Below, one piece after another: positions 1 to 46,849 of a stretch of DNA of 46,849 nucleotides (position 1 is its first letter; every line of letters begins with the position of its first letter). A program made the translations under genes and the position numbers. This DNA is from a virus. The stretch covers positions 1 through 46,849 of the IMG/VR virus record IMGVR_UViG_3300042923_000260. The stretch is one strand, 5' to 3'. The notes under the pieces were generated by a model. That model was not told the origin of the DNA, searched no databases, and worked only from the letters and a program-made list of their open reading frames with translations.

Positions 1-127
1 CGGTAGCCTATGCCGTATCCTGGTACGATATTGCACTGTACTTCCAGCACTCTTGCTGTGTCCCTGTGGTCCCGTTTGTTACGAACCGTGTCGCCTCTGG
101 TCATAAGAGGAAAAGCAGCCGTTAGGC
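1..127. repeat. Left copy of exact 127-bp terminal direct repeat
   Basis: Bases 1-127 are identical to the last 127 bases (46723-46849). The repeat cuts through a small minus-strand gene that is whole only at the right end, and it contains the stop codon of the Tad2-like gene at 122. A length of 127 is a common maximum k-mer in short-read assemblers, so this is most simply the overlap left when a circular or circularly permuted genome is written out linearly. A true short terminal redundancy cannot be excluded from sequence alone. Confidence 0.95.
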
Positions 128-367
128 CACTTCCTCCCAATCTTCTGCAAGGATGTCTGCTTGGTATGGCTGAGCCGGAGCGCATCCGCCAAACTCTTTT
201 AAAACAGCTACGATTAGTCCGTTATTAAAATCGAATGCGGTATTGTAATCATCCTCGTTTTCTTGTCTGCATTCCGGATTTGGAGCAAAGAACCAATACC
301 CGCCCCACGCAGCACGTTTCACCTTTTTACCTTGCTTTAGCAATTCCACGGCTTGACCAAAGTTCAT
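122..367 (-). CDS. Tad2-like (DUF2829) protein, putative anti-Thoeris protein
   Basis: This 81-aa protein opens with MNFGQAVELLKQGKKVKR followed by AAWGGYWF and ends with QADILAEDWEEV. These are the two conserved blocks of the DUF2829 family. Members of that family (Tad2) are known to sequester the cyclic ADP-ribose-type signal of Thoeris immunity. The start has a clear GAGGG ribosome binding site. It lies at the distal end of the early minus-strand operon, where anti-defence genes are common. The middle of the protein (about residues 27-60) differs from the consensus as I remember it, so ligand preference is unknown. The family call is fairly sure; the anti-Thoeris activity is inferred. Confidence 0.75.
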   Translation of the reverse strand: MNFGQAVELLKQGKKVKRAAWGGYWFFAPNPECRQENEDDYNTAFDFNNGLIVAVLKEFGGCAPAQPYQADILAEDWEEVA

Positions 368-398
368 TATATTCCCTCGCTTTCACTCATTTATTTTC

Positions 399-1391
399 TT
401 AAGCAACCGCTCTGATGGACTCAAGCGCTGCAACTCTTGCTTTAAGTTCTTCGTGTTCTTCCCGTGTAACTGGCGATCCAACCACTGTTGATGTCTCAGT
501 AACCAATCCAACGGCTGCGCTTTCGGTAGTATCTTCTTCGTCACGAAAGCTGTCTGGGTTAACTGATGGGGCAATATAATCTAACTGATTCGCGGGAATA
601 TCGTGTGTATGATCCTCATGATTAATCTCCTGTTGTTGCGCTGCAAGGTATTCGGTGCGAAACGGAATTGCCTTTTCGGCTGTTACCTCCGTATATTTTA
701 TGTCTTTGTACAGCGTATAATCTTTAATTTCCTCTTCAGTATCCGCAAGTATAGCCTTAAACTGTTCGTTCCATTTACCCTCATAAACCACACTGTGTAT
801 TACTCTCTTTTCTTTCTTGACCGTTTCTGCGCCATCAAGATTTGTTCTCGCTGGTGACTTCGGTGCCGCAGCTGCTGTAATCTTATCGTTTAATTCATCA
901 ATCGTTTTCTTTGCTTCTAGCAGTTCATTAGAGGCGTTGTCACGCTTTGTAGCGTTGTCTGCTGCAAGTAGTTGAGACTCATATAATTCAGATTTTAGCT
1001 TTGTGATTTCTTCATGCAGTTGACTTATAGTGTCATTAAGTTCAAAAGCTTCTTCTTTTAATTCCTTTATTTCTTTCTGACTTGAGTTTTCCACATCGAA
1101 AATCTCTTGTTTTAGTTGCCGAAACGCTGGAATAATTACCGATCTTACAGCTACATGGTCCGCAATAGTGGTGAAATATGCACCTAGAGGTACTCCAAAC
1201 AGTTCAATTTCTTCCTCTGCTCTTTCAATTACCGGATCTACCTCAGGCTTTTCCATCTCAGCCTTCAATTCAGTAATCTGTTTCTCCAGACTTTCAACCT
1301 TGGCGGCATCCTTCAATCCTCCGCGCTGATTCTCGATGTTCAGCTCATACTGTAACTGCTCAATTTTCGATTGCAACTCTGATATTTCCAC
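399..1391 (-). CDS. Coiled-coil early protein of unknown function
   Basis: A 330-aa acidic protein. Residues 1-50 and about 95-170 have long heptad runs rich in L, E and K, typical of coiled coils. The middle (about 185-245) is mixed alpha/beta and the tail ends with another short helix (EEHEELKARVAALESIRA). No catalytic motif is visible. It has a good ribosome binding site (AGAGGGG) and its own promoter-like sequence about 40 bp upstream. This suggests a structural or scaffolding role made independently of the upstream genes. I do not recognise the family. Confidence 0.75.
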   Translation of the reverse strand: MEISELQSKIEQLQYELNIENQRGGLKDAAKVESLEKQITELKAEMEKPEVDPVIERAEEEIELFGVPLGAYFTTIADHVAVRSVIIPAFRQLKQEIFDVENSSQKEIKELKEEAFELNDTISQLHEEITKLKSELYESQLLAADNATKRDNASNELLEAKKTIDELNDKITAAAAPKSPARTNLDGAETVKKEKRVIHSVVYEGKWNEQFKAILADTEEEIKDYTLYKDIKYTEVTAEKAIPFRTEYLAAQQQEINHEDHTHDIPANQLDYIAPSVNPDSFRDEEDTTESAAVGLVTETSTVVGSPVTREEHEELKARVAALESIRAVA

Positions 1392-1432
1392 GAATACCCC
1401 TCTTTTCGTTCATATTCTTGATTATTACCTAT

Positions 1433-1461
1433 ATTATACACTATTTCCCGGGTTTATTGTA
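1433..1461 (-). promoter_or_regulatory. Promoter-like element before the coiled-coil gene
   Basis: On the minus strand there is a perfect TATAAT (complement of 1433-1438) preceded, after a 17-bp spacer, by TACAAT at the -35 position, which matches the consensus poorly. The -10 lies 42 bp before the start codon of the 330-aa gene, in a 110-bp gap without genes. Confidence 0.5.
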
Positions 1462-1500
1462 GGTTTTTCTCTTAAAATCTAGCGTTTTCTACAATTTATT

Positions 1501-1689
1501 TTATGCTGTTTTATTGTTGTCAGGCGGTTTACCCATCCGACCGTATGACCGTCTGTGCGCCTCGTAGTGACTAACTTGATACTGTCCGGTAACTTGGTTG
1601 CGTACTGGCTTAATAATGGCTGTAATCGCCCCGTGGGAGTCTGTACATACGTAATCTTGTCCAAGGTCTAATAGACGTTCATATCTCAT
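1501..1689 (-). CDS. Small hypothetical protein
   Basis: A 62-aa basic protein whose ATG overlaps the TGA of the DUF1064 gene upstream, so it is probably translationally coupled to it. It contains SHGAITAIIKPVRNQVTGQY, which looks like a small beta-hairpin domain. Family not recognised. Confidence 0.55.
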   Translation of the reverse strand: MRYERLLDLGQDYVCTDSHGAITAIIKPVRNQVTGQYQVSHYEAHRRSYGRMGKPPDNNKTA

Positions 1690-2030
1690 GCGCTTACCTC
1701 CTTGATATAAAGATCCGGGAACATATTCATGAATAGCTTTTTTTTAATCCGGTACACATCCGTCTGCATCCCTTTCACGTCCTCTATTTCCTGGTGACCG
1801 TCCGCATAGGTGACCAAGAAGTCTGCCTTGTACGTGATAGGCTGTACGCGCTTGCCTGTGGCCTTGTGGCGGAACCCGGGCATTAATACGTATGATGGCT
1901 GTAACTGTACGTCTGTGACCTCTCCAGCGCGTTTCAGTAGCATTAATTCGCGGTACCTCTTCGCCTCGGCCCGGGAATCAAAAATTATCTCGTCAACTTG
2001 CGTCTTTTTCGCCCCGTACTTGCTTCGCAT
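1686..2030 (-). CDS. DUF1064 PD-(D/E)XK nuclease-like protein
   Basis: A 114-aa protein of the phage DUF1064 family. It begins with SKYGAKKTQVDEIIFDSRAE and carries a nuclease-type D-x(n)-E-x-K arrangement: the D of YKADFLVTY and the E and K of IEDVKG. The family is related to PD-(D/E)XK and VRR-type endonucleases and is thought to act on branched or damaged DNA during phage replication or recombination. AGGGG precedes the ATG at a good distance. The gene overlaps the end of the 72-aa ORF upstream by 38 bp. Active-site residues are intact as far as can be seen; the substrate is not known. Confidence 0.85.
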   Translation of the reverse strand: MRSKYGAKKTQVDEIIFDSRAEAKRYRELMLLKRAGEVTDVQLQPSYVLMPGFRHKATGKRVQPITYKADFLVTYADGHQEIEDVKGMQTDVYRIKKKLFMNMFPDLYIKEVSA

Positions 2031-2211
2031 TCTTCTTCGCCCCTTTCTTGCTGCTCATGTAGTGGCTCTTATTGCGCTGCGCTGGATTGCGAGGGCCATA
2101 ATAGGCCCATTCTTCCGGTGTCATAGGTCGTGTGGTGCATTCACTGTTTACCTTCTCCCCTAGCGTTCTACTAGGGGATATGGGGTTTTCTGCTTTGAGG
2201 TTAATTTTCAT
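1993..2211 (-). CDS. Small basic hypothetical protein
   Basis: A 72-aa protein with a GGAGG site in front of ATG and a 10-bp overlap with the upstream gene. It has a short motif, MTPEEWAYYGPRNPAQRNKS, and a lysine-rich tail that suggests nucleic-acid contact. It overlaps the DUF1064 gene by 38 bp, so part of its C-terminus is constrained by that gene. Function unknown. Confidence 0.55.
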   Translation of the reverse strand: MKINLKAENPISPSRTLGEKVNSECTTRPMTPEEWAYYGPRNPAQRNKSHYMSSKKGAKKNAKQVRGEKDAS

Positions 2212-2428
2212 CGGTTATTACCTCCCCTTTGCCATCCATCAAGTCGAATAGCCTTTCATATTCTTTAGCGTCGGTGTCTGGCTGTACTGGTGTGGGGTCA
2301 AACTTACCTTCTTCCGCTGCCCATTTTGTTATCATGTATGCATCCTGTGCATTGATATCTTGGTTAAATGCATTTTCGATTTGTTTATCAAGCCATTCCA
2401 GCATCTTATCTGCGTCTATCAGTTTCAT
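2201..2428 (-). CDS. Small acidic hypothetical protein
   Basis: A 75-aa protein starting MKLIDADKMLEWLDKQIENA, with a strong GGGGAGG ribosome binding site. MKLIDAD openings are common in small helical phage proteins of Firmicutes. Mostly helical and acidic, with no motif that gives a function. Confidence 0.65.
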   Translation of the reverse strand: MKLIDADKMLEWLDKQIENAFNQDINAQDAYMITKWAAEEGKFDPTPVQPDTDAKEYERLFDLMDGKGEVITDEN

Positions 2429-2540
2429 TGTCTGTTTCCTCCCCTACCTCAAATTCCCTTTTTGCAGTTAAGTAACCTGCCGCGAACCCTAGGCCTGCAA
2501 ATAATGACAACGTGCCAATAATGATTAATCCAACTTGCAT
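2406..2540 (-). CDS. 44-aa single-pass membrane peptide
   Basis: ATG at 2540, stop at 2406. Residues 2-26 (starting MQVGLIIIGTLSLFAGLGFA) form one hydrophobic segment, followed by a charged tail rich in E and R. It has an AAGGA ribosome binding site and overlaps the next gene by 23 bp, as its neighbours do. Such early membrane peptides may modify host envelope processes; function unknown. Confidence 0.6.
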   Translation of the reverse strand: MQVGLIIIGTLSLFAGLGFAAGYLTAKREFEVGEETDNETDRRR

Positions 2541-2621
2541 TTGGGTTGTTCCTTTCTTTATGGGGAGCAGATAACCCTATCCGGCCACCGGCTCCGCCTG
2601 AGTATTTCGGTCGATTCGAAG

Positions 2622-2864
2622 CTAAAAACCAACCTTCAAAAACTTTATTTTCAACACTTCCGAATCTAAACTTGCCGAAAAGAATCCCTTATTTTCTTCT
2701 GAATGCTGATAATCAAGTATCTCTTTCGCCATTGTCTCAGTGAAGATGCCTTTAAAGTAAGGGATGTCAACTTCTGATCCTATTTTTATGGCGGCTCCAC
2801 ACTGGCATATATCCACTCGCTCCAATATTGTTTTTACATCTTCGTTTAAGTCCGCCCACTTCAT
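2622..2864 (-). CDS. Hypothetical protein
   Basis: An 80-aa acidic protein with a CQCG pair near residue 22 but no second metal-binding pair. It starts with ATG after GGGGGAGAAGAGG, a leader almost identical to that of the zinc-finger gene just upstream, and overlaps it by 4 bp. Family not recognised. Confidence 0.65.
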   Translation of the reverse strand: MKWADLNEDVKTILERVDICQCGAAIKIGSEVDIPYFKGIFTETMAKEILDYQHSEENKGFFSASLDSEVLKIKFLKVGF

Positions 2865-3064
2865 ATCCTCTTCTCCCCCTCAACTTCTTTCTGAGTCATT
2901 TTCCGGCCAAACCTCCGATATGCCCCCAACATTGCCGACATACACCCTTTGTGGCCACCATAGAACTTGGTTGTTTTATAATCACCTGTATGTTCAAGCA
3001 CGCAGCTGTACATTTTGTTGAAATCCATTTCTTCTTCGCAGTAATCACATTTGCACTCGTTCAC
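2861..3064 (-). CDS. Small zinc-finger protein
   Basis: A 67-aa protein with CKCDYC near the N-terminus and a later C/H-x-x-C set (SCVLEH and GGHKGC), consistent with a small treble-clef or zinc-ribbon fold. I choose the GTG at 3064 rather than an ATG 78 bp further up. The GTG follows GGGGGAGAAGAGG, and the longer form would run through the next small gene (3079-3249). DNA or protein binding is likely; target unknown. Confidence 0.65.
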   Translation of the reverse strand: MNECKCDYCEEEMDFNKMYSCVLEHTGDYKTTKFYGGHKGCMSAMLGAYRRFGRKMTQKEVEGEKRI

Positions 3065-3078
3065 TCCTCTTCTCCCCC

Positions 3079-3249
3079 TTATACCTCTGCCAGATTGTCC
3101 GAATGAGTTACGATGGACGTGAATGGATCTACCTGCAGCCATACCTCGTCTACATCACCGCCGATTTCGGCGCTTATTACATGCCCTGCAATTCCGGCGC
3201 AAGGCCCAGCAATTACCTTGTACTCGCCTAATATTGTTATCACTTGCAT
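3079..3249 (-). CDS. 56-aa KOW-like small protein
   Basis: ATG at 3249 preceded by GGGAGAGG. The sequence MQVITILGEYKVIAGPCAGI continues with GHVISAEIGGDVDEVWLQVD, a repeated beta-strand pattern around a glycine (x-G-H-V) like the SH3-barrel or KOW fold seen in small phage proteins. The gene fills what would otherwise be a gap and sets the start of the next gene at GTG 3064. Confidence 0.6.
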   Translation of the reverse strand: MQVITILGEYKVIAGPCAGIAGHVISAEIGGDVDEVWLQVDPFTSIVTHSDNLAEV

Positions 3250-3287
3250 TGTGTATCCTCTCCCTTTGGGGTCTATGACCCATTTTG

Positions 3288-3476
3288 CTATTCGTCAGTA
3301 TCTTTCAGATTAACTAAATCCCGGTGTTTCATTTTCCAATAAGCGCAGTCTTCTTGTAACTTCTCAACCATTTCGATAATGCCGTCGTAATATGATTCTT
3401 CAATCAGCAAAACATTACCGACACCATCAAGATGTTGTTTCTCCCAGAGAGATTTATCATCTTTAATATCAAGCAT
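3288..3476 (-). CDS. Small hypothetical protein
   Basis: A 62-aa protein, AAGGAGGG site 10 bp before ATG. The C-terminal half (EESYYDGIIEMVEKLQEDCA) is an amphipathic helix. It lies between small early genes with 3-bp spacing to the upstream gene. Unknown function. Confidence 0.6.
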   Translation of the reverse strand: MLDIKDDKSLWEKQHLDGVGNVLLIEESYYDGIIEMVEKLQEDCAYWKMKHRDLVNLKDTDE

Positions 3477-3479
3477 GAT

Positions 3480-4013
3480 CTATTCGCCCTCCTTGGGTGC
3501 TGGGGTATCTGGGTATAGGGTGCTGAGTTCGTATTTAAGCTGTGATTTCATAATGGATGCCGCCATCCCTTTATCATTCCAAAGTCCGAATTCAGTGATT
3601 GCGCCCTCCATCGCCTCTTTCAGCCGTTGTTCCCGTGCCTCTGATTCCTTAAGTAATGCACTATTCCACATTTCGTTTGAAAACCGATCGGGTTCCTCTT
3701 CTTCAAACTTTTGCAATCGTTCCGCCACATTCTTATATTCCCGGTTGTATACCTCTTTCATTTCCTCTATCTTGGCCTCTGCTGCGTCTGCACGGGCTTT
3801 CTCGGCTTCCCAGGCGGTCAATGTACCCTCGTAGGATTGTTTGTACACTTTGGCTTCTTGGAGCCAATGTTCGGCAACGTCTTCCCATGGATCGGGTAGC
3901 ATTTCTTGCCATGCCAGTCTTGGAAACGGTTGATTTACGCAGGTTCTTGCATGATGCGCATCCTTGACTCGTTGCATATCCTTTTGCCAGTCCCTCGATG
4001 GTGTTTGTGTCAT
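3480..4013 (-). CDS. Coiled-coil hypothetical protein
   Basis: A 177-aa protein. Residues about 60-135 form a long charged helix (AEKARADAAEAKIEEMKEVY and following). The N-terminal 50 residues are aromatic and proline-rich. Its ATG overlaps the end of the methyltransferase gene (ATGA-type junction), so the two are co-translated. No catalytic motif is seen. Confidence 0.65.
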   Translation of the reverse strand: MTQTPSRDWQKDMQRVKDAHHARTCVNQPFPRLAWQEMLPDPWEDVAEHWLQEAKVYKQSYEGTLTAWEAEKARADAAEAKIEEMKEVYNREYKNVAERLQKFEEEEPDRFSNEMWNSALLKESEAREQRLKEAMEGAITEFGLWNDKGMAASIMKSQLKYELSTLYPDTPAPKEGE

Positions 4014-4486
4014 TGGGCTTCCTCCCCCTTCATGAATACCAACCAGTGTGTTTTGCTTCGTTTATTTCCGAAAAGTGGCTTATATCCAATGGCTGTCAGG
4101 ACTGCGCTCAAAGACACTTGATCCTCGTTCCACTTGAAAATCAGTGTTCCATTTGGCTTCAGAACCCGCATACACTCGGAAAACCCTTGTCTAATATCGA
4201 ACTGCCACAACTCATTCAGCTTTCCATATTTTTTGGCCAACCAGGAATCATCACCGGCTTTGACTAAGTGTGGCGGATCGAATACGACGAGGTAAAATGT
4301 TTCATCTTCAAACGGCATTTCGCGGAAGTCAGCAACAACGTCCGGGCTAACGTTCAGCGTACGACCGTCACACAGTACGTCCGATAGTTCGCGATTATCC
4401 ATGTAAATGGTGTCTGGATGCTGTTTGTCGAACCAGAACATTCGACTTCCACAGCATGCATCTAAAATGCGTTCCAATGTATTCAC
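4010..4486 (-). CDS. Class I SAM-dependent methyltransferase (DPPH type)
   Basis: A 158-aa protein with a motif I-like opening (ILDACCGSRMFWFDK), an acidic motif II (IYMDNRE), motif IV (VVFDPPHLV) and a later KPNGTLIFKWNEDQ strand. The DPPH replaces the DPPY/W of N6-adenine or N4-cytosine DNA methyltransferases; closely similar small DPPH proteins occur in many Firmicutes phages. It may methylate phage DNA or an RNA or protein target and could protect against restriction. No target-recognition domain is present, so if it acts on DNA its specificity must be intrinsic to the core. Family call firm, substrate unknown. Confidence 0.85.
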   Translation of the reverse strand: MNTLERILDACCGSRMFWFDKQHPDTIYMDNRELSDVLCDGRTLNVSPDVVADFREMPFEDETFYLVVFDPPHLVKAGDDSWLAKKYGKLNELWQFDIRQGFSECMRVLKPNGTLIFKWNEDQVSLSAVLTAIGYKPLFGNKRSKTHWLVFMKGEEAQ

Positions 4487-4612
4487 CTTCCTTTGGGAGA
4501 GGAGGGTTACTCCTACTCCCTTAATGATCTGAATGATCTATTACGGCTCGGGCCTATTCGGTCGTTACGGGGGCCTCCGGCCATTTATGTCGCTGTTTCT
4601 TCGTACTGCGCA

Positions 4613-4792
4613 TTAAAATAACTTTGGTTCTGCTTGTTTCAAATGTGATATAGGATGTGGGGAATATGCAGTGTATCCGTTATATTCATTTTCCGGCCAA
4701 AGCACATATGCACGATCACCCAGAACCTGCTTTATTTCACCATTTGTCCATTGACTGTCTGTTCGATGTTCAACTATATCTCCCTCTGCCAT
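4613..4792 (-). CDS. 59-aa hypothetical protein
   Basis: ATG at 4792 with GGGAGG 9 bp upstream, stop at 4613. It begins MAEGDIVEHRTDSQWTNGEI and looks like a small beta-rich domain of the SH3/Tudor-like kind common among early phage proteins. The 120 bp between its stop and the methyltransferase start hold a weak inverted repeat (GGGAG...CTCCC) and no gene that I can support. Confidence 0.6.
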   Translation of the reverse strand: MAEGDIVEHRTDSQWTNGEIKQVLGDRAYVLWPENEYNGYTAYSPHPISHLKQAEPKLF

Positions 4793-4830
4793 CCCTGTTC
4801 ACCCTCCCCCTGCTACGCCATATGCGTCTA

Positions 4831-5208
4831 CTATTTAACTTGTAGGCTTAAGACCGGAATAGTCCCCCTATGTGACAATTCAATTTCCCCTGTCTCAAAT
4901 GCCTGGAGGTAATTTTTAATCTGCTCTTCGTCATCAAACTTGTAGTCAAAACCGAACCATCCAAAAATCATGTTATCTGTGCCGCAGTGATACTTGCCGC
5001 CGACCATTTGATTGTGTCGTATGCCGCCCCACGGCTTCTTTTCGCATACAGAGTAACGCAGCTGCCCGAAATTATTGCGTACCATTACGAAATAGTTCTC
5101 GGATACGCCCATTACCCGCATAGGCTTCTTCCAGTCGTTCACCTTGACCAGATTACCAATGCTGACGGTATCCAGGATTTCTTTTGTTATGTTATCTTCA
5201 TAGATCAA
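4831..5208 (-). CDS. Conserved-looking hypothetical protein (NDWKKPMRV type)
   Basis: About 125 aa from the TTG at 5208, which follows AAGGAG at 8 bp and overlaps the stop of the upstream gene. An ATG at 5289 would add 27 residues inside the upstream gene and is less likely. Conserved-looking blocks are VKVNDWKKPMRVMGVSENYF, SVCEKKPWGGIRHNQMVGGK and DNMIFGWFGFDY. The beta-rich sequence with many aromatic residues suggests a small globular domain. I recall similar uncharacterised proteins in Bacillales phages but no function. Confidence 0.6.
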   Translation of the reverse strand: MIYEDNITKEILDTVSIGNLVKVNDWKKPMRVMGVSENYFVMVRNNFGQLRYSVCEKKPWGGIRHNQMVGGKYHCGTDNMIFGWFGFDYKFDDEEQIKNYLQAFETGEIELSHRGTIPVLSLQVK

Positions 5209-5605
5209 GTTGTTTGCTCCTTTCACTACTAAGCGTGATATATGCCGCCTCTGCCCTCTGTCGGGGGCTAGCGTTAAGTAATGCGGCAATGTCTTTGCCT
5301 ATCCAGTGCGGAGAATCTGAAATCTTGTCTTCGAGAATGTAATGTAAATGTCCTACATACTCTTCCGCATCTTCCTCTGTAACCTTCATTTGTAAATCAC
5401 GGCTGGCCGCCTCGTCTGAACAGTAAGGGAAGGCATATTCGTTCCATACCAATCCTTCAGTCGGTCTGCTCATTCCAAACTCTTTGCCCTGCGGGTTCAT
5501 CATGCGGAACATTCCAGTCACTTCGTCTTGTACGACTTTGTAGCCAAGGAGTTCAGTCAGCTTACGGTTAAGCTCCGGGTTGGTCATTGTCTGTACCTGT
5601 GTCAT
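5198..5605 (-). CDS. Phage ABA-sandwich domain protein
   Basis: A 135-aa protein. It opens with MTNPELNRKLTELLGYKV (from residue 7) and ends with ASPRQRAEAAYITLSSE, both typical of the small phage ABA-sandwich family. The most likely start is either the ATG at 5605 (overlapping the upstream stop) or the ATG six codons later. The fold is known in the family but the role is not; these genes sit in early replication modules. Confidence 0.7.
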   Translation of the reverse strand: MTQVQTMTNPELNRKLTELLGYKVVQDEVTGMFRMMNPQGKEFGMSRPTEGLVWNEYAFPYCSDEAASRDLQMKVTEEDAEEYVGHLHYILEDKISDSPHWIGKDIAALLNASPRQRAEAAYITLSSERSKQLDL

Positions 5606-6099
5606 GGCTGTGTCTCCCCTATCGCTGGAAGATAGTAAGATAAAGCGTCATACGCCTGTACGCCGTCGTCCGTCTCTCCCGTGTAATAGTATTTACATGC
5701 CTCTGCCAAACGGTCAGATATCCCCATCCAAAATTCAACGGCATCGTCTTTATATTTAATAGTTCCTTCTTGCCGGGCTATGGTCTGTTGTGCCTCAATC
5801 AGTTCACGGTGATAAACTGCTGCAACTTCATGTTCTACATCTCTCCACTTCTTTTCTTCTGCCACTCGTTGCTCTGCCTCTTCTAGAGCAGCCAACAGGT
5901 CATATATTGCTTTAGGTGCAGCAGCTATTAAATTCCGGTTACCCTCATGCTCCACATCCGTTATCCAGACAGCACCGGCATAAAATTCTGCCCCATGTTC
6001 ATCCGTGCGTCTCCATATCTCTTTTCCCTCTGCTTGCCACATCCCCTGAGTTGCTGCCGCAAGCAGTGCTTTGTACTCTTCTATCTGTTCTGGTGTCAT
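5602..6099 (-). CDS. Hypothetical protein with C-terminal coiled coil
   Basis: 165 aa from ATG 6099, preceded by AAGGAGA and one base after the stop of the upstream gene. A longer frame reaching 6222 would lie entirely inside that gene. Residues 1-55 (from MTPEQIEEYKALLAAATQGM) and the segment NRNLIAAAPKAIYDLLAALE match a recurrent phage module of unknown role. Residues 75-120 are a charged helix. Confidence 0.7.
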   Translation of the reverse strand: MTPEQIEEYKALLAAATQGMWQAEGKEIWRRTDEHGAEFYAGAVWITDVEHEGNRNLIAAAPKAIYDLLAALEEAEQRVAEEKKWRDVEHEVAAVYHRELIEAQQTIARQEGTIKYKDDAVEFWMGISDRLAEACKYYYTGETDDGVQAYDALSYYLPAIGETQP

Positions 6100-6100
6100 G

Positions 6101-6397
6101 CTATATCTCTCCTTCGTTGTTAGAGGATGTATTAAGGGCTTTACGGGCGATTTCATAACCTTCGTCTGCACCGTGAAATATTTTTGAATTACCGTATCTG
6201 TCATCGCCCCAGTTTTCTTCATCAGCGTAGATAGTTAGGGCTTTGTCCTTTTCTTCTAGGAGAGAAATTAGGTACTCAATCCATTCAAGTCCGTATGCTT
6301 GCACCTTGTCTTCTGCCGTGCAAAACGTGCCTCTGCTGTGAGTCATTTCGTGATTTAGTACGTATACGCACTCTTTGATCTCTGTTAGTTTATTCAT
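6101..6397 (-). CDS. Hypothetical protein
   Basis: A 98-aa acidic, mainly helical protein in the early operon. It overlaps the zinc-ribbon gene by 8 bp and is followed after one base by the next start. It has no recognisable motif, though HEMTHSRG resembles a metal-binding helix only superficially (HExxH with T in place of a catalytic context). Confidence 0.6.
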   Translation of the reverse strand: MNKLTEIKECVYVLNHEMTHSRGTFCTAEDKVQAYGLEWIEYLISLLEEKDKALTIYADEENWGDDRYGNSKIFHGADEGYEIARKALNTSSNNEGEI

Positions 6398-6593
6398 ATG
6401 AACCCCCAGACCCCTCTTTACGGCCTCCGGCTTGCGCCTGAGCGGATTCTGTCGGAACGATGGCCTGCGGCAAAGAAGATGTTTTACCGCACTCTGGGCA
6501 CTCTAACCATTCTTCTATTCCGCCAAGGTCGTCAGCATCTGACCAGTTATATTTCATTTCAACTTTACATTTACGGCATTTCTTAACTTTCAT
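6390..6593 (-). CDS. Zinc-ribbon protein
   Basis: 67 aa from ATG 6593 (GAGAGG 9 bp upstream; a GTG nine bases earlier is possible). Two CxxC pairs, CRKC and CPEC about 30 residues apart, form a zinc ribbon. The glycine/alanine-rich tail is probably disordered. Similar minimal zinc ribbons in phages bind nucleic acid or host polymerase; role unknown. Confidence 0.65.
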   Translation of the reverse strand: MKVKKCRKCKVEMKYNWSDADDLGGIEEWLECPECGKTSSLPQAIVPTESAQAQAGGRKEGSGGSYE

Positions 6594-6696
6594 TCCCTTC
6601 ACCCTCTCACCTTCTATACGCCCCGTAGAGCGCTTGATTGTTCATACCCTAACTTGTGCCTGTCATTGCGGTTATAACGTCTGTGTGGGGCTTGTA

Positions 6697-6981
6697 TTAG
6701 CTGCTACGTTGTCTTTTTGGACTTACCGCCTCTTCGATAGTCATGCCGCGCTGTTTTACTCGGTTGTATAAAAGCTGACGAGATATCCCATTTTTCTTGG
6801 CGGTATCATACGCCCATTTTGGATAAATGGAATCTCTGCCTCTGGTTTTGAAAGAGAATACCTTTTCCAGATCATCCGTTGTCATCAACCGCCCACCTAG
6901 CTTTTTTAGGTCTATGCTGTTTTCTCGCATGCATTTCATAGCCAGTGGCGTGAAATACTTTGCTAACTCTGCATCCTTCAT
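6697..6981 (-). CDS. Helix-turn-helix protein of the early operon
   Basis: 94 aa. Residues about 60-85 (NGISRQLLYNRVKQRGMTIE) fit a helix-turn-helix followed by the short EEAV motif often seen in phage and mobile-element DNA-binding proteins. The N-terminal half has a LTTDDLEKVF-like helix. The ATG follows AAGGGAGG. Probably a DNA-binding accessory factor rather than the main repressor. The 95 bp between this gene and the zinc ribbon hold nothing I can support. Confidence 0.6.
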   Translation of the reverse strand: MKDAELAKYFTPLAMKCMRENSIDLKKLGGRLMTTDDLEKVFSFKTRGRDSIYPKWAYDTAKKNGISRQLLYNRVKQRGMTIEEAVSPKRQRSS

Positions 6982-7008
6982 CCCTGTTTCCTCCCTTGTT
7001 ATGCTGCC

Positions 7009-7395
7009 TCAGCCTGCCATTCCCCGTGAACGTTGATACTCTCGGCATAATGCGTCATATTTCCTTAATGCTGGCATGTAGTTCCTATGGCTGCTGCCTA
7101 TTGTTTCGATGTAGGTTGCTCCAGCAATTATCCTACGCTGGATTTCCTTCTGCATCGCTTCGATGAACCTTTCATACAATCCGGTTAGGTGCTGATAATA
7201 CGGTTCCCAATCGTTGAATCTGTCTACCTCGCTGACAAGAATCCTGTAATCTTCCTCCGATATCTTTTCGCCCCGGTAAGCTCCGTTAAGCAATCGTTCG
7301 AAGAGTATGTTTTGCTCATCCTGGTAGTCCTGAAGTGTCACATATACGTCCCGATCATCAATTAAGCGGTGTAATACGCTGGGTTTTTCGGTCAT
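7009..7395 (-). CDS. Hypothetical helical protein, DnaB-linked
   Basis: 128 aa from ATG 7395; the open frame extends to a TTG at 7416. The start lies inside the 3' end of the helicase gene, so translation is coupled to it. It is helical and charged (VLHRLIDDRDVYVTLQDYQD), with no known motif. Its position just after the helicase suggests a replication accessory role, which is inference. Confidence 0.6.
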   Translation of the reverse strand: MTEKPSVLHRLIDDRDVYVTLQDYQDEQNILFERLLNGAYRGEKISEEDYRILVSEVDRFNDWEPYYQHLTGLYERFIEAMQKEIQRRIIAGATYIETIGSSHRNYMPALRKYDALCREYQRSRGMAG

Positions 7396-8653
7396 ATTTG
7401 AGTTCAACCACTCCAACCTCCCCGTTTCGCTGCTTGGTGAAATTGACTTCGAGTATCCCCTGTTTTGGAGTATCCGGGTTGTAATAATCCTCGCGGTATA
7501 AAAGGGCTATGACATCAGCGCACGTCTCAATTCCGGTTGAACCAGATAGGTCCTTGTTAGAAGGCCTCTTGTCCTGAGACTTCTCAGCATCCCGGGCCAC
7601 TTGTGACAGCCCCATTACATGACAGTCGCAGTCTTTTGCAGCTTTGCGGATTACCCGGCATACTCTTGCAAGTGCGCTGCCTTGGTTGTCTCCTTGTTCA
7701 ACCCGTTCGTTAACGTCCTGCAAATAATCCACGACTACGAAATCAAGTCCCTGTGTTCGTTTGAGTCGGCGCATGGTATCGGCTATGTAGTAAGAGTCAA
7801 CACCGCGCTGGTCATCAATGTAAATCTGGTCTATCTCATGCTTTCGCTTTATCATTTCTTCGTACACTGACGGCGGTAGTCTGCCAAACCTGTATTCTCT
7901 TAGATTTACATTTAGCTTGTTCGCCATCAGCCGGTCATACATCGGGTTGTAGTCCATTTCCAGAGAGAACACCGCGCATTTGTATCCCATACCACTTATC
8001 CGGTTGACATTCTCCAGCATGAAGGCTGATTTACCCATGCTTGTTCTTGCCCCGACTACCGAAAGCTCTTTCCTGTGCCACCCTGTCGTGATCCGGTCCA
8101 TTGAAGATATGCCGGTCATCATCCCATAGGCTATCGAAGGGTCTTTCACGATCGACATCATCCGGTCAACGTAGTTATCAACCTGCTTTTTCATGTCCCG
8201 TAACTCTCCGGTATCCGTGGTATAAAGAGTGAACACATCTTTCTGGAGGTTTCGGACAACATCGTCTGGGTCAATTCCCTCGTCCAAGCAAGCTACAGTA
8301 TTAAGGGTCATGTTACGTATCTGCTGTGCTGACTGCTCTTTCTTGATCTCCTTGAATAAGATGTCTGCGCGGCGTTCGTTGTACCCAAGGTTCTTAATCT
8401 CCTGTAGCTTCTTGATCTGTGGTGTGGCTGCCCGGTTCACCAGTCCGCGATAACTTAGTCCTTCCTCGTCATCAACCGCACACATCATTTCGTATATCCA
8501 CCAGAGGTCTTGAAACATTGTCTTGTCCAATCTCTGGCGATAATCTCGGAAGATATGTGGGAAGGCGATGAATGTTCCAAGTAATTCTTCGAAAAGCAAT
8601 CTATTGGTTGCTGGCTCGGTTTCGTTCGGCTGCTCTTCTTGCCATTTCCTCAA
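7358..8653 (-). CDS. DnaB-like replicative helicase
   Basis: 431 aa, the usual length of a phage DnaB. Residues 15-130 form the helical N-terminal domain. The RecA core has Walker A GARTSMGKSAF (about residue 202), the SLEM strand, Walker B VVVDYLQD, and later VIALLYREDYY and a basic FTKQRNG loop. It unwinds DNA at the phage fork and would be loaded by the initiator encoded immediately upstream, whose end it overlaps by 53 bp. The likely start is TTG 8653, after GGAG at 10 bp. Confidence 0.93.
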   Translation of the reverse strand: MRKWQEEQPNETEPATNRLLFEELLGTFIAFPHIFRDYRQRLDKTMFQDLWWIYEMMCAVDDEEGLSYRGLVNRAATPQIKKLQEIKNLGYNERRADILFKEIKKEQSAQQIRNMTLNTVACLDEGIDPDDVVRNLQKDVFTLYTTDTGELRDMKKQVDNYVDRMMSIVKDPSIAYGMMTGISSMDRITTGWHRKELSVVGARTSMGKSAFMLENVNRISGMGYKCAVFSLEMDYNPMYDRLMANKLNVNLREYRFGRLPPSVYEEMIKRKHEIDQIYIDDQRGVDSYYIADTMRRLKRTQGLDFVVVDYLQDVNERVEQGDNQGSALARVCRVIRKAAKDCDCHVMGLSQVARDAEKSQDKRPSNKDLSGSTGIETCADVIALLYREDYYNPDTPKQGILEVNFTKQRNGEVGVVELKYDRKTQRITPLN

Positions 8654-9521
8654 GTTCTTTCAACTCCTCTTCTGATACGTCATCAGGTTTTACAGTATTA
8701 AGTATGAATGGCTTGATATTGCTCTCGATCTTCCATTCACTGTCCCATTGCTTTTGGTTTACAAAGGTACTTCCAGATAACCATGGCCTATCAAACTTTC
8801 TAAATGTGCGTTCATGATTAACAAATTCTATATAACGTTTAAGACCATCCATGACTGTTTCAAAGTTGATCTCTTTCTTTTTGTAATAACTCTGCCATTT
8901 TTTCTTAGCTGGTTCTTTCCCGTCTTTCTTGGGATATGCCTTCCAGAACTGTTCAAATTGATCGTCGCATTCGTTAGAATCGACAATATGTTTTTTAATA
9001 CTCTTATTTACTTTACTTTGTGTACTTTCTGTAACACCTGAGTTATCAATAATTGAATTAATGTCTACATTAACTAAGTTATTGCTTACATTAACTATTT
9101 TTAGTGGTGTTTTGTATTGTTCGATCATTTCGTTTATGTCCACTAAAATATATTCACTGATAATCGTTACAACCTTACGACGCTTAACAGCTTCGATGTA
9201 TCTTTTTTGAAACCCGGATGAAGTAAATATTTGATACTGGTCGTACTTATCTTTGTTAAAAAAACCCCACTGTAAGCACTCATTAATGACTCCATCCAGC
9301 GTATCAATGTCAACATTAACTCTGTTTTTGAATACATGACGGTCACGTTCTGACCAATCCATGTAGTACCCACGTTCTTTATAAATCTGCTGCATAAGTT
9401 TATTGAGAATTCCATACCCTTCCATCCCATACTTAGCAGTTACCATGATCACCTTGTCATCTTGATCCATGTCAACGTCATGCGGAAAGTAATCAAGTCC
9501 CTCTTTTTGTGGTCGAGCCAT
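8601..9521 (-). CDS. Replication initiation protein (Lin1244/Lin1753-like N-terminus)
   Basis: 306 aa. Residues 5-95 (DYFPHDVDMDQDDKVIMVTA and KYGMEGYGILNKLM) form the DUF4373/Lin1244-type winged-helix domain found in phage initiators and DnaD-like proteins. The C-terminal part has FWKAYPKKDGKEPAKKKWQ, a module common at the ends of phage O-like replication proteins. The linker (about 135-195) is rich in N, S and V. It likely binds the phage origin and recruits the DnaB-like helicase encoded directly downstream. No origin repeats stand out inside the gene. Confidence 0.85.
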   Translation of the reverse strand: MARPQKEGLDYFPHDVDMDQDDKVIMVTAKYGMEGYGILNKLMQQIYKERGYYMDWSERDRHVFKNRVNVDIDTLDGVINECLQWGFFNKDKYDQYQIFTSSGFQKRYIEAVKRRKVVTIISEYILVDINEMIEQYKTPLKIVNVSNNLVNVDINSIIDNSGVTESTQSKVNKSIKKHIVDSNECDDQFEQFWKAYPKKDGKEPAKKKWQSYYKKKEINFETVMDGLKRYIEFVNHERTFRKFDRPWLSGSTFVNQKQWDSEWKIESNIKPFILNTVKPDDVSEEELKELEEMARRAAERNRASNQ

Positions 9522-9523
9522 GT

Positions 9524-9682
9524 TTACACCGCCTGATCGCGTTCAAGTTTCTCCTTGATGGCCTGCACTACCCAGTCATGTTTGCTATAAGGCGTTTTCT
9601 TCGCGGCGTTAGAAACAACTTCACTGAAGCTTGTCTGTAGTCTTAAAGGGAACGTCTTAACCTCTAAGGTGTTGTCATTCAC
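9524..9682 (-). CDS. 52-aa ribbon-helix-helix-like protein
   Basis: GTG at 9682 preceded by a perfect AAAGGAGG, stop at 9524, next gene after 2 bp. The sequence EVKTFPLRLQTSFSEVVSNA followed by SKHDWVVQAIKEKLER has the strand-helix-helix pattern of Arc/CopG repressors: a short beta strand with alternating residues, then two helices. A dimeric DNA-binding protein is likely. Its place just before the initiator suggests control of replication genes. Confidence 0.6.
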   Translation of the reverse strand: MNDNTLEVKTFPLRLQTSFSEVVSNAAKKTPYSKHDWVVQAIKEKLERDQAV

Positions 9683-9740
9683 AAGTTATTCCTCCTTTAC
9701 TCATTCCGTTTTGTATAGTAGAGGGGCCGTAGCCCCATGT

Positions 9741-9935
9741 TTAGATTAAGTGAGATTGAATTTCGGCCTCTAACAGCAAATCGCGATAGTGATATCCAGA
9801 ACGGTCGCATACGTCATATGCACGGTTGATTTGACGGTTGATGAACCCTCGTCTGATCCCCCACGTTCTATCCTGTTTGTGGAACAGACGCGCCAGCATG
9901 TTAACCAGACGTTCTCTTGTTTCTTTCTTGTTCAT
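9741..9935 (-). CDS. Small basic hypothetical protein
   Basis: A 64-aa protein with GGAGGG 6 bp before ATG. Rich in R and K, helical (RERLVNMLARLFHKQDRTWG), possibly nucleic-acid binding. It is the first minus-strand gene left of the AT-rich region at 9.94-10.12 kb. Confidence 0.6.
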   Translation of the reverse strand: MNKKETRERLVNMLARLFHKQDRTWGIRRGFINRQINRAYDVCDRSGYHYRDLLLEAEIQSHLI

Positions 9936-9949
9936 TTCTTATCCCTCCG

Positions 9950-10117
9950 GTTCATTTGATAATCTAACTCAACCCTATTTCTAACTAACTTAATTGTAAC
10001 TTACTAACTACCGTTTGGCAACTACTTTAATACCATTTTGGTGAATTATTTTACTGGATGGTATTTAGTCCGTTATAGTACAAAGTAGGATAAAGTAGTA
10101 CAAATTAGTTCAAATAG
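9950..10117. promoter_or_regulatory. AT-rich repeat region between divergent genes
   Basis: About 170 bp with two repeat sets. On the left are several copies of a TAACT/AACTTA element (9963-10010). On the right is a run of AGTACAAA/AGTTCAAA-like repeats (10076-10112). A plus-strand promoter is suggested by TTTACT, 18 bp, TATAGT near 10050-10078, leading to the HTH gene. The layout fits an operator and promoter region for the HTH protein; the clusters could also serve as replication iterons, since the initiator gene is nearby. Confidence 0.5.
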
Positions 10118-10126
10118 GTGAAAATA

Positions 10127-10333
10127 ATGATAAATAGCAAACTCCACATTCAAATGGGTACCAAGAAAATTAAAAGCATCCGGCAGTTGTCAGAAGAAAC
10201 TAAACTAAGCCGGTTGTCTCTGACCAAACTGTATAATGGTGAAGCTAAGGGCATTGAGTTCAATACGCTCAACACCCTTTGTAAGTTCTTCGAGTGTGAC
10301 CTTGGCGACCTCCTGGAATACGTACCGGACTAA
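10127..10333 (+). CDS. Small Cro/CI-type HTH regulator on the opposite strand
   Basis: 68 aa from ATG 10127 (AGGTG 6 bp upstream; a GTG at 10118 is also open). The helix-turn-helix is SIRQLSEETKLSRLSLTKLY, followed by the ETNTLNTLCKFFECDLGDLLEY-type end of single-domain Cro/YozG-like regulators. It is alone on the plus strand within the early operon and its stop overlaps the stop of a minus-strand gene by 4 bp. It probably binds the repeat region just upstream and may control its own and neighbouring early genes. Confidence 0.8.
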   Translation: MINSKLHIQMGTKKIKSIRQLSEETKLSRLSLTKLYNGEAKGIEFNTLNTLCKFFECDLGDLLEYVPD

Positions 10334-10518
10334 GCACTCTTTAACTGCTGCAACCTCTCTTCCAACTCCGCAATCCGTTTATCGCAATGCTCAACCATGT
10401 CTTTGTAATACTCTTTGCTGGCTACTGTATTGGAGTTGTGCAGCCCAGTCTCGTAGATGGGTCGCCAACTCTGCCAGTCTTTCAATTCGCTGAGTATCTG
10501 CATCTGCTCATTGCTCAT
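10330..10518 (-). CDS. Small coiled-coil hypothetical protein
   Basis: A 62-aa protein whose C-terminal third (EHCDKRIAELEERLQQLKSA) is a leucine-rich coiled coil. Its start overlaps the stop of the upstream gene by 4 bp. Unknown function. Confidence 0.6.
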   Translation of the reverse strand: MSNEQMQILSELKDWQSWRPIYETGLHNSNTVASKEYYKDMVEHCDKRIAELEERLQQLKSA

Positions 10519-10730
10519 GTGTTAACCACCCCAAACAGGTCAACCTGACCTTCATAATCTTCTGCATCTATGATGTAGTTCTTTTCCATCCATGATGCCG
10601 GGGCCGATGTGCCGTAGTTGCTAAACTGCTGATCCACCGGAACGCCCGGGATTCGGCAGGGATTCGCTGCGGCGGCTGTCTCGGTCCATACCCAAAATGT
10701 TTTTGCGGTAACACGGGGGCCACTGGTCAT
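10515..10730 (-). CDS. Small hypothetical protein
   Basis: A 71-aa protein whose ATG overlaps the TGA of the YopX gene, so it is translationally coupled to it. It carries several W and Y residues and an acidic end (AEDYEGQVDLFG). No family recognised. Confidence 0.5.
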   Translation of the reverse strand: MTSGPRVTAKTFWVWTETAAAANPCRIPGVPVDQQFSNYGTSAPASWMEKNYIIDAEDYEGQVDLFGVVNT

Positions 10731-11098
10731 GGGAGTAGCTCCGGGTTTTCGGAGATGTTACCGATGATTTCCATTTTCAAATGAGATATGAACATACGAT
10801 ACTCTGTCTTTTGACCAATATATTTCATGGCAAACCGCGCTTCATTTTCTTTCCATGAGATAATTGCAACACGATCAAACTCGTCTTTAGTTACGTCCCC
10901 TTCGTAGATCTCCCGTCCGTTCGTGTCCTGGAGTCCGGTGTATTGTCCAACAGATTCAGGCTGAACATCATGGAACCCCCACATGTCCTGTACGCTGATC
11001 GTATGACGAAGTCCTTCCGGCATTCTCCGTGTGAGGTAATGTCCTGCCACCCATTCTCCATTATCAATCCGTCTACCGCGGAACTTTATTTCTCTCAT
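10727..11098 (-). CDS. YopX family protein
   Basis: 123 aa with the family signature: MREIKFRGRRIDNGEWVAGH at the start, VGQYTGLQDTNGREIYEGDV in the middle and IIGNISENPELL at the end. YopX proteins are very common in phages of Gram-positive bacteria and fold as an SH3-like beta barrel. Their role is unknown. It lies in the early operon with ATGA junctions on both sides. Confidence 0.95.
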   Translation of the reverse strand: MREIKFRGRRIDNGEWVAGHYLTRRMPEGLRHTISVQDMWGFHDVQPESVGQYTGLQDTNGREIYEGDVTKDEFDRVAIISWKENEARFAMKYIGQKTEYRMFISHLKMEIIGNISENPELLP

Positions 11099-11310
11099 CC
11101 CTTATTCGCCTCACTTATCAATCTATGGAGTACTTCTGTCTGTTCGTTGTCTAGGCTGTACAGCATGCGAAGCTCAGTACCCGACATAGGACGTTTCGCA
11201 AGGCGTTCGCAGTCTAGTGTCAACTCTATGAAAAACGCGTCCTTGGCCTGTTTCCGTTCGTCTGCGAGTGCGCCTTTGAGACTGGTTAGGTATCTTTGGA
11301 ATAGGTTCAT
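11095..11310 (-). CDS. Small hypothetical protein
   Basis: A 71-aa helical protein (FIELTLDCERLAKRPMSGTE) lying between two ATGA-type overlaps. GGAGG within the end of the upstream gene serves as its ribosome binding site. Function unknown. Confidence 0.6.
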   Translation of the reverse strand: MNLFQRYLTSLKGALADERKQAKDAFFIELTLDCERLAKRPMSGTELRMLYSLDNEQTEVLHRLISEANKG

Positions 11311-11480
11311 GCTTCCTCCTTGTCATACCAAGTAACATAGTCGCCAATTTGCTCCCATACCCAATCTTGAAATGCTTTTTCAACTTCTTCGTCTGTGGTG
11401 CCATCTTCAAATTCAATAGTTTCTCTGTGACTATTGTGTTCTCCCCATCCAGTGCTATGTTTAAAAATAACTTTTCTCAT
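11307..11480 (-). CDS. 57-aa conserved-type small phage protein
   Basis: ATG at 11480 with AGGAGG 6 bp upstream. It starts MRKVIFKHSTGWGEHNSHRE and ends with a QDWVWEQIGDYVTWYD block. I recall small proteins with this beta-strand start and W-x-W/WYD end in many Bacillales phages, none with a known role. It overlaps the downstream ATG by 4 bp. Confidence 0.7.
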   Translation of the reverse strand: MRKVIFKHSTGWGEHNSHRETIEFEDGTTDEEVEKAFQDWVWEQIGDYVTWYDKEEA

Positions 11481-11897
11481 TTATGCTTCCTCCTTATAAC
11501 TCCAGTAGTTTTTACCGTTACCTTCGCTGTAGTAGAGCCGCAGCATTGCGCCGTATTGCTTCTTCCACTTTCGACCCGGAATCGTGCTGTCGGCCCAATG
11601 ATGACAGGTGTCTGTCAGTCCGTGTGTGCCGCATAGGTTCATAATGTTGGATGGATCGCCTCCAGGACCTCCCTGTGAGGCGTTTATGATGTGGGCCTTG
11701 GTTAAATCCTTAGTAGTACCACAGCGCTCGCAAACTGCACTTGTAGAGTCCTTCAGTTCCATGCTGCGCCTGTTGACCTCCTTGCGCACACCGTCCGTTA
11801 CCTTTGTGTAGTCTCCACTCTTTGGCGCTTTGCGTTTATGATGCTTAAGCAAGTTCTTTCGATATTCAGCTACTGGCTTCTTTGGCTTCTTTCGCAT
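11481..11897 (-). CDS. HNH-type zinc-binding protein, possible endonuclease
   Basis: 138 aa from ATG 11897 (GGAGG 7 bp upstream). The core reads CERCGTTKDLTKAHIINASQ, then NIMNLCGTHG and TDTCHHWAD: two Cys pairs plus the H, N and H positions of the HNH (beta-beta-alpha-metal) fold. The basic N-terminus (RKKPKKPVAEYRK) would contact DNA. It is not next to the terminase, so it is more likely a recombination, replication or homing type enzyme than the packaging HNH. One catalytic histidine assignment is uncertain. Confidence 0.75.
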   Translation of the reverse strand: MRKKPKKPVAEYRKNLLKHHKRKAPKSGDYTKVTDGVRKEVNRRSMELKDSTSAVCERCGTTKDLTKAHIINASQGGPGGDPSNIMNLCGTHGLTDTCHHWADSTIPGRKWKKQYGAMLRLYYSEGNGKNYWSYKEEA

Positions 11898-11911
11898 GGT
11901 CACACCTCCGG

Positions 11912-12754
11912 TCAGATATCGAGTGTCGCCTGATTTGAATCCTCAATAACTTCTGTCGATTCTCCTGGTGCTTCTGCCCAATCCGTAACATCCACAATTT
12001 CACTCATATCATCAGTTCCAGATTCAAAGTGTTTTGTGGTTTCGTCTTGGTCCACTGCGCGCTGAAACTCTACACTGATTGGCATATATTTCATGAGAGC
12101 CTTAAGAACGGTCTTCTTCGCCATTTCGTCAAAGTGGTCAACCCACGGACCGTAAGTCTTGGCCTTGCTGAACTTGTCGCGGTGGATCATGATATCCTGG
12201 CGGCTCATGACCATGAAGGAATAACCGCCATCTTTGAACTTCGCATAAGAGTAATATTTGACCACCTGACCGCGCTCTCCGTCCGCCGGAACATGACGCA
12301 GCTTCTCATTGATGCCATATTCGTACTCGAATTCATCATTCTCATGTACGGCCTGGGCCATGATGCTGCTGATCTGTCCGGTACGCCGGGCAAGCTCGAT
12401 CAGGCCTTTGTAACCAATCTGGAATTGGCATTCGTCCACGCCTTTGTTCTTATAAGGAATGAGGTAAGCATGACCGAGGATAGAAGGCTCAAGGCCCAGC
12501 TGCGCGCACTGCATCACAGCTCCTAGAAGGCTCTCAGGCGTGCATACCTTGAGTTTTGGGTTAGTACGTATGCTAGTTGTCGCAATACGCAGGAGACGGT
12601 CAGGAGTGAGGTGTTTAGGGATGGCCTGCGCGATGGCTGGCTTCATTTGTTCGAACAGGTCATTGATGGTTTTGCCTTTGGTTGCCGGTGCTGTAGCTAT
12701 ACCGGTCAATGCTCCTGCTAGTGCGGTTTGGTTTGTGGGTGCTTTCATATTCAT
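11912..12754 (-). CDS. recT: RecT single-strand annealing protein
   Basis: 280 aa. It has the RecT core: HLTPDRLLRIATTSIRTNPK, SLLGAVMQCAQLGLEPSILG, AYLIPYKNKG, QFQIGYKGLIELARRTGQI and the ending KTVLKALMKYMPISVEFQRA. It anneals single-stranded DNA made by the exonuclease encoded just upstream (3 bp away) and supports phage recombination and replication. The acidic C-terminal tail (about 240-280) is typical and may contact host SSB or replication proteins. Confidence 0.96.
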   Translation of the reverse strand: MNMKAPTNQTALAGALTGIATAPATKGKTINDLFEQMKPAIAQAIPKHLTPDRLLRIATTSIRTNPKLKVCTPESLLGAVMQCAQLGLEPSILGHAYLIPYKNKGVDECQFQIGYKGLIELARRTGQISSIMAQAVHENDEFEYEYGINEKLRHVPADGERGQVVKYYSYAKFKDGGYSFMVMSRQDIMIHRDKFSKAKTYGPWVDHFDEMAKKTVLKALMKYMPISVEFQRAVDQDETTKHFESGTDDMSEIVDVTDWAEAPGESTEVIEDSNQATLDI

Positions 12755-12757
12755 GTT

Positions 12758-13633
12758 TTATAGACCTCCAATTATTTTAAATACGCGACTGCCGCGTGCA
12801 TTTGTTTTCCAAGAGCAGAACTTTTCGCCCTGCCATAAAGCAAGCTCGTTCTCGCCCATCAGCTTCTTGACTTTGTTCTTCACGTCCTCATGGGCATCCT
12901 CAGCATGTTTTAAGGCCTGTTTCGTATCTATGAGTCTCTTAATGAGTTCATAGTATGCTTCGCTGATGTTGACGCTTGTAGGCGCGCTGGCAGGGTACAT
13001 ATAGTTCATGAGGTCTGTGTCCTGAGCCTTAACCTCCGGCAGCACTCCAGCCGTAACATGCTGAGTCCAAAAGTTTTCTTCGATGGTGATCAGATTCTTG
13101 ATTAAGTTGTCGTCACGCTCGATCACGCGCCACTGAAAATCCCAGCCACCGATCAGCACGGCCACATACCATTTATCCGCGCCAGTCACCGCCATATAGT
13201 GATTCGCTTGCAACTGGTACTCCGTGGGAATGATCTCCGTCTGCCCATCAAACCAGTTGTTACGCGAATACTCAGCAGTATTTTTGATCTCCAGCCCCGC
13301 ATTCTCCCCGGGAACCCAGCGGTCAATGTTTGCCAACATGAACGGGTAATCCTTATGTTGGAAGATGTAATTCTGCTTCTGGACCCGGATGCCGGTTTCT
13401 TCTGCGAACCAGTCAGCAATCAGAGGTTCCAGGATGCGGCCAGCCTTCATTTTTGGGTTGTCCGGGATCGGCGGGATCTCTCCGATCTTATCCAGGTATA
13501 CCTCCAAGGCCGATTTATATCGGCTCAGTCCGCAGATCGCAGCAACATCCGAACCACCTATACCGCGCTTGCGCCATTCTAGCCAATCCTCATGTTCCAG
13601 GTCCTTTGTGCCGACTAAGCGAAGTGCTTGCAT
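12758..13633 (-). CDS. YqaJ family 5'-3' exonuclease partner of RecT
   Basis: 291 aa of the YqaJ viral recombinase (lambda-exonuclease-like) family. Key points: RKRGIGGSDVAAICGLSRYK near the start, the helix RILEPLIADWFAEETG, then ANIDRWV and GLEIKNT, which give the D and E-x-K of the PD-(D/E)XK site, and a QLQANHY motif supplying the conserved Q and Y. It would resect double-stranded ends for RecT. A helical tail (about 220-265) follows the nuclease core. Confidence 0.93.
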   Translation of the reverse strand: MQALRLVGTKDLEHEDWLEWRKRGIGGSDVAAICGLSRYKSALEVYLDKIGEIPPIPDNPKMKAGRILEPLIADWFAEETGIRVQKQNYIFQHKDYPFMLANIDRWVPGENAGLEIKNTAEYSRNNWFDGQTEIIPTEYQLQANHYMAVTGADKWYVAVLIGGWDFQWRVIERDDNLIKNLITIEENFWTQHVTAGVLPEVKAQDTDLMNYMYPASAPTSVNISEAYYELIKRLIDTKQALKHAEDAHEDVKNKVKKLMGENELALWQGEKFCSWKTNARGSRVFKIIGGL

Positions 13634-13674
13634 TGATCAATCACCCTTTCCGTGGTAAAGTTATGGTGTGAATT

Positions 13675-13869
13675 TTAATAAGCACCGTTACTTGAACCCT
13701 GGTTGCCGCCGGGGTTTAATATTTTTCTGGCATCGACATTAAGTACGCTATTGAAATTTTTCATGCAAAGTATCACGAGATGTGTGTTTTTCCCTGTGAT
13801 GCTTTTTACCACCTTCGCCAGTTCCAGATAAAATCTCCGGTCTTTTGCCAGTTCCTTTGTTACGATCAT
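13675..13869 (-). CDS. Small hypothetical protein
   Basis: A 64-aa basic protein beginning MIVTKELAKDRRFYLELAKV, with AAGGAG 9 bp before ATG. It reads as a helix followed by a beta strand (NTHLVILCM) and a glycine/asparagine-rich end. Not recognised. Confidence 0.5.
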   Translation of the reverse strand: MIVTKELAKDRRFYLELAKVVKSITGKNTHLVILCMKNFNSVLNVDARKILNPGGNQGSSNGAY

Positions 13870-13916
13870 CCTCCTTCGTCTCCTTCCCGTAATGTTCGAT
13901 TATGTCCAGTACCGTC

Positions 13917-14120
13917 TTAAGCAGATTCTTTCAGCTCTCTTTCACTCGTTTTTGCTTCATGCTCTTCCCAAGTCATTACTTCTTTAGCGCGAAAGCCCTT
14001 CTCATGAAGACGAATAAAGAGGCTGTCTAGATCAACCGCAGACCATGATAGTAGATGTCCGCATTCTGTCTCGATGTACCACTCTATACTAGGTGCAGGC
14101 GGTGGATACTTAGCTTGCAT
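13917..14120 (-). CDS. Small hypothetical protein
   Basis: 67 aa from ATG 14120, which follows GGAGG at 7 bp. An in-frame TTG six bases up is less well placed. Contains PSIEWYIETECGHLLSWSAV and a charged helix at the end. Overlaps the upstream gene by 11 bp. Unknown. Confidence 0.55.
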   Translation of the reverse strand: MQAKYPPPAPSIEWYIETECGHLLSWSAVDLDSLFIRLHEKGFRAKEVMTWEEHEAKTSERELKESA

Positions 14121-14361
14121 CGTCAAACCCTCCTAATTCCCGTACAAACGGTTTGGGTATGCTGGTTAGTGCTTCATCCTTGCACGCTGTACAGTGAGGC
14201 TGTAGCGTGTCGTAGACTTCCCATTCGGCATCCCGTCCGCAGCCGCATGCAGGTGTGTAGGAACGGTATGGGCTTGGCTTGGGCTTGTCCGCTGGCTTGT
14301 GATACCGCTTGTGCGTCTCAATCAATGTGAACTTGTTTATATCCTCGCGTCTTTTAGCCAA
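14110..14361 (-). CDS. Small Cys-rich hypothetical protein
   Basis: 83 aa with CGCGRD and CTACKDE, two close Cys pairs that could bind one zinc. The start is TTG 14361, placed 8 bp after GGGGGAG. The N-terminus is basic (KRREDINK). It overlaps both neighbours slightly, as expected in this compact operon. Confidence 0.6.
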   Translation of the reverse strand: MAKRREDINKFTLIETHKRYHKPADKPKPSPYRSYTPACGCGRDAEWEVYDTLQPHCTACKDEALTSIPKPFVRELGGFDDAS

Positions 14362-14497
14362 CTTTCTTCTCCCCCTTCATATGTGCCTCCATCAGCTGCT
14401 TGTGGTACTTCTTATTCATTCGCGCCATCCAAACGTGGAATTTGTACCACGCTTGCGGTGACATTTCAGGGTTTACGCCTTGTGGTTGTACTTTCAT
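14354..14497 (-). CDS. 47-aa basic hypothetical protein
   Basis: ATG at 14497 with AAGGAGG 7 bp upstream, stop at 14354, overlapping the next start by 8 bp. It reads MKVQPQGVNPEMSPQAWYKF and then WMARMNKKYHKQ, a short basic amphipathic helix. Confidence 0.55.
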   Translation of the reverse strand: MKVQPQGVNPEMSPQAWYKFHVWMARMNKKYHKQLMEAHMKGEKKVG

Positions 14498-14569
14498 GCT
14501 GTAACCTCCTTGGGAATAAATTCCTTTCATAGTGAAACTATTTTTGTTAGATTAGATTGAGTATGGTTA

Positions 14570-15361
14570 TCAAGCTCCCAGGCTTTCTCTGTCCATGAAT
14601 GGGATGATTCCTCTTTTGGTCAGTATTTCATGAATGAATAGTCTTCCTTTTTGTGTCCATCGCGTGTTCATTGTCACATCCGGTTCTCCGTTGCTTCTTG
14701 TGATATCAATGGTTTCTGATTGTGTGTACCCTTTGTTCGTGTGACTGTTATATAGAACCCATTGTTTATTGACTTTGTACTGTATTCTTTCTTCATGGAG
14801 TATTTTGTTGAGCGCCGTACCAGAAAGACCGTAATCTTTAGCGATTTGAGTGATAGTTATGGTCCCTTTAGAAGAAAGAATCTTATCCAGGTAAGTAAGT
14901 TTTGGCTCTATTTCTGATAGTTGTTGTTCCAGCAGTAGCGTTTTAGACTCAAGATTCTGTCGTGTTTCTTCTTCTGTAATCCATTTCTTTGCCCGTTCTA
15001 CCGGATCAGGAATCATGTACGATGGAGTTTCTGGATTCGTTAATTTTCGTTCCATCTCTTCAAAACGACTTACATATGTTGCAGTAAAAAGTATTCCTTT
15101 CGGTCCAGTCATTTTGTTAGCAACCATGTCGCAACCTATTTTAGTTAACAAGTACATCTTGTAGGACTTACCTGTTCCTGATTGGTAGATGCTTTCTACA
15201 AAGAATTTATCAGAATCCAAATCTGGATTTTGATCTATTACACTGATATAAGAGTCAATATCCCGAACTAAATGGAAATGGGATTTTCCAAGCATCAGTG
15301 CAATTTCTCTACTGTCAGCAAGCAACTTGCCATCTTTACTCACAATCCTGAGTTGGTTCAT
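14570..15361 (-). CDS. Rha/Ant-type phage antirepressor
   Basis: 263 aa with two domains. Residues 1-100 are a Rha/pRha domain (SREIALMLGKSHFHLVRDID, then YLLTKIGCDMVANKMTG). Residues 140-260 are a KilAC/ANT-type domain (ITITQIAKDYGLSGTALNKI, and TQKGRLFIHEILTKRG). Such proteins antagonise phage repressors or disturb host regulation. It is the second gene of the early operon, 12 bp after the Cro-like gene. The CI-like repressor here has no self-cleavage domain, so this protein is a plausible inducer of the lytic switch. Confidence 0.88.
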   Translation of the reverse strand: MNQLRIVSKDGKLLADSREIALMLGKSHFHLVRDIDSYISVIDQNPDLDSDKFFVESIYQSGTGKSYKMYLLTKIGCDMVANKMTGPKGILFTATYVSRFEEMERKLTNPETPSYMIPDPVERAKKWITEEETRQNLESKTLLLEQQLSEIEPKLTYLDKILSSKGTITITQIAKDYGLSGTALNKILHEERIQYKVNKQWVLYNSHTNKGYTQSETIDITRSNGEPDVTMNTRWTQKGRLFIHEILTKRGIIPFMDRESLGA

Positions 15362-15373
15362 ACATAATCACTC

Positions 15374-15607
15374 CTAGGCTGTTTTTTTGTTACTAAGCGT
15401 TTCGCTTAGTTTTTGATCAAAAAAAATCTTTACATCTTCGTTTAATGCTTCAGCGATAAGAAGCAAATCGCTTAGGTACACTCTTCTGCGACCTTTGACG
15501 ATATCGCCATACCAAGCACCAGTCTTACCGCAATAACTGCCGATATGCGTTTTTGTAACACCTCTGCTCTTTCTAACGATTTCAATGTTTTTAATTACAT
15601 AATTCAT
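15374..15607 (-). CDS. Cro-like HTH regulator
   Basis: 77 aa. The helix-turn-helix (VTKTHIGSYCGKTGAWYGDI) is followed by SDLLLIAEALNEDVKIFF. It diverges from the CI-like gene across the operator region and starts the early operon, the place of a Cro protein. Its 3' end contains one full copy of the palindromic operator (15392-15410), which encodes the residues LSETLSN. GGAGG precedes the ATG. The usual Cro role would be to shut down repressor synthesis. Confidence 0.85.
   Translation of the reverse strand: MNYVIKNIEIVRKSRGVTKTHIGSYCGKTGAWYGDIVKGRRRVYLSDLLLIAEALNEDVKIFFDQKLSETLSNKKTA
15392..15410. promoter_or_regulatory. Operator O1 inside the Cro-like gene
   Basis: ACTAAGCGTTTCGCTTAGT is a 19-bp inverted repeat with a TTT centre, perfect on both arms. 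It is the same element as those between the divergent promoters and lies in the 3' end of the Cro-like coding sequence. Confidence 0.8.
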
Positions 15608-15626
15608 GCTATCACCTCCGTTTAAC

Positions 15627-15641
15627 TAAGCGTTTCGCTTA
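15627..15641. promoter_or_regulatory. Operator O2
   Basis: TAAGCGTTTCGCTTA, a perfect copy of the operator. It lies between the predicted start of early transcription and the Cro-like ribosome binding site, so a bound repressor would block elongation or initiation. Confidence 0.85.
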
Positions 15642-15653
15642 ACTTATGTACTA

Positions 15654-15682
15654 AATATAATATATGCGAAACGCTTAGTCAA
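15654..15682 (-). promoter_or_regulatory. Early promoter of the Cro-like gene, overlapping operator O3
   Basis: On the minus strand TTGACT, a 17-bp spacer and TATATT form a near-consensus sigma-A promoter. The spacer contains operator O3 (15663-15677, one mismatch from the perfect copy), so repressor and polymerase would compete directly. Confidence 0.85.
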
Positions 15683-15690
15683 GCTTTTTT

Positions 15691-15742
15691 TGTGCTTATC
15701 GCTTAATTTGTTATGCGTAACGCTCAATATTGGTATATTACT
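15691..15742 (+). promoter_or_regulatory. Repressor promoter region with operators O4 and O5
   Basis: A TATATT box around 15734 lies 28 bp before the CI-like start. O5 (15712-15726, TATGCGTAACGCTCA, three mismatches) overlaps where the -35 would be. A degenerate half-site (ATCGCTTA, 15698-15705) forms O4. The weaker operators on the repressor side fit autoregulation with a lower affinity than at the early promoter. No good -35 box is visible. Confidence 0.55.
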
Positions 15743-15761
15743 AATTGAAAGGAGGAAAATA

Positions 15762-16133
15762 ATGAGCGATTTAGGATCAAGACTAAAAAAGGCAAGGGAA
15801 AATAAACGACTTACTCAAAAAGATGTTGCAGCTAAATTTGGAATCTCCAATGGCGCGATTTCTGGATATGAAAGAAATTACAGAGATCCAGATTCTGATA
15901 CTTTGGCTCAACTTGCAGATTTATATGAGGTTTCATTAGATTGGTTAAAGGGAAGGGACCAAAAAGAGAGCGAATACACGCTCCCTGAAGAAATTATGGT
16001 TCGTATCATTAAAGAGGCCGAAGAAGAATTCAAGGTTAGTTTACGGGACGATCCTGTTGTTGAATCAGCTGTAAGAGAGTTAGTTCAGCATCTTGCAAAG
16101 ATGAAAATGAGCGTGAATAAAAAAAATCAATGA
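15762..16133 (+). CDS. CI-like immunity repressor without a cleavage domain
   Basis: 123 aa from ATG 15762, with a perfect AAAGGAGG. Residues 1-65 are an XRE helix-turn-helix domain (RLTQKDVAAKFGISNGAISG, then SDTLAQLADLYEVSLDWLKG). The rest (about 70-120) is a short helical segment, presumably for oligomerisation. There is no S24/LexA-type peptidase domain, so SOS self-cleavage is not possible. The operators on both sides of its promoter indicate autoregulation and repression of the early operon. Confidence 0.9.
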   Translation: MSDLGSRLKKARENKRLTQKDVAAKFGISNGAISGYERNYRDPDSDTLAQLADLYEVSLDWLKGRDQKESEYTLPEEIMVRIIKEAEEEFKVSLRDDPVVESAVRELVQHLAKMKMSVNKKNQ

Positions 16134-16206
16134 TAGTGTCTTCGTCAATACGCATTCCTTTTATCTCTATTATTTTACCAGCTAATTTTCTTGACAGTTC
16201 GTCCAT
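16036..16206 (-). CDS. 56-aa ORF antisense to the repressor 3' end
   Basis: ATG at 16206 preceded by AAGGAG at 8 bp. The frame runs into the end of the repressor gene on the other strand and stops at 16036. The protein starts MDELSRKLAGKIIEIKGMRI and is helical and plausible, with a possible C-terminal helix ELTLLQLIQQQ. About 98 bp overlap the repressor coding sequence. If transcribed, the RNA would also be antisense to the repressor mRNA. Family not recognised. Confidence 0.4.
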   Translation of the reverse strand: MDELSRKLAGKIIEIKGMRIDEDTIIDFFYSRSFSSLQDAELTLLQLIQQQDRPVN

Positions 16207-16325
16207 GTAAACAACTCCTTAAGAGTTTAATGCAGCGATGTTGATTAAATAATACCACATCTCTGGTATATAAAGAACTTGTGTTCGTATTTTAGATAAA
16301 AAAATATATGATTCGAGGCTCGATC

Positions 16326-16538
16326 ATGGGTTACAGACCTGGTCGATGCCTACTCGCACGAAGGTTAAGAGAGATCGATAAAAATCAGCAATGGCTAAGT
16401 GAAGTTACTGGTATCAGTAAGACACAAATATCCAATTATGCTACAAATTCGCGCTACATGTCCTTGTCTTCAGCAAAGACGATAGCCGTAGCTATCGGAT
16501 GTACAATTGACGATTTGTATGATTTTATTCGCGAGTAG
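16326..16538 (+). CDS. Second XRE-type HTH protein
   Basis: 70 aa from ATG 16326 (GAGG 7 bp upstream; an earlier in-frame ATG at 16308 has no site). The helix-turn-helix is NQQWLSEVTGISKTQISNYA, followed by SSAKTIAVAIGCTIDDLYDF. It is a single-domain Cro/CI protein downstream of the repressor on the same strand and may modulate lysogeny, the integrase or the downstream membrane protein. Confidence 0.8.
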   Translation: MGYRPGRCLLARRLREIDKNQQWLSEVTGISKTQISNYATNSRYMSLSSAKTIAVAIGCTIDDLYDFIRE

Positions 16539-16572
16539 GCTTGGGCGGCATTTGCTGCTCCGACCCGGCTGG

Positions 16573-16594
16573 AAGTATAACAACACGTATACTT
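16573..16594. other. Inverted repeat after the second HTH gene
   Basis: AAGTATA and TATACTT form a 7-bp inverted repeat 8 bp apart, 35 bp after the HTH stop, with no following T-run. It is more likely a protein-binding site than a terminator. The rest of the gap up to 16799 is very AT-rich and shows no gene that I can support. Confidence 0.4.
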
Positions 16595-16799
16595 TGATAT
16601 CTGTTGTACCTTCTGTAAGAAAATATTACCATGTATATATTCGTTAATATAGCGGTAAAGTTTTACACTATTTTAATATATATTGTACGCATACATAATT
16701 TTCACATAGATAGATGACGATAAATAATAATGTGACGTGGTATGACATAGTTCGACAGAAAATCCCGCAGCCGATGTGGATATATTAAGGGGAATATAT

Positions 16800-17249
16800 A
16801 TGTTGATATACTTTTTAGGGTGGGTTATTGGAACTTTTATAGGTTCATTTTTTGTAGTACAGCCACTTATTATTATATTTTTTAGTATCCCTACTACTAT
16901 AAAACTTAGAAATTCAGGTGCTTTAGCGACTAATGTCAGACTAATTACAAGAGATGTTGTATCAATAGTAGTACAAATAGGAATACTTTTACTCATTACT
17001 TGGATAACCAAAATTTCCAGCCACAATTTACTGGTAGGATATTATGTCGGGATAGCAATAATATTATTTTTTGGAATAGGAAAGGTATTCAGAAATAAAA
17101 ATAATGTAGCTGACTATGTAGAAAGAAACATTAAATTTCTACATCCTGATTTTATTAACTCATATGTATTGAATATAACAAGTACTGAGCCTGATTCTGA
17201 ATGGCTAGAAAAGCACTTGAAATTCATTTACGAAAACTCATTAAAATGA
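16800..17249 (+). CDS. Small membrane protein, candidate superinfection-exclusion factor
   Basis: 149 aa from ATG 16800, with AAGGGG upstream (an in-frame GTG at 16776 lacks a site). Three hydrophobic segments are visible: MLIYFLGWVIGTFIGSFFVV, a second at about residues 55-72 (VVSIVVQIGILLLITWI), and a third at about 78-92 (LVGYYVGIAIILFFG). A soluble C-terminal tail of about 55 residues follows. The sequence is markedly AT-rich compared with the phage core. Its place between the repressor and the integrase is typical of lysogeny-expressed exclusion genes. The function is inferred from context only. Confidence 0.7.
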   Translation: MLIYFLGWVIGTFIGSFFVVQPLIIIFFSIPTTIKLRNSGALATNVRLITRDVVSIVVQIGILLLITWITKISSHNLLVGYYVGIAIILFFGIGKVFRNKNNVADYVERNIKFLHPDFINSYVLNITSTEPDSEWLEKHLKFIYENSLK

Positions 17250-17275
17250 TAAGTTTGTATTGAATTATCTATATC

Positions 17276-17304
17276 TTGCTGCATAAAAACCAATGTGTTA
17301 AGAT
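17276..17304 (+). promoter_or_regulatory. Antitoxin RNA promoter, type I TA locus 1
   Basis: TTGCTG, a 17-bp spacer and TAAGAT. The spacer shares the ATAAAAACC block with the promoter of the second locus at 27147-27175, which is TTGCCG-N17-TAAGAT. Strong conservation between the two loci supports function. Confidence 0.75.
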
Positions 17305-17310
17305 AAACTT

Positions 17311-17436
17311 AAATAAAGACGGTCCACCAACCGTCTTCAGCACAAACATCTTGAGTGGAAGCACCTCTCGGATCGTGTTGACCAAAGAAATGACCCTACA
17401 CCCTGGCGGAAACCTATGAGTGGGGTCATTTTCGTT
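17311..17436 (+). ncRNA. Candidate antitoxin RNA of TA locus 1
   Basis: The RNA would start about 7 bp after the TAAGAT box, form a 5' hairpin (GACGGTCCACCAACCGTC) and end at the terminator at 17388-17436. Its last part is antisense to the 3' end of the toxin mRNA, the usual convergent arrangement of txpA/RatA-like type I systems. It could also read through to the second terminator at 17569-17600 and cover the whole toxin gene. Ends are estimated. Confidence 0.6.
17388..17436. terminator. Shared terminator of toxin and antitoxin, locus 1
   Basis: ATGACCC (17390-17396) pairs with GGGTCAT (17423-17429), with further pairing inside, and is followed by TTTTCGTTT on the plus strand. On the minus strand the same stem is followed by TTTCTTT after the toxin stop, so it can serve both RNAs. 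Confidence 0.65.
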
Positions 17437-17506
17437 TATCGATGTAAGTCAGTAACGCTACGAGAAATATCCCGAAGGTTAATAATTCACCGAACGAAAT
17501 GTTCAT
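17426..17506 (-). CDS. Type I toxin, putative holin-like toxin family (locus 1)
   Basis: 26 aa: MNISFGELLTFGIFLVALLT followed by YIDKRK. One membrane helix and a short basic tail are typical of the putative holin-like toxin family (TxpA/BsrG-like), which damages the membrane. The SD is a strong AAAGGGGGTGAGG and lies within a possible hairpin with CCCTCTCC upstream, a known way to limit toxin translation. The promoter lies to the right and the antisense RNA on the other strand, so all parts of a type I toxin-antitoxin unit are present. It lies directly beside the integrase gene. Confidence 0.8.
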   Translation of the reverse strand: MNISFGELLTFGIFLVALLTYIDKRK

Positions 17507-17560
17507 GGCCTCACCCCCTTTCGGAGAGGGCCACCCACACAAGGTGTGTTGTACTCGACT

Positions 17561-17566
17561 ATTATA
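17561..17566 (-). promoter_or_regulatory. -10 box of the toxin promoter, locus 1
   Basis: A perfect TATAAT on the minus strand, 55 bp before the toxin start. The matching element at locus 2 is 27434-27439. No clear -35 box is visible. Confidence 0.55.
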
Positions 17567-17568
17567 TC

Positions 17569-17600
17569 AGACCATGCCTAATTATGGGTATGGTCTTTTT
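17569..17600 (+). terminator. Rho-independent terminator, plus strand
   Basis: AGACCATGCC (17569-17578) pairs with GGTATGGTCT (17587-17596) and is followed by TTTTT. It separates the TA locus from the integrase and would stop the antitoxin RNA or upstream readthrough. Confidence 0.8.
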
Positions 17601-17651
17601 GTTACCCCTACCCTACAATACAGACATAGAGAGATTTAAGGAGTGAATCGT

Positions 17652-19136
17652 GTGAAAGCAGCAATATACATTCGCGTATCTACTGACGAACAAGCCGCTG
17701 AAGGATTCTCGATTGATGCACAGAAGCGCCGGTTACTAGCGTATGCAGATTCACAGGATTGGGAAGTATCAGAGGTATACATAGATGATGGATGGTCTGC
17801 AAAGGACCTGAAGCGCCCGGAGATGCAGCGTATGCTGGGAGACCTGGAGAATCAGCTATTTGATGTGGTATTGGTATATAAGCTAGACCGTATGACACGA
17901 TCCGCCAGTGATTGCGACAACCTGATTAAGATGTTTGAGGCCCACAACGTCAAGTTTCAAAGCTGTACGGAGTCGTTTGAGACACGCACCGCCACAGGTA
18001 GACTATTTATCCGTCTGGTAGCTGACATCGCTCAATGGGAGCGTGAGAACACCGCAGAGCGTGTGCGTATGGGTATGGAGCAAATGGTGCACGAAGGACG
18101 TAGACCAGGAGGACCGATAAACTTCGGGTATGATAAAAATGAGAAAATTGTACAGGAAGAATATACACAAATTAAACTGCTGCGAAACTTTTATATGCAA
18201 GGGCTGGGCTTGAAGGGAGTCGCCACAAAGCTTAATGACATGGGGCTGCTGCGGCGTGGATACAGATGGACCTCATTCAGCGTATGGTACATTTTGGACA
18301 ATCCATACTATGCCGGTAAGCTGCGCTATGGAACAAAGAAATCAAATGGTAAGTATGCGAGTCGCAAAAAAGAAGGCGTTGTGGATCTGACCTTTGCGGA
18401 CGGATCGCAGGAGTTAACTTTCACCTGGGATGAATATCAGGAGCATAAAGAAGAGATGGCAAAAAGATCATTTACAGGTTATTCGAAGGTACGTGAATAC
18501 TGGTTCTCTGGCGTTTTGAAATGTAGCAAATGCGGCGGGAAGATGTCGGGAAGATACCACCAAAACAAGCGTCAGGATGGCAGCTATAATAAAATCATTT
18601 CCTATATATGTTCCGGTAGGCAAACGGGTAAAGGATGTACGATGCCGATGTTCCGGCAGGAACTTGTCGAATCCTTGTTGCTGGAATGGATCGGAGAAAG
18701 GTTATCCACAGATTATTCAGCTATCCGTGAATTAGCAGCTACGGCAGAAGAAGACCCAATGATTGACCTTCGTAAAGATTTGAAGCGCGAGATAGATAAG
18801 GTTCGGGAACGGCGCAAAAAGTGGCAGCGCATGTATGCAGATGATTTGATATCCCAGGAGGAACTCCGGGAACATAATGCAGACGAGAAGCAGAATGAGG
18901 AAATGCTGATGTCCGAACTCGAAAAGATGCCAACGTTCAACGTTGAAGATTTATCAGGACAGAATGAAATGTTATTCGGCTTGCCCGAAGTATGGGGCCA
19001 AATGGATGATGTGGATAAGCATGAAATGATTCTGGATATCTTCAAAGAAATTACGTTATACACACCCCTTGACAAAGCACATGGACGCAAAGGTCAGTTC
19101 ATTCCGGCCTCCATTGAGAGTGTCGTATTTAACTAA
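17652..19136 (+). CDS. Large serine integrase
   Basis: 494 aa from GTG 17652 (GGAG 8 bp upstream; a GTG nine bases earlier is too close to the site). Residues 1-150 are the resolvase catalytic domain: AAIYIRVSTDEQ gives the catalytic serine at residue 10, and YKLDRMTRSASD and a GRLFIRLVADIAQWEREN helix follow. Residues about 160-265 are the recombinase DNA-binding domain. A zinc ribbon (CSKCGG and a later C...C pair) lies at about 295-345. A coiled coil follows (about 375-430). It integrates the phage at attB without host factors; excision would need a directionality factor not recognised here. Confidence 0.96.
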   Translation: MKAAIYIRVSTDEQAAEGFSIDAQKRRLLAYADSQDWEVSEVYIDDGWSAKDLKRPEMQRMLGDLENQLFDVVLVYKLDRMTRSASDCDNLIKMFEAHNVKFQSCTESFETRTATGRLFIRLVADIAQWERENTAERVRMGMEQMVHEGRRPGGPINFGYDKNEKIVQEEYTQIKLLRNFYMQGLGLKGVATKLNDMGLLRRGYRWTSFSVWYILDNPYYAGKLRYGTKKSNGKYASRKKEGVVDLTFADGSQELTFTWDEYQEHKEEMAKRSFTGYSKVREYWFSGVLKCSKCGGKMSGRYHQNKRQDGSYNKIISYICSGRQTGKGCTMPMFRQELVESLLLEWIGERLSTDYSAIRELAATAEEDPMIDLRKDLKREIDKVRERRKKWQRMYADDLISQEELREHNADEKQNEEMLMSELEKMPTFNVEDLSGQNEMLFGLPEVWGQMDDVDKHEMILDIFKEITLYTPLDKAHGRKGQFIPASIESVVFN

Positions 19137-19188
19137 TCGTGTGCGGTTTAGTATCCTCGGTTAACCGTAGATGTTAATCAACACACGA
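19137..19188. other. Candidate attP: 52-bp imperfect inverted repeat
   Basis: Directly after the integrase stop, TCGTGTG (19137-19143) and CACACGA (19182-19188) bound an imperfect palindrome centred on the perfect CGGTTAACCG (19158-19167). Many positions between also match their partners. The length and symmetry fit serine-integrase attP sites, which often lie next to the gene. A drawback is that the exact centre dinucleotide would be TA, which is itself symmetric. It has no T-run, so it is not a standard terminator. Confidence 0.5.
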
Positions 19189-19215
19189 TATGGTGATTTC
19201 CTTCTATATAAATGC

Positions 19216-19244
19216 AAAAAAAGCCCCCCGATTATGGAGGGCTT
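19216..19244 (-). terminator. Terminator at the end of the late operon
   Basis: On the minus strand AGCCCTCC, loop ATAATC, GGGGGGCT, then seven Ts. It follows the holin stop by a few bases and lies between the convergent integrase and late operon. Confidence 0.85.
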
Positions 19245-19249
19245 ACTCG

Positions 19250-19609
19250 TCATGCGGATTTGTTCGGCTGGTTATAATCAAGCACCGCCTTTTCGATCGC
19301 TGCTTTGATTTCCTCTGGTGCGACGCTGATACCAGCATTGTCCAGAAGTTTCGAGGCATAGTTGTAAGCTTCACTTAGTTTGGTTGGACCGCCAAGCGTT
19401 TTGAACTCCTTTTCAGCAAACGCATATGCTTCACTGGCAATCTTGTGTATCAGCTCACGCTCTGCTAGAGAGGTCTTGCTTGCCAACCATACTTTTACCT
19501 TGCGTTGCAGCAATGCCAGCATAGATACGGCTACAGTAGCCACTATGCCTATAAGCGTCACCACGACTGTAGCCACCTGCGGTTGTACTTGATCCCATAC
19601 TTCTTTCAT
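19250..19609 (-). CDS. Phage holin, LLH family
   Basis: 119 aa. One strong membrane helix at residues about 13-35 (VATVVVTLIGIVATVAVSML) follows a short N-terminus, then a basic stretch (RKVKVWLASK). The C-terminal domain (ERELIHKIASEAYAFAEKEF ... LSEAYNYASKLLDNAGI) is typical of the LLH holin superfamily. It would permeabilise the membrane and release the amidase encoded just upstream (3 bp between the genes). It is the last gene of the late operon. Confidence 0.88.
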   Translation of the reverse strand: MKEVWDQVQPQVATVVVTLIGIVATVAVSMLALLQRKVKVWLASKTSLAERELIHKIASEAYAFAEKEFKTLGGPTKLSEAYNYASKLLDNAGISVAPEEIKAAIEKAVLDYNQPNKSA

Positions 19610-19612
19610 TGT

Positions 19613-20473
19613 TTACCCCTCCTTCGGTATAATCAAAACTCGTTTTGGATTGGTCGCATCCGGCTCCATGAACACACTGCGCACTAGGCCAAGGGACATA
19701 AGATCCACAGACCGAATGTAGCTCGTATTGTTGAATATCTTCGTTTCCACCGGTGATCCATTGATTAAGACGGTCTTATTTGAAAATGTCCATTGTAGGA
19801 AACCCAGTACACCTAAAGTTAGTTTAGCTGGCACCCAACTGCGGCCATCGATGATAATCCCAGGCTGTTCAATATCCAATCCTCCAATGCGCACAGCAAC
19901 GGGATTAGTGCTGGATGCTGCGGCTACATAAGGAACACCAAGATACTCACACGCTGCCCGGGCCACAGCTTCAGCATAGCGTTGGATGAAGTCTGCTGAC
20001 ACCAGTATCACTTCCTCTGCTGGATTGCTGAGAAATCCCGGCTCTGCCAGCGCTGCGGACATTTTGGTTTCCCGTGTAACCGCCAAGTTTTTTTTCGTGG
20101 TGCCTCGGTCCTTAAAACCTGTGGACTGGACCAGATACTTTTGTACGATGGTTGCAAGTGTCTCACTGTCTCCAGTTCGTGTATAGTACGTTTCAGTACC
20201 GGTTGATTCTGGTTTCCAACTGTTCACATGAATAGAGATAAATGCGTCTGCCTTGAGTTTATTGGCAAGCTTAGCACGTTCGCTAAGGCCGATGAAAACG
20301 TCTGTATCACGAGTAAGCGTAAGTTCGATATTCGGATTATCCTTCAGCATATCTCTGACCCTCAGCGCCGTTGCAAGGTTGATATCCTTTTCTTTGACAC
20401 CAGTTACGCTTATGGCACCGGAGTCATGTCCGCCGTGTCCGGGGTCTATCAAGAGTTTCTTTTTCTTCGCCAT
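19613..20473 (-). CDS. Endolysin: N-acetylmuramoyl-L-alanine amidase with stalk domain
   Basis: 286 aa from the internal ATG at 20473. Residues 5-180 are an Amidase_3 zinc domain: LLIDPGHGGHDSGA (zinc His), the E of VKEKDINL, FISIHVNSW (zinc His) and AALAEPGFLSNPAEE (catalytic Glu). Residues about 195-286 are a copper-amine-oxidase-N-terminal-like stalk domain (GIIIDGRSWVPAKLTLGVLG, TVLINGSPVE). The domain is common in Paenibacillus cell-surface proteins and is probably the wall-binding part here. The same frame is open to ATG 20821, which would add 116 residues; most of that extension codes better in another frame (see the next entry). Confidence 0.9.
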   Translation of the reverse strand: MAKKKKLLIDPGHGGHDSGAISVTGVKEKDINLATALRVRDMLKDNPNIELTLTRDTDVFIGLSERAKLANKLKADAFISIHVNSWKPESTGTETYYTRTGDSETLATIVQKYLVQSTGFKDRGTTKKNLAVTRETKMSAALAEPGFLSNPAEEVILVSADFIQRYAEAVARAACEYLGVPYVAAASSTNPVAVRIGGLDIEQPGIIIDGRSWVPAKLTLGVLGFLQWTFSNKTVLINGSPVETKIFNNTSYIRSVDLMSLGLVRSVFMEPDATNPKRVLIIPKEG

Positions 20474-20821
20474 CCTGTACCGCCTTTCCGGGTCTATGCC
20501 CTCCTGTGATAATGTCGATGATGTAGTTAAGTTCCTCTGACCCACTCTCGCGGATCGTTTCATACGCCCATACTGCTTCGTTGGCTGCCATTTTCGCCCA
20601 CCTAACAATTCGATTTGGTTGGTTGCCCATCTGCGCCAGTCCTCATTTTCGTCCGCCAAATAGGGGAAATACCCCTGTAGAAACTTGCGGAACATCTTCA
20701 TACCGCTGCGTTTCCCGTATAGGTAAAATAGGTAGAATAAAAGGGCCTCCCATTTGAGGCCCTCCATGTTCTTTAATATGAAGTAAGTCAGGTCATACAG
20801 CGTCTCTAGTATGCTCCACAT
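20424..20821 (-). CDS. Membrane protein split across two frames upstream of the endolysin
   Basis: ATG 20821 has a good AAGGTGG site and starts MWSILETLYDLTYFILKNME with a hydrophobic, aromatic stretch (WEALLFYLFYLYG). This frame stays open into the amidase, but from about 20640 to 20424 coding character (G at first codon positions, natural protein sequence AANEAVWAYETIRESGSEEL) moves to the -1 frame, which opens at ATG 20630 and stops at 20424. Readings: a -1 frameshift near the GCGAAAATGG run (about 20580) giving a protein of about 130 aa; a separate 68-aa protein from ATG 20630; or a 402-aa endolysin fusion. A sequencing indel is also possible. Confidence 0.5.
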
Positions 20822-20951
20822 GTTCCACCACCTTGTATAGCAGCATGTCCTTTACTTCTGGGCCGTACATCTCTTCGATGAATTGTAGGGTGAAATCTGT
20901 CACAGGACTGTCGAAATATTCTGATTCGTCGTATTGGATGAAGTTTTTCAT
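20793..20951 (-). CDS. 52-aa hypothetical protein
   Basis: Its ATG overlaps the TAA of the 1372-aa gene (TAATG junction), so it is translated by coupling. It starts MKNFIQYDESEYFDSPVTDF and continues FIEEMYGPEVKDMLLYKVVE; acidic and helical. It overlaps the start of the next gene by 29 bp. Confidence 0.55.
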   Translation of the reverse strand: MKNFIQYDESEYFDSPVTDFTLQFIEEMYGPEVKDMLLYKVVEHVEHTRDAV

Positions 20952-23900
20952 TATTTTTTGTCCTTCAAGCTTTGTGTTATTCGCTGGATCATATCATTAC
21001 GGCGTTTGATAAGTGGTTCAATCTTCAATTGTTTTTGCTTAGCTGACAATTGACCTCGTTCAATAGCCTTTATCGTTTTGTTGATGTCGCTTACTGCGTC
21101 CGATACATTATTGATGCGGTCCAGTTGACCTTGATTTTTAAATGGTATCTTGTTCAGTTTTGCGGATGCTTTCTCTTTGGTGAGTTCGTCTTTCTTCATA
21201 TAAAACTTATCCATGGCCTTTCCGCCTTGGTTCGGATCCACCAGGAATGATCGGGTAAACGGCGCCTGTTCGATGGATTTCGCTGGCTTAGTGGTACGTT
21301 CATAGACTCCTGTTTTATCTAAGATGAAGTCAACGGCATCCGTTGCGTATTTACCAAGACCAGCCGTCAAACCTTGTAGTGTATTGTCTATGATTCTGGG
21401 GGAACTGAAATTTTCCAGACTACCTTTACCACCAGTAATCTTTTCAACTCCACTAGCAATTAAACGTGCCGACGAACTTGTTCTAACTGGATCATATTGA
21501 TCTTTCCATTGCAGACCTTGTTCTGCCCTTGGAATAATGGGAGCATTTTTGAAAAATGAGTGGTTAGAATATCCTTCATATATAGGCAATAATCCAGATA
21601 TTTGCGTTGGTAATGAATAGCTTTTTATTGTTCTATTCACAAAACCGTCAAAAGCTTCCGGGTCCTTCTCCAGTGTGTATGCCATGGCCTTTTCTGGTAA
21701 GTTGGCGAATACGGTCGCTAGATCGAAAGGCTTCGGAATTCGGGCCACAGTGTCTGTGCCGGGAATTGCCATTAACCAAAAGGAATCCTTCATCCAGTCT
21801 GGTGCGTTTTTGATGGTATTCTTTTGCGTTTCATTGGCAAATTCGTGATTCAATGTGAATATTCCAATGCTTGGTAGCGTTACGGATACGAATCCTCTAG
21901 TAATCACCCCAGCAGGATCAGCTTTAATTGCCCGGATCAATTTTGATTTACCTTGGATGTTGGCGTTAAAAAAAGAAACCACTCTATTTGTTGGTCGAAC
22001 ACTTACACCGCCTCGAGCAAAATCCATCAAATCACGGGACCGGTACGCTGCCTCTTGCTTGCTGGCGCCAGAACGCAGTGCTGCTCGGTACTCCCCGACC
22101 TTGGTCGCTGATTCTGTGGTGTCTGAAATGGCTCTCAATAGTCCAATCAGTGACTTACCGTTAACCAAATTGACAAATTTTTTCGAATTCGGCTGTTTCA
22201 GAACAGTTTCTAAGGCTTTTTTGTGAACATTTCTATCCAGAGACAGTGTATTTCCATATGCTCCAAGGTTGTCAATCCACTCTTTGTACAACGGGCCTTT
22301 TTTTATCGTCTGGATCAGTCCGGCGCCGAAATCGGTAATAGGATTGAATCCACTTTCTGAGACAACGAAAGCGTTATTGATATCACGGATCGGGTTACGC
22401 AGCGCGAACTCAGGTGTAAGTGTAGCCCCGGCGCGAAGCAAACTCGCTGGTTTAGCCAATATTTTAAGAAACATTGCACTGGACTCTTGGTCCAGGTTCA
22501 TCAGTGCCTTGTATACCTCAGGCTGCACTTCATACCTAACTTCCTTGCCGTCTATCTTAACCTTGACTACGTTTTTCTCTCCTACTTGCTCTGCATTGGT
22601 TAGTTTGCGGAAGAATGTACCGTTTCCATCAAGTTCAGCAAGCTTCGGTATCTGCCGGGCCACATTATTACGTTCGGCAGCATTGACACTCTGGAAGATG
22701 TTCTTCACCATGTTTTCCAGTGGGGCAATAACCTTTCGCTCTGACCCCTGCAATGCCTTAATTGGGCTGGTTACATTGGCGAGAGCACTCGATAACCCGC
22801 CGCCGAATCCTACCTTATCGTTATCCATTTCACGGAACAATGGAATGTAGTTCTTCCAGCGATCCCCCAGCACATCATATAGTTCTTTTGAAACCACGCC
22901 GCTGTCCACAAGTTCCTTCAGCATATCGCGGTTTACTTTAACTAGTTCCTGTTGTGCGGAATTCATTTCCTCGGTGCCGAATTCATCCAGAATGGACTTG
23001 ATTTCCTGGTTGGTGAACCCCGATTTATATCCGGCAGCGTTGACATCCTGGGCATGTTTGGCTAGTGCGTACATTTCCAGGTCCTCCACAGAATGCCCGG
23101 ATTGTTCTACCTTCTTGATTACAGATCCTAACCGATCCTGTACAATTTGGCTGGATCGTTCCGGTGCTCCTTTAAACATTCTAGCAGCCTTGTATAGGCT
23201 GTCTTCTGCGCTAGCTAATTTACCTCCGCGTACATTCTTTTCAACTGTCTCAAGGGCTGCTAGGTCGTCTGTAGTTTGTGTGCGCCATTTCTGCCACCGT
23301 TCTGCAAATGGAGTTGATTTTTTTGGCGCTTCTCTGCTGATCTTCTCTGCAAATGATGCTTTATCTCCTTCAGCCTTGGCATTAAACTCTGCTGCGGCCT
23401 TCCCTTCATCGCTTGCCAATCGTTCCTGGCGCCGTAGTTCCTCCCGGCTCATGCGCAGGATCTTCTCTGCGTGTGGGCGGACAGCCTCGCCAAACTCCTT
23501 TACCAGTTCTTCCGTGAAGTTTGCAGCTTTGATGGTGCCTTTTCCAAGCTTGGACGCCATGATAACCGCATAGTCAGCCCATTCAGGTAAAGGGTTGGAG
23601 TTCAGGTTACCTCTACGCTTTGCTAAGCGATCTCTAGCAGCCTTCTCTGCCTCGTCAAGGTACGTGTAAACCTTATCCCGTACATTCGGATGGTTGACTG
23701 CTTGAATCGCTTCCTCGACTTCCTCGACCTCTGTTTTAACCGGTGCTTTGATTGGTTCCGGTTCAGCAATTGGCTTAGGCTCTGGTGCCGGGGTAGATTT
23801 CAAAGTTGTTTCTGCATCCTTAGAAGCCTGCATGGCATAGTCAATATCGTCCTGTGTCCATTCGGATACGGGCTTGCTCAGGATTTCACGGTCCCGTGCG

Positions 23901-25069
23901 CTTAGGTTTTCATCCACGACAGGCTTTATTGGTTCAGGTGCAGTTACAATAGGTTCTGGTTCCGTAGCAATCGGTTCCTGTACGTTTCTGGCCGCTGGTG
24001 CATTTGATGTTGTATCAATAGGTGCTGAAGGTGTTTCCGCTGCCACAGGAGCTTCTGGCGTTCCTGCTCTCCTTGCTGCGCGTACATCGGCGAACTTCTC
24101 AAAACCAGATTTCACCGCACCGCCAGCAGCGCCCAGGCCTAACCCAAAAGTACCACCGATTAAGGCATTGCGCAGAATATCCTTATTGCTGTCCTGTTGG
24201 TTCATTAGCCCAGCAGCTACGTTCTGAGCTGTGCCAGCCAATCCTTCAGTTAGCCCTCCCCGCACAATATTGTTTGCTGTGGATGGGCTTACCTTAGGGA
24301 TTAACTTGGAAATTGCATTGGTCGCCTTCATCGCAGCGCCTGTATTCATCAACTTTCCAGCTGCCTCGTATGGCGCCGCATTTGGCCCCAATCCCACCGG
24401 TGCACCGGTCGGCGTAATAAATGGCGTGACAAAATTATTGATTACATTTGCTACTTTGTCAGCCGTGGCGTTACCCGTAGATTCGCGCTGCGTCACACCG
24501 GAGTTACCCGCGAAGGAGTTAGAAATAAAACGGCCCACGGGGTTACCGAAGGCCAAGTAGTTGAGAGCACTGGGTACTGTTTTAAGGATGTCCGGCATAT
24601 TGGTCTGGTCAATCTCCTTTTGCCGGATATCATATTCTGTGACTGGTTTGACTGGTGCAGCCGGGCCTCCCCCCGTTTGATTCAGCGCACTTGCTGCCGG
24701 TAGGCGCCCTTGCAGTTGAGTCTGCAAAGACGTTACCGGAATGTTCAGTGCTGACGGCGCCGGGAGCTTACCTTGGAACGCCTCAAGTTGTTTTTGCTTT
24801 GCTTGATCTGCCTTGAAGTCAATTGGTTTCATCGGCTCCGATGTAGTGTTAAATCCCTGTACCTGCGGTCCAACACCTACACTGGATAGTGTGTCACCTA
24901 AAATGGTCTTTGCTCTGGCGTTGTCCTGATCCGTTGTATCTACTCGGTTACGGACGGCAGCAAATGCACTCTCTTGCTGTTCTTCTTCGGGAGCATATGT
25001 CCGAGCGAGTACACGCTGCTTTGCCTCTTCTCCCCGTTTTCGATTGCGAACTGCGTCAAAAGTGGCCAT
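20951..25069 (-). CDS. Very large internal virion (ejection) protein with LPD38-like region
   Basis: 1372 aa, the largest gene. Order: a Q/A-rich start with a short internal repeat (QGKLPAPSALN / QGRLPAASALN); a glycine/alanine hydrophobic part at about 270-320 (IGGTFGLGLGAAGGAV); a P/E/A-rich linker (about 330-450); a charged helical part (about 500-620); and a conserved-looking domain from about 640 to 1150 (YKSGFTNQEIKSILDEFGTE, FALRNPIRDINNAFVVSESG, SRDLMDFARGGVSVRPTNRV). The last domain resembles the large polyvalent protein LPD38 family found in podovirus internal proteins. It is probably packaged and ejected with DNA to form a channel. No peptidase or polymerase motif was found. Confidence 0.8.
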   Translation of the reverse strand: MATFDAVRNRKRGEEAKQRVLARTYAPEEEQQESAFAAVRNRVDTTDQDNARAKTILGDTLSSVGVGPQVQGFNTTSEPMKPIDFKADQAKQKQLEAFQGKLPAPSALNIPVTSLQTQLQGRLPAASALNQTGGGPAAPVKPVTEYDIRQKEIDQTNMPDILKTVPSALNYLAFGNPVGRFISNSFAGNSGVTQRESTGNATADKVANVINNFVTPFITPTGAPVGLGPNAAPYEAAGKLMNTGAAMKATNAISKLIPKVSPSTANNIVRGGLTEGLAGTAQNVAAGLMNQQDSNKDILRNALIGGTFGLGLGAAGGAVKSGFEKFADVRAARRAGTPEAPVAAETPSAPIDTTSNAPAARNVQEPIATEPEPIVTAPEPIKPVVDENLSARDREILSKPVSEWTQDDIDYAMQASKDAETTLKSTPAPEPKPIAEPEPIKAPVKTEVEEVEEAIQAVNHPNVRDKVYTYLDEAEKAARDRLAKRRGNLNSNPLPEWADYAVIMASKLGKGTIKAANFTEELVKEFGEAVRPHAEKILRMSREELRRQERLASDEGKAAAEFNAKAEGDKASFAEKISREAPKKSTPFAERWQKWRTQTTDDLAALETVEKNVRGGKLASAEDSLYKAARMFKGAPERSSQIVQDRLGSVIKKVEQSGHSVEDLEMYALAKHAQDVNAAGYKSGFTNQEIKSILDEFGTEEMNSAQQELVKVNRDMLKELVDSGVVSKELYDVLGDRWKNYIPLFREMDNDKVGFGGGLSSALANVTSPIKALQGSERKVIAPLENMVKNIFQSVNAAERNNVARQIPKLAELDGNGTFFRKLTNAEQVGEKNVVKVKIDGKEVRYEVQPEVYKALMNLDQESSAMFLKILAKPASLLRAGATLTPEFALRNPIRDINNAFVVSESGFNPITDFGAGLIQTIKKGPLYKEWIDNLGAYGNTLSLDRNVHKKALETVLKQPNSKKFVNLVNGKSLIGLLRAISDTTESATKVGEYRAALRSGASKQEAAYRSRDLMDFARGGVSVRPTNRVVSFFNANIQGKSKLIRAIKADPAGVITRGFVSVTLPSIGIFTLNHEFANETQKNTIKNAPDWMKDSFWLMAIPGTDTVARIPKPFDLATVFANLPEKAMAYTLEKDPEAFDGFVNRTIKSYSLPTQISGLLPIYEGYSNHSFFKNAPIIPRAEQGLQWKDQYDPVRTSSSARLIASGVEKITGGKGSLENFSSPRIIDNTLQGLTAGLGKYATDAVDFILDKTGVYERTTKPAKSIEQAPFTRSFLVDPNQGGKAMDKFYMKKDELTKEKASAKLNKIPFKNQGQLDRINNVSDAVSDINKTIKAIERGQLSAKQKQLKIEPLIKRRNDMIQRITQSLKDKK

Positions 25070-25516
25070 TTACTTCCCTCCAAACATTTTGTAGTACTTA
25101 TTTACTCCACTCGTCCAGTAACTATTTAGATTTGTCGGATCGTTCGCCGCACCATTTGGAGCGTATTTCTTCTGAATCTGTTGAATGGTCGTCAATCCTT
25201 GGTCGATGTAGTTCCTCTTCAGATTTGATGCCATTTTGTCAATGCCTTCTTCCAAACTGCTAAACGACATGAGTCCATTTTTCCCCATCATGCCACCAAT
25301 GTTATTTTTATTCTTTGCTGCCGAACTTGTCCCATTCCCCGTCTCGTGGACTGCGATTGCCGCTAACAAAGCTGGGTCAATTCCATACTTTGCACCAGCA
25401 GCCGCAAATATATCACCAGTGTTTTTAAGTACTCCGCCTAAGTTACTATTTAATTTAGCCCCACTAGCACTGGCTGTGGGGCTACTCAGTTTCCCGAGTA
25501 GCTTTTTAAGAGTGAG
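25070..25516 (-). CDS. Glucosaminidase/lysozyme-like lytic domain in the -1 frame
   Basis: The frame is open from 25516 to the stop at 25070. It contains KYGIDPALLAAIAVHETGNG, NNIGGMMGKNG and TTIQQIQKKYAPNGAANDP, then SYWTSGVNKYYKMF, the pattern of the endo-beta-N-acetylglucosaminidase/lysozyme fold with the catalytic Glu in HETGNGTS. About 48 codons precede the first usable start (TTG 25369), yet KYGIDPALL before it clearly belongs to the domain. The domain must therefore be made as a -1 frameshift extension of the 514-aa protein upstream, giving about 650 aa. It would cut peptidoglycan during DNA entry. Confidence 0.75.
   Translation of the reverse strand, partial: LTLKKLLGKLSSPTASASGAKLNSNLGGVLKNTGDIFAAAGAKYGIDPALLAAIAVHETGNGTSSAAKNKNNIGGMMGKNGLMSFSSLEEGIDKMASNLKRNYIDQGLTTIQQIQKKYAPNGAANDPTNLNSYWTSGVNKYYKMFGGK
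25457..25507 (-). promoter_or_regulatory. Candidate programmed -1 frameshift site
   Basis: The minus strand reads TTA AAA AGC in the 0 frame within a run of five As (25503-25507). Re-pairing of AAA one base back gives AAG CTA CTC in the lytic frame. Two perfect stem-loops follow: GCTACTC...GAGTAGC (7 bp) and AGCCCCAC...GTGGGGCT (8 bp; the two share three bases). The shift has to occur in the 31-bp window between the -1 frame stop at 25517 and the 0-frame stop at 25486. Confidence 0.65.
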
Positions 25517-27030
25517 TCAATCTCCTTTTTAGACATGCCAAGTGATAACAAAATTTGATTGGTTTCTGCATCGCTCAGTCCATAATCAATCACAGTTTCA
25601 AACATTTCTTTTCTCTTGGCAGAGTCGGTTGTGACTTTTGTTTTACCTGTATCCTTTGGAACTTCGTTTCCGTTTGTGTCATATTCAGTACCGTTGTAAA
25701 TAGGTTCGGAATACATCGACTTCACGCTATCTAGTACTTGACTAGGAGTTAGTCCGCTAGATTTTGTTGATCCTGGTTGGGACTGTTCATAATCCAACTG
25801 CGCCCACGCTCGGGCATTATCATCTTGAGACAATCCCAACTGAGCCTGTTGATACGCTGCTTGATTCTGTTCAGATAGATTACGAAGCGCGTAATCCAAC
25901 CCGCCTTGATCTTTATCATAATCAAACTTGGCTTGCCATTGCTTATCCGTGATTGCATCACGGGCTTTAGAATACGCTAGTTGTTCCAGCTGATAGTTCT
26001 GATTAAACTGCGTATTCTGTTGATTCGCTGTAAGTGGTGCATTTGGATTAGCTGCCTGTCTGTAAAGACCCTTCCAGTCCGTCTGTGGGTTTACCACTCT
26101 ACCGGTGATGTCGGAAACTTTAGCTGCTGCATCCAGATTAGCTTGTTTGCCCTGTATATCCACTTGCTGGCCTTGTAGTGTGCGAATGCCCGGATTGTTT
26201 GCACTCGCCTGTGCAGCGGTCTTGTCGGCTCCGTAGAAGCTTGGATCAATGTTCAGCGCCTTCAGTTGCGCCCGAATGGCATCGGCCTCTGTGCTAAGCT
26301 GCGTGCGTGCATCCTTGGTTATTCCCTTTGTCTCTGCCTGTGATTTCAGTCCGAGCAGGTTCTGTATTGCTTGCTTCGCCTCTGCTGGTAGATAGTTTCC
26401 GGTTACCTGTGCCTCTGTGATCGGGTTGTTAAAGTCCTGCTGGTTGTAGTCCTGGTACAGGTTACGCTGGTTTCCTATGTTGTCCTGGTACTGCTGGTAG
26501 GCTTGCTGTGCGTATACTGGCAGGATGTTGTTCGCCACGTTCTCTGCGCTCTGGTTGGCGAGTTGGTTCGCCACAGTTTCGGAGTAAGATGACTTCCCTT
26601 GGCCTGTTGCACGTAGTTGTGCGTTCGTGTTCTTCTGGTTAACCTGCAAATTCTGCTGAGCCGCCCGTAGTGCTGCTTGATATGCCGGATCAGAGTCAGC
26701 GTTGTAACTGAATGGTGTGTTCACAAGATTAGCCTGTGCTGACAGTGCCTGTTCTGTGCGCGGCTGAGCGGTTGCTGAAACCATTGTCTGCGCGGCGGTA
26801 CGTGCTGCTTGTGGCACCGATGGCACTGCTGCTGCACCAGATCTCACGTTGTTGGCTGCTTTGATGGCTGCTGACGGTAGCCCCGCAGCCTGTGGCGGCT
26901 TAGGCGTTGTCATAGCGCCGGACAATGCGCCTATAGCTCCAGCAGGCATCATAGGCTTCTGTGCGGATTGATTGGTTTTGTATGTGCCTACTGCTTTTTT
27001 CCAGGCTTCGCTATTGAATATACTGGACAT
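25486..27030 (-). CDS. Internal virion protein, frameshifted into a lytic domain
   Basis: 514 aa. The N-terminal 90 residues are A/P/Q-rich. Residues about 100-190 (NTPFSYNADSDPAYQAALRA, ATGQGKSSYSETVANQLANQ) match the helical repeat pattern of phage internal or ejection proteins. The rest is Q/N-rich helix with an EF-like end (YGLSDAETNQILLSLGMSKK). It lies directly upstream of the 1372-aa protein, in the order expected for podovirus ejection proteins. A good GGAGG precedes the ATG; a terminator-like hairpin lies just before it. A frameshift near the end would add the lytic domain. Confidence 0.8.
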   Translation of the reverse strand: MSSIFNSEAWKKAVGTYKTNQSAQKPMMPAGAIGALSGAMTTPKPPQAAGLPSAAIKAANNVRSGAAAVPSVPQAARTAAQTMVSATAQPRTEQALSAQANLVNTPFSYNADSDPAYQAALRAAQQNLQVNQKNTNAQLRATGQGKSSYSETVANQLANQSAENVANNILPVYAQQAYQQYQDNIGNQRNLYQDYNQQDFNNPITEAQVTGNYLPAEAKQAIQNLLGLKSQAETKGITKDARTQLSTEADAIRAQLKALNIDPSFYGADKTAAQASANNPGIRTLQGQQVDIQGKQANLDAAAKVSDITGRVVNPQTDWKGLYRQAANPNAPLTANQQNTQFNQNYQLEQLAYSKARDAITDKQWQAKFDYDKDQGGLDYALRNLSEQNQAAYQQAQLGLSQDDNARAWAQLDYEQSQPGSTKSSGLTPSQVLDSVKSMYSEPIYNGTEYDTNGNEVPKDTGKTKVTTDSAKRKEMFETVIDYGLSDAETNQILLSLGMSKKEIDSLLKSYSGN

Positions 27031-27051
27031 GCTAACCCTCCTTTGGAATGC

Positions 27052-27075
27052 AAAAAGGACCCCGATTGGAGTCCT
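27052..27075 (-). terminator. Terminator-like hairpin before the internal virion gene
   Basis: On the minus strand AGGACTCC, loop AATC, GGGGTCCT, TTTT. It lies only about 20 bp before the ribosome binding site of the 514-aa gene, with no room for a promoter in between, so late transcription must read through it. Confidence 0.7.
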
Positions 27076-27146
27076 CTGGCCGTTCTATTGTGTTAACTTA
27101 AGCTTATCATGCATGGGCAATACCTTTTGATTATTTTTGTATCACG

Positions 27147-27175
27147 TTGCCGTATAAAAACCGTTGTGCTAAGAT
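27147..27175 (+). promoter_or_regulatory. Antitoxin RNA promoter, type I TA locus 2
   Basis: TTGCCG, 17 bp, TAAGAT. It shares the ATAAAAACC block and the TGTGcTAAGATA end with the promoter of locus 1 at 17276-17304. Confidence 0.75.
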
Positions 27176-27181
27176 ACAATT

Positions 27182-27304
27182 AGAAAAGGAGCCGTGCGTC
27201 AACACGACTCCCATCATGTACAATCCGCTATAAGAGCGGTTGGCTTTCGGAGTTTGGTCAGAAGTAGACCGCTATCCTTGGACGGGGCGGTCTACTTTTT
27301 TTTG
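27182..27304 (+). ncRNA. Candidate antitoxin RNA of TA locus 2
   Basis: Begins about 7 bp after TAAGAT, with a 5' stem-loop (GGAGCCGTG...ACACGACTCC) and CCGCTATAAGAGCGG, and ends at a strong terminator. The end overlaps the 3' part of the toxin gene on the other strand, giving an antisense contact. Ends are estimated from promoter and terminator positions. Confidence 0.65.
27263..27304 (+). terminator. Strong terminator of the locus 2 antitoxin
   Basis: AGTAGACCGC (27263-27272) pairs perfectly with GCGGTCTACT (27287-27296), followed by eight or more Ts. It overlaps the last codons of the toxin gene on the opposite strand. Confidence 0.9.
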
Positions 27305-27375
27305 TTGAAGGATAAAATCAACACAACCAGTGTCGCAAATGAAATCATTAGCGTCAGTGCTTGGTATACCTCCAT
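27292..27375 (-). CDS. Type I toxin, putative holin-like toxin family (locus 2)
   Basis: 27 aa: MEVYQALTLMISFATLVVLI followed by LSFNKKK, a very close fit to the putative holin-like toxin family (MxxYxALxLMIxFGxLI pattern, one membrane helix, lysine end). The SD GGGAGGTGAGG is part of a hairpin with CTCCC (CTCCCGGAAGGGAG), which would hide it in the full-length mRNA. The unit lies between the secreted stalk-domain gene and the internal virion genes. Retention of the phage or plasmid-like stabilisation is the usual role; an exclusion or abortive role is also possible. Confidence 0.88.
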   Translation of the reverse strand: MEVYQALTLMISFATLVVLILSFNKKK

Positions 27376-27433
27376 TGGCCTCACCTCCCTTCCGGGAGAT
27401 TAGCCGACCGCCCTTATGCCATTGTACTGGATT

Positions 27434-27439
27434 ATTATA
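27434..27439 (-). promoter_or_regulatory. -10 box of the toxin promoter, locus 2
   Basis: A perfect TATAAT on the minus strand, 59 bp before the toxin start, matching the position of the box in locus 1. Confidence 0.55.
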
Positions 27440-27441
27440 GC

Positions 27442-27473
27442 AGACTGTACTCTATTGGAGTATGGTCTTTTTA
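27442..27473 (+). terminator. Plus-strand terminator at the edge of TA locus 2
   Basis: AGACTGTACTC and GAGTATGGTCT pair except for a central two-base mismatch and are followed by TTTTTATT. A similar element (GTATGGTCTTTTT) ends locus 1, showing that the two loci share their right border too. Confidence 0.65.
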
Positions 27474-28034
27474 TTGTCCTTGCACCTCTGTGAGTCGTGC
27501 TTCAAGAATTTTTATTTGATTCTGGGCATCAGAAACTCTTTTTTCCGCTATAGCCAGATGATCATTTAAATATTGCAATTTTTCTCCAGAATAATTACCT
27601 GAAGATATTGATGTTTTCATGGTATCAATAGCCTCATTCGTTACTTTAATTGTCTTTTTATATTGTTCAATTTCCAATTTTATATCTTCAGCTGTACTTT
27701 TAGTCGATCTAGTTGGTGTAGCAGTTGGAATTGGAGTTGCTGATGCACTTGGAGTTTCTGTTGGAGCTATGGTCTGTACAGGTTCTGTATCACTCAATTT
27801 TACCACCCCACTATCATATCCGACATTTAACCCTGAAGCCTCTCCGATTACTCTTACAGGAGCATAACTCGTACCATTAATTATTACAGCTGAGCCAACA
27901 TCTTTTCCATTCAATGATACAACAGCAGTACCTTGAACCTTTTGTCCAATCAAGGACTTAATTTCTTCTGCAAAAACGGAAGTTGACATGGTGAGAATTG
28001 CTCCAACAAGGAAACCCACAAAATACTTTTTCAT
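27471..28034 (-). CDS. Secreted protein with copper-amine-oxidase-like stalk domain
   Basis: 187 aa from ATG 28034 (AAGGAG 6 bp upstream; a GTG fifteen bases earlier has no site). It has a classic signal peptide, MKKYFVGFLVGAILTMSTSV ending FA, probably cut before EEI. Next is a short copper-amine-oxidase-N-terminal-like domain (SAVIINGTSYAPVRVIGEAS, then GLNVGYDSGVVKL), a P/T/A-rich linker (about 90-115) and a C-terminal coiled coil (about 120-187). The protein would be exported by the host and sit at the cell surface. It is not a usual virion component. It may alter the surface of the lysogen or act during lysis. Confidence 0.8.
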   Translation of the reverse strand: MKKYFVGFLVGAILTMSTSVFAEEIKSLIGQKVQGTAVVSLNGKDVGSAVIINGTSYAPVRVIGEASGLNVGYDSGVVKLSDTEPVQTIAPTETPSASATPIPTATPTRSTKSTAEDIKLEIEQYKKTIKVTNEAIDTMKTSISSGNYSGEKLQYLNDHLAIAEKRVSDAQNQIKILEARLTEVQGQ

Positions 28035-28079
28035 GGTAAACTCCTTCACGTTACATTTTCCACCAATATATCATATTAA

Positions 28080-28760
28080 TTATGGACCTTCTAGTGCTTC
28101 GAGACGATCATATATCTCATTTAATTCTTGCTGAAGCGTTTTACTTTCTTGTTGATTATATATTGCAGCCCAATTATTAAATATAACAGGTGTAGAGGTT
28201 AATGTAATTCCATTAGGAGCGTAAATTTCTAAATCTCCAAAGATTGTACTAAATCTAGCTCTAAGTGTTCCTCCTGTCCAAAATTCAATAGCTGGCGCAC
28301 CACCATAATCTGGTGTTATTGAAACATATGTGTTTGCGTTAAAGTAGGCTTTAAATAGATTACCTTCTGAATCCATTTCTACACGTGGATAAGCATTGGC
28401 TAAACTCTGCATCAGAAACTTACTCAGGACCACATATCCCGACTCATAAACTCTGAAAGCTGCTTGATCACGATCAGCATCCCCAGCCCAAATCCGTAAA
28501 TCATCTACTGTTGGATCTGGGTCGCGTTTGCTGGACAATCCTACGGCCTTGTCCTTGGATGCAAGGTCTGTTTGGTCAACGATGTAACCGGCTATTTCTC
28601 GCACATTTGCGCTGGATATATACCCGTTAATGATTGAATCAATGTCCTGAAAGCTTCGGGCTATCTTGTTTATATTATCCTTAAGATACTTTTTCACTTC
28701 TTCTAGGTCATTAAAATTCGGCGGATTGTTAAATGATGGTGCTGTATCCCATAATCCCAT
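28080..28760 (-). CDS. Tail fibre or tail-tip protein
   Basis: 226 aa. The N-terminus (LEEVKKYLKDNINKIARSFQ) is helical, the middle (about 90-195) is beta-rich and repetitive (NTYVSITPDYGGAPAIEFWT, GDLEIYAPNGITLTSTPVIF), and the end is a coiled coil (LQQELNEIYDRLEALEG). This is the layout of short trimeric fibre proteins. It lies 11 bp downstream of the stabilisation-protein gene. Confidence 0.65.
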   Translation of the reverse strand: MGLWDTAPSFNNPPNFNDLEEVKKYLKDNINKIARSFQDIDSIINGYISSANVREIAGYIVDQTDLASKDKAVGLSSKRDPDPTVDDLRIWAGDADRDQAAFRVYESGYVVLSKFLMQSLANAYPRVEMDSEGNLFKAYFNANTYVSITPDYGGAPAIEFWTGGTLRARFSTIFGDLEIYAPNGITLTSTPVIFNNWAAIYNQQESKTLQQELNEIYDRLEALEGP

Positions 28761-28771
28761 GATAAACCTCC

Positions 28772-30178
28772 TTAGAATAGCGAGAGCTGCCGCACTTGGC
28801 GCACAAGTTCGTGAATTTTAGCCGGACCAGTGCCGGATATCTTAACTCTTACGGTGTTTTCGAGTACCACGCTTCGCACCGGAATGATAATTCGCTCCAC
28901 TTTGGAGCCTGATCCTGCTACGGTATGGACCAGATTGAAGTCGTTGCCGTCTTTGGTGGTAGATAGATAAATGTTAACCGTAGTACCTACCGGAATTTCA
29001 GCGTACAGCCACAATTTAAGCCATCGCTGACGCTGTGACATCACAGGGTTAGTAAATGGCTTGGTGATGAAATACCAGCTCACAGGCGTTCCTGCGTCCG
29101 TTGTGGTGTCATTCATCTTCAATACCCGTCCGGTCGTGTCACCGATATACAATTGCTTACCTATCAAGGCATACTGTTCCGGGCGTGGTATATCCATCAT
29201 CGACCATGCGGTTAGATAGTTGTCATATACTAGCGTCCGGCCAGTCCCAAGGGTAAAGTATAGTTTTTCGCCGTCAGTGCCTGCCGTACTATCCGAATTG
29301 ATACCACCGTAAAAGGTCTTGATGATCTCACTGAAAGACTTATCTGGGTTCGCTGATGCTGCGTACTCATATATCCCGTTAGTATGCATGAACCGCATAG
29401 TTCCCTCTTGAGTAACCACCGCACTGTTATTAGCCACGCCCTCGTCTTCCGTTACCTTGCGTACGTTGAAGTCAGAGGGGACATTGCCAAACAGCAAGTG
29501 TACTGACGATGGCATTCCGATGGTTAAGCGATACAGTCCGCCCGAGAGCATGTTGATATTCTCCCCAGCCGTGGATTCCATGTCCTTAGCGTAGCTATCT
29601 TCATCCGTACCTTCAAATAAACTCCACTGTTCCGGCTGATCCAGTGCACAGGCATGTAACTCCTTGCCTACACCAAGCCACAACCGGTTGGAATAGGTAG
29701 TGATGTAGTTTCCACCTGAAGGCGCTCCTGAGAGGTTCTGTACAGTGCTTCCATCGTATCGTTTTACTGGATCAACGCCGTTTGAAGCAATCAGATTGAT
29801 GTCGTCAAGGTTCCCCTGGTAGTTTGTCCAGTGCCAACGGGCTGAAGTGTTCAGGCCGGATGCCAGCGTATCCCAGGCGCTGCCGTTCCAGCGTTTCCAT
29901 TCTCCACTGTTGAAGATCGCATGTAACTGCGTTCCTTTCCAGACCATCAACCCCAGTACCTTACTGCCAAACGTGCCTAAAACAGAATACCCAGCCCTCA
30001 CAGAGAGAGCCGGGTAATCATCATTGGTCATATTGGACATGTCGGTAAGTTGGCTTTCATCAATTGAGAAGGGATCGTATGTGTTCAAACCCTGCCACTG
30101 CCGGATGCTGATCGGCTCCTGAATGCCAGGTAGTGGCTGAACGTTCTGAGGTGGTTGGCGTGGTACATAGTTAACCAT
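28772..30178 (-). CDS. P22 gp10-like tail stabilisation (hub) protein
   Basis: 468 aa. It has repeated beta-propeller-like blades: SVLGTFGSKVLGLMVWKGTQ, LHAIFNSGEWKRWNGSAW, NYITTYSNRLWLGVGKELHA, EGTMRFMHTNGIYEYAASAN, GEKLYFTLGTGRTLVYDNYL. The N-terminal 45 residues are an extended arm (LNTYDPFSIDESQLTDMSNM). These fit the family of podovirus head-completion and tail-hub proteins related to P22 gp10. It would join the neck adaptors to the tail tip. Its start overlaps the end of the upstream gene by 8 bp. Confidence 0.7.
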   Translation of the reverse strand: MVNYVPRQPPQNVQPLPGIQEPISIRQWQGLNTYDPFSIDESQLTDMSNMTNDDYPALSVRAGYSVLGTFGSKVLGLMVWKGTQLHAIFNSGEWKRWNGSAWDTLASGLNTSARWHWTNYQGNLDDINLIASNGVDPVKRYDGSTVQNLSGAPSGGNYITTYSNRLWLGVGKELHACALDQPEQWSLFEGTDEDSYAKDMESTAGENINMLSGGLYRLTIGMPSSVHLLFGNVPSDFNVRKVTEDEGVANNSAVVTQEGTMRFMHTNGIYEYAASANPDKSFSEIIKTFYGGINSDSTAGTDGEKLYFTLGTGRTLVYDNYLTAWSMMDIPRPEQYALIGKQLYIGDTTGRVLKMNDTTTDAGTPVSWYFITKPFTNPVMSQRQRWLKLWLYAEIPVGTTVNIYLSTTKDGNDFNLVHTVAGSGSKVERIIIPVRSVVLENTVRVKISGTGPAKIHELVRQVRQLSLF

Positions 30179-30734
30179 TGGCTTTCACCCCTGCATATTG
30201 TTGGGCTGCATTGTCCCATATTTTGAGATATTGCGCTTCATAGGATGCACCCTTGGTCATATCGTCCATAGCATATGCGAGATACGAGGCCAGCCCGATG
30301 TAATAGCTGTAGTGGTACTCCTCTGGAGCGTCTGGAACCGCCGTGAGCACGCTTGACGTGAATGTGGTTGTTGCTATCCTAGCGTAACGTAAAACGCCCT
30401 GCAAGCCGCTGGAGTACGGCGCAGGACGCAAGGTAAGTATATGGGTGCTGTCATCAAAGGTGTATGTGTTCTGCAACGGGTTCGTTGTTCCGGAAACGAG
30501 TTCCTTATACTTGATGATGCCCACCATCACAAGATCGATGTTTTTCAGCCTGACCTCTGTGGATACGGCGTATGTGTCTTGGTCCTTCACCGGTGTAAGT
30601 GGCAGCACCCGCGGGATCTTCACCACGTTGAAAAAGTCCTGATTAAGCGCGTTCAGTGTAACGACCTTGTCAGCTAGTGGGACTTCATTAGGCACTAGCA
30701 AATCCGCCTCATTGATAATCGATTGTAAGTCCAA
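30171..30734 (-). CDS. Head-tail connector or tail adaptor protein
   Basis: 187 aa from TTG 30734, preceded by GGAGG at 7 bp. It starts with a helix (LQSIINEADLLVPNEVPLAD), has a beta-rich middle (NTYTFDDSTHILTLRPAP) and a C-terminal helix (YEAQYLKIWDNAAQQYAGV). The layout matches gp4/gp11-type neck adaptor proteins of podoviruses, and it lies directly upstream of the stabilisation protein. Confidence 0.6.
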   Translation of the reverse strand: MDLQSIINEADLLVPNEVPLADKVVTLNALNQDFFNVVKIPRVLPLTPVKDQDTYAVSTEVRLKNIDLVMVGIIKYKELVSGTTNPLQNTYTFDDSTHILTLRPAPYSSGLQGVLRYARIATTTFTSSVLTAVPDAPEEYHYSYYIGLASYLAYAMDDMTKGASYEAQYLKIWDNAAQQYAGVKANG

Positions 30735-30746
30735 GTCGTTTCCTCC

Positions 30747-32363
30747 TCACTCGCACAATTCAAAACTAAAGCGTACAGCCTCGGCAGTTATTGCTAGTCC
30801 ATCCATTCGTTTGACTAAAAACTTCGCATTATCGTCAGTACTGTCATCATAATTGTAAAAACCTATGATGGTTTGCGAACCACCTGAAGAATTTAAAAAA
30901 CCTGAATTGGCTTTTGCTGTGAGGCTCCAAAATGGAATGGGTATGTTGACAACTGTTTCTCCTCCAGTAAATGTTATAACTATGGTTCCCTCGTACTTTC
31001 GTTTCTTAACATAATTGCCGCCTTGGTTAAGGACATTGGTTGTATTATTATCAAAAGTGTTATCTGCTATATCGCAACTATTTGTGGTGTTTAGAAGCCA
31101 AATCGCTGTGTTCCGTTCCTCGATGATGTTTTGTGTAGCTTGGCAACGGTTGGAATTCGAAATAACTATTCCATTCGCTGAAGTACCGCCCAAATTGGCA
31201 ATCAAAGTGTTTGATGTCACTTTCGATCTGTCGCAGTAGTCAAGCAAAATATCAGATTCGGCTGAGGAAGAATTAAGTTTGTAAATCAAGCAGCCCTCTA
31301 TATTAATTTGAGGGTGAAATCTAGCCTTAATACCGCTGAGAAAGTAAGAAAAGTGGCAGTTTTTAACTGATGCATACACACCGTTAAGCGATGTCTCATT
31401 GTCATTAATAAGCACAGCTCTTTTAACGTTAATACCCATACAGCTATCTAAGACTAACCCCTCTCCAGGTCCATCTTTGCGAAATGCTGTACTGGCATTA
31501 ATGATCTTCACCCCGCGTATCATTACATCCACGGTGTAACCTTCAAGAATAATTCCGTCACCTATATTTGCAGAAACTCCATTCGTACCGCTGCGGATAA
31601 TGCAATCACTGATTACCGAAACTGCACAATTGTTTAGAGTAATTGCCGAAGCCCATGATTGAGGGCCAATCTGGCTACCGTTATTTGCAGCATTATAAGC
31701 TGATATAGTCGTAGATCCGCACAACATAACATTGCTTATAAACACGTTTCTCCATGAGCTTCCTGGGTTTGATGGAAATTCAATCTCAATAGCTTTGTAA
31801 ATATTATTCGTTAAAGTGATCAGCGAAAGTTCTCTGATCTCGATGCAATCTGAAAATGGGTTTGTTGTACTGAATTTTATTGCTCCAGATGATGTGAAAA
31901 AAAGCTGTGTTAGTTGTATGCCTGCGCCCATAATGACTATTTCAGTGTTTGTGATATCCAATCTCTGAGAAATAACAAACTTCCCAGGAGGAATGTACAG
32001 TATTCCGCCACCCATTTGCTTTAATTTTTGTATTGCCGTTGTGAAGGCTACCGTATCATCAATGACTCCGTCGCCTTTTGCTCCTTCGGTTATCGCGTTT
32101 AAGATAACCATGTTGATTTCTCGTTGATCCGCAGCGTCCAGCCGATCCTTCAGCCAATCATATGTGATATTATACGGATCGCTGTATCTTGCAATCGCCG
32201 CCTCTGAACCGTCACTAAGCCCCGTTACCGCAAGCTTCAGCAGATGCAAGAGTGCGTCATACGCCGTATCCACCTTGTTCTGCGCGCCTCCAGGTGTCTC
32301 ATACCTACTATCTACCTCGGATGCAATCTCCGGTGTGGTGTTGCTGCGCCATGGTAGTGTCAT
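30747..32363 (-). CDS. Tailspike with pectate-lyase-like beta-helix (tailspike 2)
   Basis: 538 aa. The N-terminus has DSRYETPGGAQNKVDTA, a short motif also found in tailspike 1, probably the part that attaches to the virion. Residues about 90-125 are the hallmark of phage beta-helix enzymes (AKGDGVIDDTVAFTTAIQKL, then GGGILYIPPGKFVISQRLDI). Residues about 150-420 form repeated beta-helix coils rich in N and I. The last 100 residues are a beta domain. It probably binds or cuts a cell-surface polysaccharide. The catalytic residues cannot be assigned. Confidence 0.88.
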   Translation of the reverse strand: MTLPWRSNTTPEIASEVDSRYETPGGAQNKVDTAYDALLHLLKLAVTGLSDGSEAAIARYSDPYNITYDWLKDRLDAADQREINMVILNAITEGAKGDGVIDDTVAFTTAIQKLKQMGGGILYIPPGKFVISQRLDITNTEIVIMGAGIQLTQLFFTSSGAIKFSTTNPFSDCIEIRELSLITLTNNIYKAIEIEFPSNPGSSWRNVFISNVMLCGSTTISAYNAANNGSQIGPQSWASAITLNNCAVSVISDCIIRSGTNGVSANIGDGIILEGYTVDVMIRGVKIINASTAFRKDGPGEGLVLDSCMGINVKRAVLINDNETSLNGVYASVKNCHFSYFLSGIKARFHPQINIEGCLIYKLNSSSAESDILLDYCDRSKVTSNTLIANLGGTSANGIVISNSNRCQATQNIIEERNTAIWLLNTTNSCDIADNTFDNNTTNVLNQGGNYVKKRKYEGTIVITFTGGETVVNIPIPFWSLTAKANSGFLNSSGGSQTIIGFYNYDDSTDDNAKFLVKRMDGLAITAEAVRFSFELCE

Positions 32364-32425
32364 GTTGGGCCTCCTTTCTCAATTCAAATAGCCCTTGGAC
32401 GTTCACCAAGAGCGTAAAAATACAC

Positions 32426-32454
32426 TTGCGTACAAGACGGTGCGATGATAAAGT
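32426..32454 (+). promoter_or_regulatory. Promoter-like sequence before the EpsG-like gene
   Basis: TTGCGT, 17 bp, TAAAGT on the plus strand, 47 bp before the GTG start. It differs from consensus at four positions, so it is probably weak. A GGAGG site follows at 32489-32493. Confidence 0.45.
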
Positions 32455-32500
32455 GGTTCCGGGTTAGTAGTTTCCAAAAAAACCTTGTGGAGGGTAAAAT

Positions 32501-33706
32501 GTGAATGTTTTATCAGAAATAAATAATAAAGATAAGTTTATTAGACCCGTATATGTCTCTTTTCTTTTCGCGCTCATCGTTGGAATTGGTGTGATAGTAT
32601 CGGGAACAAGCAACACAATGTTTCTTTTAGCAATTTTCATTTTCTTAGCTAATGTTTTTTGTTCCTTTGAACAACGAAATTCAAGAATATTAGCACTATT
32701 GTTATTGATCACAGCTTATATTTTAATGGTTGCAACAAATAATAATAGTGGAGCTAATGGAGACTACCGCGCATACCACGGATTGTATGAGCATTTTAGT
32801 TACGGTGGTTCAATATCGAATATAAATGGCTATAGAGCCGAATACGGATATATGGTGTTAATGATTGCTGTATCTAAATTAGGCATTTCATATAACATGT
32901 TTTTAGCTGTATTGGCTGCTGTTTCTATTACACTCATACACTCGACCATATCCAGAATTACAACTAATTACAATTTGGTGCTATCCTGCTATATGCTTTC
33001 TCCATTTTTTTATGATGTGTTTCAGTTTAGATATTTCTTCGCATACTCCATAGTTGTTTTTGCACTGAAATACATTTTGTTCGAGAACAAAAAGAATTAC
33101 TTGAAGTATGCAACATTGGTTATCATTTCCTCCCTTTTTCATACTGCAACTCTGTTTTTCTTGCTTTACCTTGTTTTAAAATTGAATGTTAGACTATTCA
33201 TTAAATTGGCCTTATTGGTGAGTGTTTTTGTTACAGTAGCAAACTTTCTAATGAAAAAAAACATGGTAGATATTATTTATTCTTTTGTAAACTATTCAAA
33301 ACTTGAAATCTATACAAGTGGAACAATAAAATATCAATTGAACTCATTCACACCTGTGATGATAATACTGGTAATTTTATATTTTGGTTTTGTAGCAAAA
33401 TCTATTTATGATAAAGACCCATCTTTTACAAATAAGCAAATACTGTGGGTGAACCTTCTTAATATACTTATTTTCCCACTTTTACTTGTATCTCTTGACT
33501 TTGAAAGATTCTTAAGACCGATATTGCTTATAAACTATGCCCTAATTGCTGAACACAATAAGCGACTATTCGGATCAAAGAGAAATTTGATACTTATTAG
33601 TTTGCTTTTAGTTCTGGGACTAAGACAATATTTCATGAATAATGTTACAAATATCATATTAGAAAATAACTTTATTTTTGCTTATTTCAATAACCTATTT
33701 GGATAA
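32501..33706 (+). CDS. EpsG/Wzy-like polysaccharide polymerase (lysogenic conversion gene)
   Basis: 401 aa from GTG 32501 (GGAGG 7 bp upstream). About ten membrane segments span the protein. Family signatures of EpsG-like Wzy polymerases are visible: GDYRAYHGLYEHF after the second segment, RAEYGYMVLMIAVSKLGISY, FRYFFAYSIVVFALKY and ISSLFHTATLFFLLY. Such proteins join oligosaccharide repeat units at the outer face of the membrane. The gene is on the opposite strand to the late operon, has its own terminator and is visibly AT-rich. It lies exactly between two tailspike genes. All this marks it as an acquired gene expressed from the prophage that may change the host polysaccharide. Confidence 0.85.
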   Translation: MNVLSEINNKDKFIRPVYVSFLFALIVGIGVIVSGTSNTMFLLAIFIFLANVFCSFEQRNSRILALLLLITAYILMVATNNNSGANGDYRAYHGLYEHFSYGGSISNINGYRAEYGYMVLMIAVSKLGISYNMFLAVLAAVSITLIHSTISRITTNYNLVLSCYMLSPFFYDVFQFRYFFAYSIVVFALKYILFENKKNYLKYATLVIISSLFHTATLFFLLYLVLKLNVRLFIKLALLVSVFVTVANFLMKKNMVDIIYSFVNYSKLEIYTSGTIKYQLNSFTPVMIILVILYFGFVAKSIYDKDPSFTNKQILWVNLLNILIFPLLLVSLDFERFLRPILLINYALIAEHNKRLFGSKRNLILISLLLVLGLRQYFMNNVTNIILENNFIFAYFNNLFG

Positions 33707-33723
33707 AATACTTCGAAATAATA

Positions 33724-33754
33724 AAGAGCCTTCAGCATTTTGGAGGCTCTTTTA
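33724..33754. terminator. Terminator after the EpsG-like gene
   Basis: AAAGAGCCT and AGGCTCTTTT form a stem of about 9 bp with a short loop and a T-run on the plus strand. A-residues on the other side make it usable in the minus direction too, after tailspike 1. Confidence 0.85.
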
Positions 33755-33763
33755 CCTGTATGT

Positions 33764-35605
33764 TTATTTCCAGCGACCAATCGCATGGAATGCTAAGTCG
33801 GCAATTCGTGTAATGTCAAATGTTCCTGTATTCTTGAAACGCACATTACCCGTACTTGTTGTTGATGGGCTATCATGAACTATAGACACATAAGATAAGG
33901 CCCCGTCTGATTTTGTGGTTCTGCCGGTAACTGTCACATTCGGCTTCGCGATAAAAGCCTTGTTAAATGTCCTAGCGCCAATCGCACCGCTATTTCCATT
34001 TACAGCAACGGCGGTAAAATCAATATCCTGCGGATCACTGTAGTATATCTGAGTTCCGTCATTATATCGGATTAAATGATCAACTCCGCTGTTTAACCTT
34101 TCAGATATGCCTCCATAGTCTTGAAAGTATGAACCGTCAATACTCTTAACTGCATTTGTTGTTGTGATCGTAGCCATTTGAGCATCGGTAAATGTATATG
34201 GAGTGTAGTTGGATACAAACATTTTTCTATTTTCAACACCCCATATCGCTAGTACAGAGCTCTTTAAGAATACTCTTACTACATCCGTCACTGAATCGTA
34301 CTTCGTTGTCACTGTAATGGCATCATAAACAGTCTGGTTTGAATAGTAAGCCTTCCACGGTAACGTTTTATCAGTGCCGATTAAAGCGTCTGGGTATAGA
34401 TAGATATAACCCATGAATCCCGTAGTAACTGAAAGTATTTTTATCTTCGCAAAGATGTACGGTTGTGTTAAAAAGGGAAAGTTTCCTACCTCATGTGTTT
34501 CATTTGTCGCAGCCATTAAGCTTTGTTCTGAATTCATAGTTGGATATTCATTTCCATTCAAACCTTTCAATTGACCACGTATAACACCTAGCTTATTTTT
34601 GGTTACATCTTTTACAGATGAAATATGCATATCAAACAATTCAAGATCGTATGAGTTATTTCCTTGGTCGTAAAATGCGACATCAGATGCAGGTTCCATC
34701 TGCATATTTTTAAACATGTTCCCAGTCATACGCGATCGTGATACCGCAGCATTAGGGCCACCTGCTATTCCGACAATGTTCCGATTACAGTTATAAATAG
34801 TGCATCCAATAAAGTTATTTCCGTTAACATAGCCATATTCTGTGGTATACCCAACTTCTAAATGAACAGCATCATTACAGTTGTTAAATTTCACTCCAGA
34901 TACTGTAACCCCGAATATCCCACTTGCGTTTGAATCAGAAAATAGCTTAACTCCGTGTGAGAGTTTATAACCAGATTCGATTTCAAAGTCCTTCAGTATC
35001 GTTTGAAACACATAAGGGCTTTTTGTAACATCCTTAACAATTGAAATCATTGGCAACGTTCTTGTAGAAACTGTATTGAATATATTTACACCATCAATAA
35101 ATGATTTTTGGTTCAATATCAATTGTGCGGTATCTGTAATGTAGGTTATTTGTGATTTATTCGAAGTGAATATTCCACAGTCATACAATGTAATTGTTTG
35201 ATCAAGGTTGATATCTAGGTCAATATCTACCGTTTTTCCACTTTCGATAGCTGTTTTCAACGCTGATAATGATCCTAACTGACTGTACCTCACCGTGTTT
35301 GCAATATCCGCCAACTGTTCATCAACCTGTACAAATTTAGCTTGTACCGCAATATCACCGAAGTTTTGCAGCAGGGCTGGATCTAATTCACTCGCCCCAA
35401 CTGCACCCGGCGCAATCTTAGGCCGTGTCACAGAATCATCAGCAAGGTTAGCTGTCCCGTTTATGTGGTTGTCAGTGTACTCCTTAGCGTCTTCCAGAGC
35501 CGCATCTGCCTTCGCTTGCGCACCACCGGGAGTTTCATAGCGCGGGTCGTCCTCAGATGCCGTGCCTTGTGTGGTGTTGTATCGGTATGGGTATTGGTTT
35601 GGCAT
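33764..35605 (-). CDS. Tailspike or tail fibre with beta-helix (tailspike 1)
   Basis: 613 aa from ATG 35605, 4 bp after the upstream stop; a longer frame to 35695 would lie inside that gene. The N-terminus has DPRYETPGGAQAKADAALED, the same attachment motif as tailspike 2, and a coiled neck. Residues about 130-330 have beta-helix-like features (SSGIFGVTVSGVKFNNCNDA-type coils, NNFIGCTIYNCNRNIVG). The C-terminal 110 residues (SGAIGARTFNKAFIAKPNVT, then FKNTGTFDITRIADLAFHAI) resemble a fibre-tip domain. It likely decides receptor binding. Confidence 0.82.
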   Translation of the reverse strand: MPNQYPYRYNTTQGTASEDDPRYETPGGAQAKADAALEDAKEYTDNHINGTANLADDSVTRPKIAPGAVGASELDPALLQNFGDIAVQAKFVQVDEQLADIANTVRYSQLGSLSALKTAIESGKTVDIDLDINLDQTITLYDCGIFTSNKSQITYITDTAQLILNQKSFIDGVNIFNTVSTRTLPMISIVKDVTKSPYVFQTILKDFEIESGYKLSHGVKLFSDSNASGIFGVTVSGVKFNNCNDAVHLEVGYTTEYGYVNGNNFIGCTIYNCNRNIVGIAGGPNAAVSRSRMTGNMFKNMQMEPASDVAFYDQGNNSYDLELFDMHISSVKDVTKNKLGVIRGQLKGLNGNEYPTMNSEQSLMAATNETHEVGNFPFLTQPYIFAKIKILSVTTGFMGYIYLYPDALIGTDKTLPWKAYYSNQTVYDAITVTTKYDSVTDVVRVFLKSSVLAIWGVENRKMFVSNYTPYTFTDAQMATITTTNAVKSIDGSYFQDYGGISERLNSGVDHLIRYNDGTQIYYSDPQDIDFTAVAVNGNSGAIGARTFNKAFIAKPNVTVTGRTTKSDGALSYVSIVHDSPSTTSTGNVRFKNTGTFDITRIADLAFHAIGRWK

Positions 35606-35609
35606 GGGT

Positions 35610-36221
35610 TCACCAACTTTCCTGTACAACAAATTTTTCATAATCATTGGTTGCTCTGCGGTATTCGGAGTAGATTTGCTGATATCTAACTTCAAATGCT
35701 TCGTTGTTCGGCTGCATGTCTCTTAAAACGCCATAAACAAGAAGCATGTCAAAGTCAGGGTCGAATCCACTACCATTGTTTAGGTCGTCAAGTGTCAACT
35801 CACCGAGTATAGTGGTGTAAAATATTTTTATGCCGTAGAATGTGTCGTACTCAGGCGGGGGATATATGCCGATCTGACCAGCGACGAAGTAATAATATGG
35901 TCCTCGCTCCTGCTCGTTGAAGTGTTTAAGGGGTATTCTCGACCAATCTCGGGCATCGTCTTCAAATGTTTGATTGTTGTATATCGCGTTGCGGATAGAG
36001 ACCTCTGTAACGTTTCCAGGAGGGCATATGAGGTCAAACAATCCATTACCTGTAGTTACGTCAAAAGCTTGGTTAAGCGCCTCAGACTGCATCTGAGAAG
36101 CACTGGGATTGCGTAGTAACCTATCCCGTGTCTGTGTTATTTTTCTTAAGATAGATACCACTGGCGCAGTGTTCTCCGGCAGTTTCTCGATAATTTCCTC
36201 TATGATTTCTTGCACTAGCAT
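35610..36221 (-). CDS. Head-tail adaptor (neck) protein
   Basis: 203 aa from ATG 36221 (GGAGG 9 bp upstream; the frame extends ten codons further but without a site). Starts with a long helix (LVQEIIEEIIEKLPENTAPV), has a beta middle (FYGIKIFYTTILGELTLDDL) and ends in helices (EVRYQQIYSEYRRATNDYEK). This is the usual layout of podovirus adaptors that bind the portal. Position after capsid genes and before the tailspike supports the call. Confidence 0.65.
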   Translation of the reverse strand: MLVQEIIEEIIEKLPENTAPVVSILRKITQTRDRLLRNPSASQMQSEALNQAFDVTTGNGLFDLICPPGNVTEVSIRNAIYNNQTFEDDARDWSRIPLKHFNEQERGPYYYFVAGQIGIYPPPEYDTFYGIKIFYTTILGELTLDDLNNGSGFDPDFDMLLVYGVLRDMQPNNEAFEVRYQQIYSEYRRATNDYEKFVVQESW

Positions 36222-36234
36222 AATTCCTGCCTCC

Positions 36235-36477
36235 TTAGTAAAGCGCCACAATCCCAGTAGCCGTGGTACCTGTTGACATTACCTTTATTACAGAGATCGG
36301 ATAAATTTGTCCGGCTACAATGCTAGTAAATGTTACTGCCGTACTATCTGGAAATACTACTGCGAGGTCACCTGTAACTGCCGCCATAATTCCTCTAGTT
36401 GCTGCAATGATAGTTGAATCGCTCTTGGTTACGCTTCTTGCACTGGTATATGGCGCTGATACGCTGCGTCCACTCAT
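36235..36477 (-). CDS. Small spike-base-like structural protein
   Basis: 80 aa. It contains SAPYTSARSVTKSDSTIIAA, TGDLAVVFPDSTAVTFTSIV and the ending STGTTATGIVALY. The last pattern (G-T-T-A-T-G-x-V/I-A-L) resembles the small spike-base family known from gene-transfer-agent-like particles. Its place among the head and neck genes fits a small virion protein. Moderate confidence in the family, good confidence that it is structural. Confidence 0.65.
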   Translation of the reverse strand: MSGRSVSAPYTSARSVTKSDSTIIAATRGIMAAVTGDLAVVFPDSTAVTFTSIVAGQIYPISVIKVMSTGTTATGIVALY

Positions 36478-36741
36478 TTATACGGCCTCCTTCAATAGTT
36501 TCCGCATTTCCTCAGTACCCCATTTTTGCCACCCTTGAGGCTTTTCCGGTAGCTCCGATACTCGTTTCATGATTTCCGGGCGCTTCAATTCGTCTATAGA
36601 TCCTGGTCCAGCGCTTGCAGACTGACCTAGTAACTGTGTGAGCAGACGATTAGTCTCCTTTTGTTCCATGATCAGGTGTAGCATGAGCTGCTGATCCGTC
36701 TTGCTGACCTGTTTCTCTACCACATCCAGCGGTAACAGCAT
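36478..36741 (-). CDS. Hypothetical late protein
   Basis: 87 aa, GGAGG 8 bp before ATG. N-terminal helix (QQLMLHLIMEQKETNRLLTQ) and a basic C-terminal part. The stop and the next start are contiguous (TAA ATG). Possibly a small head or neck component; not recognised. Confidence 0.6.
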   Translation of the reverse strand: MLLPLDVVEKQVSKTDQQLMLHLIMEQKETNRLLTQLLGQSASAGPGSIDELKRPEIMKRVSELPEKPQGWQKWGTEEMRKLLKEAV

Positions 36742-36761
36742 AGATATTCCTCCTTATAAAG

Positions 36762-36787
36762 AAAAAAAGGGAGCTAATAGCCCCCTT
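36762..36787 (-). terminator. Terminator-like hairpin within the late operon
   Basis: On the minus strand AAGGGGGC, loop TATTA, GCTCCCTT, then seven Ts. One G-T pair. It lies at the end of the 58-aa gene and 20 bp before the next ribosome binding site. Confidence 0.8.
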
Positions 36788-36962
36788 ACTTTTCCTTCAT
36801 TCCGCCATCTTCAATCAACCGCGAGACCATTTCGTTCCAAATCTCCGCGCCTCTTCGCTGTGGTTCATCCATATCATCTGTGATTTTTTGAAACCCTCTG
36901 AAAGGCAACTTTGGTTTTTTCTTCGATACAGCTGCATTGCCCCAGGTGCTACGCTGTTCCAT
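36786..36962 (-). CDS. Small late hypothetical protein
   Basis: 58 aa from ATG 36962, which follows AAAGGGTG at 7 bp. A longer frame to 36995 would overlap the upstream gene. Starts MEQRSTWGNAAVSKKKPKLP, basic and proline-rich, then a helix (RRGAEIWNEMVSRLIEDGGM). Unknown; probably a minor head protein. Confidence 0.6.
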   Translation of the reverse strand: MEQRSTWGNAAVSKKKPKLPFRGFQKITDDMDEPQRRGAEIWNEMVSRLIEDGGMKEK

Positions 36963-36967
36963 GTCCG

Positions 36968-37291
36968 TCACCCTTTCAGTACCTTGATTTTCCAAGTACC
37001 TGATGCGAGATCCACGGTGCCAGCAGTAGCATTAAAAACTGTGATGACTATTGTATTGGCCGCACTCACGTATCCTTGTGCGAACACTCCAGCTTGTGTA
37101 TATGGAGCAGCCACGAGGACAAAATCACCAAATACTGCTCCTGTTACCGTTATTGCTGAAGAAACTGTGCCTGTATACGTTGTAAGAGATGCCGGGTCTA
37201 CTGTAGATGTGCCATTGATCACGCCAGTAAACAAATCAGTTCCACTCAATGCCAGCGCTGTAAAACTGGTCGTACCTGAACTTGCTGCCAT
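36968..37291 (-). CDS. Capsid-associated beta-rich protein
   Basis: 107 aa rich in T, S, A, V. TGAVFGDFVLVAAPYTQAGV and ANTIVITVFNATAGTVDLAS are short beta strands in an Ig- or fibre-like pattern common in phage head decoration or spike proteins. It lies 10 bp after the capsid gene with a perfect AGGAGGT. Probably displayed on the head. Confidence 0.65.
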   Translation of the reverse strand: MAASSGTTSFTALALSGTDLFTGVINGTSTVDPASLTTYTGTVSSAITVTGAVFGDFVLVAAPYTQAGVFAQGYVSAANTIVITVFNATAGTVDLASGTWKIKVLKG

Positions 37292-37301
37292 ATGATACCT
37301 C

Positions 37302-38312
37302 CTAGGCCAAGAGAGTGCCGGACAATCCCGGATCTGCTTTCAGGATACCGTTCCAGCGGTTAGGCTTTGCAATCCACCGGCTGCGGCCCTTGATGATATT
37401 AGCATCTGTCTTTTCGTCAACATATGAACGCACTGACAACGGAATACGATCCAGGAAGATCAGACCTTCGTACATTTCCATCCATTTCGAATCAGCAAGA
37501 TACCAAGTATCTGTACCAGCAGTGATACCGGATGTGTTGTTCAAATATGGCGACATGATGACATTCCAGCGGCCATACTGAAAGTTAAATGAGTTATTAG
37601 CAGTGTTCGGCATTCCTTCTTCAGCGCCGATTGCATCGAATACCAGCTTTTTGATACGCGCCTTAGATGGGATGATGATCGTGTCCGGGCTCACATCCAT
37701 GATATTGCCGTCATCGTCACGGATATATTGCATAGCTTCTTCGGCCAAGCACAGCGCGTCATAACTGAATGGGTTGGAAATGTAGTTGGATTGCGTTCCA
37801 TAGCCGCCAGTTTTGGAAGGATGTGCCGTATTAAACAAGGAGAGAGCATCTGCACCAGCGATATTGAATACTTTTTGGTTGTTTCCGAATGTCATGGTGG
37901 TTGCAGTACCATTATTCAGGATGCCCAGACCAAATTGTTCCCGGCCCCGGTGATATGATTTCATGAATCCGTATGCTTTTTGCTTAACCTTGCCCATCTT
38001 GGCGTCTTCCACCATAGTTTGGGTAACCGAGAACTGTAGTTTCCATTCATCCGGTTCAATGATGGCTGCATAGCCTTCTTGGAATGAGGATTCAGGGTAT
38101 GCGCCTTGCTCACCCACGGCTTCAAAGTCACCGAGGGATGTTTCGTAAGTATACTTTTCAGCAAAATTGCTGGTTTCGTCCATGCAGAAGATTTTATCAA
38201 TGACGGACTCTTTTTCAAATGCTTCCTTTTGGTCGGTCAACATCATTTTGATAGGTTCCTGCGACTTGCCGAACACGGAATCATTTAGCCCTGCTGCTTT
38301 CGAGAATATCAT
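37302..38312 (-). CDS. Major capsid protein
   Basis: 336 aa, the usual size of an HK97-fold capsid protein without a long delta domain. Features: N-terminal helix; an E-loop-like YETSLGDFEAVGEQGAYPES; a long spine helix (VKQKAYGFMKSYHRGREQFG); VFNIAGADALSLFNTAHPSK; and A-domain strands (TIIIPSKARIKKLVFDAIG, GRWNVIMSPYLN, WYLADSKWMEMYEGLIFLDR). Its order after scaffold and decoration protein is classical. The N-terminus shows no protease cleavage pattern that I can identify. Confidence 0.9.
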   Translation of the reverse strand: MIFSKAAGLNDSVFGKSQEPIKMMLTDQKEAFEKESVIDKIFCMDETSNFAEKYTYETSLGDFEAVGEQGAYPESSFQEGYAAIIEPDEWKLQFSVTQTMVEDAKMGKVKQKAYGFMKSYHRGREQFGLGILNNGTATTMTFGNNQKVFNIAGADALSLFNTAHPSKTGGYGTQSNYISNPFSYDALCLAEEAMQYIRDDDGNIMDVSPDTIIIPSKARIKKLVFDAIGAEEGMPNTANNSFNFQYGRWNVIMSPYLNNTSGITAGTDTWYLADSKWMEMYEGLIFLDRIPLSVRSYVDEKTDANIIKGRSRWIAKPNRWNGILKADPGLSGTLLA

Positions 38313-38326
38313 CTAAGTTCGCCCCC

Positions 38327-38734
38327 TTATACAAAGCGTCCACTGACATTAGATGTCGTGGTTGCTCCGTCAGTATCGTCAATTTCGAATACGCCAGATG
38401 TTGTTGTCGCTGTAACCTTCAGTCCATCTGTATGAATGGTCACCTTAGCGCCCTTGAGCGTTGCGGCTACCGTTGCGGTAGATTGTGTTGTCCATTCTTG
38501 CAGAGCGTCTACGCGCCATACAGGCAGCGGTGTAACGGATGTCGCTTCAGCTGCTTGAGTACGGACTGCTATAAATTGCGGTTTTGTTGTAGCTCCAACT
38601 TTTGTGAGCCGTCCACTTGTCAGTACCAATCCCTCACCCAATGAAGCCCCTTCAGCGTCTGTCAAAAGCAAATATTCGAAAGGAAGCTCACCCATTCCTG
38701 GGCGCATCTTAGGTCTAAATCCTGGTGCATTCAT
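38327..38734 (-). CDS. Head decoration-like protein
   Basis: 135 aa, beta-rich (EGLVLTSGRLTKVGATTKPQ, then TIHTDGLKVTATTTSGVFEI). It lies between the scaffold and the capsid gene, the usual site of a decoration or head-stabilising protein. The GGAGGG site is good. Confidence 0.7.
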   Translation of the reverse strand: MNAPGFRPKMRPGMGELPFEYLLLTDAEGASLGEGLVLTSGRLTKVGATTKPQFIAVRTQAAEATSVTPLPVWRVDALQEWTTQSTATVAATLKGAKVTIHTDGLKVTATTTSGVFEIDDTDGATTTSNVSGRFV

Positions 38735-38745
38735 GTATAACCCTC

Positions 38746-39729
38746 CTAATTCGCGTGTTTTTTATGCCATGCACGAATCTGTGCATCGGTTTTACCTTTG
38801 TTGAGCGCTCTGTAAGCTCTCATGGTTTCTTCGTCGATCTCCACATGGTCCACTTCACCGCCGGTTGATGCGTTCGGGGCAAGGTGTTCCTTGCTGTTGA
38901 GCTTGTCCAGTGCTTCTTGCTTGGCAATCTCTTGTACATTCTGTAGCTGACTTTTCATGATCATCTCGAAATGTGCATTGCGGTATGCTGCAAGTGGTGA
39001 AGCTCCACGAGCAATTTCAGCCTTCATGTCTTCGTTAAACAATCGTTGTAGTTCCTCAGGATTTTCTGATGATACCGCCGCTTTGAACTCTGGATAGGTG
39101 TCATATAGCTTTTTCCATCCATCCACCTGTTCTTGTTCAAGGCGTAACTGTTTCTGCTCCATCGTTTCTTGCTTGAGTTGCGGGTACTCCTTCAGCATTT
39201 GGATCTCTTCAGGTGTAAGCCCGGCCTCTTCGTAGCGCTGACGGTCAGCATTTTCTTTCTCACGCTGTAATTGCTGCTCATATTGCTCTACGGTGTATAT
39301 CCCATGGCTCTCACCATATTGCTGGGCAATCAATTCGTCGGCTTTCTTGGCTTTGGCTTCAATCTCGGCAGCGCGCGCTTTCTCTGCCTCTAATTGCTTC
39401 CGCATCTCCTGGAAAGCTTTATTGGTATCTGAGTCCTGTTTTGGTTTCTCTACCGGATCGGCGACATCCGGTGTTGCAGCCTGTTTAGAGTCCGTTTCAG
39501 GATCAGTTGATGGTGTTTCAGTTGTTTCAGTTGGTGTAGCCGGTTCCTCTTGCTTCTGAGTACTCATGTATTTGCTCATTTTCTGGTCAAATTCATTCAT
39601 ATCCTCAGCATAATCTGGGCTATCTTCTAGGTCTGGCGTGCCATCACCAGCGAAGTGTTGCAGATTAAGAGTCAACCGTCTAGGAAGGTCAGCGACTTCT
39701 CCCATTTTGCTGCTTATGTGTTCTGTCAT
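38746..39729 (-). CDS. Scaffold protein
   Basis: 327 aa. The N-terminus has RLTLNLQHFAGDG, a motif found at the start of many Firmicutes phage scaffolds. A T/P/E-rich linker follows (about 60-95), then a long charged coiled coil (about 100-215; AFQEMRKQLEAEKARAAEIE) and a basic helix-turn-helix at the end (MRAYRALNKGKTDAQIRAWH), the usual capsid-binding part. It directs head assembly and leaves before or during packaging. No protease domain is fused to it. Confidence 0.88.
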   Translation of the reverse strand: MTEHISSKMGEVADLPRRLTLNLQHFAGDGTPDLEDSPDYAEDMNEFDQKMSKYMSTQKQEEPATPTETTETPSTDPETDSKQAATPDVADPVEKPKQDSDTNKAFQEMRKQLEAEKARAAEIEAKAKKADELIAQQYGESHGIYTVEQYEQQLQREKENADRQRYEEAGLTPEEIQMLKEYPQLKQETMEQKQLRLEQEQVDGWKKLYDTYPEFKAAVSSENPEELQRLFNEDMKAEIARGASPLAAYRNAHFEMIMKSQLQNVQEIAKQEALDKLNSKEHLAPNASTGGEVDHVEIDEETMRAYRALNKGKTDAQIRAWHKKHAN

Positions 39730-39771
39730 AATTAGTCTCCTTTGGGTTTTTACTGCGATCCCACGCGAATT

Positions 39772-39903
39772 TTACTTTGCTCTCAAATCTCCGCCGGTTG
39801 TCTTCTTCGGCGTACCCTGGTTCTTGATGATTGCGTTAGGTGATTTCACCACGCCGCTCGAAGAGTTAGGGACCTTGTATCCGCCGCCGCCTTTTTCTGC
39901 CAT
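39772..39903 (-). CDS. 43-aa basic late protein
   Basis: ATG at 39903 with AAAGGTGG, stop at 39772. The sequence starts MAEKGGGGYKVPNSSSGVVK and is rich in G, K, S and N, without hydrophobic core. Probably a small DNA-binding or head-internal protein. The 40 bp to the scaffold gene hold only its ribosome binding site. Confidence 0.55.
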   Translation of the reverse strand: MAEKGGGGYKVPNSSSGVVKSPNAIIKNQGTPKKTTGGDLRAK

Positions 39904-39947
39904 GTTGTTCACCACCTTTCAATTGAGTTAGCCCGAAAATCGGCATG

Positions 39948-39978
39948 AAAAAGGACGCCCTACGACTAGGAGCGTCCT
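39948..39978 (-). terminator. Terminator-like hairpin after the portal module
   Basis: On the minus strand AGGACGC (with further pairing) and GCGTCCT, loop of about 13 bp, then five Ts. It lies between the portal-linked CxxC protein and the 43-aa gene, inside the late operon. Confidence 0.8.
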
Positions 39979-39981
39979 GAT

Positions 39982-40176
39982 TTATTCAAATACTTTGTTA
40001 CCAGTGTAATACCACAACCCGTTTGAACCTCGGAACATTATCGGATTCTCACATTCAGTGCATAACACCTCTGTTGAACTCTGTAATTCCTTTTTATATA
40101 CAAATTGTCTTGTGTCACAACATGTGTAAACGGCCATAAAATCAATCAGATTTTCAGTGTTAAGGTTTATTTTCAT
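39982..40176 (-). CDS. Small CxxC protein after the portal gene
   Basis: 64 aa with CC, and CTEC, which may form one zinc site (VYTCCDTRQFVY ... VLCTECENPIMF). The ATG overlaps the portal stop (ATGA). Similar small zinc proteins in phages have no known role. Confidence 0.65.
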   Translation of the reverse strand: MKINLNTENLIDFMAVYTCCDTRQFVYKKELQSSTEVLCTECENPIMFRGSNGLWYYTGNKVFE

Positions 40177-42179
40177 GCTGATTCCTTCTGTGTTCCCGCC
40201 TGTGCAATCTTCGCGGCTTCGATTTGGAGTTTAGCCATGTCTACTGCCTTCTGATGATCTCCATCCTCTTGCGCCTTCTGCTGATCGTACTGTTGTTTCT
40301 GCGCCTCATTTGCTGCCTGTATCGCCTGTGCTTCGGCTTGTGCGTTACTTTGGGATGTCTGTTCCAGTGCTGCTTGAGTCTGCTGGTGTTCACCCATCAG
40401 TTGCTCAAGTTGTTGTTGTAGTTCTGCAATCATCTGATCTTTCTGCGCTGATTCCTCTTGCTGCTGCATCTTCTGGTCCCATTGCTCTTTAATCTTGCTT
40501 GCACTTGGGAATTGCAGTCCCTCCAGGATGGTCCAGAGCTGTTGTACGTCAATAGCTTGGGCTGAGAATAGAGCCATTGTCTGCTCGTACATGAACATTG
40601 GGTCTTTCGGAAGCCCAAACACGCCATCTGTACCGATCATAAAGTCGGTGTTCCAGTAAAGCTTGCCAGTTTTGTCACGTTGGAGTAGAAGATACTTGTC
40701 AAATTCACCGAAAGAGTCATTGCCGTTTATATCCTGCGCTAGATATGGCCTAATTTCGTCATAAAAGGCTATCTTGTGTTCGAAGATGATCTCAAATAAC
40801 TCCTTGTAGTGGACCATCTTGTTGAACATCTTGGATTGCAGCCGCCCAGAGGCTTGTTGAACCTGTATCTGTTTGGCCCTGCCGCTCGTTGCCGTGGTAT
40901 CCTCTTTTCCCTGAAAGCTATTGGTGATGCCTAGCATGGATTGAGCGATTGCATACTGCTCTTGGCAGAACTGAATGTCCTTGCTAATGTCTGCGGTAAG
41001 GTCCAGTGTTTCAATGGCTGCAAGCTGCTGAGGTGTGCCTCTAATCACTTGGTATATCTCGTCTGTGATCTTCAGCCGGTCATGATCCTCTAGGGCCTTA
41101 ATGATTGAGCCGCCTTTGATGACCTTCTCTTCCATCTTGTGCACTACACGTTTGATAGAGTCCTGTTGATCCCGGATGATATCAAGGTCACTCTGACCAC
41201 CAAAGCTAAAGTTCTTCGGCACATTGATCCGAACACTAACTGGGTAACGCTGTGGAATGAAGTAAGGAACGGTTTCTCCTGCTCGGGCGATCAATTGACC
41301 ATTTGCGTCAGCAATATCGCGGTCCAACTTTTCGGTTTCCATCAGTGAACCATCTGCATTCCGACGGTAGAAGAACTTTGGTAGGTCCTCAAGCTCTGTG
41401 TCATTGATCCACACATACTTGCAGATGTCGTTATCCTCGTCCTTGTACCAGCACACAATCTCTGTCAGCGGTTCCTCTTCGGTCTCACTGGCTGAGCTTC
41501 GCACTGTCGCAGAGCCTGAAGCGTTCTGGTCGGTATCAAACAGCCGTGTGTTCTCTGGATACTGTTCCTCTTCTCCTGATAGGTCCTTTTTGTACCGACG
41601 CTTAACGTAGTCTTTAGTGACATCTGATAGCACAAAAAAGTAATCCATCTTTTGCAGGTTGTATACCTTAGGCTGTGTGACCAGTTGCTTCGGGTGACGT
41701 CCTATAAGCTCTATTTCGCCTCTGTACAGGTGATGCTTGTAGTTGGGGTTCCAAGCTACCTCAATCAGCGAGAACCCTTGCAGCGGCGTTATACGCTCGT
41801 TCTTGTCGTTTATGGAGTCAATTTCCGACTCTTTTAGGTCATTACCGATGCTGTCAGCGATCATAGTCGCCTGTTTTTCAAATCCCTCACGCTTACTTTT
41901 ACAGGTTGGCATGGGGATTTGGTTGTTCACCTGTGATTCAATGAACTCAAAGGTGATGTTCCATATGTTATTGGACATTTTAGTTGGTATCTTTGAAGAA
42001 TTGATGTTCTTATCAACCTTCCGGTCGCCCAGATAGAGGTATTCTCGCTCGTCCATAAGCGATATGTTCTGACCACTCTTAGCAGCTTCTAACCTTTCCT
42101 GCCACTGTATGAGCTTCTTTGGTCGCTGCGCTTTGACTACGGTCTTTTTCACCTTTTTAATCACATCCTTTATGCCCAT
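40173..42179 (-). CDS. Portal protein, P22-like
   Basis: 668 aa, a length typical of podovirus portals of the P22 type. The stem and clip core includes SKIPTKMSNNIWNITFEFIE, QGFSLIEVAWNPNYKHHLYR and a long basic helix region (IIRDQQDSIKRVVHKMEEKV). The segment TSGRAKQIQVQQASGRLQSK is the conserved crown-proximal helix. Residues about 570-668 are a Q/A-rich coiled coil that would form a barrel. It makes the dodecameric ring for packaging and DNA exit, and is encoded 4 bp after TerL. Confidence 0.9.
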   Translation of the reverse strand: MGIKDVIKKVKKTVVKAQRPKKLIQWQERLEAAKSGQNISLMDEREYLYLGDRKVDKNINSSKIPTKMSNNIWNITFEFIESQVNNQIPMPTCKSKREGFEKQATMIADSIGNDLKESEIDSINDKNERITPLQGFSLIEVAWNPNYKHHLYRGEIELIGRHPKQLVTQPKVYNLQKMDYFFVLSDVTKDYVKRRYKKDLSGEEEQYPENTRLFDTDQNASGSATVRSSASETEEEPLTEIVCWYKDEDNDICKYVWINDTELEDLPKFFYRRNADGSLMETEKLDRDIADANGQLIARAGETVPYFIPQRYPVSVRINVPKNFSFGGQSDLDIIRDQQDSIKRVVHKMEEKVIKGGSIIKALEDHDRLKITDEIYQVIRGTPQQLAAIETLDLTADISKDIQFCQEQYAIAQSMLGITNSFQGKEDTTATSGRAKQIQVQQASGRLQSKMFNKMVHYKELFEIIFEHKIAFYDEIRPYLAQDINGNDSFGEFDKYLLLQRDKTGKLYWNTDFMIGTDGVFGLPKDPMFMYEQTMALFSAQAIDVQQLWTILEGLQFPSASKIKEQWDQKMQQQEESAQKDQMIAELQQQLEQLMGEHQQTQAALEQTSQSNAQAEAQAIQAANEAQKQQYDQQKAQEDGDHQKAVDMAKLQIEAAKIAQAGTQKESA

Positions 42180-42183
42180 CGTA

Positions 42184-43905
42184 TCAACCTACTTTCAATC
42201 CCCATTTATCAGCGAGATACTTTTTCATGTCCGGCGCTGCCTTGCGGTAATCCTCTTGCAGATCCTCCGGCAAGTCTTTAATGCTTGGCTGCGCTTTAGG
42301 AATAAGCGCGGTCTGCTGCCCTCTGATCGCCAGTGTGATTGCCAGTGACATCACCAAGTCATCATGTTCACCTGGCATTGCTTCCGGCCTTCCTTGCTTG
42401 TTCTTCACAAACTTGAGCATTTCCTTAAGCGTGCCTATATGGTTAATGAGGTGTATGTGTTCCCTCACGTACTCCACAAGCTCCGATATGATCACGTTCC
42501 GGTTTGTCAGCCCTGTAACCCATCCAAACACCATCTTAATGTCCTTGCTGATCGTGTGGATGTCTTGGCGCATGTACAATCGTGGGTAGTTCATCTTTTC
42601 AAGGTTGATGATAATGCCCGGGTTAAAGTTTACCTCCGGTCCCAGCAGCGCCTTGTTATAGTACATGCCGAATTTGTATAGCTCTTCAGCGTACATATCA
42701 ACGTCCATATGACCGTGTAAGACTGCCACTTGCTCAAGGGTGATATTGTCCAGCATGTGCGCTCCGTCGAAGTCACCGCCCTCCACGCCTTGTGCAACGT
42801 CGTTACCGCTGATGTATGGCCTATCCGGTTCTGGATGTTTAAATATGGTGATCCATCCGTGATCATCAGGAACAAACACCAGTTTCTTTTCTCCTTCACC
42901 TACGTACTTCAGACTGCCACGCTCACCAATTGGGTTAGCTTCCAACTCTCTCACACGCTTGATGATGATCTCATTGTTGAACACTGGTGTACCCGTGGTA
43001 AGGAAAGCCTCCATTGCGTTACACGGATACTCTTGCTTAAACAGATTTTCATCACCGTTGAGCTTATCCTTAATGGTGTTGCGTCTCCATTGCAGCTGGT
43101 CCAGATCAAGGTTATACGACTCTTGGATGTCTCGCTCATAAGGTGTGAGTTCAAAACCCGTGTATGGTGCTCTGTACCTCGGGTTCTCAAACCACGCTAC
43201 GAACAGAGGTACAAAGTTATTGTTCCGGCGCTCTGCGTTGTCCCAAAGCTCCTGGAAGTAATTCATACCCTTTGCTGTGGACTCAACAATAACGATAGCG
43301 CCAAAGTCTGGGACAGACTGCATGATGGAGGTCATTGTCTCTTCCGGTTTGTCCCACTTGGCAAGCTCCGAGATATGCAGATAGTTGATGGTGTACGATG
43401 AACCGGCATTCAGATTCTTGGCTGTTTCCACTAGGAATTTATTCTGTAGCCCCGGATCGTTGTCTCTGCTAATCTCCTTAGAATCATCAAATCGTGGGTT
43501 TTCGAACAATATACCTTTACCTCTGGATGGACGGCGCTTCGGTTTAATGACCTGTGGCAGATACTTATAGAATCGGTCCGACATGTCGTTGATGGTGACC
43601 GCTGAATCCTCGTCAAATGAAACGATCATGGCCACTTTGTTAAAGCTGAAGTTCAGGTCATGAAAAAACACGCCCTCCGTGGCTGTGCTGAAGCCAAGCT
43701 GACGCGCTTTTAGGATGATGATGTATAATGTCCTCCGTTTTGATTCGTCCGGCTCTGCTGCCTTCCAGTCCTCTATGATACCGATTAGTCTATCCTGTGC
43801 CTCATTGGTTTGGAATGGTACGATCTGCGCTTCCTTGTTGCGAATCTTCAGGCACTTGGTGAAGTACGTCCGGTAGCTATCCTTTAACACCTTAAGTGTG
43901 CTCAT
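42184..43905 (-). CDS. terL: Terminase large subunit
   Basis: 573 aa. The ATPase has an adenine-binding stretch (VPFQTNEAQDRLI), Walker A-like ILKARQLGFSTATEG, Walker B AIVIVESTAKG with the coupling region after it. The nuclease domain has GNDVAQGVEGGDFDGAHM (first Asp), LGPEVNFNPG (Glu) and GEHDDLVMSLAITLA (last acidic pair). It packages DNA through the portal and cuts it. The overlap with TerS is 4 bp. Intact and full length. Confidence 0.94.
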   Translation of the reverse strand: MSTLKVLKDSYRTYFTKCLKIRNKEAQIVPFQTNEAQDRLIGIIEDWKAAEPDESKRRTLYIIILKARQLGFSTATEGVFFHDLNFSFNKVAMIVSFDEDSAVTINDMSDRFYKYLPQVIKPKRRPSRGKGILFENPRFDDSKEISRDNDPGLQNKFLVETAKNLNAGSSYTINYLHISELAKWDKPEETMTSIMQSVPDFGAIVIVESTAKGMNYFQELWDNAERRNNNFVPLFVAWFENPRYRAPYTGFELTPYERDIQESYNLDLDQLQWRRNTIKDKLNGDENLFKQEYPCNAMEAFLTTGTPVFNNEIIIKRVRELEANPIGERGSLKYVGEGEKKLVFVPDDHGWITIFKHPEPDRPYISGNDVAQGVEGGDFDGAHMLDNITLEQVAVLHGHMDVDMYAEELYKFGMYYNKALLGPEVNFNPGIIINLEKMNYPRLYMRQDIHTISKDIKMVFGWVTGLTNRNVIISELVEYVREHIHLINHIGTLKEMLKFVKNKQGRPEAMPGEHDDLVMSLAITLAIRGQQTALIPKAQPSIKDLPEDLQEDYRKAAPDMKKYLADKWGLKVG

Positions 43906-44291
43906 TCGATCAGATCCCTGAGTTGATCCTCAAACGAAGACCGAACATCTGCTACAACCTGTTCTACTGGTTTGTACCCACCACGATCAAGGATATCCTT
44001 AGCTGCGGCTATCCGGTCCTTGTCCATTGCGTCAGGCTTCAACATGATCTCTTTCAGCACCTTATATGCCTCAACAGCGTCCTCAGCAAAGATTTGACGC
44101 AAGTCTCTGTTAAGGTTCTGTTCAGTTTTGTTGAGATATTGTTGAACTTCAACACTCTTCAACAAACGACTGCCCTGACTGTATGCCGTTTTCTCACTGT
44201 ACCCTGCTGCTATGGCAGCCTTGGTTGCATTGTTGCCATTCTTTAGATACTCCGTGACGAATATCATCATCTGCGGTCTCAAGTCTGCCAT
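43902..44291 (-). CDS. terS: Terminase small subunit
   Basis: 129 aa from ATG 44291 (GGGGGTG 6 bp upstream; an in-frame GTG nine bases earlier sits within that site). The helix-turn-helix typical of TerS is GNNATKAAIAAGYSEKTAYS, followed by QGSRLLKSVEVQQYL and a central helix. It recognises the packaging site, which would be expected in or near this gene. Confidence 0.9.
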   Translation of the reverse strand: MADLRPQMMIFVTEYLKNGNNATKAAIAAGYSEKTAYSQGSRLLKSVEVQQYLNKTEQNLNRDLRQIFAEDAVEAYKVLKEIMLKPDAMDKDRIAAAKDILDRGGYKPVEQVVADVRSSFEDQLRDLIE

Positions 44292-44304
44292 TGTGTTCAC
44301 CCCC

Positions 44305-44556
44305 TCATAGCTGTTTTAACATATCTGCGCCTTGCATGGCCTTTGTTAACTCGATTGCATGTTTAAGCGTTGCTTGATCCACTTTGTATCTTTGATATTC
44401 ATGATACGTATATGCAATCCTTTCTGCTTGTTCAGCAGTTAAGGTGATTCCGTCAATGGTGTATTCTTCTGTGTCGTATTTAACCGTTACTGGCATTAAC
44501 TCTTTATATGATCCTATCTCTACTTGTCCATTCCATGGTTTCATTTTACCGTCCAT
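44305..44556 (-). CDS. Hypothetical protein upstream of terS
   Basis: 83 aa from ATG 44556, with GGGAGGTG before it; the leader GTGAACACAATG is identical to that of terS. The protein is acidic, mixed alpha/beta (YDTEEYTIDGITLTAEQAER) and possibly a small regulator. Unknown. Confidence 0.6.
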   Translation of the reverse strand: MDGKMKPWNGQVEIGSYKELMPVTVKYDTEEYTIDGITLTAEQAERIAYTYHEYQRYKVDQATLKHAIELTKAMQGADMLKQL

Positions 44557-44571
44557 TGTGTTCACCTCCCT

Positions 44572-44745
44572 CTAATCAGAATCCGTTCCTTCAATCTTGT
44601 ATCCACTGCATGTGTTACACCGATTGTCTATCAGCACCAAGTTTGTGCCATCGTAGAATTTAATGTTTATGTTTCCTCCGACATTCTCCACAAGCTCTAT
44701 GCTTTTGCCTTCGTGCTGCTTAATTATCTGATGTGCATCCATCAT
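44572..44745 (-). CDS. 57-aa hypothetical protein with CxxC
   Basis: ATG at 44745 (a second ATG follows directly and is better spaced from GGTG). It starts MMDAHQIIKQHEGKSIELVE and ends with CNTCSGYKIEG. One CxxC pair only. Stop at 44572, 16 bp before the next start. Confidence 0.55.
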   Translation of the reverse strand: MMDAHQIIKQHEGKSIELVENVGGNINIKFYDGTNLVLIDNRCNTCSGYKIEGTDSD

Positions 44746-44824
44746 TTCACCAACTTTCTGCTGTATTTACGATATAACCCCCGCAATTTCGGAGACTCAC
44801 TATTCCTGTAACAACGTATTTAAG

Positions 44825-45031
44825 TCACCTTTGTTTGATACTACCATGGTTTTTACCTTGTATATGGACATGTGTGTCAGTGATAACAACCTTGCAGCCA
44901 CATTTACATTCCCTGCTGAACTTGTCTTCCGTGATTTCAAGCTTTCCTTCACCGTTTCCAACATTGGCATTACCGCAGTCTGGGCATGATTGATACTCTT
45001 CCATCAGTTTCATCGCTTCTGTTATCTTCAC
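44825..45031 (-). CDS. DUF3797-like zinc-ribbon protein
   Basis: 68 aa from GTG 45031. It has EAMKLMEEYQSCPDCGN, GNGEGKLEITEDKFSRECKC and GCKVVI. The CPDC and CKC/GC pairs form a zinc ribbon, and the whole matches the DUF3797 family of phage proteins. Function unknown. Confidence 0.75.
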   Translation of the reverse strand: MKITEAMKLMEEYQSCPDCGNANVGNGEGKLEITEDKFSRECKCGCKVVITDTHVHIQGKNHGSIKQR

Positions 45032-45167
45032 TGTCTATCTCACCACCTCTATAAAGATCAATACCATGAATATGAGTGTTATAGCTAAATATCGTTCTGA
45101 ATGCCTCAACCTGTTCCGGCCTCGCTTCGCTTAGTATTTCGGTCGTCTCGATGGCGCTGCGCGCAAA

Positions 45168-45194
45168 ACACAAAGACCGGCTATATGCCGGCCT
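45168..45194 (-). terminator. Terminator-like hairpin at the start of the late operon
   Basis: On the minus strand GGCCGGC, loop ATATA, GCCGGTC, then TTTGTGTTTT. It lies at the end of the 115-aa gene. The 130 bp between it and the DUF3797 gene show no gene that I can support. Confidence 0.65.
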
Positions 45195-45525
45195 CTACTT
45201 TATATTGCTTCAATGCATCGCTAATTTCCATGTGGACATCGTGACCAGATTTTTGTGCTTCAAACAGAATGTAAAGGTAATTTGCTATTTCACTCTTTTT
45301 ATCAAATGCAGTTGCTTGCTGGAAACTCATAGTATCCAATAGTCCAGAAACTGTATTTCCTGATGTTGAATGTTTTATGTCATCAAACAAGTTTACATGT
45401 TGACCAGTATACTCGGTAGAAATGTAGCAAGTCCCATCTTGTGCAATGCATACTGTTCCTCTGTCTAATTGCAATGTGATTGTTTCGTCGTGTTCATTCA
45501 ATCCAATCAATGTTGTTTTCTCCAT
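45181..45525 (-). CDS. Hypothetical protein after the leader RNA
   Basis: About 114 aa from ATG 45525 (GAGG 9 bp upstream); the frame extends eleven codons further to 45558. It contains a beta-rich N-half (TIGLNEHDETITLQLDRGT-like) and a helical C-half (EIANYLYILFEAQKSGHDVH). It is bounded on both sides by terminators, so expression may depend on readthrough of the first. Family unknown. Confidence 0.6.
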   Translation of the reverse strand: MEKTTLIGLNEHDETITLQLDRGTVCIAQDGTCYISTEYTGQHVNLFDDIKHSTSGNTVSGLLDTMSFQQATAFDKKSEIANYLYILFEAQKSGHDVHMEISDALKQYKVEAGI

Positions 45526-45557
45526 CTTCATCATCCTCATCATATTTTTGTAAAACA

Positions 45558-45588
45558 CAAAAAGAGCAACGGCGACATACCGTTACTC
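45558..45588 (-). terminator. Strong terminator ending the leader RNA
   Basis: On the minus strand GAGTAACGG, loop TATGTCG, CCGTTGCTC, then five Ts. Eight of nine pairs match. It lies about 320 bp downstream of the TATAAT box at 45910. Confidence 0.88.
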
Positions 45589-45904
45589 TCTCTGCCGACC
45601 GGGATATCCCGACCCCTGTTTGATGTGGGAGAGGAATTTCACCTCACAAAGATGCGCTCTCGCAATTCATCCACCGAAAACCTTGCGGCAAGGGTGCGTT
45701 TTGTTCCGCCACCACATCATATATGCTAACCACCCTGTCGAAGGTTGCGCTGAGCAGCATGCGCTAATTGGGTGGGTGTTGCTAAAAGGTAGCGCCAACT
45801 CTCGTTAACGCCAAGGAGGTAGGAGTAAATCATCAGTGAATAAAAGTGAGGAATGGCCGACACTAGGGGCAGTCCGCGCGTCACTGAATGCCGACCCTTC
45901 ACTA
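45558..45904 (-). ncRNA. Structured leader RNA of about 345 nt before the late operon
   Basis: The gap between the late regulator and the next gene has no convincing ORF but many perfect complementary segments. The outer ones are AGTGAA/TTCACT (45898-45903 with 45835-45840), CCACCC/GGGTGG (45770-45775 with 45730-45735) and TGATGTGG/CCACATCA (45712-45719 with 45621-45628). Local ones are GCGCTA/TAGCGC, CCTTG/CAAGG (45681-45693), GAGG/CCTC and the palindrome CGGGATATCCCG (45600-45611). It starts from a perfect -10 box and ends in a strong terminator. A regulated late leader or a trans-acting RNA are both possible. Confidence 0.7.
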
Positions 45905-45909
45905 ATAAC

Positions 45910-45915
45910 ATTATA
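45910..45915 (-). promoter_or_regulatory. -10 box of the leader RNA (candidate late promoter)
   Basis: A perfect TATAAT on the minus strand directly after the stop codon of the late regulator. No clear -35 box is present (best at 17 bp is CAACAA), which suits a promoter that needs an activator. Confidence 0.6.
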
Positions 45916-46329
45916 TCACGATGCCTTTGCACTTGTTGTCACTACTTTGTCATGTTGGGCCATTCTATTTCTGATATATCCGTAAGAATGTCCCGTATGT
46001 GCGGCGATTTCCTTCAGACTGTACCCTTGCGCCCGTTTGGACAATATTACATTATCCAGTCCCGTGAATTGGTCCATATAGGATTCGTACTGGCGCTTGA
46101 TACCTTCCAACCTCATGACTTCATCCACACACTCGTTTAGCTTCTCAGCAGCCTTATCATACAGTTCCAGTCCCTTTACTAGATCTATATGGCAGTAGAT
46201 GCTTGAAGGTAGCTTTCCTTCCTTCACTGCTTTCTGAGCGGCCTCCCACTGCTTACGAAGTTCGAATTCCCTGAGCTTCATCATCTGCAGTTCAGCGCAC
46301 GTATCGGCGTATGACTCCTTCCAGTTCAT
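45916..46329 (-). CDS. ArpU/RinA-like late transcription regulator
   Basis: 137 aa. The N-terminal half is helical. The C-terminal part has VILSKRAQGYSLKEIAAHTG followed by SYGYIRNRMAQ, a sigma-70 region 4-like helix-turn-helix. This layout and the position at the end of the early genes, just before the late operon, are those of ArpU/RinA/LmaC-type activators of late transcription. It would act on the promoter directly downstream of its own stop. Confidence 0.8.
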   Translation of the reverse strand: MNWKESYADTCAELQMMKLREFELRKQWEAAQKAVKEGKLPSSIYCHIDLVKGLELYDKAAEKLNECVDEVMRLEGIKRQYESYMDQFTGLDNVILSKRAQGYSLKEIAAHTGHSYGYIRNRMAQHDKVVTTSAKAS

Positions 46330-46369
46330 GGTTTAACCTCCCCTATAGGATAAAATCCATAATTTATGC

Positions 46370-46630
46370 TTATACACTTCTAATCCTAATTGCACGAGTG
46401 ACGATCATCCTACATTTTTCCTTTAGATACTCTTCCATAGTTTCATGTGCATCATCAACGCTTGCCGGATGTCTTTCAATCCGTATAACTGCATCATCTG
46501 CTGTGATCCTTATGTCGCCATGTTTCTTAGTTTCAGACATAGCCATTAATGCCATTTCGGATATAAAATCACCGACTTTTTTACCTTCTTCCAGCACCAT
46601 TTCGCTATTTCCGACCTTGAATTCTATCAT
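46370..46630 (-). CDS. Hypothetical protein
   Basis: 86 aa, GGGGGG site before ATG. Starts MIEFKVGNSEMVLEEGKKVG; the middle has IRITADDAVIRIE and the end is a basic helix (MEEYLKEKCRMIVTRAIRI). Possibly a small alpha/beta fold. Not recognised. Confidence 0.6.
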   Translation of the reverse strand: MIEFKVGNSEMVLEEGKKVGDFISEMALMAMSETKKHGDIRITADDAVIRIERHPASVDDAHETMEEYLKEKCRMIVTRAIRIRSV

Positions 46631-46652
46631 GGTTATCCCCCCTATAGATAAT

Positions 46653-46826
46653 TTATTCCTTAATCACTTCCCACATACTCGCCGGTTCCCACCGTGTCAG
46701 TCCGTCCTGTATGATCTTGATGCGGTAGCCTATGCCGTATCCTGGTACGATATTGCACTGTACTTCCAGCACTCTTGCTGTGTCCCTGTGGTCCCGTTTG
46801 TTACGAACCGTGTCGCCTCTGGTCAT
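46653..46826 (-). CDS. 57-aa KOW-like small protein
   Basis: ATG at 46826, stop TAA at 46653. It starts MTRGDTVRNKRDHRDTARVL and continues EVQCNIVPGYGIGYRIKI, an SH3/KOW-like beta pattern with a conserved G-D at the start and R-V-L strand. It has no good SD at this ATG; GGAGG lies 27 bp upstream in the end of the Tad2-like gene, so a non-ATG start or coupling is possible. The start region is duplicated at bases 1-104. Confidence 0.55.
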   Translation of the reverse strand: MTRGDTVRNKRDHRDTARVLEVQCNIVPGYGIGYRIKIIQDGLTRWEPASMWEVIKE

Positions 46827-46849
46827 AAGAGGAAAAGCAGCCGTTAGGC
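46723..46849. repeat. Right copy of exact 127-bp terminal direct repeat
   Basis: Identical to bases 1-127. Joining the two copies restores one uninterrupted early operon (Tad2-like gene, then the 57-aa gene), which supports a circular map of 46,722 bp. Confidence 0.95.

Follow-up and report, generated by a model that had tools for sequence, protein, structure and literature searches.

A non-coding leader in a phage late operon, located at 45915-45558 with the gene of the late activator on one side and the packaging genes on the other, appears to combine two roles. We analyzed it within a DNA stretch of 46,849 nucleotides (the window), in which all features of the leader lie on the minus strand. 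Our main reading, to which we assign a probability of roughly 0.6, is that an activator-driven, terminated leader is a site from which stable RNAs are expressed and that late mRNA arises by readthrough. The late-leader observation of the initial annotation is real, and the locus is more interesting than described there.

According to the model that we propose, the late activator would bind direct repeats that its own gene carries near the end, and would thereby switch on a single promoter. The transcript would begin with a hairpin, P1, continue with exchangeable non-coding modules and mostly stop at an intrinsic terminator, while readthrough of this terminator would give the late mRNA for packaging and structural proteins. 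The leader would both head the late operon and act as a carrier site for small stable RNAs, with tRNAs, tRNA-like elements, other structured modules and occasionally small genes as cargo. In the window, the cargo consists of a hairpin, module B, and a class-II tRNA-like element (TLS). The leader could also be a fully read-through 5' UTR without an accumulating short form.

The late promoter and its putative activator

The gene ahead of the leader (45916-46329) encodes a predicted late transcription activator of 137 amino acids, which is HTH/sigma region 4-like and of the Ltr/RinA/ALT/ArpU kind according to its phrog_10157 match, regulator families, its position and its relatives. The region-4/HTH protein also matches phrog_36, and all of its Pfam matches are below the cut-off. 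An ArpU-like regulator had been described just upstream of the leader; indeed, an HTH regulator ends where the TATAAT begins, but its likeness to ArpU is loose given the sub-threshold Pfam matches. The leader had likewise been placed before the packaging genes. A terminase run does lie downstream, but a hypothetical ORF (45181-45558, 125 aa) intervenes after the leader terminator; we consider it a cargo ORF, and it has no family match and is missing from most relatives. The first recognisable late gene encodes the terminase small subunit (43902-44300, Pfam Terminase_2) and is followed by those for the large subunit and the portal.

A search of IMG/VR with the regulator gave 12 loci, to which a leader pattern and a regulator profile added further ones. 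The compared set comprised 24 distinct leaders, that of the window and those of 23 phages.

The -10 box TATAAT (45910-45915), noted before as perfect, directly follows the stop codon of the regulator gene and could be aligned in 24 loci; from its position, transcription is expected to start near 45903. No -35 box was reported at the late promoter of the window. Tandem 11-bp direct repeats (TGACAAAGTAG TGACAACAAGT, 45931-45952) lie within the terminal part of the activator gene. In a comparison of repeat lags, the lag-11 repeat (at least 6 of 7) was present in 24/24 loci, other lags in at most 2/24, and in all 24 loci the repeats fall within the final codons of the regulator gene, ahead of the -10 box. 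The repeated word varies by phage (TGACAAA, GGAACA, GGTAACA, AGTACA, GGATGCA), and where phages share a word, the recognition helices of their regulators are mostly alike. The repeats are probably an activator site that replaces the -35 box, to which we infer that the activator binds.

The promoter and regulator part is, by its sequence, of an already known late-activator type. As in the Ltr/RinA/ALT systems of phi13, phi11 and TP901-1, a small regulator gene stands directly ahead of the late promoter and the packaging genes, and the direct repeats at the end of the activator gene are found in the 24 loci as published: in phi13, the 3' end of ltr carries four repeats, and ALT of TP901-1 binds four repeats at -76 to -32 (PMC13123087). 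In phi11, repeats, a TATTAT and a terminator lie between rinA and terS, and A118 has a nearly identical promoter region (GTGATAAAATGTTATTAGTGAG). The papers that we found on Ltr/RinA/ALT deal with the promoter; a leader RNA that ends at a terminator and carries tRNA-like cargo is not described in them. Unlike these known regulators, that of the window has no counterpart in cultured phages or plasmids: DNA and protein searches of approximately 50,000 cultured-phage records and of plasmid collections yielded no relatives of the leader or the regulator, nor did a comparison of the activator alignment with Clostridia-type genomes.

A constant 5' hairpin and an exchangeable cargo site

Folding energy sets the whole leader apart from chance only modestly (z -1.9, with 2/100 shuffles folding equally well), and the helices therefore needed comparative support. 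This was obtained for P1 (45844-45903, CM R2 67 bits), a 5'-terminal covarying hairpin with a GCCCCU bulge and a 9-nt loop that contains a CGCGCG palindrome. Seventeen distinct sequences retain P1, and at 12/16 pairs both partners have changed. Its pairs are 97.4% paired and have a covariation of 0.461 compared to 0.226 (sd 0.020) after shuffling, although these sequences are related and the figures are not probabilities. RNAalifold recovered the same structure from an unguided alignment as was seen in the manual one, and sliding the pairing partners led to a clear loss. The bulge is invariant, and each phage has one P1 copy, at the head of the late operon. The loop holds a palindrome of at least 6 nt in 23/24 leaders (CGCGCG, GCGCGC, CCCGGG or TCGCGCGA), compared to 6% expected at random, and this suggests that the RNA may dimerise. 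After a spacer of approximately 20-40 nt, hairpin II (45788-45814) follows in the alignment; it is terminator-like with a UUUU behind it, and weak in most members.

Covariation in homologous phages, which had been named as the check on this leader, is thus present, and together with the relatives in many phages it bears out the earlier suggestion of a new structured phage RNA. At least three long-range helices had been noted as well; they correspond to P1, the module B hairpin (CCACCC/GGGTGG) and an 8-bp acceptor-like helix (UGAUGUGG/CCACAUCA) that closes 45719-45621. In contrast, the leader cannot be treated as one element as it was there, since it is modular, with a constant 5' part and a cargo site that changes even among close relatives.

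Module B (GCAACACCCACCC...GGGTGGTTAGC, 45724-45783 in the window) often stands directly ahead of the tRNA-like element. It is found in the window, L001, L006, L011, L012, L030 and L047, with variants in L003, L010, L049, L062 and L247. Behind the tRNA-like element, a short hairpin (GGGGTCGGGATATCCCGGTCGGC, 45594-45616) takes the place of a longer module D of relatives. The class-II tRNA-like element is leader cargo in the window, L011, L047 and others, whereas the content of other leaders differs: tRNA-Ile(UAU) in L001, L003 and L035, tRNA-like elements with an enlarged anticodon region in L026 and L053, a hydrophobic ORF of 40-odd amino acids in L010 and L025, and an HNH-type ORF in L055. Several structured modules are also among the cargoes, and the leader of L009 has none, consisting of P1, hairpin II and the terminator only.

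The HNH endonuclease-like ORF of L055 stands right behind P1 and is a candidate mobile element that may have used the leader as an insertion site. The otherwise different leaders of L019 and L046 have a module of approximately 130 nt in common (ACAGGCUGGGAUACUACCG...GGAUGGAAAACAG), whose pattern had no other match in IMG/VR.

A family of tRNA-like elements

The tRNA-like element of the window (45621-45719, CM R1 65.9 bits) is composed of the 8-bp acceptor helix, UG, a D arm of the tRNA-Leu type (GCG GAACAAAA CGC), a variable insert that replaces the anticodon arm, and the T arm GUGAGG UGAAAUU CCUCUC; it has no elbow contact. Neither RF00005 nor ARAGORN matched 45621-45719. The motif of the family starts with an acceptor of 7-8 bp, UG and GCG GAAUA(N)RA CGC, after which come an insert of approximately 47-151 nt and, stacked directly on the acceptor, a T arm (6-7 bp, loop UGNRARU). 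Most members retain the positions of the tRNA core contacts U8-A14 and R15-Y48, in that U8, A14 and A15 are kept and a U precedes the T stem, and most lack both the D-loop GG and the T-loop UUC. The elbow GG/UUC contact, the 7-nt anticodon loop and the 5-bp T stem of tRNAs are missing from the family.

In 15 TLS sequences, 13/18 pairs are changed on both sides (0.615 compared to 0.163), counts that lean towards structure because the sequences had been pre-selected for pairing. A pattern of the D arm finds TLS in unrelated phage contigs, with 8/45 matches scoring at least 13 compared to 0.13% of shuffles. Independently, a pattern of the T arm and the acceptor end, without the D arm, led to four new loci (one of them, L244, close to L199), all of which have the D arm and reach 56-82 bits with model R1. 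The same model gives true tRNA-Leu genes approximately 34 bits. No TLS match was obtained in 753 kb of control DNA. Among 398 Clostridia-type genomes, there were two prophage-like matches (L258, L259), and the other matches were true tRNA-Leu where checked. The family is absent from Rfam 15 and from the literature searched. By sequence and predicted structure, the TLS is thus an undescribed, widespread family of phage tRNA-like RNAs, and the sequence-and-structure model can be used to locate further members.

Approximately 24 phage loci contain a TLS, and terminase or portal genes are frequent neighbors. The neighbor is the terminase large subunit gene in L184, L229, L245 and L246 and the portal gene in L226; in L195, terminase- and portal-like ORFs were recognised from their length and sequence rather than through a family search. 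The TLS of L193 lies behind a late-type regulator, while other copies are near holin, methyltransferase, replication or tail genes. At least six copies (L199, L207, L212, L221, L185, L247) are away from the late-leader locus, which argues against a TLS function that is bound to the late switch. We regard the TLS as an accessory RNA, presumably with a counter-defence or regulatory function, rather than as a tRNA that takes part in translation. Phage tRNAs have been proposed as counter-defence (PMC10264068); real tRNAs share the same leaders, and the TLS differ from them in having no canonical anticodon arm. Similarly tRNA-like are pseudo-tRNAs such as tRNAOther of Bacillus cereus, a tRNA-like part of a longer RNA that does not serve in translation and is encoded on a mobile element (PMC3399842), whereas the TLS belong to class II, lack the elbow contact, have a long T stem and are widespread in phages. 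This family makes the reason why phages carry tRNAs and tRNA mimics accessible to experiments.

Several further features were seen next to TLS copies. In a late leader of L193, the tRNA-like element at 4559-4640 on the minus strand has two tandem T-arm-like hairpins behind the TLS. The TLS of L199 and its near-duplicate L244 follows an AbrB-like gene, and an SbcC-like ATPase gene downstream of the TLS in L199 and L259 represents a second recurrent context. A conserved, structured-looking element (CUGUCGUCUGGCGACUAACAAAUUGACGACUUGA ... UAUCAAGUGGCCUG) lies between the TLS and the packaging genes in L226, L229 and L246; the L226/L229 element had no Rfam match.

Terminators, readthrough and alternative readings

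The strong terminator that had been reported is located at 45560-45591, where a U tract comes after a stem of -16.8 kcal/mol, and a leader terminator is present in 23/23 complete loci. Between it and the following genes, no promoter scored above shuffles in 21 loci. The order of activator sites, -10 box, leader and terminator, with no recognisable promoter behind, agrees with the proposed terminated leader from a late promoter. From this anatomy, we infer that the leader RNA accumulates and that late mRNA depends on readthrough, and the expression of late operons that are headed by an intrinsic terminator becomes testable. A second intrinsic terminator (45174-45193) precedes a stretch (45035-45155) with an element (GACGACCGAAATAC...GAGGCCGG, also GACCGAAAUAC...GAGGCCGG) that is conserved behind the terminator in relatives and is followed, at the head of the late operon, by a TTG-started membrane-type ORF of 24 amino acids (MRHSERYLAITLIFMVLIFIEVVR).

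A similar layout was found in model phages. In TP901-1, the gap between ALT and terS contains a gene for tRNA-Lys, an element resembling tRNA-Ala and a third one, likewise tRNA-like, whose T stem is long, and a terminator follows them; in Lactococcus phage 53802, tRNA-Met, a similar tRNA-like element and a terminator lie between the same genes. The layout of Tuc2009 is alike, and its tRNA-like elements are not called by ARAGORN. At the corresponding place, TP712 and bIL286 have no tRNA. The start of the late operon thus appears to be an RNA cargo site also in phages such as TP901-1, and one largely missed by annotation. The tRNA genes of TP901-1 (Lys and Ala-like, L282:2635-2876) and 53802 (Met, L285:1758-1829) are missing from the annotation of the records shown. 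A general late-leader architecture of Gram-positive phages, in which a 5' RNA would control passage through terminators and the leader would be an exchange site for tRNA-scaffold RNAs with variable inserts in place of the anticodon arm, deployed late against functions of the host or rival phages, is a tentative and rather doubtful extension.

One alternative that we considered assigns to P1, together with hairpin II, the role of a put/conAn2-type RNA antiterminator, which would bind the departing polymerase and let it pass the leader terminator and internal terminators. Antitermination by P1 is a plausible candidate mechanism, and we lean against it while taking it seriously. It would fit a 5'-most, covarying hairpin with an invariant bulge that occurs in a single copy at the operon head, and HK022 put and pLS20 conAn2 are likewise structured RNAs that head operons with intrinsic terminators. 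Moreover, operon-internal terminators have been read as a sign of processive antitermination in the case of conAn (PMC8955417), and intergenic terminators in the late operons of 13 phages are on the coding strand 57 times compared to 22 times on the opposite strand (leader terminators included where covered); the next Shine-Dalgarno sequence is 8-14 nt behind the U tract in 20/34, and promoters at the internal terminators do not exceed chance (1/50 at P<=0.05). However, late internal terminators also occur in three of the four classical control phages (phi11, TP901-1 and Sfi21); this weakens such terminators as proof of antitermination and makes leaky termination, which may only grade expression, an alternative. 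Put consists of two stem-loops of approximately 70 nt (PMC9378689), whereas the leader has one long hairpin with a 3' bulge, the spacer and then hairpin II; P1 has no sequence similarity to put, and an identity with it was rejected. In addition, the 5' sequences of L193 and L245 are different. A Bacillus EAR or another Rfam family was rejected as well, since nothing reached a gathering score or was convincing up to E=5; in the related leaders, gathering and relaxed thresholds returned only tRNAs (RF00005). The terminated leader upstream of the late operon is shared, by sequence anatomy, with lambda Q/pR'; the regulator of the window looks like a DNA-binding activator.

That the whole leader is one ornate RNA, which dimerises via the palindromic P1 loop in the manner of ROOL or GOLLD and has tRNAs as passengers, is improbable. 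The frequency of loop palindromes speaks for it, as do GOLLD and ROOL themselves, phage RNAs of unknown function that lie near or contain tRNAs and oligomerise via kissing loops (PMC12286853), but the loops are a few distinct sequences from related phages, all content 3' of P1 is swapped or missing between close relatives such as L009, and the leader is smaller than these RNAs, modular and without an Rfam match. We also find it rather improbable that the TLS are decaying tRNA genes without function. The D arm is close to that of tRNA-Leu, true tRNA-Leu genes score with model R1, and the same loci hold real tRNAs; yet the acceptor and T stems carry compensatory changes, decay would not lengthen helices as in the added eighth acceptor pair and the T stem of 6-7 bp, and the D-loop GG and T-loop UUC are lost jointly and consistently in unrelated phages. 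Although the genes immediately behind several TLS copies encode terminase or portal proteins, a packaging RNA for terminase analogous to phi29 pRNA is very improbable, because close relatives (L009, L010, L016, L020) lack the TLS despite the same packaging genes, and it is found elsewhere in other phages. Equally far-fetched is a small protein from a 68-aa frame (45932-45726): the P1 frame is open in most members, but stops near its start in L025, L046 and L053, frames that shift and diverge downstream of P1 and the absence of a ribosome site led us to reject a coding leader, in line with the non-coding character first ascribed to it. We thus favor the terminated, cargo-carrying leader with late mRNA from readthrough.

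Elsewhere in the window, a type I toxin-antitoxin RNA of the BsrG type was identified at 27189-27428 (Rfam RF01412, 58.3 bits). Strong opposite-strand terminators accompany it inside the late region, and terminators of similar sequence recur on that strand in several relatives.
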